The position numbers and the translations under genes are program-made. Shown piece after piece: positions 1 to 39,414 of a stretch of DNA of 39,414 nucleotides. This DNA comes from Flavobacteriaceae bacterium (GTDB lineage: Bacteria > Bacteroidota > Bacteroidia > Flavobacteriales > Flavobacteriaceae), in the NCBI GenBank assembly GCA_029243165.1, contig JAQWSN010000020.1:1-39414 (forward strand), given 5' to 3'. Positions within the stretch are counted from its first letter, which is position 1. Every line of letters starts with the position of its first letter. The notes under the pieces were generated by a model, which worked only from the letters and a program-made list of their open reading frames with translations, was not told the DNA's origin and did no database searches.

Positions 1-217
1 TACAAATAACTTCTGTAGTGTCAGAATCTGAAACTTGAACATTACCTTTTTCTAATTTTAAGGCCGTAGCGGGATGATATTTCTTCTTATTGGAGGAAAC
101 TACCGATGTTTTTGGATTTTTCAAAGGGGCTAGAGATTTGACTTTATTGGGCGAATTTACTATTTTTTTAGTAAATGTCAGAGTTTGGAGTATTACCAGA
201 TTGTTTACTAAATTAAT
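1..217 (-). CDS. Open frame running off the left edge, no start codon
   Basis: On the minus strand a frame stays open from an in-frame TAA (complement of 218-220) to the left edge, about 72 codons. It has no ATG. The only conventional alternative start is a TTG at the complement of 122-124, which would begin MKNPKTSVVSSNKKK. The product is Lys/Ser/Thr-rich and I do not recognise it. A perfect 14 bp palindrome, CTAAATTAATTTAG (208-221), sits at its upstream limit and could be an operator or a weak terminator for the nitroreductase gene. It may be the start of a real gene to the left, a decayed fragment, or chance. Confidence 0.22.
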   Translation of the reverse strand, partial: MNLVNNLVILQTLTFTKKIVNSPNKVKSLAPLKNPKTSVVSSNKKKYHPATALKLEKGNVQVSDSDTTEVIC

Positions 218-291
218 TTAGCTAAACATTAGATCGCAAAAAGTAACTTTTCCTCAGTTATGAGAACGCATACTGAAACAAGAAAACAGAT

Positions 292-1014
292 TTACAACTC
301 CCGATACACCTGATCAAAAGGAATTCGAAAGCGCTTTCCATAGACCCCTTCAGGTTTCCGGATTCCGCAACCGATAACCATACTAATTTGCGCTGCAGAA
401 GGGAGGTTTAGAGTCCGCTTGATGCGCTTGGAATCAAAACCTTCCATAGGACAGGTATCGTAGCCTTGAGCGGCCATACTTACCATAAAATTTTGAGCAG
501 CCAAAGCCGTACTTTTATGACCCACAACCCGCAAATCACCTGAGGTTACCTCTCGATAACTAACTTTTCGCATTCCGTCCCAGTTGGCTTTGAGTTTATG
601 TACAACCCCCCTCCAAAATGAAGTTCCACGGTACAGGTTGGGAATAATTTTCTGATAATAAGTCAAAGCTCCTTTGATTTTTGCCTCATCCTCGGGAGTC
701 TTTACGTTAGATCGGATAAAGTCCACATTGGACTGAATGCGCTCTTTCCATAAATCCAAGCGAACAACTGGGATAACCAATTCTTGTGCAGTTTTAGCCG
801 CAGGTTGATTGTAACAGTTTTTAGCGATTTCTTTTTTGAGTTCGGGACTGGTAACGTGATAAAATTCCCAAAGCTGCAAATTACTACTCGTAGGGGCAAG
901 TGAGGCTTGCTCAATACAGTATTTTACCTTTTGGGTATCAATGGGTTTTTCCGGATCATAAACTCGTACGGATCGTCGGTGGGCGATTGCTTCGCTAACT
1001 GTTTTTTCTTTCAT
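292..1014 (-). CDS. Nitroreductase family protein
   Basis: Predicted FMN-dependent NAD(P)H oxidoreductase of the nitroreductase fold, 240 aa, cytoplasmic. The N-terminal RRSVRVY motif and the following LAPTSSNLQLWEF segment are the phosphate/FMN-binding signature of the family. Near the C-terminus AAQGYDTCPMEGFD and MVIGCGIRKPEG fit the second flavin-contacting region. The start at 1014 lies 7 bp after the stop of the upstream aldehyde dehydrogenase, so the two are probably co-transcribed and may act on the same class of reactive electrophiles (inference). The physiological substrate cannot be read from sequence; members of this family reduce nitroaromatics, quinones or enones. Confidence 0.85.
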   Translation of the reverse strand: MKEKTVSEAIAHRRSVRVYDPEKPIDTQKVKYCIEQASLAPTSSNLQLWEFYHVTSPELKKEIAKNCYNQPAAKTAQELVIPVVRLDLWKERIQSNVDFIRSNVKTPEDEAKIKGALTYYQKIIPNLYRGTSFWRGVVHKLKANWDGMRKVSYREVTSGDLRVVGHKSTALAAQNFMVSMAAQGYDTCPMEGFDSKRIKRTLNLPSAAQISMVIGCGIRKPEGVYGKRFRIPFDQVYREL

Positions 1015-1021
1015 TGGTCAA

Positions 1022-2380
1022 TTAAATTTTTTTAAGAATCCATTTCAATGCGTTAAGGGATTTTGGATAGGGAGCATAACGCTGAGGTAAGTCAAACCAA
1101 AAGGAACGTTTTACAATGGGTTTGACATGACTAAAAAGTTCAAAGCTATGCTTTCCATGATAGCTGCCCATTCCGCTCGGTCCAATTCCTCCAAAGGGTA
1201 AGTTGGGATTGGTAAAATGAATTACAGAGTCGTTGACTACAGCACCACCAAAAGGATAATGCAACAACATTTTTTGAATAAATTTTTTGTTTGTACTAAA
1301 AATGTAAAAAGCCAATGGATTTTTTAATTCCGAAAGGACTTTGTCCAGCACCTTTTCCGTCTCATAACTGAGAATGGGCAAGATAGGACCAAACACTTCT
1401 TCGGTAAATAAACTGCTTTCTGCCGGAGGATCTAATACCAACGTTGGCGCAAAAAAGAGAGAATCTTTATCGTGTTGCCCGCCATAAACGACTTTTTGCC
1501 CTTTTAAATCGTTGGTGAGTTTGTCAAAATGTTTTTCGTGAATGATACGTCCATAGTCTTTTGAGCGGGAGCTGTCCTTTCCATAGGCCCTTTCAATTTC
1601 TATGCCTAACGCTTTGATCAATCCTTCCTGATATTCTTTTTTAACGAGTATGTAATCGGGAGCAATACAGGTTTGTCCACAATTTAAAAACTTACCAAAT
1701 ACGATCCGACGTGCTGTTTTTTGAAGGGAAGTAGATCCGTCAACAATACAGGGACTTTTTCCACCCAGTTCTAAGGTGATGGGTGTAAGGTTTTTTGCCG
1801 CGGCTTGAGCGACAATTTTTCCAACTGCGGTACTTCCTGTAAAAAAAATGTAATTCCATTTGAGTTGGAGTAGGGCTTGGGAAGTTTCTGCATCTCCTTC
1901 AATGACTTTTACCCAATTTGAAGTAAAAACACCCTCCAGAAGAGTGAGGAGTAGTTTGGAGGTATGGGGGGCGTGTTCTGAGGGTTTTAAAACCACAGAA
2001 TTTCCAGCTGCAACTGCACCTATGAGGGGTATCATGGCCAATTGAAAAGGGTAGTTCCACGGAGAAATAATCAAAACAGAACCGTAAGGCTCGGATAAAA
2101 TAAAATCTTGTGAAGGAAAATTGAGCAAGCTTCCCGATACTCTTTTGGGTGCTGCCCAGTTTTTGAGATTTTTAATAAACAGATCAATCTCTTTTTGCAC
2201 CATTAAAATCTCACTGGTGTAGGATTCAAACTCGGGTTTTCCTAAATCAGCACGCAATGCCTCAATGATTTGGTCTTCGGCTTTATGAATGCTTTTTTTT
2301 AATTGTTTTAAATGTGCAATGCGAGTAGCGACTCCCTCTGCTTTCAGTTTATTAGAAAACAGTTTTAGATCGTCTACCAT
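1022..2380 (-). CDS. Aldehyde dehydrogenase family protein
   Basis: NAD(P)-dependent oxidation of an aldehyde to the acid; 452 aa from the chosen start, as in the short ALDH class 3-like subfamily. Visible motifs are ISPWNYPFQLAMIPLIGA (substrate/NAD region), FTGSTAVGKIV (nucleotide binding), LELGGKSPCIV with the general-base Glu, and NCGQTCIAPDY with the catalytic Cys. The C-terminal PFGGIGPSGMGSYHGK is typical of the family. An ATG at 2446 is possible, but a promoter -7 box lies at 2427-2434, between the two candidates. The start at 2380 (MVDDLKLFSNKL) also begins where the family helix begins. First gene of a two-gene unit with the nitroreductase. The substrate is unknown. Confidence 0.88.
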   Translation of the reverse strand: MVDDLKLFSNKLKAEGVATRIAHLKQLKKSIHKAEDQIIEALRADLGKPEFESYTSEILMVQKEIDLFIKNLKNWAAPKRVSGSLLNFPSQDFILSEPYGSVLIISPWNYPFQLAMIPLIGAVAAGNSVVLKPSEHAPHTSKLLLTLLEGVFTSNWVKVIEGDAETSQALLQLKWNYIFFTGSTAVGKIVAQAAAKNLTPITLELGGKSPCIVDGSTSLQKTARRIVFGKFLNCGQTCIAPDYILVKKEYQEGLIKALGIEIERAYGKDSSRSKDYGRIIHEKHFDKLTNDLKGQKVVYGGQHDKDSLFFAPTLVLDPPAESSLFTEEVFGPILPILSYETEKVLDKVLSELKNPLAFYIFSTNKKFIQKMLLHYPFGGAVVNDSVIHFTNPNLPFGGIGPSGMGSYHGKHSFELFSHVKPIVKRSFWFDLPQRYAPYPKSLNALKWILKKI

Positions 2381-2426
2381 TTTTTGATTAAGGGTATGTA
2401 CCTTTAAATCCAAGTTAATTTTTCTC

Positions 2427-2434
2427 CAAAGATA
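2427..2434 (-). promoter_or_regulatory. Bacteroidota -7 box upstream of aldehyde dehydrogenase
   Basis: On the minus strand this reads TATCTTTG, an exact TAnnTTTG. It would start transcription near 2420, about 40 nt before the ATG at 2380. No TTG is present at the ideal 19 nt upstream spacing, so the -33 part is weak. It argues against the ATG at 2446 as the start. Confidence 0.45.
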
Positions 2435-2553
2435 AGGTAAAAACAACGGACTAATTTAAAGGCTCTGACTGTATTAAATTTAACTTTAAAAGTAACTGAT
2501 TATCAATTATTTAAATACTTTATTTCTCTGTTGAATGTTGGAGTCAAAACAGG

Positions 2554-2571
2554 GGAGGAACTAAGGTGATG
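2554..2571 (+). promoter_or_regulatory. Unusually good Shine-Dalgarno and alternative ilvD start
   Basis: GGAGG at 2554-2558 stands 7 nt before a GTG (2566) and 10 nt before an ATG (2569), both in frame with ilvD. Strong Shine-Dalgarno sites are rare in this phylum. If used, IlvD gains a 13-14 residue extension ([13 protein letters not shown]) before the family's usual start at 2608. I saw no exact TAnnTTTG box or attenuator hairpin in 2447-2565. Confidence 0.35.
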
Positions 2572-2607
2572 AAACAAATTTTTACATTCGTTAGACAAAA
2601 TAGTACA

Positions 2608-4284
2608 ATGGCGTTAAACAAATACAGTAAAGCAGTTACTCAAGATCCAACTCAACCCGCAGCTCAAGCGATGCTTCATGCTATTGGAATGACGGATGAA
2701 GATTTTCAAAAACCTTTAATCGGAATTGCTTCCACAGGGTATGAAGGAAATCCTTGTAACATGCATCTCAACGAACTTGCGCAAGAAATTAAAGTTGGAA
2801 TCAACGCTCAAGCTTTGGTGGGTTTGGTTTTCAATACCATTGGGGTAAGCGACGGAATTTCAATGGGGACGCCCGGAATGCGCTTTTCATTGCCTTCAAG
2901 AGATATTATTGCAGATTCTGTAGAAACGGTGGTCCAAGCCATGTCATATGACGGTGTAGTAACGGTAGTAGGTTGTGACAAAAACATGCCCGGGGCTTTG
3001 ATGGCCATGCTACGTCTGAACAGACCCGGAATATTAGTTTACGGAGGAACCATAGCAGCTGGTTGTCACAACGATAAAGAATTGGATGTAGTTTCAGCAT
3101 TTGAAGCTTGGGGAGAAAAAGTGGCGGGAACCATTGACGAAAAAGAATACAAAAGCGTAATCCAAAAAGCTTGTCCTGGAGCCGGTGCCTGTGGGGGGAT
3201 GTACACAGCCAACACCATGGCATCTGCCATCGAAGCTTGTGGGATGGCACTACCCTTCAATGCGTCAAACCCCGCGGTGAGTAAAGATAAAAAAGAGGAA
3301 TGTGGTGCCTTAGGAGCGCATTTAAAAAATCTTTTGGAAAGAGATTTAAAACCTAGAGACATTGTTACTAAAAAATCACTTGAAAATGCCTTGAGGTTGA
3401 TTGCCGTTTTGGGGGGATCTACCAATGCAGTGCTTCATTTTTTAGCCATCGCAAAAGCAGCTAATATTGAACTTACAATTGATGACTTCCAAAAAATTAG
3501 TGATACAACTCCCTTCTTAGCTGATTTAAAACCCAGCGGTAAATATTTAATGAAAGACTTACATCAAGTCGGAGGAGTCCCAGCGGTTTTAAAATACATG
3601 TTGGCACAAGAAATGTTGCATGGAGATTGCATGACCGTAACGGGTAAAACACTGGCCGAAAACCTTGCCGATGTCCCTGATTTAACGAAAGGACAAACGG
3701 TAATTCGACCCATAGAGCAACCCATCAAACCCACAGGACACATTCGTATTTTGAAAGGAAATTTGGCAGAAGGAGGATCAGTAGCGAAAATTACAGGGAA
3801 AGAAGGACTTTTATTTAAAGGACCTGCACGTGTTTTTGACGGAGAGTATGCTGCCAATCAAGGAATTAAAGATGGCAAGGTAAACGCCGGTGAGGTTGTT
3901 GTAATTCGATACGAAGGACCCAAAGGAGGCCCCGGTATGCCCGAAATGTTAAAGCCAACTGCAGCCATTATGGGTGCTGGTTTGGGAAAAAGTGTCGCAT
4001 TGATCACTGACGGTCGTTTCTCTGGGGGAACACACGGTTTTGTCGTTGGACATATTGTACCTGAAGCTCAAGAAGGAGGAACCCTAGGGTTACTTAAAGA
4101 CGGAGATCTAATTACCATCGATGCAGAACAAAATACGTTGAGCGTAGCTTTAAGCGATGCGGAACTTGCTGAACGAAAAGCAGCATGGAAAAAACCCCCT
4201 TACAAATTTGAACAAGGAGTTCTTTACAAATACATTAAAAGTGTAGCAACAGCTTCTGAAGGTTGTGTTACCGATTCGGATTAG
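2608..4284 (+). CDS. ilvD: Dihydroxy-acid dehydratase
   Basis: Dehydrates 2,3-dihydroxy-isovalerate and 2,3-dihydroxy-3-methylvalerate to the 2-oxo acids, the third common step of valine and isoleucine synthesis; cytoplasmic Fe-S enzyme. The three iron-sulfur ligand regions are visible: [25 protein letters not shown] and [16 protein letters not shown]. The C-terminal part has [10 protein letters not shown] and the [19 protein letters not shown] motif typical of IlvD/Edd. Length is 558 aa. The start at 2608 ([13 protein letters not shown]) matches the usual flavobacterial N-terminus as I know it; a longer form from 2566/2569 is possible. First gene of the ilv operon, with ilvB starting 2 nt after its stop. 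Confidence 0.96.
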
Positions 4285-4286
4285 CT

Positions 4287-6020
4287 ATGGAAACAAATAC
4301 GAATGAAAAATTAAAAAAAGCAGCTAGCGAAGCTTTAAATATTTCTGGAGCAGAGGCTGTGATACGATGCTTGTTGGCCGAAGGTGCTAATCTAGTCTAC
4401 GGTTATCCTGGAGGAGCCATCATGCCAATTTATGATGAATTGTACAAGTTTCAGGATGAACTACATCATGTGCTTACACGCCACGAGCAAGGAGCAACTC
4501 ATGCCGCACAAGGTTTTGCACGTACTTCGGGAAAAGTAGGGGTGGCTTTGGCAACCTCGGGACCTGGAGCAACAAATTTGGTCACGGGTATTGCCGATGC
4601 TCAAATTGATTCCACACCCATGGTGTGCATTACCGGACAAGTAGCCTCCCACCTTTTGGGTTCTGATGCTTTTCAAGAAACCGATATCATTGGTATTTCT
4701 ACTCCTGTAACCAAATGGAATTATCAAATTACCAAAGCAAGTGAAATCCCTGAGATCATGGCAAAGGCTTTTTACATTGCTCGGTCTGGAAGACCCGGCC
4801 CTGTTTTGATCGACATCACCAAAGACGCACAGTTTGAGAAGTTCGATTTTGCATATCAAAAATGCGATGGCATCAGAAGTTATCAACCCTATCCAACACT
4901 TGTTATGGATGCGGTAGATGAAGCCGCAACCCTTATAGCTCAAGCTAAAAAACCACTCATAGTCTGGGGGCAAGGTGTAATTTTAGGAAAAGCTGAAGAA
5001 GAGTTTAAAACCTTTGTAGAAAAATCTGGAATTCCAGCGGTATGGACAATTTTAGGATTGTCTGCTTTACCCACTGACCACCCTTCTAATAGAGGAATGG
5101 TAGGAATGCACGGAAATTACGCACCCAATTTGTTAACCAACGAATGCGATTTACTGATTGCTGTAGGAATGCGTTTTGACGATCGAGTTACGGGCGATCT
5201 GACTACCTATGCCAAACAGGCGAAAATCATTCATTTGGAATTGGATCCTGCCGAGGTTAATAAAAATGTTTTGGCTGATGTTGTTTTGCTCGCAGATTGT
5301 AAAATTAGCTTAAAAGCACTTAACGATCGGGTTGAGGAAAAAACCTATCCCCAGTGGTTACAACGTTTTGATGAATTGGATGCCATTGAACATGAAAAAG
5401 TCATTCATTCTGATTTAAATCCATCCAAAACCGGACTTACTATGGGGGAAGCCATAGCCATGATCAATAAGCACTCTAACGGTGACGCTGTTATTGTGAC
5501 CGATGTAGGACAACATCAGATGGTGGCATGCCGCTATGCAAAATTCAATCAGTCTAAAAGCAACGTGACCTCTGGAGGTTTAGGCACCATGGGATTTGCA
5601 CTACCTGCGGCAATTGGAGCCAAAATGGGAGCTATGGATCGTGAAGTGGTCGCGGTTATTGGAGATGGAGGATATCAAATGACCATACAGGAATTAGGGA
5701 CTATTTTCCAACAGCATTTGGCTGTAAAAATTGTAGTATTAAACAATGATTTCTTAGGAATGGTGCGCCAGTGGCAACAACTATTTTTTGACAAACGCTA
5801 TGCTTCTACGGAAATGGTAAATCCAGATTTTGTGACCATAGCAAAAGGTTTTCAAATTGAAGCCAAGCGTGTTAAAGAACGTAAAGATTTAGATCTGGCA
5901 GTTCAGGAAATGATGACTTCAAAAAAACCCTATTTCTTGGAAGTTTGCGTCGAAAAGGAAGATAATGTTTTTCCAATGATAGCAACAGGAGCAAGTGTTT
6001 CTGACATAAGATTAGAATAA
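4287..6020 (+). CDS. ilvB: Acetolactate synthase large (catalytic) subunit
   Basis: ThDP-dependent condensation of pyruvate with pyruvate or 2-oxobutyrate, the first step of valine and isoleucine synthesis; works with IlvN. Length is 577 aa, normal for AHAS. The N-terminal pyrimidine-binding domain has YGYPGGAIMPIYDE and the catalytic-Glu motif RHEQGATHAAQGFAR. The central domain (about residues 195-340) has the FAD-binding layout. The C-terminal domain has the ThDP/Mg motif GDGGYQMTIQELGT followed by LNNDFLGMVRQWQ. The ATG at 4287 follows the ilvD TAG by 2 nt and precedes ilvN by 2 nt, so translation is tightly coupled. Confidence 0.96.
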   Translation: METNTNEKLKKAASEALNISGAEAVIRCLLAEGANLVYGYPGGAIMPIYDELYKFQDELHHVLTRHEQGATHAAQGFARTSGKVGVALATSGPGATNLVTGIADAQIDSTPMVCITGQVASHLLGSDAFQETDIIGISTPVTKWNYQITKASEIPEIMAKAFYIARSGRPGPVLIDITKDAQFEKFDFAYQKCDGIRSYQPYPTLVMDAVDEAATLIAQAKKPLIVWGQGVILGKAEEEFKTFVEKSGIPAVWTILGLSALPTDHPSNRGMVGMHGNYAPNLLTNECDLLIAVGMRFDDRVTGDLTTYAKQAKIIHLELDPAEVNKNVLADVVLLADCKISLKALNDRVEEKTYPQWLQRFDELDAIEHEKVIHSDLNPSKTGLTMGEAIAMINKHSNGDAVIVTDVGQHQMVACRYAKFNQSKSNVTSGGLGTMGFALPAAIGAKMGAMDREVVAVIGDGGYQMTIQELGTIFQQHLAVKIVVLNNDFLGMVRQWQQLFFDKRYASTEMVNPDFVTIAKGFQIEAKRVKERKDLDLAVQEMMTSKKPYFLEVCVEKEDNVFPMIATGASVSDIRLE

Positions 6021-6022
6021 GT

Positions 6023-6556
6023 ATGGAACAAAAAATTTTTACCATTTCTGTGTACACTGAAAACAATGTGGGACTGCTCAACAGAATCTCAGCCATTTTC
6101 TTAAAACGTCATATCAATATTGAGAGTTTTTCAACTTCCCAATCTGAAATTAAAGATGTTTTTCGTTTTGTAATCGTTGTTAAAATGACTGCCGAAAAGG
6201 TGGTCAAAATTGTCAAACAGATCGAAAAGCAAGTTGATGTAATCCGTGCTTTTTACCATACAGATGAAGAGACCATTTTTCAAGAAAATGCTTTGTACAA
6301 AGTAAAATCAAGCGCCTTGTTTGAAGAGCGGCAAATCCAAAACATCATTAAAGAAAGCCATTCCAACATAGTTACCGTCTCTCCTGAGTTTTTTGTGATT
6401 GAAAAAACAGGTTTTAGAAATGAAACCGAACAACTGCGAAAAGACTTGGAACCTTATGGACTTTTACAGTTTGTTAGATCGGGAAGAATTTCGGTAACCA
6501 AAGCAAAAATGGGAATCTCGGAAATATTGAATACTTTTAAAAACAACAATAAATAA
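6023..6556 (+). CDS. ilvN: Acetolactate synthase small (regulatory) subunit
   Basis: Regulatory subunit that activates IlvB and carries valine feedback inhibition. Length is 177 aa. The N-terminal ACT domain (about residues 5-80) reads [20 protein letters not shown], then the [13 protein letters not shown] segment where the effector loop lies. The C-terminal half (about 85-170) is the AHAS small-subunit C domain, ending in [11 protein letters not shown]. It starts 2 nt after ilvB and ends 4 nt before ilvC, matching a 1:1 partner of IlvB. Effector sensitivity is inferred from the family. Confidence 0.94.
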
Positions 6557-6560
6557 AATC

Positions 6561-8033
6561 ATGTCAAATTACTTTAATCAATTATCATTAAGACAACAAC
6601 TGGATCAATTGGGTCAATGTCGATTCATGGACGCTTCAGAATTCGATCAAGGCATTAGTGCACTCGAAGGAAAAAAAATCGTGATTGTTGGCTGTGGAGC
6701 ACAAGGACTCAACCAAGGTCTGAACATGCGTGACTCGGGTCTGGATATTGCCTACGCTTTGCGTCAGGGAGCCATTGATCAGAAAAGAGCTTCTTACCAA
6801 AATGCCGTAAACAATGATTTTCAAGTAGGGACTTATGAAGCTTTGATTCCCACTGCTGATTTGGTCATCAATTTAACCCCAGATAAAAATCACAGTTCTG
6901 TTGTAAAGGCTGTAATGCCTTTGATGAAAAAGGGAGCAACCCTTTCCTATTCACATGGATTCAATATTGTTGAAGAAGGTATGAAAATACGTGAAGACCT
7001 AACTGTGATTATGGTAGCACCCAAATGTCCAGGTTCTGAAGTACGTGAAGAATACAAACGTGGTTTTGGCGTACCCACTCTCATCGCGGTTCACCCTGAA
7101 AATGACCCACAAGGTCATGGATTGAATCAAGCGAAGGCTTATGCTTTTGCAACGGGAGGGCATCGTGCAGGAGTGCTAGAGTCCTCTTTCGTAGCCGAAG
7201 TAAAATCGGATTTGATGGGGGAACAAACCATACTTTGTGGTGTATTGCAAACGGGTTCTATTTTGAGTTTTGATAAAATGGTAGCCGAAGGTATTGAACC
7301 CGGCTATGCCGCTAAATTGATTCAATACGGTTGGGAAACCATTACCGAAGCACTCAAACACGGAGGCATCACCAACATGATGGACCGACTATCGAATCCT
7401 GCTAAAATAAAAGCATTTGAACTTTCGGAACAGTTAAAGGAAATTTTACAGCCCCTCTTTGAAAAACATATGGACGATATTATGTCCGGACATTTTTCAA
7501 AAACCATGATGGAAGATTGGGCAAATGATGATAAAAATCTATTGTCGTGGAGAGCTGCTACGGGTGAAACGGCTTTTGAAAAAACGACCATCACAGAGCA
7601 AGAAATTTCAGAACAAGAGTTTTTTGATCACGGTATTTTAATGGTTGCTTTTGTAAGAGCTGGGGTAGAATTAGCCTTCGATACCATGGTTGCTGCAGGA
7701 ATTAAAGAAGAATCGGCTTATTACGAGTCACTTCACGAAACTCCGCTGATTGCCAATACCATTGCCCGAAAAAAATTATTTGAAATGAATCGGATCATAT
7801 CAGACACCGCAGAGTACGGGTGCTATTTATTTGATCACGCCGCCAAACCCATGCTTGCTGATTTTATGAAAGGAATCAAAACAGATGTTGTGGGTTCCGG
7901 TCTTGAGGTAAAAGATCATGGTGTAGATAATAAGCAATTGATTGATATCAACGAGATTATTCGTTACCACCCTGTAGAGATGGTGGGCTATGAGCTTCGA
8001 GCTTCCATGACTGCAATGACCAAAATTGTATGA
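6561..8033 (+). CDS. ilvC: Ketol-acid reductoisomerase (class II)
   Basis: NADPH- and Mg-dependent isomeroreduction of acetolactate or acetohydroxybutyrate, the second common step. At 490 aa it is the long class II form (as in E. coli and plants), not the roughly 330 aa class I. The Rossmann motif is [15 protein letters not shown]. Downstream, [20 protein letters not shown] is the KARI signature. The duplicated C-terminal knotted domain carries the acidic metal ligands ([12 protein letters not shown] and the second-copy equivalents). The TGA at 8031-8033 overlaps the 5' end of ilvA when ilvA is read from its TTG. Confidence 0.96.
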
Positions 8034-9285
8034 TGTGAAAACACTCCCTTCAGTTGAAGGAGTTCGACAAGCTGCAACTCGGTTGGATAATGTAATCCGA
8101 AGAACTCCATGGGAATTTAACAAGCGTTTGTCAGCAATGACAGACGCTTCGGTTTTTATTAAACGCGAAGATTTACAACAAATTCGCTCGTTTAAAATCC
8201 GCGGAGCCTACAACAAAATTAGCTCTTTAACTAAGGCAGAACGAACCGGAGGAATCGTCTGTGCCAGTGCAGGAAATCATGCCCAAGGTTTTGCTTTTTC
8301 TTGCCAAAAACTCCAAATTCAGGGAGATGTTTACATGCCGGCCACAACACCCCAACAGAAAGTGTCTCAAGTGCGTATGTTTGGAGGAGAATTCATCGAG
8401 ATCGTTCTCACTGGAGATACCTATGATGCCTGCCAAAAACACGCATTAAAGGCTTCAAAAAAACAAGGTAAAACATTCATTCATCCGTTTGACGATAAAG
8501 AAGTGATCGAAGGACAAGCAACTATGGCACTGGAAATTTTAAATCAGTCGTCGGCTTCATTGGATTACATTCTGGTTCCTGTTGGTGGAGGAGGTTTAAT
8601 TTCTGGAATTATTACAGTAATGAAGTCCCTTTCACCTAAAACCAAAATAATAGGAGTAGAGCCCCAAGGCGCTCCCTCGATGCAAAAAGCACTTGAAGCA
8701 GGACAACGGATCTCTTTAAAAAAAATGGATCGTTTTGTGGACGGTGCCGCAGTGCGTCAAGTAGGTGAATTGCCTTTTGAAATCTGCAAATCGAATTTGA
8801 GTGAAATCATAACGGTTGCCGAGGGACAGATTTGTCAAACCATACTGGATCTGTACAATAAAGAAGGTATCGTTGCCGAACCTGCAGGTGCACTTGCTTT
8901 GGCAGGATTGGAAATGCTGAAAACAAATTTTAAAGGTAAACGAATTGCTGTATTGCTTTGCGGAGGTAATAATGATATTTTACGAATGCCTGAAATCAGT
9001 GAACGCGCTTTGCTTTATGCCAATCTAAAACATTATTTTTTGATCGACTTTCCCCAACGTGCGGGTGCGCTCAAGGAATTTGTTACCGATATTTTAGGCC
9101 CAAACGATGACATTACGCATTTCGAGTTTTCCAAAAAAAGCTACCGAACAAACGCATCTGCTGTGGTTGGGATCCAATTAAAAGAGGCAACAGATTTTTC
9201 GCTTTTGGTAGAACGAATGAAAATCCATAACTTCAAATTCGATTATTTGAACGAAAAGCAAAATTTGTTTCAATTTTTAATCTAA
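8026..9285 (+). CDS. ilvA: Threonine dehydratase (biosynthetic)
   Basis: PLP enzyme converting threonine to 2-oxobutyrate, the committed step to isoleucine. Length is 419 aa, the shorter type with a single C-terminal ACT-like domain (about residues 330-419). The PLP lysine lies in [24 protein letters not shown] and the phosphate-binding GGGGLISGI loop follow. There is no suitable ATG. The frame begins with TTG at 8026, inside ilvC, or with GTG at 8035 just after the ilvC stop; the first internal Met (MTDASVFIK) would remove part of the fold. The ATG at 8033 that overlaps the ilvC TGA is out of frame. Last gene of the ilv operon. Confidence 0.94.
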
Positions 9286-9309
9286 AAACGCTAAGAAAAA
9301 GAAGACATT

Positions 9310-10905
9310 ATGACAACTAAAACTGCAGAAATCCCTAAGGAATTTCATGTGAGCCCTTTTGTTTGTGATCGTTATTTAATTGACGGTGAATTAAAAACAT
9401 GGAAGGGAAATACAACAGAAGTTTATTCGACTATTCAAACTGTAAATAAAGCCGGTGAGACCGCATCTACCTTGTTGGGATCAATCCCCGATATGGAATC
9501 TCCAGATGCATTAGAGGCCTTAAAAGCAGCTGAAAAAGCCTTTCAAAGAGGTCAAGGTTTGTGGCCCACCATGCGCGTAGGAGAACGATTGAAATGCATG
9601 GAGACCTTTGTTGAAAAAATGAAGCTTCACAGAGAGGAAATTGTCAAACTTTTAATGTGGGAAATCTGTAAAAACAAATCCGACTCTTACAAGGAATTTG
9701 ACCGAACGGTTGACTACATCGTCGATACTATTGAGGCATACAAAAATTTAGATCGAAAAGGAGCTAAATTCGATAAGCAAGGCAGTGTGTATGCTCATAT
9801 CCGAAGAGGTCCTTTGGGTGTCGTCCTTTGTTTAGGACCTTACAATTATCCTTTAAATGAGACTTTCTGTTTATTGATCCCAGCAATTATTATGGGAAAT
9901 ACAGCCATTTTTAAACCTGCAAAACACGGAGTGCTCTTGATTGCTCCTTTGCTCAAAGCTTTTCAAGAAAGTTTTCCTCCCGGAGTGGTAAATATTTTAT
10001 TTGGAAGGGGACGTAAAATTGCGACCCCAATCATGCAAACCGGGAAGGTGGATGTACTGGCTTTAATCGGTCACAGTTCTTCAGCAGTTTCACTTCAAGA
10101 CGAACATCCCAACAAGAACAGATTGCGATTGGTGCTGGGTCTGGAAGCAAAAAATCCAGGAATTATTTTACCTGATGCAGATTTAGATCTTACCATTAAA
10201 GAATGCATCTCTGGAACTCTTTCCTACAACGGTCAACGGTGTACTGCCCTTAAAGTCCTTTATGTACATGAATCTATTGTAGATGAATTTAATCGTCGTT
10301 TTTCAAAAGCAGTTGATGAACTCAAGTTTGGAATGCCTTGGGAAGATACCTTTCTTACTCCTTTACCCGAGCCTAGCAAACCCGACTACATTTTGGAACT
10401 CATTGAGGATGCTAAAGCTAAGGGAGCTAAAGTCCTAAACAAAAAAGGAGGTGAAAAGACCGAAAATTACACTTTCCCTGCTGTTTTGTACCCCGTAACT
10501 GAAGAAATGAAAGTGTATCAGGAAGAACAATTTGGTCCTGTAATTCCAATCGTTTCATACAAAGAAATAGACGAACCCTTGGATGCAATGGCAGCCTCTG
10601 AATACGGACAGCAAGTCAGTTTGTTTGGTCGTGACATTCGAAAAATTGGTCCACTTATCGATACTTTGGCGAACTTGGTGTGTCGTGTTAATCTGAATTC
10701 TGCCTGTCAGCGTGGTCCTGATGTGTACCCTTTTACGGGTAGAAAAAATTCCGCAGTGAGTACTTTAAGTGTTTACGATGCTTTGCGTTCGTTCTCCATT
10801 CGAACCTTTGTAGCTTCAAAAGATACCGCTTACAACAAGGAAATTTTAGAAAGTTTATTGAATTCAGAAACTTCAAATTTTGTTTCTACAGAGTATTTAC
10901 TGTAA
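9310..10905 (+). CDS. gapN: NADP-dependent non-phosphorylating glyceraldehyde-3-phosphate dehydrogenase
   Basis: Predicted to oxidise glyceraldehyde-3-phosphate directly to 3-phosphoglycerate with NADP, giving NADPH without ATP. Aldehyde dehydrogenase fold, 531 aa. The catalytic Cys is in [12 protein letters not shown], the GapN-type form of the ALDH Cys motif, and the N-terminal half has [18 protein letters not shown]. The general-base Glu lies in [17 protein letters not shown]. The C-terminal [19 protein letters not shown] also fits GapN rather than generic ALDHs. It lies 24 nt after ilvA on the same strand, so it may be a distal member of that operon; a supply of NADPH for IlvC is a plausible but unproven link. 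No exact -7 box is seen in the gap. Confidence 0.85.
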
Positions 10906-10968
10906 ACCGTTTTTATTTGAACCCGATTCATCAATAGATTTTTTGGCTTTAATAAATGAAATAGAATC

Positions 10969-11676
10969 ATGAATACAATTTTACGTTTGCCTCCGCTATT
11001 GCTATGGGCCTGCTTGGCCGTACTGACTTCTTGCGCATCATTAAAAAAATACGATGCCAAAGACCGTGCTTGGGCACTTCCCGAGATTGAAGCCTTTGAA
11101 GTTCTGGACTCCACTACTGACTATCCTGATGATGCCATCCTCTTTGTTGGGAGTTCCAGCATCCGACTCTGGAAAAGTCTTGAAAAGGATATGGCACCTT
11201 ATCCGGTTATTCAACGTGGCTATGGAGGAGCGCATTTTAGAGATATGGTATTTTTTACCGAACGCATTTTAGCCGATCATAAACTCAGTATGGTGGTCTG
11301 TTTTGTAGCAAACGACATTCGAGGTTCTTCTCAGGATGGAACCCCAAAAGAAGTTTTACGCTTATTTAAAAATTTTGTAGAACAAGTTCGGGAAAAACAT
11401 CCTACCCTTCCCATCCTCCAAATTTCAGTAACGCCTACTCTGAGTCGTTGGGAACATTGGACTGAAATCAAAAAGTTGAATGAACTCATAAAGGCACATT
11501 GCGAAAAAACGGACAATTTATTTTTTGTGGATACCACCCCCACCTTTTTAAACGCAGAAGGACAGCCCAAACCGGAATGGTTTATCAAGGATCAGTTACA
11601 CCTCAATGCCAAGGGTTACGAAGTCTGGAACAGCCTGATTAGACCCGAAATTGAACGAGTTAAGGCTTTGGAGTAG
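10969..11676 (+). CDS. SGNH/GDSL-type hydrolase lipoprotein
   Basis: Predicted exported esterase or lipase-like hydrolase, 235 aa. A signal peptide with lipobox LTSC ends at about residue 22, so it is a lipoprotein. The catalytic Ser block reads FVGSSSIRLWKSL, with GSS in place of GDS. Block II is RGYGGAHFRDMV, block III has FVANDIRGSS, and block V is DQLHLNAKGYEVW with the Asp and His of the catalytic set. The substrate is unknown; many Bacteroidota members act on acetylated glycans or lipids. A decayed copy of its last third lies 600 bp downstream. The 63 bp gap after gapN has no exact -7 box. Confidence 0.8.
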   Translation: MNTILRLPPLLLWACLAVLTSCASLKKYDAKDRAWALPEIEAFEVLDSTTDYPDDAILFVGSSSIRLWKSLEKDMAPYPVIQRGYGGAHFRDMVFFTERILADHKLSMVVCFVANDIRGSSQDGTPKEVLRLFKNFVEQVREKHPTLPILQISVTPTLSRWEHWTEIKKLNELIKAHCEKTDNLFFVDTTPTFLNAEGQPKPEWFIKDQLHLNAKGYEVWNSLIRPEIERVKALE

Positions 11677-11751
11677 GGTTTTTAAACCGAGCGATTAGTG
11701 CTTTTGCCAAAACACCCGAAGTAGCCGACTTGGGAGCTGTAAAAAGCGAAT
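11677..11751 (+). pseudogene. Orphan coding tail after the SGNH gene
   Basis: In a frame different from the SGNH gene, this segment reads FLNRAISAFAKTPEVADL, then GAVKSE and TAA. The composition looks like a real protein C-terminus rather than spacer, and the perfect 38 bp palindrome begins immediately after the TAA, as a terminator would after a gene. There is no room for a start: the frame closes at a TAA inside the SGNH 3' end. I read it as the surviving 3' end of a gene whose body was removed when the SGNH region was rearranged. I do not recognise the family. Confidence 0.35.
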
Positions 11752-11789
11752 AAAAATTAAATACTTATTTAAATAAGTATTTAATTTTT
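11752..11789. terminator. Perfect 38 bp AT-rich palindrome, probable bidirectional terminator
   Basis: Positions 11752-11770 are the exact reverse complement of 11771-11789, with no central spacer. One arm is AAAAATTAAATACTTATTT, so each end is an A or T run, which gives a hairpin followed by U residues on either strand. It directly follows the TAA of the orphan coding tail. It contains a single G:C pair. A transcription terminator is the most likely role; a protein-binding palindrome or recombination hotspot is the alternative. Confidence 0.6.
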
Positions 11790-11804
11790 TACCCTAAAAT
11801 TCAC

Positions 11805-11827
11805 TTCATTCGTAACTAACAGTCTTT
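11805..11827 (+). repeat. Left 23 bp direct repeat
   Basis: This 23 bp sequence, containing GTAACTAACAGTCTTT, recurs at 12054-12076 with one C/T difference (position 7). The copies are 249 bp apart and bracket the palindromic block at 11828-12053. Confidence 0.75.
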
Positions 11828-12053
11828 TTTTTATGTTGAACTAAGTTTAAATACTTGGCTGAGTTCATTTTTTTCTTGATAAAAAAACGAACCAAAAAAA
11901 TCAAGACCGGCATAAAATAAACTAAAAATGCAGTCCTTTTCCCTAAAAGAAAACGAACTCGCTCGCAAGGCGACCTCAAACATGTTTTCTTTCTTAAAGG
12001 GAAAAACCCTGATCTTCTTTACGTTAATTTTATGTAGGCCCTTTGGAGCTGTT
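11828..12053. repeat. Large imperfect palindromic element between direct repeats
   Basis: No convincing gene. Nested inverted repeats share one centre near 11970: CATAAAAT (11911-11918) with ATTTTATG (12027-12034); TTTTCCC (11937-11943) with GGGAAAA (11999-12005); AAAGAAAAC (11946-11954) with GTTTTCTTT (11984-11992); and an inner TCGC/GCGA stem (11963-11973). A second hairpin, TCTTGAT (11874-11880) with ATCAAGA (11900-11906), lies on the left flank. The layout resembles a non-coding palindromic repeat element. A 75-codon minus-strand frame across it (11831-12058) looks accidental. Copy number in the genome cannot be judged from this window. Confidence 0.55.
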
Positions 12054-12076
12054 TTCATTTGTAACTAACAGTCTTT
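12054..12076 (+). repeat. Right 23 bp direct repeat
   Basis: Second copy of the repeat at 11805-11827, 22 of 23 positions identical. The decayed SGNH fragment begins at the very next base, so this repeat marks a rearrangement breakpoint. Confidence 0.75.
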
Positions 12077-12293
12077 CAAATTTCGGGAATGCCTACTCTG
12101 AGTCGTTTGGAGAACATAGTAAAAAAACGGACAAGTTACTCTTTGTGGATACCACCCCCACCTTTTTGAACGCAAAAGAAAAGCCCAAGCCGGAATGGTT
12201 TATCAAGGATCAGCTACAGCTTAATGCCAAGGTTACAAAGTTTTGAACAGCCTGATCAGACCCGAAATAGATTGAGTTAAGGCTTTGGAGTAG
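12077..12293 (+). pseudogene. Truncated, decayed duplicate of the SGNH hydrolase 3' end
   Basis: Nucleotide similarity to 11419-11676 is obvious; for example FVDTTPTFLNA and KPEWFIKDQL are retained. Only the last third of the gene is present. About 40 bp after the ACTCTGAGTCGTT stretch is missing. The catalytic block V reads DQLQLN instead of DQLHLN, so the catalytic His is lost. A one-base deletion after AATGCCAAG shifts the frame to an early stop at 12244-12246. The final 17 bases (12277-12293), still similar to the SGNH tail and its TAG, are read antisense as the last codons of the convergent methyltransferase gene. Confidence 0.85.
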
Positions 12294-12900
12294 ATTTTTT
12301 TTCAAATCGTGAGAAAATAAACTCTTGATTTGTTTTGAAAGGGGTAGTGTGAGAAACTTCTTTGCATTCCAGTTGATCGTAATGATTAGTGAAAAGTGCA
12401 GCAAATCTTTCACAATCATATTGTGTAATTGGGAGCCCACTACATTTTAAAGGACCAAAAGTAGAAAAGGCACCAAGTACCAAATGTTTTGCATTTGATT
12501 GGAAAAGGAGTTGATGATATTTTTCTATTGCATTTGGTTCGGTCAAAAAGTGAAAGCAAGCACGGTCATGCCAAAGCGCATAATCTTCTTCGGCTTTGAA
12601 GTCCAGTATGTCACTTTCTATCCACTTAACTTTTCTAGCAAGATCGCCCAGTCGATCTTTTGCTCGCTGCAGTGCTTTTCCCGAAATGTCCAAAACCGTC
12701 AGATTTGTAAAACTTAGATTTAAGAGGGCATCGACTAGCAAACTGTCACCACCTCCAATATCAATAATAGGTGCGTTTTTATTCAGTTTGAAGGACTGGA
12801 TTAACCCCACAGATGTTTGTGGGTATGCTTCAGTCCAACTAACTTGATCAGGAGTTTTATTTTGAAAAACGTCTTCCCAATGTTGTTTTTTAGAATTCAT
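12277..12900 (-). CDS. Class I SAM-dependent methyltransferase
   Basis: Predicted small-molecule methyltransferase, 207 aa, cytoplasmic. SAM-binding motif I is PIIDIGGGDSLLVDALL (about residues 40-60). The acidic motif II is LTVLDISGKAL and motif III is VKWIESDILDF. ALWHDRACFHFLT is a motif shared with a Bacteroidota branch often found as single-domain methyltransferases. The start at 12900 (MNSKKQHWEDVF) lies 1 nt after the glycosyltransferase stop; an ATG at 12915 overlapping that gene is less likely. The last residues, TPKP, and the stop are encoded by the antisense of the SGNH pseudogene tail. The substrate is unknown. Confidence 0.82.
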   Translation of the reverse strand: MNSKKQHWEDVFQNKTPDQVSWTEAYPQTSVGLIQSFKLNKNAPIIDIGGGDSLLVDALLNLSFTNLTVLDISGKALQRAKDRLGDLARKVKWIESDILDFKAEEDYALWHDRACFHFLTEPNAIEKYHQLLFQSNAKHLVLGAFSTFGPLKCSGLPITQYDCERFAALFTNHYDQLECKEVSHTTPFKTNQEFIFSRFEKKSTPKP

Positions 12901-12901
12901 A

Positions 12902-14038
12902 TCAAAGAGTGTCAATAAAGTTACCCCATTCTTTTACCCATTGTGACCAACGGTATTTGGGGAGGGATTTGTCTAAATTTTCAAGGGCTTTTTGGGAGGT
13001 CTTTTTTTCAAGTAAACTTGAAATACCTTGGGCTATGGATTTCGGATTTTTTGGAACACAAATTCCTGTTCCGTCTTTTTTGATTGGGGTATTCAGCCCT
13101 TCAATATCGGAAACCAGCAAGGGTGTTTTGTAAAAATAGGCTAGGGGAGTCACACCGCTTTGGGTGGCGGTATGATAGGTTTGTGCTACAAGGTCAGCAG
13201 CCGAGAAGAGGTGCTGAATTTCTTTTTCAGATTTAAATTCAAAATCAAATTCGATTGCATTTTCAAGCCCGAGTTGCGCCACTAAATTTGTGTATTTTTT
13301 AGGATTTTCATAGCATTCTCCTACCACTTTGAGCAGGACGTTTTGTGTGTTTAGTTCTTTTTCTGCAAAAGCACGGATCAGCAGTTCCAAGCCTTTGTAT
13401 TTTCGAATTAACCCAAAAAACAAGACGATGGATGAATCGGTATTCCAGCCTAATTTTTTTCGGGCTTCAGACTTTGAAAGGGGGGGGAGCAAATGGGTGT
13501 TAATGGGGTGAAACCCTTCCCATATCGGAACCCGATACAACTTTTTAATTTGAAAAGCGACTCCGGAAGACAAGGTGGTAAATGCATCCATTGGTTTGCC
13601 AAAATACCGATTTAGGGCAGTGTCCCAAAACCGTCTTTCGTGAGGAATCCAGTTGTCTACTAGGGTAATTTTTTTAATTTTTGAGTGCGAATTTTTGGCA
13701 ATCCACCCGTAAACAGGAGCCAAAAAAGGAGTGTAATAACGAAAAATTAAATTTTTTGGATTGAGCTGATCAATTTGACGTACTACCTTAGCCCAAAGAA
13801 ACGGATTGTACGCATGGATAGATGCTACAACTTCAAAAGGGAATGTTTGTTTTTGTTCTTTTTTTTGAGTTTTTCCAGGGAATAAGATTTTTGGGTACAA
13901 CTTTGTGAAGGTCATCAACAGTACTTTTTTTCCCATCTGGTGAAGATGCAAAGCCAATTCGTGTTGGGTATCTGCAATCCCGCCTCTAAAAGGTGTGGCA
14001 GGACCAATAATAAGGTAATCAAGCTTTTGTTCGGACAT
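12902..14038 (-). CDS. Glycosyltransferase family 4 protein
   Basis: Predicted GT-B retaining glycosyltransferase, 378 aa, using a nucleotide sugar. The N-terminal acceptor domain starts LDYLIIGPATPFRGGIADTQ, including the Gly-rich loop seen in GT4 enzymes. The C-terminal donor domain (about residues 195-370) has SSIVLFFGLIRKYKGLELLI, VVGECYEN and the nucleotide-sugar region TQSGVTPLAYFYKTPLLVSD. There is no signal peptide, so it acts on the cytoplasmic face. It starts at the base next to the stop of the upstream hydroxylase and ends 1 nt before the methyltransferase, so the three are one transcription unit. Donor and acceptor are unknown. Confidence 0.85.
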   Translation of the reverse strand: MSEQKLDYLIIGPATPFRGGIADTQHELALHLHQMGKKVLLMTFTKLYPKILFPGKTQKKEQKQTFPFEVVASIHAYNPFLWAKVVRQIDQLNPKNLIFRYYTPFLAPVYGWIAKNSHSKIKKITLVDNWIPHERRFWDTALNRYFGKPMDAFTTLSSGVAFQIKKLYRVPIWEGFHPINTHLLPPLSKSEARKKLGWNTDSSIVLFFGLIRKYKGLELLIRAFAEKELNTQNVLLKVVGECYENPKKYTNLVAQLGLENAIEFDFEFKSEKEIQHLFSAADLVAQTYHTATQSGVTPLAYFYKTPLLVSDIEGLNTPIKKDGTGICVPKNPKSIAQGISSLLEKKTSQKALENLDKSLPKYRWSQWVKEWGNFIDTL

Positions 14039-15295
14039 TTAATTGAGAACTAAACTTCGGTTTGGTGCTTGTTTTAGGGCCCACAATCCAATTCCAAGTG
14101 TTGCCGTAAAATAAAACAAGAGTATTGCAAAGCTCAGTGGATAGCGTTCCATGAGGAATTGATGTTGTGAAAGACTCAAGAATATGAGACCAGTGAATCC
14201 TCTTACAAGTTCAAAAAGGGGTGCCCAAGAATAAAAATCCATCAATGCTGTAAATCCAAAAACGGAGAGCATGAGCAAAAGTCCGTAGCTGAGTTGGAAG
14301 CTGGTGTCTAATTGATCAAAACGTCCGAGCAAAAAGAGTAGTATGTAAACCAATAGGATGAAGTGAAAGAGGGCGATTCCTTTCCAGTTGTTGTTGTATT
14401 TTGGATTGTATCTAAGCGAAGGCATCGTTTCTCTGGATACCAGCGGAAATCGATCCACAACATCTTGGGGTCTCCAGCCCGTAGGCATGAACCATATTTT
14501 TAATTTGCTGCCCCAGTCTTTGGTGTGCCATGCGTCTCGTATGAGTAGCCAAAAATGTTGAAAATTGATCCAAACAGGATTCCAGCTTTGAACCGGTTTT
14601 AGCGTACCGTAGATCGGCGGTTCGGAATCGAGTTCTTCTTGAAAAGTTCCAAATATCCGATCCCAAACACAAAAAATTGCTGCCAGATTTTTGTCGATGT
14701 AAATGGGATTGATGGCATGATGTACTCGATGCTGTGAAGGCGTTACTAATAGGTATTCTAAAAAGCCCAATTTTCCAATATGTCGTGTATGATACCAAAA
14801 CTGAGCAAACAAATGTAAGGGGCTTAGTGTCAGGATAATTTCTGTGGGAACTCCTAAGAAAGCTGCAGGAATGAGGAAAAGCGCACTGAATCCGATGAGA
14901 TTGGAAATGCTTTGCCTAAGCGCACAAGCTAAATTGAATTCTTCACTGCTGTGGTGAATGATGTGTTGGTTCCAAAAAATATTGATTTTATGATTGAGTC
15001 TATGAATCCAATAAGAAGCAAAATCAATAGCCACAAAGGCTACCACATAAATCGCAAGTGTGGATTCCATTTGAATTAAACTCAAATGCTCGAGTAAAAA
15101 AGGATAGGAAATTAGGATCAGCCCCAGCCCCAGAACGTCTTTGATGACGTTGGTCATTCCAGAACTCAGACTTGCTAGAGTATCCATCAAAGAATAAGTC
15201 TGTTTTTGGGTAAAATGCCCGTAAGCAATTTCAATGAGTACAAGTACAAAAAACCCAGGAATTGCCCATAAAAGAACTGCAGCATATGCCTCCAT
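14039..15295 (-). CDS. Sterol desaturase/fatty acid hydroxylase superfamily membrane protein
   Basis: Predicted di-iron membrane oxygenase, 418 aa with multiple hydrophobic spans. The His clusters are in place: HRLNH (residues 98-102), HIIHH (111-115) and HRVHH (189-193). The C-terminal third adds several more membrane helices, a layout also seen in alkylglycerol-monooxygenase-like proteins. It leads a tightly packed set with a glycosyltransferase and a methyltransferase, which suggests modification of a membrane lipid or lipid-linked sugar (inference). It begins 29 nt after secA on the same strand and may be read through from it. Confidence 0.85.
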   Translation of the reverse strand: MEAYAAVLLWAIPGFFVLVLIEIAYGHFTQKQTYSLMDTLASLSSGMTNVIKDVLGLGLILISYPFLLEHLSLIQMESTLAIYVVAFVAIDFASYWIHRLNHKINIFWNQHIIHHSSEEFNLACALRQSISNLIGFSALFLIPAAFLGVPTEIILTLSPLHLFAQFWYHTRHIGKLGFLEYLLVTPSQHRVHHAINPIYIDKNLAAIFCVWDRIFGTFQEELDSEPPIYGTLKPVQSWNPVWINFQHFWLLIRDAWHTKDWGSKLKIWFMPTGWRPQDVVDRFPLVSRETMPSLRYNPKYNNNWKGIALFHFILLVYILLFLLGRFDQLDTSFQLSYGLLLMLSVFGFTALMDFYSWAPLFELVRGFTGLIFLSLSQHQFLMERYPLSFAILLFYFTATLGIGLWALKQAPNRSLVLN

Positions 15296-15324
15296 ACTCT
15301 AATCTTTGAGCTAAAGTTAATAAT

Positions 15325-18300
15325 TTAGGAACTAATGACCCAACTTCCTTGTTTGATGAGCGGTTCTGCTTGTTTGAATTTTACCGTTTTGGTTTCTCCA
15401 GTAGCAACATTTTTGATGGTGACTTTTTCATTACGTCCAATTTTAGGCTGTTCCCTAACAATGGTGTCAATTGTTTGTCGTTGTTGCTGACTGGCACCGG
15501 CACCCACTTGTCTATTTCGTTGTGCCATTTCTTCGGTGTTCAAAACTTCATCTTTGGAGATGTTGAGTTTTTCTTTAGATCTAGGGCGCTTTGCTTCTTG
15601 AATATTGGATGGATTTTGACTGGGTAAACTTCCTTTGATTAAGAAAGAAAGCACTTCCTTATTCAATTTGTTCAGCATGGATTTGAAGAGTTCAAAGGCT
15701 TCAAATTTGTAGATCAAAAGCGGATCTTTTTGTTCGTGAACGGCGAGCTGGACGGATTGTTTGAGTTCATCCATTTTTCTCAAGTGAACTTTCCAGGCGT
15801 CGTCAATCAGTGCAAGTGTAATATTTCGTTCAAAATCGTCAATCAGATTCTTACCCTTAGATTCGTATGCTTCCTTTAAATTGGTGACTACATTTAAAGA
15901 TTTGACACCGTCAGTGAAGGGTACAACAATTCGTTCAAAACTGTTCCCCGGACGTTCGATAACTTCTTTGATTACAGGGTAGGCTTGTTGTGCATTTTGA
16001 AGTTGTTTTTCTTCGTAGTGATTTAGTAATGCCTCGTAAAGTTTTGGGATTAATTCGTCCTCTGTTTGCTCATTAAATTCGTCTGCTGACAGGGGCGCTG
16101 TCATGGAAAAATTACTGATGATTTCAAATTCAAAATTTTTGTAGTCGTTGGATGCTTTGTTGTTGAGAACGATTTCTTCGCAAGTATCATAAAGCATGTT
16201 GAGGACGTCCAGCTTAAGTCGTGATCCCTCAAGGGCATGCTTTCTTCTTTTGTAAATCACCTCTCTTTGGGCACTCATTACGTCATCGTATTCCAACAGG
16301 CGTTTACGAATTCCAAAATTGTTTTCTTCTACTTTTTTTTGTGCTCGTTCTATTGATTTGGTCATCATGGAGTGCTGAATCACTTCTCCATCTTCGAGTC
16401 CCATACGGTCCATTACTTTGGCAACTCTGTCGGAACCGAACAAGCGCATAAGGTTGTCTTCTAATGAAACATAAAATTGTGAGCTTCCCGGATCTCCTTG
16501 ACGTCCGGATCGTCCTCTAAGCTGGCGGTCAACCCGTCTAGAGTCATGCCGTTCTGTTCCAATAATTGCCAAACCTCCTGCATCTTTAACAACTTGTGAA
16601 AGTTTGATGTCGGTTCCCCGTCCTGCCATATTGGTTGCAATGGTGACGACTCCCGGGTTTCCTGCTTCGGCTACAATGTCAGCTTCCTTTTTATGCATTT
16701 TAGCATTGAGGACATTGTGCTTTATTTTTCGAATGTTGAGCATTTTACTCAGCAATTCTGAGATCTCTACCGAAGTAGTACCGATAAGTATGGGTCTGCC
16801 TGCCAGAGAAAGTTCAGTTACCTTTTCAATCACAGCATTGTATTTTTCTCTTTTGGTTTTGTAGATAAGATCGTCTTCATCTTTTCTAGCTATGGGTCGG
16901 TTTGTAGGAATTTCAATCACATCCAATTCATAAATTTCCCAAAATTCTCCTGCTTCGGTAACAGCAGTTCCCGTCATTCCAGAAAGTTTTGCATACATTC
17001 TGAAGTAATTCTGTAAAGTGATGGTTGCATAAGTTTGGGTTGCGGCCTCAATTTTTACATTTTCTTTAGCTTCAATGGCTTGATGCAATCCGTCCGAATA
17101 ACGTCGGCCTTCCATAATCCTACCCGTTTGTTCGTCAACAATTTTCACTTTGTTGTCCATCAGTACATACTCTACGTCTTTTTCAAACAAAGTGTAGGCT
17201 TTCAGTAGCTGATTCATACTGTGAATGCGTTCACTTTTGATATCAAATTCTTTAAAAAGGGCTTCTTTCTCTTGAGCTTCCTTTTTTGGGTCTAAGGTTT
17301 GGGCTTCGATTTTAGCGATTTCACCTCCAATTTCTGCGAGGACAAAAAAGTTTTTATCCTCATTCCCTTCCGAAAGCATTTCAATTCCCTTTTCGGTAAG
17401 GTCAATCTGATTGTTTTTTTCATCAATAACAAAATAGAGTGCTTCGTCAATTTTGTGCATTTCTCTATTATTGTCCTGCATGTAGGTATTTTCTGTCTTT
17501 TGGAGCAACTGTTTCACTCCTTCTTCACTTAGGAATTTGATGAGTGCTTTATTTTTAGGCAGGCCTCTGAACACTCTAAGCAACAAAATTCCTCCTTCTT
17601 CGAGATTTCCAGCTTTGATTGTGGCTTTTGCTTCAGCGAGTACACTCGTAAGCAATCCTTTTTGTTTTGTCACCAAATTTCCTACTTTGGATTTAAGCGC
17701 ATCAAATTCATGACGATCTCCTTCAGGGGTAGGCCCTGAAATAATGAGGGGAGTCCTTGCATCATCGATCAATACCGAATCTACCTCATCCACTATGGCA
17801 TAATTATGTTTGCGCTGTACTAGGTCAGCGGAGGTATGCGCCATGTTGTCTCTGAGGTAATCAAAACCGAACTCGTTATTGGTACCGTAGGTAATATCGG
17901 CTTGATAGGCTTTTCTTCGTTCTTGACTATTAGGTGCATGATAATCGATGCAATCCACACTTAGGCCGTGAAATTCAAATAAGGGTGCCATCCACGCGCT
18001 GTCTCTTTTGGCGAGGTAATCATTAACGGTAACCAAATGCACTCCTTTACCCGTCAGGGCATTGAGGTACACGGGAAGTGTTGCTACGAGTGTTTTTCCT
18101 TCACCGGTTTGCATTTCTGCAATTTTTCCCTGGTGCAGGGCAATACCTCCAATGAGTTGTACATCGTAGTGAACCATATCCCAAGTAATGGGTTTACCTG
18201 CTGCGTCCCAAGAATTGGCCCAAAGCGCATGTTCACCTTTGAGCTGAATGTAAGGTTTGTCGTTTGCCAACTCTCGATCATTGGAATTGGCTGTCACTTC

Positions 18301-18687
18301 AAGCCATTCATTTTCTTTAAATCGTTTGGCTGTTTCTTTAACTACAGCAAAAGCTTCAGGTAAGATTTGATTGAGTAGCTCTTCTGAGGCTTTTTGTGCT
18401 GCATCATTTTGACTGTCTACTTGGAGGTAAATGTTTTCCTTTTCGTCCAGGTTCTGAATGGTTTTTACTTCCTCGAGTAAGGAGCTGATCGTTTGGTCAA
18501 ATGGAGCTCTTATTTCTGCAATTTGTTTCTTGAAGTGGCTTGTTTTTGCTCTTAATTCGTCGTGTGAGAGTACTTGTAGTTGCTCTTCAAAAGTCTTTAT
18601 TTCATGGACTAATGGAGTAATTTTACTCAGGTCTTTTTTGGTTTTGTCACCAACAAAGGTTTTCAGGATGTTGTTTAAAATACTCAT
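15325..18687 (-). CDS. secA: Preprotein translocase ATPase SecA
   Basis: Motor of the Sec pathway; drives unfolded preproteins through SecYEG at the inner membrane. Length is 1120 aa, the large Bacteroidota form. Walker A is in MQTGEGKTLVATLPV, followed by VTVNDYLAKRD. The DEAD-type Walker B region is VDEVDSVLIDDARTPLI. The second ATPase domain has TNMAGRGTDIKLS and RQLRGRSGRQGDPGSS. An enlarged segment around residues 300-410 accounts for the extra length. The C-terminus (GETKTVKFKQAEPLI) lacks the CxC zinc motif that binds SecB in proteobacteria, as is usual in this phylum. It has its own -7 box at 18724-18731. Confidence 0.97.
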   Translation of the reverse strand: MSILNNILKTFVGDKTKKDLSKITPLVHEIKTFEEQLQVLSHDELRAKTSHFKKQIAEIRAPFDQTISSLLEEVKTIQNLDEKENIYLQVDSQNDAAQKASEELLNQILPEAFAVVKETAKRFKENEWLEVTANSNDRELANDKPYIQLKGEHALWANSWDAAGKPITWDMVHYDVQLIGGIALHQGKIAEMQTGEGKTLVATLPVYLNALTGKGVHLVTVNDYLAKRDSAWMAPLFEFHGLSVDCIDYHAPNSQERRKAYQADITYGTNNEFGFDYLRDNMAHTSADLVQRKHNYAIVDEVDSVLIDDARTPLIISGPTPEGDRHEFDALKSKVGNLVTKQKGLLTSVLAEAKATIKAGNLEEGGILLLRVFRGLPKNKALIKFLSEEGVKQLLQKTENTYMQDNNREMHKIDEALYFVIDEKNNQIDLTEKGIEMLSEGNEDKNFFVLAEIGGEIAKIEAQTLDPKKEAQEKEALFKEFDIKSERIHSMNQLLKAYTLFEKDVEYVLMDNKVKIVDEQTGRIMEGRRYSDGLHQAIEAKENVKIEAATQTYATITLQNYFRMYAKLSGMTGTAVTEAGEFWEIYELDVIEIPTNRPIARKDEDDLIYKTKREKYNAVIEKVTELSLAGRPILIGTTSVEISELLSKMLNIRKIKHNVLNAKMHKKEADIVAEAGNPGVVTIATNMAGRGTDIKLSQVVKDAGGLAIIGTERHDSRRVDRQLRGRSGRQGDPGSSQFYVSLEDNLMRLFGSDRVAKVMDRMGLEDGEVIQHSMMTKSIERAQKKVEENNFGIRKRLLEYDDVMSAQREVIYKRRKHALEGSRLKLDVLNMLYDTCEEIVLNNKASNDYKNFEFEIISNFSMTAPLSADEFNEQTEDELIPKLYEALLNHYEEKQLQNAQQAYPVIKEVIERPGNSFERIVVPFTDGVKSLNVVTNLKEAYESKGKNLIDDFERNITLALIDDAWKVHLRKMDELKQSVQLAVHEQKDPLLIYKFEAFELFKSMLNKLNKEVLSFLIKGSLPSQNPSNIQEAKRPRSKEKLNISKDEVLNTEEMAQRNRQVGAGASQQQRQTIDTIVREQPKIGRNEKVTIKNVATGETKTVKFKQAEPLIKQGSWVISS

Positions 18688-18723
18688 ACAATTGTTTAGG
18701 GGTGTCTTAACATTAGTTCACTT

Positions 18724-18731
18724 CAAAAGTA
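18724..18731 (-). promoter_or_regulatory. Bacteroidota -7 box for secA
   Basis: The minus strand reads TACTTTTG, an exact TAnnTTTG, 36 nt before the secA start. It lies directly after the terminator of the DUF2795 gene, so secA appears to be an independent transcription unit. No TTG stands at 19 nt upstream. Confidence 0.5.
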
Positions 18732-18734
18732 ATT

Positions 18735-18762
18735 AAAAAAAAAGCCTCATTGAAGAGACTTT
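18735..18762 (-). terminator. Rho-independent terminator after the DUF2795 gene
   Basis: On the minus strand, AAAGTCTC, a 6 nt loop and GAGGCTTT form an 8 bp stem with one mismatch, followed by an uninterrupted run of T. It lies 20 nt after the DUF2795 stop and separates that gene from secA. Confidence 0.75.
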
Positions 18763-18783
18763 TAAAAGCTTTAATCGAGCCCA

Positions 18784-19005
18784 TTAATATTCATCTTCAT
18801 TCCAAAGATAATCCTCTTCAGTGGGAAAGTCAGGCCATATTTCTTCAATGGATTCGTAAACATCTTCTTCGTCTTCCATAGCTTGGAGGTTTTCTACCAC
18901 TTCAAGAGGAGCTCCTGTACGGATTGAAAAGTCAATCAATTCATCTTTTGTTGCCGGCCAAGGGGCATCACTTAGGTAAGAAGCAAGTTCTAGTGTCCAA
19001 TACAT
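18784..19005 (-). CDS. DUF2795 domain-containing small acidic protein
   Basis: A 73 aa protein of unknown function, very acidic (C-terminal half rich in Glu and Asp, ending EEDYLWNEDEY). The N-terminal 45 residues contain LELASYLSDAPWPATKDELI and IRTGAPLEVVENLQ, the small helical DUF2795 fold known in Bacteroidota. Cytoplasmic, with no signal. It is transcribed alone: a full TTG-N19-TAnnTTTG promoter stands upstream and a strong terminator downstream. I cannot assign a function. Confidence 0.8.
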   Translation of the reverse strand: MYWTLELASYLSDAPWPATKDELIDFSIRTGAPLEVVENLQAMEDEEDVYESIEEIWPDFPTEEDYLWNEDEY

Positions 19006-19025
19006 ACTATTGTCTATTTATTTTG

Positions 19026-19055
19026 CAAAAATAATTTTTTATGAAGAGTATGCAA
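19026..19055 (-). promoter_or_regulatory. Complete Bacteroidota promoter for the DUF2795 gene
   Basis: On the minus strand a TTG (complement of 19053-19055) is followed after exactly 19 nt by TATTTTTG (complement of 19026-19033). This is a full match to the TTG-N19-TAnnTTTG form of the phylum. The start codon follows about 20 nt after the -7 box. Confidence 0.7.
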
Positions 19056-19070
19056 CTTTTTTTAAATGTT

Positions 19071-19628
19071 TTAGTTCCCATTCCATTTCACCTCTTCAAT
19101 TTCTAAGTCTAATGCAAAGATTCTGGAGAGCGTAAAAAAGTAGTCAGAAAGTCTGTTGATGTAAGCAATTAAAGTAGCCGAAACCGGTGCTTGATGATCG
19201 AGTTCGGTTACATAACGTTCTGCTCTTCGACAGACGGATCGTGCTAAATGCGTGTAAGAAACAAGTATGTGACCGCCAGGAATCACGAAGTTTTTGAGAG
19301 GGGGTAATCTATCGGTGAGTAAGTCAATTTCTTTTTCGATAAACTGAACTTCTTCGGGTTGAAGAGGGGTTAAGTTTTTTGGAAAATCTTTTTGAGATTC
19401 CACTGCAAGTTGCGAAGCAACGGTCATTAGTTGTTTTTGAATTCTCACTAAGGTAGTTTTGGCATAGTCAAAATCGGTAGTATCTCGAATTAAACCAAGC
19501 CAAGCAGTGAGCTCATCTATGGTGCCGTAAGCTTTAATTCTAATATCGTGCTTTGGTACTCGTTTTCCAGAAAACAAGCTCGTTACTCCGTTATCTCCAG
19601 TTTTGGTGTACACTTTAATCTCTTTCAT
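19071..19628 (-). CDS. Cob(I)yrinic acid a,c-diamide adenosyltransferase, PduO type
   Basis: ATP:cob(I)alamin adenosyltransferase, which makes the adenosylcobalamin cofactor in the cytoplasm. Length is 185 aa, the single-domain PduO-type trimer. The ATP-binding N-terminus is KVYTKTGDNGVTSLFSGKRV followed by KAYGTIDELTAWLGLIRD. The C-terminal ARSVCRRAERYV helix carries the conserved Arg and Glu of the active site. No other cobalamin genes lie nearby, so it probably serves salvage for a B12-dependent enzyme elsewhere (inference). An exact -7 box lies upstream at 19673-19680. Confidence 0.92.
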   Translation of the reverse strand: MKEIKVYTKTGDNGVTSLFSGKRVPKHDIRIKAYGTIDELTAWLGLIRDTTDFDYAKTTLVRIQKQLMTVASQLAVESQKDFPKNLTPLQPEEVQFIEKEIDLLTDRLPPLKNFVIPGGHILVSYTHLARSVCRRAERYVTELDHQAPVSATLIAYINRLSDYFFTLSRIFALDLEIEEVKWNGN

Positions 19629-19672
19629 AATCGCTCTTCATCAGTACTGGTAGGTGTTTTAAATGGGCAAAA

Positions 19673-19680
19673 CAAAGGTA
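19673..19680 (-). promoter_or_regulatory. Bacteroidota -7 box for the adenosyltransferase gene
   Basis: The minus strand reads TACCTTTG, an exact TAnnTTTG, 44 nt before the start codon. The -33 position reads CTG rather than TTG and lies at the lnt stop codon, so the promoter is embedded at the end of the upstream gene. Confidence 0.5.
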
Positions 19681-19699
19681 TTAAATAATTATTTAACCT

Positions 19700-21328
19700 T
19701 CAGTTTACCAAGTCGTTATTTTGATTTTCTCTGAGTCTGCCGCTTATTGCTAGCAAAAAATAGATGCCAGCAATAAAAATTGCCCAGCGGCCGATGATGT
19801 CTCCATAACGGGTGTAAAAAGTCAATCCTTTTCGGGGTGCTACACTGCCACTAAGTACTGTTTTAGTATCGTATTCGGTTTGTTTTAGAATTTCTCCACG
19901 AGCATCGATGAGCGCTGAAATTCCGGTATTGGCGCTGCGAACAATATCACGTCGGGTTTCAATGGCTCTCAAACGCGTGTAACTCAGTAATTGTTTGTGA
20001 CCAGGCGTATTGCCCCACCAAGCATCGTTAGTAATGACAGCAAGAAAATCGGCACCTTCTTTAACATAAGCTGTCGTAAACTCACCAAAAACGGATTCCC
20101 AACAAATAATAGGCCCTACGTTAATATCAAGTCTGGGATTGTAAAAAACGTCTCTATTTTTTTGTGTTACTCTGCTGGCTACAGTACCCCCAAGATTGAT
20201 CAGAACATCTCCGAGAATGGGTTTTAAAACGGATTTCATGGGCATGTTTTCAATACCCACGACCAACTTGGATTTGTGATAAATTTGTTTCTCTTCTCTG
20301 GATTGGATGGCTAAGGCACTGTTGTAATAATCGACCCAAAGTCCATTTCTCACTTTGTTAGCGGAAAGTGAAGGAGATTGGACTTGCTTGTAGAGGTCAT
20401 AAAATTGAATGCCTGTAACCCATTGAAGGTTGGGGAAGTCCAGCACTTCTCCGAGCATTTTTTGGTAGAGTATTGTTTGGTCAAAACTTTTAAGTTCTTC
20501 TCCGTAGCCTTCTGCAAAATAGGTTTCGGGGCTAAAAACAAAATCGGTGTTTTTGGTTAAATGGGGTTTTATTTGGGCTGAAAATTCAGTAAGAAATTGC
20601 TGGTTTGTAAGATTGTATTTGGAATTGTAAGGGTCAATATTGGGTTGTTGAAGCACGACATCAATTGTTTTTTCAATGGATTCAACGTTTTGATAAAGAG
20701 TCAAGGAAAATGCAATGGGAAGTGCAATAGCAACTAAAGGAGCTGTAATTTTTTTGATAAAATTTAATTGACCCTGAGCACGACTGTAGTTTTTGATTTT
20801 TGAATAAATCCAAATGTTGATGATTAAAACCCAAAGCGATCCGCCAAAAGTACCTGTGTATTCATACCATTGAATCCAATAGATTTTTTCAGAAAAAACA
20901 TTTCCTAAGTTGAGCCAAGTCCAAGAAAAATCCCAAGATAAATGGAGTTTTTCAAAGGCAAGCCATAGTGCTATGAGAAACAAATGAGCGCTCCGCTGAG
21001 GCAATCTTCCTCTTGACCAGTGAAAGATCCAAAAAAGGATTGCATAAAAAAGACTGTTGCACAGGTTTGCAAAGAGCATTCCGAAAAAAGTAGAGTTGAA
21101 GAGCCACCAAGTGGTAATACCGTTCCAGATTAAAAAGGAAAGGTAGGCATAGGCAAAAAGTCTTAAGCCCTTACGTTTAAAAGGGTCTTGCCGGATGCTG
21201 TTTTCCAAAGATAGGAGTGGAATCAAGGCTGCGAAAATGAGTAAGGTAAAACCGTTAACAGGCCATGCCAAGCCTAGGGCAAGGCCAGAAGCTACTGCAA
21301 GAGATAAATAATGTTTTGTCGTTGACAT
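19700..21328 (-). CDS. lnt: Apolipoprotein N-acyltransferase
   Basis: Adds the third acyl chain to the N-terminal Cys of lipoproteins at the inner membrane. Length is 542 aa. The N-terminal half has about six to seven membrane helices (LSLAVASGLALGLAWP to about residue 215). The periplasmic carbon-nitrogen hydrolase domain carries the Glu-Lys-Cys triad in FVFSPETYFAEG, HKSKLVVGIENMP and GPIICWESVFGE. A last membrane helix lies near the C-terminus (FIAGIYFLLAI). The start at 21328 (MSTTKHYL) is preferred over an ATG at 21388, which would add a charged 20-residue extension and overlap pssA. It fits the lipoprotein-rich content of this window. Confidence 0.92.
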   Translation of the reverse strand: MSTTKHYLSLAVASGLALGLAWPVNGFTLLIFAALIPLLSLENSIRQDPFKRKGLRLFAYAYLSFLIWNGITTWWLFNSTFFGMLFANLCNSLFYAILFWIFHWSRGRLPQRSAHLFLIALWLAFEKLHLSWDFSWTWLNLGNVFSEKIYWIQWYEYTGTFGGSLWVLIINIWIYSKIKNYSRAQGQLNFIKKITAPLVAIALPIAFSLTLYQNVESIEKTIDVVLQQPNIDPYNSKYNLTNQQFLTEFSAQIKPHLTKNTDFVFSPETYFAEGYGEELKSFDQTILYQKMLGEVLDFPNLQWVTGIQFYDLYKQVQSPSLSANKVRNGLWVDYYNSALAIQSREEKQIYHKSKLVVGIENMPMKSVLKPILGDVLINLGGTVASRVTQKNRDVFYNPRLDINVGPIICWESVFGEFTTAYVKEGADFLAVITNDAWWGNTPGHKQLLSYTRLRAIETRRDIVRSANTGISALIDARGEILKQTEYDTKTVLSGSVAPRKGLTFYTRYGDIIGRWAIFIAGIYFLLAISGRLRENQNNDLVN

Positions 21329-21351
21329 TTCTGCGAATTTATATTTTTTTG

Positions 21352-22140
21352 ATGCCAATGCAATTACTATCTTGTCAAAAAAATCCATTTCTTGTGCATC
21401 TTCTAAAACGGAATATTCCCAATTTTTTTACGGCTTTAAATTTTCTTTGCGGATGCTTTGCCGTTTATTTAGCGTTTAAAAACCTTTTTGAGGCTGCTTT
21501 TTTAATGGTTTTTCTCGGAGCATTTTTTGATTTATTTGATGGTTTTTTTGCACGTCTTCTTCGAGTCGAGAGCCAATTCGGACTCCAGTTTGATTCTATG
21601 GCAGATTTAATCACTAGTGGATTAGCACCGGGCATGGTGATGTACAAGTTGTTTTTGGAAATAGGAATCCGAGAAATGGATATGAGTTTTATGGTTCTCC
21701 GAAATGAATTTACTTTTTCATTTGCTCCCTATGCACTGGTTGGTTTTTTGATTTCATTAGGGGCTGCCATTCGTCTGGCTCAATTCAATATTGATGCTGA
21801 ACAGCGGGATGAATTTAAAGGACTTCCCGCTCCTGCAAATGCTTTGTTTATTGTGGCCTTACCGTTACTTATTGAACATCCCTTTTTTTTAAGTGTCAAA
21901 CCCATGTTAGCAACCTATCCGGCATTATTGAGCATCTGTTTGGTATCAGCAATTTTGATGAACATCCGATTGCCTCTTTTTTCGTTTAAAATCAAATCCA
22001 TGAGGATACAAGATTACGGATATCAGTTTGTGTTGCTCTTGTTTGTTTTTCCTGCTTTTTATTTTTTCCAGTGGGTTGCTTTGCCTCTTTTGATTATTGT
22101 TTATTTAATTTTAAACGTAATTCGGAACAGTTTCAGCTGA
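21352..22140 (+). CDS. pssA: CDP-diacylglycerol-serine O-phosphatidyltransferase
   Basis: Makes phosphatidylserine, the precursor of phosphatidylethanolamine, at the inner membrane. CDP-alcohol phosphatidyltransferase signature DxxDGxxARxxxxxSxFGxxxDSxxD is visible as FDLFDGFFARLLR and SQFGLQFDSMADLI. About seven to eight hydrophobic spans. The start is uncertain: ATG at 21352 or 21358, or a GTG at about 21394 giving HLLKRNIPNFFTALNFLCG, which resembles the usual family N-terminus. Divergent from lnt with only 23 bp between the starts, so the promoters must overlap coding sequence. It converges on lptB at the 3' end. Confidence 0.9.
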   Translation: MPMQLLSCQKNPFLVHLLKRNIPNFFTALNFLCGCFAVYLAFKNLFEAAFLMVFLGAFFDLFDGFFARLLRVESQFGLQFDSMADLITSGLAPGMVMYKLFLEIGIREMDMSFMVLRNEFTFSFAPYALVGFLISLGAAIRLAQFNIDAEQRDEFKGLPAPANALFIVALPLLIEHPFFLSVKPMLATYPALLSICLVSAILMNIRLPLFSFKIKSMRIQDYGYQFVLLLFVFPAFYFFQWVALPLLIIVYLILNVIRNSFS

Positions 22141-22204
22141 GTATTATTTCCCTTGGAGCAAACGGATTTGGGTTTTAACAGACTAAGATTGTGTCGTTAC
22201 TGTT

Positions 22205-22945
22205 TTAAAAAGAAAGTTTCTTTTTTCTAAGTTCAAAATTCTGACCTAAATACACCTTTCGAACCATTTCATCATCTGCAAGTTCTTCTGGAGTTCCTGC
22301 TTTTAGAATACTTCCTTCAAACATGAGGTAGGTTTTGTCAGTGATGGCAAGGGTTTCTTGAACGTTATGGTCTGTTATTAAAATGCCAATATTTTTTTTC
22401 TTTAAGTGGGCAACAATACGCTGAATATCTTCTACAGCAACAGGGTCAACTCCTGCAAAAGGTTCATCTAATAAGACAAATTTGGGGTCAGTTGCTAAAG
22501 CACGAGCAATTTCTGTTCTTCTGCGTTCGCCCCCTGAGAGTAAATCACCTCTGTTTTTGCGAATGTGGGTCAGGCCAAATTCTTCGAGTAAAGATTCCAT
22601 TTTTTCTTTTTGAGCGGTTTTACTTAAATCAGTCATTTGAAGTACACTCAAAATATTTTCTTCAACGCTTAATTTTCTAAAGACTGAGGCTTCTTGTGCC
22701 AGATAACCAATGCCTTGTTGCGCTCTGCGATACATTGGAAATTTTGTAATTTCCTGATCGTCTAAATAAATGCTACCTCCATTGGGTTTGATAAGTCCAA
22801 CAATCATGTAAAATGAAGTTGTTTTTCCAGCTCCATTAGGCCCTAGCAGTCCCACGATTTCTCCTTGTGAAACTTCCAGTGAAATTCCCTTGACTACTTT
22901 TCTACCCTTGTAGGCTTTTTCAATATTTAATGCACTTAATTTCAT
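22205..22945 (-). CDS. lptB: LPS export ABC transporter ATP-binding protein
   Basis: ATPase of the LptB2FG complex that extracts lipopolysaccharide from the inner membrane. Length is 246 aa, single ABC domain. Walker A is GPNGAGKTTSF; the Q-loop region is GIGYLAQEASVFRKLSVEEN, typical of LptB; the signature is LSGGERRRTEIARAL; Walker B is FVLLDEPFAGVDP; the switch His is in ITDHNVQETL. It follows the AhpD-like gene by 6 nt and tatC before that, so it is the last of a three-gene unit. Confidence 0.93.
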   Translation of the reverse strand: MKLSALNIEKAYKGRKVVKGISLEVSQGEIVGLLGPNGAGKTTSFYMIVGLIKPNGGSIYLDDQEITKFPMYRRAQQGIGYLAQEASVFRKLSVEENILSVLQMTDLSKTAQKEKMESLLEEFGLTHIRKNRGDLLSGGERRRTEIARALATDPKFVLLDEPFAGVDPVAVEDIQRIVAHLKKKNIGILITDHNVQETLAITDKTYLMFEGSILKAGTPEELADDEMVRKVYLGQNFELRKKKLSF

Positions 22946-22951
22946 ATCAAC

Positions 22952-23302
22952 TTATTTGGCATTTGACGCTATGTGTTCCCAGTATTCATTGGCTTTTCTC
23001 AGATGAGGAATAACAATGCTTCCCCCTACAACGGTTGCAATTTCTAAAGCTTCCATCACCGCTTTTTTGGATAAATTTTCTTGATGACATTTTTCTAGGT
23101 GGTATTTAATACAATCGTCGCAGCGAAGTACTGTAGACGCTACCAAGCCTAAAAGCTCTTTGGTTGAGGTTTCAAGTTCTCCTTTTTGATAAGCGCTTTG
23201 GTCTAAATTAAAAATGCGCTTCAATGAAGTGGATGCATCGGTTAGCAATTGCTCGTTCATTCTACTTCTGTAGTCGTTAAATTCTGAAACGGGATTAGAC
23301 AT
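22952..23302 (-). CDS. Carboxymuconolactone decarboxylase/AhpD-like protein
   Basis: A 116 aa all-helical protein of the CMD/AhpD family. The redox motif CDDC followed by IKYHLEKCHQE fits the AhpD-type CxxC and downstream His arrangement, so a thiol peroxidase or disulfide relay role is likely rather than a true decarboxylase. Its start overlaps the end of tatC by 8 nt and it precedes lptB by 6 nt. The functional tie to Tat or LPS export is unclear; the association may only be transcriptional. Confidence 0.82.
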   Translation of the reverse strand: MSNPVSEFNDYRSRMNEQLLTDASTSLKRIFNLDQSAYQKGELETSTKELLGLVASTVLRCDDCIKYHLEKCHQENLSKKAVMEALEIATVVGGSIVIPHLRKANEYWEHIASNAK

Positions 23303-24119
23303 CTTGAAGTGCTTTATTTTGATTTCTGGTTACCACTTTTGCAATAATGATACTTACTTCATAAAGAATAAGAATAGGAATACTGACAATAATTTGACTT
23401 GCAATGTCTGGAGGGGTAATAATTGCCGATAAACTCAATACGAGTACGAGAGAAATTTTTCTATTCTTTCTTAAAAATTCTGGTGTAACAATACCTACCC
23501 GTGTCAGAAAGTAAATGATAATAGGTAATTCAAAAATAATACCTGAAGCCAGTACAGAGGCTCTGAGGAGTCCAATGTAACTACTTAAATCAAAATCGTT
23601 AAAGATTTCACTACTCACCGAATAATTTCCAAGGAAATTGATCGATAGTGGGGTAACGATGTAGTAGCCAAACAATACACCGATAAAAAAGAGAAGTGAA
23701 GCAATAAAAATAAAACCGCGAGCATTTTTACGTTCTTTTTCATAAAGTCCTGGGCTGATGAATTTCCAAAATTCAAAAACGATGTAAGGAAAAGAAACGA
23801 TAAAACCAGCCAATACGGAAGTCCAGAGATGTGCTGAGAATTGTCCCGCTACGGTTCGGCTCTGAATTCTAAAAGGTAATTCTTCGATGCAAAAACTGCT
23901 TCCTTGTCCCAATGTTTGTGAAAGTGAACAAAACCAACGGTAGGTTACAAAGTCCTTATTTTTGGGTCCAAAGAGTAAAACATCAAAAATAAAATCTTTA
24001 AAAATAAAAGCAACAGTAGCAATAATAACTATTGCCAGCACCGATCGAATCAAATGCCAGCGTAGTTCCTCCAAATGATCTAAAAAAGACATTTCGTCTT
24101 TAGCTGATTCTTTACTCAT
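23295..24119 (-). CDS. tatC: Sec-independent protein translocase TatC
   Basis: Multispanning receptor of the twin-arginine pathway for folded proteins. Length is 274 aa with six predicted spans. The N-terminal MSFLDHLEELRWHLIRSV is the TatC signature, with the conserved Glu in the cytoplasmic N-tail. SFPYIVFEFWKFISPGLYEKER, shown here only in part as the FWKFISPGLYEKER core, is the first cytoplasmic loop. The periplasmic first loop is larger than in E. coli and contains two Cys. It heads the unit tatC, AhpD-like gene, lptB. No TatA is seen in this window. Confidence 0.94.
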   Translation of the reverse strand: MSKESAKDEMSFLDHLEELRWHLIRSVLAIVIIATVAFIFKDFIFDVLLFGPKNKDFVTYRWFCSLSQTLGQGSSFCIEELPFRIQSRTVAGQFSAHLWTSVLAGFIVSFPYIVFEFWKFISPGLYEKERKNARGFIFIASLLFFIGVLFGYYIVTPLSINFLGNYSVSSEIFNDFDLSSYIGLLRASVLASGIIFELPIIIYFLTRVGIVTPEFLRKNRKISLVLVLSLSAIITPPDIASQIIVSIPILILYEVSIIIAKVVTRNQNKALQDV

Positions 24120-24303
24120 ATTTAAGATTCTCGAATTTGGTTTGGAAGTGCTAAAATATCAAAAACAAATGGGAAGTCTATTTTTTTTTGATTTAAACTT
24201 TGATGTTGATAAAAGTTAAAACCTAAGGAACTTGAATTTGAACAACTCCAATAATTATGGTATATTGAGGATGAAAAAGAAAATTAACTCATTCCATATT
24301 TTA

Positions 24304-26490
24304 ATGAAAAAGGATGATATAAAAATCAAACTCAAAGAGTATTTCGGTTTTTCATCGTTTAAAGGGTTGCAAGAATCCGTAATTCAAAATGTATTGGATC
24401 AAAATGACAGCTTTGTCATAATGCCTACAGGGGGTGGCAAGTCCCTTTGCTATCAGCTTCCTGCCTTGATTCAAGAGGGAACCTCAATCGTAGTATCGCC
24501 TCTAATTGCCTTGATGAAAGATCAAGTGGACACCATAAGGGGAATTTCTTCTGAGGATGGTGTTGCTCATGTTTTGAACTCTTCTTTAAATAAAACAGCC
24601 ATAGCCCAAGTAAAAAGTGATATCCGTTCAGGTATTACAAAATTGCTGTATGTTGCCCCAGAGTCACTTTCTAAGCAAGAAAATATTGATTTTTTTAAAT
24701 CAATAAAAATTTCCTTTCTCGCCATTGATGAAGCGCATTGTATTTCCGAATGGGGTCATGATTTTAGACCAGAATACAGGAATTTAAGGATCATTTTGGA
24801 GCAGTTCAATCAACGGGTACCCATTATTGCCCTTACTGCTACAGCTACCCCAAAAGTTCAGGAGGACATTATGAAGAATTTGAGGATTACGGATGCAAAA
24901 GTATTTAAAGCCTCGTTTAACAGACCCAATCTTTATTATGAAGTTCGACCCAAAACGACACAGGTAGATTCGGATATTATTCGATTTGTAAAGCAAAACC
25001 CGAATAAGTCTGGGATTATTTATTGTCTTTCGCGTAAACGAGTTGAAGAATTGGCACAAACACTTCAGGTGAATGGTCTGAATGCATTGCCTTATCATGC
25101 TGGTTTGGATGCTAAGTCGAGAGTTATTCATCAAGATCGCTTTTTAAAAGATGATTGTGATATTATTGTTGCAACCATCGCTTTTGGTATGGGAATCGAC
25201 AAGCCAGATGTTCGATTTGTCATTCACCATGATATTCCTAAAAGTATTGAAAGTTATTATCAAGAAACGGGAAGAGCGGGTCGTGATGGTGGAGAAGGGC
25301 ATTGTTTGGCTTTTTATGCTTACAAGGATATTGAAAAGCTCGAGAAGTTTATGTCGGGAAAACCACTGGCAGAACAGGAAATAGGAATGGCTTTACTGGC
25401 AGATATGGTAGCCTATGCAGAAACATCGATGTCGAGAAGGAAGTTTATCCTTCACTATTTCGGCGAATCTTTTGATAATGAAACGGGAGAGGGAGGCCAG
25501 ATGGATGATAATATGCGTTACCCCAAAAAACAGGTCGAGGCTCAAAAGGAATTAGGAATTTTACTGAAAGCTATTCAGCAGACCAAAGAAAAGTTCAAAG
25601 CAAAAGAGATCGTAAAAACATTACTAGGAGAAACAAATGCACTGATAAGTTCTCATAAAATAAATGAATTAGAAGTATTTGGGACGGGAAGTGCACAAGA
25701 TCGATCTTATTGGATGGCATTAATTCGGCAGGGACTTGTTGCAGGATTTTTAGCCAAAGAAATTGAAACTTACGGTGTTGTTCGATTGACGGATAAAGGA
25801 AAACAATTCCTCCAAAGCCCTATGCGTTTTAAAATGACCGAGGATCACAAATATGAAGATGTAGAATCTCACAACGTGGTGATCAATAAATCGAAAGGGA
25901 TTGACAACGTTTTGATGAAACTTTTACTAAGTTTAAGAAAAGAGGTTGCAGCGTCTGGAGCCGTACCACCCTATGCTGTTTTTCAGGAGTATTCTTTGGA
26001 AGACATGTGTCTTAAATATCCAATTAGTGAAGAAGAATTGGTCAACATCAATGGCGTAGGCGAGGGAAAAGCAAAACGTTATGGTAAAAAGTTTATCGAA
26101 CTCATAAAAAACTACATTGAAGAGAACCAAATTTTAAGACCCGATGATTTAATCGTTAAGAGTACCGGGACTAATTCCTCACTAAAGCTTTTCTTAATTC
26201 AGAGCATTGATCGGAAATTACCTTTTGAAGACATTGCAGATGCCAAAGGGATGGAAATGAATAAACTAATTTCAGAAATTGAAACTATTGTTTTTGCAGG
26301 GACGAAACTGAACATAGATTATTATTTGGAAGATTTATTTGATGAAGATCAGATGGAAGATTTGTATGATTATTTCATAGAAGCTGAGTCTGATTCCATC
26401 GCTGCAGCTCAGGAAGAATTTGAAGGAGATTATGAAGAGGAAGAACTTCGTCTCTACCGGATCAAGTTCATGAGTGAAATTGCCAATTAA
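24304..26490 (+). CDS. recQ: ATP-dependent DNA helicase RecQ
   Basis: 3'-5' DNA helicase for recombination and replication-fork repair; 728 aa. Walker A is MPTGGGKSLCYQLPAL, motif II is AIDEAHCISEWGHDFRPEY, motif III is ALTATATPKV, and motif VI is YYQETGRAGRDGG. In the RQC region the four zinc-binding cysteines are absent: where relatives have Cys-rich sequence it reads SMSRRKFILHYFGESF and then GEGGQMDDNMRYPKKQ. An HRDC domain (near LEDMCLKYPISEEEL and VNINGVGEGKAKRYG) and a C-terminal acidic helical tail follow. Start chosen at 24304 (MKKDDIKIKLKEYFG); an ATG at 24271 and a TTG at 24232 are in frame. The 184 bp upstream of it hold no gene. Confidence 0.93.
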   Translation: MKKDDIKIKLKEYFGFSSFKGLQESVIQNVLDQNDSFVIMPTGGGKSLCYQLPALIQEGTSIVVSPLIALMKDQVDTIRGISSEDGVAHVLNSSLNKTAIAQVKSDIRSGITKLLYVAPESLSKQENIDFFKSIKISFLAIDEAHCISEWGHDFRPEYRNLRIILEQFNQRVPIIALTATATPKVQEDIMKNLRITDAKVFKASFNRPNLYYEVRPKTTQVDSDIIRFVKQNPNKSGIIYCLSRKRVEELAQTLQVNGLNALPYHAGLDAKSRVIHQDRFLKDDCDIIVATIAFGMGIDKPDVRFVIHHDIPKSIESYYQETGRAGRDGGEGHCLAFYAYKDIEKLEKFMSGKPLAEQEIGMALLADMVAYAETSMSRRKFILHYFGESFDNETGEGGQMDDNMRYPKKQVEAQKELGILLKAIQQTKEKFKAKEIVKTLLGETNALISSHKINELEVFGTGSAQDRSYWMALIRQGLVAGFLAKEIETYGVVRLTDKGKQFLQSPMRFKMTEDHKYEDVESHNVVINKSKGIDNVLMKLLLSLRKEVAASGAVPPYAVFQEYSLEDMCLKYPISEEELVNINGVGEGKAKRYGKKFIELIKNYIEENQILRPDDLIVKSTGTNSSLKLFLIQSIDRKLPFEDIADAKGMEMNKLISEIETIVFAGTKLNIDYYLEDLFDEDQMEDLYDYFIEAESDSIAAAQEEFEGDYEEEELRLYRIKFMSEIAN

Positions 26491-26514
26491 ACTTTTTGGT
26501 CTGATCGGGATTGT

Positions 26515-26522
26515 TATCTTTG
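26515..26522 (+). promoter_or_regulatory. Bacteroidota -7 box for the dual PPIase gene
   Basis: Reads TATCTTTG, an exact TAnnTTTG, 17 nt before the ATG. At the 19 nt spacing the -33 position reads TTT; a TTG lies 16 nt upstream. It makes the PPIase gene independent of recQ. Confidence 0.5.
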
Positions 26523-26539
26523 CCACTTAATTCAGTTCT

Positions 26540-27466
26540 ATGGAAGGTATTTACGCAAAATTTGAAACAACAAAAGGGTCGATTTTATTACAACTTACTT
26601 ACAAAGAAACACCAGGTACAGTGGGGAACTTTGTGAGTTTAGCAGAAGGAAATCAGAAAAATGATCATAAAACTGCGGGAGAACCGTACTACAATGGTCT
26701 GACTTTTCATCGTGTAATTCCAGATTTTATGATCCAAGGCGGATGTCCACAGGGAACCGGTGCCGGCGGACCTGGATATCAGTTTGATGATGAATTTCAT
26801 CCTGAACAAAAGCATGATAAGGCTGGAACACTTTCTATGGCCAATGCTGGACCAGCAACCAACGGAAGTCAATTTTTTATTACTCATGGGCCCACCGCTT
26901 GGCTTGACGGCAAGCATACTGTATTTGGATACGTAGTTGAAGGTCAAGCTATTGTAGATCAAGTAGCACAAGGGGATTCCATAGACTCACTAACCATAGA
27001 GCGTCATGGAGAAGAAGCCTTGCAATGGGATGCATTGAAGGCATTTGAAACATTTAATTCCAGTGGTGAAGAACGAAAAAAAGCTGCGGAGGCAGCTGCT
27101 AAAAAAGCATTGGGTTCATTAACCGATGGCATGGAAAAAACTGCCAGCGGATTGTATTATCAAATCACTAAGGAAGGAAACGGAGCTACTCCAGAAAAAG
27201 GGGCTAAAGTTTCTGTACATTACAAAGGAACTTTAGTAGATGGAACCGTTTTTGACTCTTCCTATCAAAGAGATCAACCTATTGAATTTGCGGTGGGTAT
27301 TGGACAGGTAATACCAGGCTGGGATGAAGGAATCATGCTCTTGAGCAAAGGTGCTGGCGCCCGACTCGTAATTCCGAGTAATCTTGCTTACGGCTCCCAA
27401 GGTGCTGGAGGAGTTATTCCTCCCGATGCAACTCTTATTTTCGATGTGGAACTGGTTAATTTTTAG
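26540..27466 (+). CDS. Cyclophilin-FKBP fusion peptidyl-prolyl isomerase
   Basis: Two unrelated proline-isomerase domains in one 308 aa protein. The cyclophilin domain (about residues 1-160) has [13 protein letters not shown] with the catalytic Arg, [17 protein letters not shown] and [11 protein letters not shown] short charged Ala-rich linker follows (about 170-195, [11 protein letters not shown]). The FKBP domain (about 200-308) has [38 protein letters not shown] and [19 protein letters not shown]. There is no signal peptide, so it is cytoplasmic. Fusions of this kind are known from some flavobacteria and spirochaetes. Its stop overlaps the stop of the convergent thioredoxin-like gene by 3 of 4 shared bases (27463-27466). 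Confidence 0.92.
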
Positions 27467-28044
27467 GAACGGTCTTCGGGGCTATTTCCTTCCAACCATT
27501 TTATGTTACATCCCATACTGGGATACTGCATCGCAGGGCTGTCTTGTTGATTGAGCATGGCTTGTGTAGCATCATGTAAATCTTTTCCCGTTAGGGGTTG
27601 TTCGTTGCCAGGTCTGGAATCGTCATAACGTCCTCGATAATAAAGATTTAGATCTGCATCAAAAAGATAAAAATCTGGAGTACATGCAGCTTTGTAGGCA
27701 TGTGCTACCTCCTGAGTCTCATCAAACAAATAGGGAAAAGGAAAGTTTTTTTCCTCAGCAAGTTTTTTCATGTGTGTGGGTCCATCTTGAGGATGACTCA
27801 ACAAACTATTGCTGGAAATGGCTATCGTATTGATCCCTTTAATTGAAAGCTCTTTAGCCGATGAAATCAGAGCATCCATCAAATGAATTACATAGGGGCA
27901 ATGATTGCACATAAAAACGATGAGGGTTCCCTTTTTTCCTTTGAGTTCATTTAATGATTCTTTTCTATTCGAAGTCACATTGCTCAATGAAAATGGAGGA
28001 GCTTGAGTTTTTAAAGGGAGCATGTAGGATTCTGTCAATGCCAT
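27463..28044 (-). CDS. Thioredoxin-like (AhpC/TSA-redoxin) family protein
   Basis: Predicted thiol oxidoreductase, 193 aa, cytoplasmic. The thioredoxin fold shows the redox motif in [16 protein letters not shown] (CxxC), preceded by APPFSLSNV and LKGKKGTLI as in peroxiredoxin-type redoxins. [19 protein letters not shown] carries the cis-Pro loop. The C-terminal PSMGCNIKW segment is conserved in this subfamily. Start at 28044 ([10 protein letters not shown]); the frame extends upstream to an ATG at 28206, but that overlaps the divergent tRNA-binding gene and reads as non-coding. The substrate is unknown. Confidence 0.85.
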
Positions 28045-28104
28045 AAAATTGATTTTAAATACTGAATTTAAAAGTAGTATTTTTACACGAATCAAAACAC
28101 ATAC

Positions 28105-28431
28105 ATGATTGATTTTACCACTTTTGAGGAGTTGGATTTTCGAGTAGGAACGGTAGTTAAAGCCGATGACTTCCCCGAAGCGATAAAACCCGCTTATCAG
28201 CTTCAAATTGATTTTGGTCCGTTGGGTATTTTAAATTCTTCGGCTCAGATCACCAAACGTTACAAAAAAGAGGAATTGGTAGGCAGGCAAGTTATTGCCG
28301 TGGTAAACCTTGGGACTAAAAAAATTGCACATTACAAAAGCCAGTGTCTCGTCTTAGGAGCCAAAGACGCCAATGATGTCATTCTTTTAGCTCCTGAAAC
28401 GGAACTGCCAAACGGGCAGCAGATTTTGTAG
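28105..28431 (+). CDS. csaA: tRNA-binding domain protein, CsaA-like
   Basis: A 108 aa single OB-fold protein of the EMAPII/Trbp111 tRNA-binding family. FRVGTVVKADDFPEAIKPAY and the C-terminal SQCLVLGAKDANDVILL match CsaA-type proteins, which bind tRNA and have been described as chaperones that aid export. Divergent from the thioredoxin-like gene with a 60 bp gap that contains only near-consensus -7 boxes. Its TAG lies 1 nt from the stop of the convergent M14 carboxypeptidase. Confidence 0.88.
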   Translation: MIDFTTFEELDFRVGTVVKADDFPEAIKPAYQLQIDFGPLGILNSSAQITKRYKKEELVGRQVIAVVNLGTKKIAHYKSQCLVLGAKDANDVILLAPETELPNGQQIL

Positions 28432-28432
28432 C

Positions 28433-30946
28433 TTACATTTTATCCGAAAGGTAAAGCGCATTGGTGAGGATTCTGTTGGTTCCGTACCAAAAGGCTCTAA
28501 AATTGGTGTTGTCTGTTAAAACAATAACCTTTCCTTTCCCCATAGATTGTGTTTGAAAGGGAACTGTGTTTTTTAACAATTCCAGATTTTCCTCGGAAAC
28601 ATAGCCACTCATTAGGGGGCTATTCGTGTATTGAATGGGATTATTAAAGCTTTGTTTATTGGGTTTGATAAACAGGTTAGTATTCCTGAAAACAGGCAAG
28701 CTTGTGTTTTGAAAACCGAAATTAATCGGGTGACTTCGGTCAATGTTGGTTTTGAAAACCGCGCCACTTGTTAGTTGTGCTCCTGAAAATTTATCCTTGT
28801 TTTCAAAGCTAATGTTTTCGGCCACAAGTTTATTCTCTACAAATTCCAATTCGATAAAATCATTTTCCTTTAACCAACGACTTGTGTAACGATACCCGAT
28901 AAGGGTTCCTCCTGCTTGAACAAATTCTTTTAGTTGTTTAACATGAGTATTGAGTTGGCTTCCAGAATAGCTTGGGATAATAAAGTGAGTGTAACGGCTT
29001 AGGTCAGTTCGGCCCAAATCTCGCGTATCAATTTTAGTGATTGCAATTTGATGTCGAGTATCGAGAAGATGCCAAATTTCGCCAGCATCATAGCTTCGAA
29101 CACCGTCGCCAATCAAAAGGGCGATTTCAGGTTTTTTCACACTAGTAAATTTACGGGAACCCAAGTCAATACCTTCTGCATATCCTGTGTCGGAACTTAA
29201 AACGCTAATGTGGCTAGCCTTTGCACCCTCTTGGAGGAGTGTGTAAAGCTCTTCTTCTGATACCTCTTGATTTTTTACTGGAATCATAAAGGTGCCATAG
29301 TCATAGGGTTTCCCATTCAGAGTAAAAGGTGTCAGGCCTACTTTTACTCGGATGTTATTTTGCTGAAGATGGTTGAGAAGCTTTGGAGTGTAATAGTGTT
29401 GGGGTTCAAACAGATAGGCATACTTAGCTTTTGAAACCACGTTACCTTCTGGGGGTGAAATTGAAGTAATTTCTTCCCCTATCAAGGACGTGCTATTTTC
29501 TATGCTGTGATCGATATTAAAAGCATAGGGTAGGGTCCAAGCAGAGACATCGTAAAATAAACTGTCTCTAAATTTAGACTGTTTGGTAAACATGGCTTGA
29601 ATAAGTTGGTGTTTTTTTTGTTCCAGAGGAATGACCAAACTATTTTGCGGGTTGTATTTCTTTCCATTCCGAACTAGAGTTCCATTGAGTTGATGGATTT
29701 TAATCTTGTGTCGTTGTAGCATTTTGGAAAAGTGGTAGTTCGTTGCAGCATCCTTACCACTACTGTAAACGATTGCTTTTTGTTTGTTTTTTGAGGCAGT
29801 ACTTCGGACATTGGCATAGAAGTTTTTAAAATAATTTAATAACTCCAAGCGCATAGAAATTGCAGCTTTTAGAGTGGAAAATCCAGCAGTTAACTGATTC
29901 CTAATTGTAAAAGGAAACGTGAGTAGTCCGTTGTCGCTTTCCTGAATATGTCCTCTGGAACTCGCTTGTTCAAAAAGAATTCCGATACTTCCATTGACAT
30001 CTGGATAAGTTGAACCTTTTCCATAATAAAAATCATCGTAATCTTCTTCTGAATAATACAGTGATCCTAATTTGTCAAAAGCTTCTACATGGAAGGAACC
30101 AATTTTTTGAGTTAATTTTTGATTCATTTTGGGAGTGAGAGGATTGACACGAGAGGGAATCCCGGGTTGAAAGAAAAAAGTAGCATTGGTACCCATTTCG
30201 TGATGGTCGGTCAAAATATTGGGGAGCCATTTCGTAAAAGTTTTGATTCTCGCTTGAGACTCGGGCAGCTGTGCTGGCAGCCAATCCCGATTCATATCAA
30301 ACCAGTAATGATTGGTTCTTCCTCCGGGCCATACTTCGTGGTATTCTCTGTCGTTAGGATCAGCGGTAAGAGTCTGATTTTTATTGGTATTTGCCCAATA
30401 GGAAAAGCGTTGGAGCCCGTCAGGATTAAAACTTGGATCGAACAGAATAACCAATTCATCCAACATTTTAAGGGTCTCAGGGGCTTCGCTAGCTGCAAGG
30501 TGGTATGCAAGTAACAATCCTGCGTTGGCACCGCTAGGTTCGTTGCCGTGGATAGAAAATCCTTGATAAACAACCAAAGGCTGGCTTTCAATTTCAATTT
30601 GATCTGCACCCGGTTCGGTAAGTGCCATATGGTTTTTTTGTATGTCATCAATACGCTGATAATTCTCAGGGCTTGTAATGGTAAGCAATAAGATGGGTCT
30701 ATCTTCGTAGGTGCGTCCTCTATTTTCAATATGAATCCTATCCGAACTTTCAGCCAGTCGGTACATGTAGTTGACTAACTTGTCATGCGATACATGCCAG
30801 GTGCCTACCTCAAAACCAAGGAGTTCTTTAGGTTGCGGAATGTTTTTATTGTAAGGGTGATCAGAGTCTAAATAATAGTCTAAGGTGACTTGACTAAAGA
30901 GGGAATTGCAAAGCAACAGTCCCAATAGGGAAAATATTTTTTTCAT
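28433..30946 (-). CDS. Secreted M14 family zinc carboxypeptidase
   Basis: Predicted exported metallocarboxypeptidase, 837 aa. Signal peptide MKKIFSLLGLLLCNSLFSQ. The catalytic domain (about residues 50-370) has the zinc motif HGNEPSGANAG (His and Glu), the Arg/Asn region FNPDGLQRFSYWANTN, and a second-His region with TDHHEMGTNATFFFQPG. VNGSIGILFEQAS carries the probable catalytic Glu. A long C-terminal part (about 400-837) contains a class I glutamine-amidotransferase-like sandwich seen in large Bacteroidota M14 proteins (inference from THFIIPSYSG and the surrounding pattern). There is no C-terminal type IX sorting domain. The substrate is unknown, probably environmental peptides. Confidence 0.85.
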   Translation of the reverse strand: MKKIFSLLGLLLCNSLFSQVTLDYYLDSDHPYNKNIPQPKELLGFEVGTWHVSHDKLVNYMYRLAESSDRIHIENRGRTYEDRPILLLTITSPENYQRIDDIQKNHMALTEPGADQIEIESQPLVVYQGFSIHGNEPSGANAGLLLAYHLAASEAPETLKMLDELVILFDPSFNPDGLQRFSYWANTNKNQTLTADPNDREYHEVWPGGRTNHYWFDMNRDWLPAQLPESQARIKTFTKWLPNILTDHHEMGTNATFFFQPGIPSRVNPLTPKMNQKLTQKIGSFHVEAFDKLGSLYYSEEDYDDFYYGKGSTYPDVNGSIGILFEQASSRGHIQESDNGLLTFPFTIRNQLTAGFSTLKAAISMRLELLNYFKNFYANVRSTASKNKQKAIVYSSGKDAATNYHFSKMLQRHKIKIHQLNGTLVRNGKKYNPQNSLVIPLEQKKHQLIQAMFTKQSKFRDSLFYDVSAWTLPYAFNIDHSIENSTSLIGEEITSISPPEGNVVSKAKYAYLFEPQHYYTPKLLNHLQQNNIRVKVGLTPFTLNGKPYDYGTFMIPVKNQEVSEEELYTLLQEGAKASHISVLSSDTGYAEGIDLGSRKFTSVKKPEIALLIGDGVRSYDAGEIWHLLDTRHQIAITKIDTRDLGRTDLSRYTHFIIPSYSGSQLNTHVKQLKEFVQAGGTLIGYRYTSRWLKENDFIELEFVENKLVAENISFENKDKFSGAQLTSGAVFKTNIDRSHPINFGFQNTSLPVFRNTNLFIKPNKQSFNNPIQYTNSPLMSGYVSEENLELLKNTVPFQTQSMGKGKVIVLTDNTNFRAFWYGTNRILTNALYLSDKM

Positions 30947-31043
30947 TTACCAGTTTGTTTTGAACTTCTAAAGTTTCAAAATATTACCAATAAAAAAAAT
31001 TAAATGGGTCTTTTTTTATCTGAAGCCTCTACTAAAAAGTTTT

Positions 31044-31370
31044 TTAGTGCGATTCTGAGTTGATATTGTTTGGCGAATAATCTTTTTGATGTCTTTCGCT
31101 AATCACTTCTTGACCTCTATTTTCAAAAATAAATGAAATGGAATCCTGAAGGTAATTGGTAAAGTTTTCAAAATCTTCTTTGTAAAGGTAGATTTTGTGT
31201 TTTTTGTAATAGTAAGAGCCGTCCTCGTTAGTAAACTTTTTGCTTTCCGTGATGGTCAAATAATAGTCACTAGCTTTAGTTTCTCTTACATCAAAGAAAT
31301 AAGTTCTTCTTCCGGCTCGAAGAATTTTAGAGTAAATTTCTTCAATATTATCATCTTCGTGATCCCTCAT
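31044..31370 (-). CDS. PUR-family (DUF3276) DNA/RNA-binding protein
   Basis: A 108 aa protein of the single-repeat bacterial Pur-alpha type, which binds single-stranded nucleic acid as a dimer. The core reads RRTYFFDVRETKASDYYLTI, then ESKKFTNEDG and KHKIYLYKEDFENFTNYL, a beta-sheet plus helix repeat. The acidic N-terminus and charged C-terminus are disordered in appearance. The stop lies within a small perfect inverted repeat (ACTAAAAA at 31031-31038, TTTTTAGT at 31041-31048). It follows the ABC exporter by 60 bp on the same strand. Its target is unknown. Confidence 0.85.
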   Translation of the reverse strand: MRDHEDDNIEEIYSKILRAGRRTYFFDVRETKASDYYLTITESKKFTNEDGSYYYKKHKIYLYKEDFENFTNYLQDSISFIFENRGQEVISERHQKDYSPNNINSESH

Positions 31371-31430
31371 TTTGTCTAAGTAATTCTTTAATTATCTAAC
31401 AATTTTATTAAAAAAACTAAACAATACCAA

Positions 31431-33185
31431 TTATTTGGAGCTATTGGCCTTTTGAATCTCAAATAATTCCCTGTAATAACCTTCAACTTCAATCAAATCA
31501 GCATGTTGGCCTTGTTGAACAATTTTGCCATTTTTGAAAACAACGATTTGATCGGCGTGTTTTAGTGAGGAAATTCGATGACTGACTATGAGAGTGGTTT
31601 TGTTTTTAGTAAGCGATTTGAGGTGTTTTAAAATCTCTTCTTCTGTATCTGTATCTACAGCTGAAAGGCAATCATCAAATAATAAAATTTGCGGGTCCTT
31701 AATTAAAGCTCTCGCTATGGAAACTCGTTGTATTTGTCCTCCTGAGAGGGTAACCCCACGTTCTCCTAATAGGGTTTTGTAACCTTCTTTAAATTTGACG
31801 ATGTTGTTGTGAACAACCGCTTTTTTTGCGATACTTTGAATGGCTTCGTCAGTAGCATCTGGATTACCAAAACGAATATTGTCTTCGATACTTTCAGAGA
31901 ATAGAAAAGCATTTTGAGGAACATAGCCTATTGCACTTCTCAATTCATCCAGTCGGTATTCTTTTAAATCACGACCGTCTAAAGTGATGGTTCCCTCTGT
32001 TGGATCGTAAAGTCTTAAAAGGGTGTCAAGTAGTGTAGATTTACCAGAACCAATATTGCCAATAATGCCTAAAGTACTTCCTTTGGGAATACTCAAATTC
32101 ACATTGTTTAAAGCGTTGATTCCTGTTTCTGGGTACTTTAAGCTAACATTTTTAAACTCCAAATTGCCAACAATCTTTTGGTCAACCCCTTTCCCAGATT
32201 CGATTTCAGGTTGTTCTTTTAAGAAGGCATTGATTCGTTTTTGTGAGGCTTCTGCTTGTTGTACGATAGAAGTGATCCATCCTACTACTGCAACGGGCCA
32301 GGTTAACATATTTACATAGATAATAAACTCGGCTAATACACCAATTTCTAAAGTTCCTTGGATGTATTGATTTCCCCCTACAAAAATCACAATGAGGTTA
32401 CTACAGCCAATCAATAAAATCATCAGTGGAAAAAACCAAGCTTGAACTTTGACTAAATCCATATTTTTATTGTAGCTCTCAGTGGCCAGCGAATTGAAGT
32501 CTGAAGCAGACTGCATTTGGAGATTGTAAGATTTGATAACTGCAATTCCACTAAAACTTTCTTGTGCAAAAGAGGACATTTTGGATAGCATTTCTTGTAC
32601 CAGAGTACTTTTTTGGTTTATGATTCTACTCAATTTGTAGATCGTAATTGATAAAATGGGTAAAGGGAGCACTGTGTAAAGTGTTAATTCCGGTGCAATA
32701 CTGATCATGTAAGAGATTACAATAATAAATAAAGAAATGGTGTTGATGCTGTACATAAAAGCAGGTCCAACGTACATTCTTACTTTTCCTACATCTTCAC
32801 TAATACGATTCATCAAGTCGCCCGTACGATTGTTTTTGTAAAAACGCTGGGTCAACCTTTGGTAATGCCAAAAGACTTCATTCTTTAAGTCAAATTCTAT
32901 GTAGCGAGACACATTTATTATGGTTTGCCGCATTAAAAAAGTTAAGAATCCAGAGACTAAAGCTGTGCCAACAATAATCAAAATATTGATTAAAAGAATT
33001 TCTTTGATAGCTGAAAAATCACTCTGATCCGATTGAAGATAATTTTCAACGGCTGTTAGGGAATTCCCAATTAAGCGGGGTGTTACCAGTGAAAAAATAC
33101 GTGCTACTACTGTGATCAGGAAACCCAAAAGTAGTTTGGTGCGGTATTTTTTAAAGTATTTATTTAAGTAGCGAAGTTCTTTCAT
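31431..33185 (-). CDS. ABC exporter half-transporter (permease-ATPase fusion)
   Basis: Inner-membrane exporter of the LmrA/MsbA type, 584 aa; works as a dimer. The N-terminal membrane domain has six spans (about residues 15-310). The ATPase domain has Walker A GNIGSGKSTLLD, signature LSGGQIQRVSIARAL and Walker B ILLFDDCLSAVD. The residue after the Walker B Asp is Asp instead of the usual catalytic Glu, a form seen in the degenerate-like partners of some heterodimeric exporters. Start at 33185 (MKELRYLNKYF) rather than 33200, because an exact -7 box covers 33198-33205. The substrate cannot be predicted. Confidence 0.88.
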   Translation of the reverse strand: MKELRYLNKYFKKYRTKLLLGFLITVVARIFSLVTPRLIGNSLTAVENYLQSDQSDFSAIKEILLINILIIVGTALVSGFLTFLMRQTIINVSRYIEFDLKNEVFWHYQRLTQRFYKNNRTGDLMNRISEDVGKVRMYVGPAFMYSINTISLFIIVISYMISIAPELTLYTVLPLPILSITIYKLSRIINQKSTLVQEMLSKMSSFAQESFSGIAVIKSYNLQMQSASDFNSLATESYNKNMDLVKVQAWFFPLMILLIGCSNLIVIFVGGNQYIQGTLEIGVLAEFIIYVNMLTWPVAVVGWITSIVQQAEASQKRINAFLKEQPEIESGKGVDQKIVGNLEFKNVSLKYPETGINALNNVNLSIPKGSTLGIIGNIGSGKSTLLDTLLRLYDPTEGTITLDGRDLKEYRLDELRSAIGYVPQNAFLFSESIEDNIRFGNPDATDEAIQSIAKKAVVHNNIVKFKEGYKTLLGERGVTLSGGQIQRVSIARALIKDPQILLFDDCLSAVDTDTEEEILKHLKSLTKNKTTLIVSHRISSLKHADQIVVFKNGKIVQQGQHADLIEVEGYYRELFEIQKANSSK

Positions 33186-33197
33186 AAAGCGACACGA

Positions 33198-33205
33198 CAA
33201 ATGTA
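33198..33205 (-). promoter_or_regulatory. Bacteroidota -7 box for the ABC exporter
   Basis: The minus strand reads TACATTTG, an exact TAnnTTTG, 12 nt before the ATG at 33185. It overlaps the alternative ATG at 33200 and therefore favours the shorter protein. No TTG at the ideal spacing. Confidence 0.45.
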
Positions 33206-33282
33206 GTCAAATGCCAACGCTTATTAAGAAATGCTTTTCGAAACTTTTTAAATAGTTCCACCCTAGATTCAGTTTATTAAAT

Positions 33283-33290
33283 TAGTTTTG
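33283..33290 (+). promoter_or_regulatory. Bacteroidota -7 box for nusB
   Basis: Reads TAGTTTTG, an exact TAnnTTTG, 20 nt before the nusB ATG. The -33 position is not TTG. Divergent from the ABC exporter promoter about 80 bp away. Confidence 0.55.
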
Positions 33291-33310
33291 CAGCAATAAA
33301 GTTCTGAAAC

Positions 33311-34252
33311 ATGCTCACAAGACGTCATATTCGCATTAAAGTAATGCAATCTGCGTATTCCTTTTCTCATCGAGAAAACAGTAAATTCGAAGACGAAATG
33401 AAGTTTTTCGAAGCCAGTGTTTCCCAGTCTTACGACCTCTATGTTTCTTTACTCGGATTGATAAAATCCTTGATGGATTTCAACGTGGATCAGTTAAAGA
33501 CATACAAAGAACTGGGTTCTGAAGAAGTTAAATTCAAACACCTTAAACACCTTTCTCAAAACAAGGTTTTGTTGATGATTCAAAAACATCCTGTTTTAGA
33601 AAAAAAATTAAAATCAAAAAAAGCCATCCGATGGGATTTAGAGTTTGTTTTTCTAAAGGAACTTCTTGACCGTATTACTACTAATAAGACGTTTGTTGAA
33701 TACCAAAAAATTCCTGATCCTACTTGGGAAGAAGATATTAAATGGTTTGCGAAGTGTTTTAAAAATGATATTGCTGCATCCGATTTTCTGTACGATTTTC
33801 TTGAAGATCAACACCTTACTTGGATTGACGATTTACCTCTGGTAAATACTTTTTTATCCAAAACTTTAAAACAATTGAAGTCAGATCAAATGGGATCTCT
33901 TCCTTTCCCTGAATATTTTAAAAGTGAAGAAGATGTTTTGTTTGGTCGTGAACTACTTGAAAAAGTAATCGCTAATGACGAAAAATTACAATTCGAATTG
34001 GAAGGTAAAACACCCAATTGGGACGCGGATCGTATTGCATTGCTGGATCGTGTTATTTTGAAGATTGCGATTACCGAATTATTGTTTTTCCCAAGCATTC
34101 CTTCCAAAGTTACATTGAACGAATATCTTGAAATTGCCAAAGATTATTCTACACCTAACAGCAATAATTTTGTAAATGGTGTTTTAGATAAATTAGTGAA
34201 AGAATTTGAACAAGAAAATCGATTGAACAAAAGCGGCAGAGGCTTGTTGTAA
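33311..34252 (+). CDS. nusB: Transcription antitermination factor NusB
   Basis: Binds boxA RNA with NusE and supports antitermination of rRNA operons. Length is 313 aa, the long Bacteroidota form; proteobacterial NusB is about 140 aa. The N-terminal helix is LTRRHIRIKVMQSAYSF. The conserved NusB core is in the C-terminal half: WDADRIALLDRVILKIAITE, then LNEYLEIAKDYSTPNSNNFV and NGVLDKL. The middle region (about 60-190) is the phylum-specific extension. The stop codon lies inside a short hairpin followed by a T run, which also overlaps the promoter of the next gene. Confidence 0.93.
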   Translation: MLTRRHIRIKVMQSAYSFSHRENSKFEDEMKFFEASVSQSYDLYVSLLGLIKSLMDFNVDQLKTYKELGSEEVKFKHLKHLSQNKVLLMIQKHPVLEKKLKSKKAIRWDLEFVFLKELLDRITTNKTFVEYQKIPDPTWEEDIKWFAKCFKNDIAASDFLYDFLEDQHLTWIDDLPLVNTFLSKTLKQLKSDQMGSLPFPEYFKSEEDVLFGRELLEKVIANDEKLQFELEGKTPNWDADRIALLDRVILKIAITELLFFPSIPSKVTLNEYLEIAKDYSTPNSNNFVNGVLDKLVKEFEQENRLNKSGRGLL

Positions 34253-34263
34253 CAAGTTTTTTT
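34243..34263 (+). terminator. Hairpin with T run at the nusB stop codon
   Basis: CTTGTT (34243-34248) pairs with AACAAG (34251-34256), followed by seven T. The loop is very small, so the working stem is about five pairs. The nusB TAA (34250-34252) is inside it. Weak terminator; overlaps the -33 region of the downstream promoter. Confidence 0.4.
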
Positions 34264-34273
34264 GTTACTTTTG
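34244..34273 (+). promoter_or_regulatory. Complete Bacteroidota promoter for the DUF1573 lipoprotein
   Basis: TTG at 34244-34246, a 19 nt spacer, then TACTTTTG at 34266-34273: a full TTG-N19-TAnnTTTG. The ATG at 34298 follows by 24 nt. This also rules out the in-frame start at 34262, which would precede the -7 box. Confidence 0.7.
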
Positions 34274-34297
34274 AAAATCACTAAAATATTCGTAATT

Positions 34298-34822
34298 ATG
34301 AAAAAAGCTTTGATATTCACCTTGGCATTTACCTTTGTTATTTTCACAGGTTGTCAGGAGGGTGCAGCGAAAAAAGTAACCAGTTCTAACACTGCGGCTA
34401 CTCCTGCAGCTAAGGCAACTTCGGTTCAAACTTCTTCTGCAAAAACTTCAGGAACTCCTGTTATGACTTTCGACAAAACATCCCATGACTTTGGGGTCAT
34501 TAAAGAGGGTGAAAAAGTAACTACCTCTTTTGGATTCACCAATACGGGTGATGCAGATCTTATTATCGTTGATGCTCGCGGAAGTTGTGGATGTACTGTT
34601 CCAGAATATCCTAAAAACAAACCGATTGCACCTGGAGAGACGGGTTCCATTATGGTAAGTTTTGACTCTAGTAACAAACCCGGTGTACAACAGAAATCGG
34701 TGACATTGTCAGCGAACACCTCTACAGGAAGAGAAATGTTACGAATCAAATCTAACGTTACTCCCGACCCCGTAAAACAACAACAAAGAGAAGCTCAAGC
34801 CAGAGCGCGCCAACAAAACTAA
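34298..34822 (+). CDS. DUF1573 domain lipoprotein
   Basis: A 174 aa exported protein. The signal peptide MKKALIFTLAFTFVIFTGC ends in a lipobox with Cys at about residue 19. A low-complexity Ala/Thr/Ser linker spans about residues 22-55. The DUF1573 immunoglobulin-like domain (about 58-155) has DKTSHDFGVIKEGEKV, FTNTGDADLIIVDARGSCG and PGETGSIMVSFDSSNKPG, an ASH/MSP-type beta-sandwich. The C-terminus is Gln/Arg-rich. Anchored at the inner or outer membrane; no enzyme role is apparent. Placed before yajC, as in other flavobacteria as far as I know. Confidence 0.88.
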   Translation: MKKALIFTLAFTFVIFTGCQEGAAKKVTSSNTAATPAAKATSVQTSSAKTSGTPVMTFDKTSHDFGVIKEGEKVTTSFGFTNTGDADLIIVDARGSCGCTVPEYPKNKPIAPGETGSIMVSFDSSNKPGVQQKSVTLSANTSTGREMLRIKSNVTPDPVKQQQREAQARARQQN

Positions 34823-34833
34823 ACCCACAAATC

Positions 34834-35130
34834 ATGTCAGAAGGTCTTTCAGGTCAATTACCGTTTTTACTCTTAATGCTTGTCGTATTTTTCTTTTTTA
34901 TCATTTTGCCACAACAGCGTAGACAAAAAAAAGAGAAACAATTTATGCGTGACATGAAAAAAGGAGATCGTGTGATCACTAAAAGCGGAATCCATGGGAA
35001 AATCATGGAATTGAACGATAAAGACAATACTTGCATAGTGGAAACCTTAGCTGGAAAACTCAAAATTGAACGCTCTGCGATTTCATTAGAGATGAGTTCA
35101 AAGTTGAATACACCACCAGCAAAAAAGTAA
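34834..35130 (+). CDS. yajC: Preprotein translocase subunit YajC
   Basis: Small accessory protein of the Sec translocon with SecDF. Length is 98 aa. One N-terminal membrane helix (LPFLLLMLVVFFFFIILP) is followed by the basic QQRRQKKEKQFM and the conserved MKKGDRVITKSGIHGKI motif in the cytoplasmic SH3-like part. It starts 11 nt after the DUF1573 gene and is probably co-transcribed with it. A strong terminator follows directly. Confidence 0.93.
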   Translation: MSEGLSGQLPFLLLMLVVFFFFIILPQQRRQKKEKQFMRDMKKGDRVITKSGIHGKIMELNDKDNTCIVETLAGKLKIERSAISLEMSSKLNTPPAKK

Positions 35131-35136
35131 ATCATC

Positions 35137-35166
35137 ATCCCGCTCCAAAAGGCGGGATATTTTTTT
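35137..35166 (+). terminator. Rho-independent terminator between yajC and pyrD
   Basis: ATCCCGC (35137-35143), an 8 nt loop and GCGGGAT (35152-35158) form a perfect 7 bp GC-rich stem followed by ATTTTTTT. It is the strongest terminator in the window. The pyrD ATG begins 3 nt after the T run. Confidence 0.85.
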
Positions 35167-35169
35167 AGC

Positions 35170-36192
35170 ATGTACAAGAAACTAGTACAACCCTTGTTGT
35201 TTCTCTTTGATCCTGAGAAGGTACATTACTTTACTTTTTCGATCATAAAGTGGGTTTCTTACCTTCCTGGAGTTTCTTTTTTGATAAGAGCTTTGTACCA
35301 AGTAAATCATCCCAACTTGGAACGCGAAGTGTTTGGATTAAAGTTTCCAAATCCTGTAGGTTTGGCTGCTGGTTTTGATAAAAATGCGGTTCTCTTTAAA
35401 GAATTGTCAGACTTTGGTTTTGGGTTTATCGAGATTGGAACACTTACCCCCAAAGGACAAGAGGGAAATCTTAAAAAAAGACTTTTTCGACTTAAAGAAG
35501 ATGCGGCCATTATCAACCGATTGGGCTTCAATAATGATGGGGTAGATGAAGCAGTAAAGCGATTAAAGAAAAATAAAAATATTCTTATCGGAGGCAATAT
35601 TGGGAAAAATAAAGTTACCCCCAATGAAAATGCAGTTGACGATTATGTGTATTGCTTTCAATCCTTATTTGACTATGTAGATTACTTTGTGGTCAATGTA
35701 AGTTCGCCCAATACTCCTAATTTGAGAGCTCTGCAAGACAAGGAGCCTTTAACCCATTTACTTTCAACACTCAACTCACTGAATCATAAAAAAAGTAGCC
35801 CTAAGCCGATCTTATTAAAAATCGCACCCGACCTAACTCATTCCCAATTGGACGATATTATTGAGATTGTGGTTGCTACCAAGATTGATGGCGTAATTGC
35901 AACCAATACAACGCTAAATCGAGAAGGGTTACAATCTGGAAACAAATCCGAAGCGGGTGGACTGAGTGGAAAACCTCTTGGAGAAAGAAGTACAGAAGTC
36001 ATCCGATATTTGGCAGACCAAAGCAAAAAAGCCTTTCCCATTATTGGAGTGGGAGGGATTCACTCTGCCGAAGACGCAGTTGAAAAGCTAAATGCAGGGG
36101 CTTCGCTGGTTCAGCTTTACACAGGATTTGTCTATGAAGGTCCCGCCGTTGTAAAGCGAATCAATAAATTGTTGCTTAGTCAAAATAGCTAA
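35170..36192 (+). CDS. pyrD: Dihydroorotate dehydrogenase (quinone), class 2
   Basis: Oxidises dihydroorotate to orotate with quinone as acceptor, the fourth step of pyrimidine synthesis; peripheral at the inner membrane. Length is 340 aa. The N-terminal helical tail [20 protein letters not shown] is the quinone-binding extension of class 2 enzymes. FMN and catalytic motifs are [31 protein letters not shown] with the class 2 catalytic Ser, [10 protein letters not shown] and [11 protein letters not shown]. The C-terminal codons (SQNS and stop) lie within the left 26 bp repeat. With the terminator immediately upstream, its own promoter must lie inside yajC, or it depends on read-through. Confidence 0.95.
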
Positions 36193-36201
36193 ACCCTTTT
36201 T
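36176..36201 (+). repeat. Left copy of 26 bp perfect direct repeat
   Basis: Identical over 26 bp to 39235-39260; the core is AGTCAAAATAGCTAAACC. On the plus strand it encodes the last residues of PyrD and its TAA. Read antisense it would encode the C-terminus of the M42 peptidase. Confidence 0.9.
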
Positions 36202-36436
36202 GAAACTCTAGGAAATCCCACTACGTTGAAATTCATTTTCAAGATTTGGATTTTTTTTTTAGAAAAACTATCTTGTGGCTTATTCCCTAAATCACCTGCT
36301 TATGATAAGCTAATAAAAATCAAACCTTAAGTATTAAAATAGCACTCTAGTCAGTAATTTTTGGACTAGAGCAAGACGTCAGTTTAGACCTAAAAGTGAC
36401 GTAAACAGAAGTAAGTCGTATCCCCAAAATCACGCC
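36202..36436 (+). promoter_or_regulatory. Leader region of the lipoprotein pair with three hairpins
   Basis: No gene in these 235 bp. Three inverted repeats occur in a row: GCTTA-TGA-TAAGC (36298-36310); CTCTAGTC (36345-36352) with GACTAGAG (36364-36371); and ACGTCA (36376-36381) with TGACGT (36397-36402), the last enclosing TTTAG/CTAAA. The loop of the second contains TAATTTTTG, one base longer than a TAnnTTTG box. These could be operators around a promoter, or RNA structures in a leader. Confidence 0.45.
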
Positions 36437-37909
36437 ATGATTAAAAAATCAACTCTTATTTTGATTGGAATCATTCTAGTTCAATTTAGTTGTCAAAAAG
36501 ACTATTACTTAGAAGATTTAAATGCTGCTGAAGCAGAATACCAATCCTTGAATCTCAAGTTGAAACAAATAAACTCGGAAAATCAGCAATTGATCTCTGA
36601 AAATCAGCAATTGGCATTTCAAATAGACAATTTAAAAAGTCAAATAGAATCTTCGTCCACTAGTGTTGCTTCTGCATTAAGCCAAATTGAAGAGATTGAA
36701 GAACATATTTCTGGTTTGGAACAAGAAATTGAGGAAACCTTCAATGCTATTGAGTCACGAACTGTGGAGTTGTTAAATCAACTTCAAAACAGTTATCCGG
36801 AACAAACCGATCTGAAAAATAAAATTGATGACCTCCTTGAACAGTTGAGTCAAAACACACTCTCAACTTGGGAGGCAGATGCTCTTTATCTTGAAATAGC
36901 GAATGATTTTGCCATAGTTATTGGTGTTCAAGATGGATTTTACAAAACATACAAGCGGTCTTTTGGAATTACGAAAGAAGACTTTCAAAATCAAAATTTT
37001 GAATTACGACATGAATCCAGTCGTCATTATTATTACGAAATCAAAGACAAGGAGACTTTGGAGGTTTCCATCGTTAGGAAGCACAATGATCCTGAGTATT
37101 TTGATAATCCCTACAGTTCGGAACCTTATTTAGATAAAAACATTTGGTTTTCCGATACTTATGAAATGGAAGTATTAGGAGCTGATCTGATTAAAGTTGT
37201 GGAATGGTATGAAACCGGTGACGGTACGAGGTATGATGTAATGCATTTAAGTAAAGTTGACTCCATTCCTTATGATCGAACCAATGAGGAACTTCAGACT
37301 CTTTTTAGAGAAAAAAAGACAGGTTTTTTTTCAGACCCAGTGTACAGTCAAGTTGATGTTACGGATTTGTCTTCTTTTTTATTGACTTTTATCGAAGACG
37401 GAAAACGATACGGTAGGGACATGAGTTGGATTAATCCGTCCAATTACAACTTTAGGTTTGATGAGTTTTTACCCGAGAAAGCCATTAATGGATCTGCTCC
37501 TAATTACCAAGTTGGTTACGATCTCTTTGTTTGTAAGGGGGGAGGAAGAACTGAAAAGGCTACTTTTAGAATAAATAGAGATTGGTGGGATAAGATGGCA
37601 TTTGTTGACCAAAGGAATTTACACATCCAAATTTTTTGGCGAATTTTTGCTAGAACACTTTTTACCTACGATTATTTTGAAGGGGAGGATCATCTCTTGT
37701 CTTATGGAGGAAGCGATATTTACCAGATGACTTTTGATGATGAGGAAGAAAAGTACAATTTCCAAGAAGCTGCCAGAAAAATGTTTCAAGGAATAGACCA
37801 GATAAGTTGGAGTAGTTGTAGTTCTAAGGGAACAGTACCAATTAATACATCTCCAAATAAGATACCTTTAGATTCCCGGAAAGTTAAAACCCTAAAAAAG
37901 AGACCATGA
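36437..37909 (+). CDS. Coiled-coil lipoprotein with inactive protease-like C-terminal domain
   Basis: A 490 aa exported lipoprotein: signal peptide MIKKSTLILIGIILVQFSC with lipobox and mature start CQKDYYLEDLN. Residues about 30-135 form a long coiled coil rich in Gln, Glu, Leu and Ser, including a tandem heptad (ENQQLIS then ENQQLAF). The remainder aligns with the downstream lipoprotein: FIEDGKRYGRDMSWI matches FIEDAKRHGVDLSHI, and MFQGIDQ...CSSKG matches FFKGIDH...CTNYKG. Where the partner has HELGH, this protein has RIFAR (402-406), so the zinc site is lost. Its stop overlaps the next ATG (ATGA). No named family is recognised; a pseudo-protease partner or regulator is an inference. Confidence 0.8.
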   Translation: MIKKSTLILIGIILVQFSCQKDYYLEDLNAAEAEYQSLNLKLKQINSENQQLISENQQLAFQIDNLKSQIESSSTSVASALSQIEEIEEHISGLEQEIEETFNAIESRTVELLNQLQNSYPEQTDLKNKIDDLLEQLSQNTLSTWEADALYLEIANDFAIVIGVQDGFYKTYKRSFGITKEDFQNQNFELRHESSRHYYYEIKDKETLEVSIVRKHNDPEYFDNPYSSEPYLDKNIWFSDTYEMEVLGADLIKVVEWYETGDGTRYDVMHLSKVDSIPYDRTNEELQTLFREKKTGFFSDPVYSQVDVTDLSSFLLTFIEDGKRYGRDMSWINPSNYNFRFDEFLPEKAINGSAPNYQVGYDLFVCKGGGRTEKATFRINRDWWDKMAFVDQRNLHIQIFWRIFARTLFTYDYFEGEDHLLSYGGSDIYQMTFDDEEEKYNFQEAARKMFQGIDQISWSSCSSKGTVPINTSPNKIPLDSRKVKTLKKRP

Positions 37910-39009
37910 AAAAATTAGCTTACCTATTGTACTTATCCCTTTTGGTATTTTTTAGTTGTCAGAAAGATTTTTATTTGGAAGATCTCAATGAGGTTAACAG
38001 TCAAATTGAAGCCCTCCAATCTCAAATTGTAGTTTCAGAAAATGAGGGGAAATCGTTATTGTCGGAAAAAGAAATTCTACAAACTCAAATTATTGATGTC
38101 CAAAATCAGTTGAAACAACAGCAAATGACGCTGGATGAGGCTTTGGAGAAAATAAAGGAGCTGGAAGAAAAAATTATTGAAATAGATGGAATTAAAGACG
38201 GGATTTATGAGATTGTTTTGGAAAAGCAAATTTCAACTACCGAGGGGGAGGGTTTAGAAGTTCTGGAGTCTTGGTGGCAAACGGACCCCAATACCAGTAC
38301 ATTTGTAAAAATCCAAGCTAGAGAAATCATAAACCATACAATTTACAGAGGTTATTATGTTGGGAAAGGAAGTGATGGTGACGAGTTGGGTTGGTTGCAC
38401 ACAAGGAAACTGTCAAGCTTTCCTTATTACACTGACTTGTCTGTTATTGACACTTCAGATCAAAATCAGAATTATTTAGTAAACCTTTCTAAAGAACGAA
38501 TTAGTTTGGACTCCCTATTAATCATTGACAAAAAACGTTATCGATCTCATAATTTAGATGATGGAAGTAGTGCGGTTTTTACTGATAAAGTTTACACAAA
38601 ATTAGTTGAGAGAGAATCTTTCCCACCTTTAAACACAGAAGAGGAATTAACAGAAATTTTTAAGATTACAGGAAACGGGTTTTATTCCGATTCGTTGTAC
38701 CTGACCTTAGATCCTTCTGACCCTTATGACTACATACGCGTATTTATCGAAGATGCAAAACGACATGGGGTGGATTTGAGCCACATAACCAATAAAGAAC
38801 CTTATTTGCATGAAATTTCAATTGATAGTGAGGGAGCATGTGCCTGGGCATCAGACGTCTGCGATAGGGAAAAAATTTGGATAGAATACGATTCAGCTTG
38901 TTGGGAATATGGTTTGCCTGATCCCTATTTTGCTGATCGTTTGCAAACTATGTACCACGAATTGGGACATACAATTTTAAGCTATGATCATCCTATGGTG
39001 GAAGATTGA
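37906..39009 (+). CDS. Coiled-coil lipoprotein with HELGH metalloprotease motif, cut by in-frame TGA
   Basis: A 367 aa lipoprotein: MKKLAYLLYLSLLVFFSC, mature start CQKDFYLEDLN, coiled coil about residues 25-90, then a domain shared with its upstream neighbour. HELGHTILSYDH (351-362) is a zinc-protease motif: H351 and H355, with E352 as base and D361 or H362 as the possible third ligand. The TGA at 39007-39009 stops it four residues after that motif. The same frame continues for 70 more codons to 39222 and includes DDIMG, a Met-turn-like motif expected downstream of such a site. Start overlaps the previous stop by 4 bp. The gene is either broken or recoded. Confidence 0.75.
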   Translation: MKKLAYLLYLSLLVFFSCQKDFYLEDLNEVNSQIEALQSQIVVSENEGKSLLSEKEILQTQIIDVQNQLKQQQMTLDEALEKIKELEEKIIEIDGIKDGIYEIVLEKQISTTEGEGLEVLESWWQTDPNTSTFVKIQAREIINHTIYRGYYVGKGSDGDELGWLHTRKLSSFPYYTDLSVIDTSDQNQNYLVNLSKERISLDSLLIIDKKRYRSHNLDDGSSAVFTDKVYTKLVERESFPPLNTEEELTEIFKITGNGFYSDSLYLTLDPSDPYDYIRVFIEDAKRHGVDLSHITNKEPYLHEISIDSEGACAWASDVCDREKIWIEYDSACWEYGLPDPYFADRLQTMYHELGHTILSYDHPMVED

Positions 39010-39222
39010 GAGGAAAAAGGATTGGAATGGCCTGAAAACGTGGCAGAGGGTTTCAACGGGCGGAAAGATGACATTATGGGTTACAGTTTTAATAACAATT
39101 GGGAGCATGACGATGATCCTGAGCAGACCTGGTATCAAAGGTTGGATCGCTTTTTTAAAGGCATTGATCACGAATATTACGATTGTACCAACTACAAAGG
39201 AAGACGCATAATTGCGGATTAA
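39010..39222 (+). pseudogene. C-terminal remainder of the HELGH lipoprotein beyond the in-frame stop
   Basis: In phase with the gene before it and open to a TAA at 39220-39222. Contains EWPENVAEGFNGRKDDIMGY and RFFKGIDHEYYDCTNYKG. The second stretch matches the C-terminus of the upstream paralogue (MFQGIDQISWSSCSSKG), which shows it belongs to the same protein. One base change (TGA to TGG) would restore a 438 aa product. An internal ATG at 39022 is unlikely to be a true start, since it would make a fragment without a fold or signal. Confidence 0.75.
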
Positions 39223-39234
39223 AACAATGCTTAT

Positions 39235-39260
39235 TTAGTCAAAATAGCTAAACCCTTTTT
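39235..39260 (+). repeat. Right copy of 26 bp perfect direct repeat
   Basis: Identical to 36176-36201. On the minus strand it encodes the last codons (FSYFD and stop) of the M42 peptidase. Confidence 0.9.
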
Positions 39261-39414
39261 TGGGATCGATAGTTAAAAGACTTTCGTAAATGAGTCGGAT
39301 TACGTTTTCTACATCATCTCGGTGAACCATTTCAACGGTGGTGTGCATGTACCGCAAGGGCAATGAGATTAATGCAGAAGCAACTCCTCCATTGCTGTAA
39401 GCAAAAGCATCGGT
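39235..39414 (-). CDS. M42 family metallopeptidase, C-terminal part
   Basis: The last 59 residues of a gene entering from the right edge. TDAFAYSNGGVASALISLPL followed by RYMHTTVEMVHRDDVENVI is the C-terminal signature of M42 aminopeptidases (glutamyl aminopeptidase/cellulase M type); the His in MHTTVEM is a metal ligand in the family. These are cytoplasmic di-zinc aminopeptidases forming large dodecamers. The gene converges on the lipoprotein insert, and its final codons lie in the right 26 bp repeat. Confidence 0.9.
   Translation of the reverse strand, partial: TDAFAYSNGGVASALISLPLRYMHTTVEMVHRDDVENVIRLIYESLLTIDPKKGFSYFD

Follow-up and report, generated by a model that had tools for sequence, protein, structure and literature searches.

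A recombinase-less lipoprotein islet, apparently inserted with duplication of 26 bp, at overlapping convergent gene ends in a marine flavobacterium

Small genomic segments and islands that have short direct repeats at their ends and carry no recombinase gene have been described (PMC2884548, PMC3191183, PMC5426353), as have cis-mobilizable elements (CIMEs; PMC5704250). In three species, 10-18% of small variable segments are flanked by direct repeats, and 66-94% of these repeats are shorter than 30 bp (PMC2884548); illegitimate routes may well produce such repeat-flanked segments. The microcin H47 island of E. coli, 13 kb in length and flanked by imperfect 146/148-bp repeats, contains no recombinase gene (PMC3191183) and undergoes excision that was seen by PCR; tests of the 16 site-specific recombinases of E. 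coli left this excision unexplained (PMC5426353). CIMEs are decayed ICEs or IMEs that keep att sites (PMC5704250). Deletion between two perfect repeats is described for the wzy locus of S. Typhimurium (PMC12074656), and helper-dependent elements have been reviewed (PMC11389934).

We analysed a window of 39,414 nt, that is, the whole stretch of DNA considered here, from the forward strand of contig JAQWSN010000020.1 of Flavobacteriaceae bacterium GCA_029243165.1, a marine flavobacterium whose assembly (genome G000) comprises 2.09 Mb and is 94% complete. The named pyrD loci closest to that of G000 (78% identity) belong, among GTDB genomes, to an uncultured Flavobacteriaceae bacterium and to a Candidatus Arcticimaribacter sp., a name tied to the NS5 marine group (PMC9122927). 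Comparison with relatives indicates that, barring an assembly error, this window contains an insertion with a 26-bp duplication covering the overlap of two convergent genes, pyrD and an M42 peptidase gene (Table 1). A preliminary description of the window had been unable to name the kind of element involved; the precedents cited above supply one, and the pyrD/M42 islet, which has exact short direct repeats at both ends, one-copy empty sites in relatives, and no recombinase inside, is a recent, clean case of an already known kind. The islet resembles the H47 island in having cargo between direct repeats, no recombinase gene, and empty sites elsewhere, and differs in its size of 3 kb, in its exact 26-bp repeats, and in being known from sequence alone (PMC3191183, PMC5426353). 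It resembles CIMEs in its att-like repeats, its lack of integration and transfer genes, and its gene 3' end target; however, CIMEs share att sites with ICEs or IMEs, whereas for the pyrD/M42 islet no parent element was found, the core of the repeat having no other copy in G000 and no integrase-bearing element with that core having been found in the searches made (PMC5704250). It resembles small variable segments in size, in short direct repeats, and in presence or absence among relatives, and differs in that both overlapping convergent genes keep their ends (PMC2884548). Literature searches with the genus name, for integrase-less islands in the family, and for integrase-less marine islands yielded, among the matches listed, no account of such islets in this genus.

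Table 1. Features at the pyrD/M42 junction, in positions of the 39,414-nt window.
Feature	Position	Strand	Basis
pyrD (dihydroorotate dehydrogenase), target gene 1	35170..36192	+	PF01180 (DHO_dh), E 7.2e-85; ORF
Left 26-bp repeat copy (duplicated target)	36176..36201		exact repeat; holds last codons and stop of pyrD
Insert leader, non-coding, 235 bp	36202..36436		predicted hairpin beside repeat, more hairpins
Lipoprotein gene 1, 490 aa	36437..37909	+	lipobox-like FSC, coiled coil, HExGH-related C-terminal region with motif lost
Lipoprotein gene 2, 367 aa	37906..39009	+	lipobox-like FSC, HELGH; ends at in-frame TGA
In-frame continuation past TGA of gene 2	39010..39222	+	separate ORF 39022-39222
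Right 26-bp repeat copy	39235..39260		exact repeat
M42 peptidase gene 3' end, target gene 2	39235..39414	-	59 codons and stop; remainder beyond contig end

The preliminary description had reported the same 26 bp at two positions of the window, and we find that the sequence TTAGTCAAAATAGCTAAACCCTTTTT is indeed present there in two exactly identical direct copies, which delimit an insert of 3,059 bp including one repeat copy, or 3,033 bp without it; the base directly after the 26 bp is G in the left copy and T in the right copy. By chance, the window should contain about 5e-7 exact repeat pairs of at least 26 bp; in 40 Markov shuffles of it, the longest exact repeat reached 19 bp. An 18-bp core of the repeat, with at most one mismatch allowed, occurs at only two places in the whole G000 assembly, the two junctions, and blastn of both junctions against G000 returned the two repeat copies as the sole strong matches. 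Across 38 genomes the same core gave 95 matches, the junctions included, vs 132 for a reversed control pattern, and the 40 bp preceding each copy are identical at 15 positions, a level equalled by 153 of 2000 shuffles. The assignment of the left copy to the PyrD C-terminus and its plus-strand stop (TAA at 36190-36192), and that of the right copy to the C-terminus and stop (39235-39237) of the minus-strand gene, were both borne out. We use for that right-hand gene the label M42 given to it in the preliminary description. The further statement that both genes are kept whole stands for the gene ends and not for M42 as a whole, of which only the last 59 codons are assembled, the contig stopping there; a query with the complete M42 protein of G021, a relative, recovered no remainder elsewhere in G000. 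The 59 codons match NCBIfam aminopeptidase models with scores below the cut-offs and show 93% identity to the G021 gene.

To assess the junction in relatives we compared pyrD loci within the genus and beyond. A pyrD search of 38 genus genomes gave matches in 32, and 30 loci were retained (G000 and 29 relatives, with about 1.5 kb fetched on each side of pyrD); both pyrD and the M42 end lie within the stretch in 28 of the 29 relatives, L017 being left out. The two genes are adjacent and convergent in all 28, with a 17-bp overlap in six and a 16-bp overlap in one; a further 11 have short gaps (6-35 bp), and the other 10 have longer ones (104-806 bp), which contain no repeat of at least 9 bp between their ends in any of nine cases (the tenth, L020, was left out since its search windows overlap). 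Collapsing the repeats of G000 had been predicted to yield a 17-bp convergent overlap, and exactly this overlap, as a single-copy empty site, is what the six relatives have, four of them in the pyrD clade of G000 itself. None of the 28 carries the lipoproteins at the junction. These single-copy empty sites in the nearest relatives, the constant adjacency, and the missing lipoproteins support the proposal of an insertion of about 3.03 kb that duplicated the overlap. In a set of 80 named pyrD loci of GTDB genomes, the majority of other genera and some on short contigs (up to 5 kb fetched), M42 adjoins pyrD in only six and is absent from the stretch, which was short for some, in the remaining 74; lipoproteins lie beside pyrD at none of the 80, the six with M42 included. 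We conclude that pyrD-M42 adjacency is a feature of the genus.

In the pyrD tree, G000 groups with G010, G001, G021, G018, and G005 in a clade of six (support 100/99), the inner branching of which is partly unresolved. Four of these five have the 17-bp overlap. The fifth, G001, has a 713-bp gap at the junction, no repeat, and a different PyrD tail; if G001 came from an overlapping ancestor, a point that the tree does not settle, then survival does not require retention of the tail, and the exactness of the duplication would reflect mechanism and not selection. Both repeat copies of G000 share three states, at positions 13, 19, and 25, that are missing from all four clade empty sites. Because the copies share these states, the duplication appears to postdate the split from the clade relatives, that is, to be recent, and deletion in the relatives is unlikely. 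Over the pyrD tree as a whole, the 17-bp overlap (L004, L005, L006, L010, L024, L028) is scattered over separate parts, apparently because the conserved M42 tail provides pyrD with an in-frame stop codon.

The insert contains two lipoprotein ORFs, overlapping by 4 bp (stop/start), and no recombinase or transposase gene, in agreement with the initial reading of the cargo. Matches of the insert to Pfam, NCBIfam, and PHROGs are weak and confined to the coiled-coil parts of the two proteins; they include integrase family phrog_95 (E 0.028 and 0.12) and, both below cut-off, models of an IS110 transposase (E 0.098) and of an ICE protein (E 0.0069). The GC content of the insert is similar to that of neighbouring DNA, the leader has no match in Rfam, and the predicted fold of 36186-36440 (z -1.09) is not stronger than those of shuffles. 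Each lipoprotein has a coiled coil and an FSC motif that we take to be lipobox-like, and the two proteins resemble one another in two short stretches (36-39%). The HELGH of lipoprotein 2, presumably as in zinc metallopeptidases, aligns with nine relatives chosen for an HExGH motif; the motif is gone in lipoprotein 1. The stop of lipoprotein gene 2 (TGA, 39007-39009) is directly behind the HELGH region, the frame stays open to 39222, and the sole match of the continuation under E 0.01 is a G221 protein (E 0.002); the in-frame TGA represents either recent decay or an assembly error.

Lipoprotein 1 has few relatives: there are partial matches in 2 of the 37 other genomes of the genus and, in the wider family, in 4 of 396 other genomes at E 1e-8 with three candidates scored per genome. 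Lipoprotein 2 has matches in 20 of the 37 genus genomes at E 0.001, all but one of them above 1e-6; these are mostly weak, cover about 100 C-terminal residues, and are to short HExGH proteins of about 200 aa, one of which is encoded by G000 itself. The best full-length relative of lipoprotein 2, encoded in G336, has recA on one side and a transporter gene on the other (names read from sequence), with no flanking repeat longer than 14 bp. The core of the 26-bp repeat is nowhere else in G000, and relatives' lipoprotein loci L076, L077, and L078 have no flanking repeat longer than 14 bp among the longest 25 repeats of each, low-complexity repeats excluded. Scans that reached close relatives only found no relatives of lipoprotein 2 in viral contigs and none of lipoprotein 1 in genome_contigs; there were likewise no relatives of lipoprotein 1 in phages, none of lipoprotein 2 in plasmids, and no match of the insert DNA to plasmids.

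A second cargo-only islet in G000 (L103 51-1564, contig C14) contains a YHYH lipoprotein gene (PF14240) and no integrase ORF, and is bordered by 29-bp copies of a terminator-like hairpin and the 3' end of tRNA-Met(CAT). The outer tRNA-end copy again precedes an islet-type hairpin near the contig end, which suggests that the locus is a tandem islet. In 17 genomes, namely G000 and 16 relatives chosen from 21 relatives in which the tRNA was found, we searched downstream of tRNA-Met for a second copy of its end (13-mer, at most one mismatch); with 0.45-12.7 kb of downstream sequence available, so that misses are not all informative, a second copy was present in seven (G000, G030, G028, G013 (twice), G029, G026, and G006), at a distance of about 1-7.6 kb. 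A stricter search found recurrence in 4 of 22 genomes and no repeat in the 22-1332 bp of G007, G008, G015, G021, and G023, which are outside the 17. The relatives' loci are L287, L288, L289, L290, L292, and L293, with two successive intervals in G013, and several inserts show, by eye, a terminator-like hairpin directly 3' of the tRNA. Two small cargo genes are the same in G030 and G028, are present in swapped order in G029, and are represented by one in G006; the cargo differs in G013, G000, and G026. No tyrosine-recombinase match was found on the contigs of the seven loci. In G025, a 533-aa integrase ORF is right behind tRNA-Met, with no second copy of the tRNA end within 12.7 kb downstream. 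G000 itself has three integrase genes of 406-450 aa on contigs C9, C12, and C31, two fragments of 121 aa, and two Xer-like genes, the Xer-like genes being separated from other integrases by length and score only.

The tRNA-Met islets and the pyrD/M42 islet are alike in being cargo-only, in having repeats from a gene 3' end, and, in G000, in carrying a lipoprotein gene, but their ends show no sequence relation beyond shuffles: in four comparisons the scores were reached by 8, 20, 28, and 88% of shuffles, the cores being closest (8%). Among other observations made on the recombinases and repeats of these genomes, two similar tyrosine-recombinase C-terminal fragments of 120 aa in G000 (L304 4496-4855 and L305 4391-4750; identical at 55 of their first 60 residues) each stand solitary among unrelated genes, and in relative G037 a 120-bp direct repeat that includes an apparent tRNA 3' end occurs twice 5.4 kb apart (L118 9158 and 14592), the segment probably being an integrated island. 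A survey of direct repeats took in 664,882 bases of G000 (about a third, with the window included and a small overlap double-counted) and 400,000 bases from three relatives. Two sets of repeats were rejected as islets: those at 11.5-12.3 kb of the window, which represent a decayed partial gene copy, and those of L231, which resemble an older diverged duplication. The decayed copy, at about 12077-12293, corresponds to the 3' end of the GDSL-hydrolase gene (10969-11676) at 88% over 181 bp and extends to where a convergent methyltransferase gene ends. An 18-bp repeat near YHYH genes in G019 and G022 lies just ahead of two gene starts.

Several accounts of the pyrD/M42 locus are improbable. Loss of an ancestral insert from the relatives is the one that we disfavour most: deletion between the repeats would leave exactly one copy, as is seen, but several independent precise losses would be required, and the three states common to both copies are missing in the four clade empty sites. 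An artefact of draft assembly, in which unrelated contigs were fused at a short shared word or a free circle was incorporated, is very improbable. The right junction is 180 bp from the contig end, and many assembly words are longer than 26 bp; the left junction, however, lies deep in the contig, the sequence runs without a break through both flanks and both lipoprotein genes, and even a false join would need the sample to contain the lipoproteins with the 26 bp behind them. A tandem duplication that took in the junction, with subsequent deletions that removed all but the lipoproteins from between the two overlap copies, is improbable too: the window does contain a decayed partial tandem copy, that of the GDSL-hydrolase gene end, but the process requires that the lipoproteins earlier lay beside pyrD or M42, an arrangement unseen in the stretches fetched for the 29 genus relatives and 80 GTDB loci, and tblastn of the insert detected no extra piece of pyrD or of the M42 end. 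A DNA transposon or IS-derived element (MITE) was rejected, as there are no inverted ends (no terminal inverted repeats clearly above shuffles) and the repeat and leader start occur at a single locus only.

The accounts that retain most weight differ in whether an enzyme dedicated to the reaction was at work. We tentatively favour a recombinase-less genomic islet that a trans-acting recombinase joined to gene 3' ends by site-specific recombination. Barring an assembly error, the 3.03-kb segment, comprising the leader and the two-gene lipoprotein operon, entered the 26 bp where the pyrD and M42 tails overlap, leaving one copy on each side, so that each gene retained its own end; the recombinase would have come from another element, as for CIME-like or 'hitcher' islands. 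Its main rival, which we hold to be possible and somewhat less probable, is RecA-independent illegitimate recombination, in which template switching or fill-in of a staggered break would copy or ligate foreign DNA into the junction and duplicate the 26 bp by accident. In its favour are the single event, the cargo that resembles ordinary host genes, and the nine relatives whose junction gaps of 104-806 bp lack a repeat, and there is precedent in the short direct repeats around small variable segments (PMC2884548). Ku-type end joining is unlikely because Ku was found in 0 of 38 genomes (control match in 1 of 14); other illegitimate routes remain. An exact duplication of 26 bp over both gene ends exceeds usual microhomology, and the tRNA-end islets of the genus point toward site-specific recombination. 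Site-specific recombination in trans is favoured because the same genome has the YHYH tRNA-Met islet, because the tRNA end recurs in relatives, and because G000 has three integrase genes of 406-450 aa. Moreover, the duplicated unit consists of gene 3' ends, a feature of the att sites of tyrosine-recombinase elements as well (PMC5704250). Against this reading is the fact that one insertion at pyrD/M42 was found and no more. Also against it are the lack of a clear relation between the ends of the two islets, the G025 integrase ORF with no second tRNA-end copy behind it, and the repeat-free gap in the clade relative G001. The G000 assembly has no third site copy (attP), candidate attP matches in viral contigs (1 and 9 stretches) were rejected, all ten being inside unrelated coding frames, and the searches made found no recombinase, donor, or attP tied to the pyrD/M42 site. 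We infer that the activity behind the insertion was most likely site-specific recombination. That the islet targets gene ends is plausible because of the tRNA-Met islets of the same genus, and is unproven for pyrD/M42 because it was seen once.

A broader proposal, to which we give rather little credence, is that the genus maintains a pool of recombinase-less cassettes of 1-3 kb, carrying one or two genes, some for lipoproteins, that would plug into gene 3' ends (tRNA-Met repeatedly, and the pyrD/M42 tail), rebuild those ends, often with a terminator, use host integrases in trans, and stack in tandem like integron cassettes. The pyrD/M42 islet represents a clean and relatively datable gene gain in a small marine genome, with no visible mobility gene and with empty sites in relatives. 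It is the tRNA-Met islets, and not the pyrD islet alone, that would raise the interest of the finding: taken together, they offer a concrete test of whether single-gene uptake proceeds through a trans-acting integrase or through enzyme-free illegitimate recombination.
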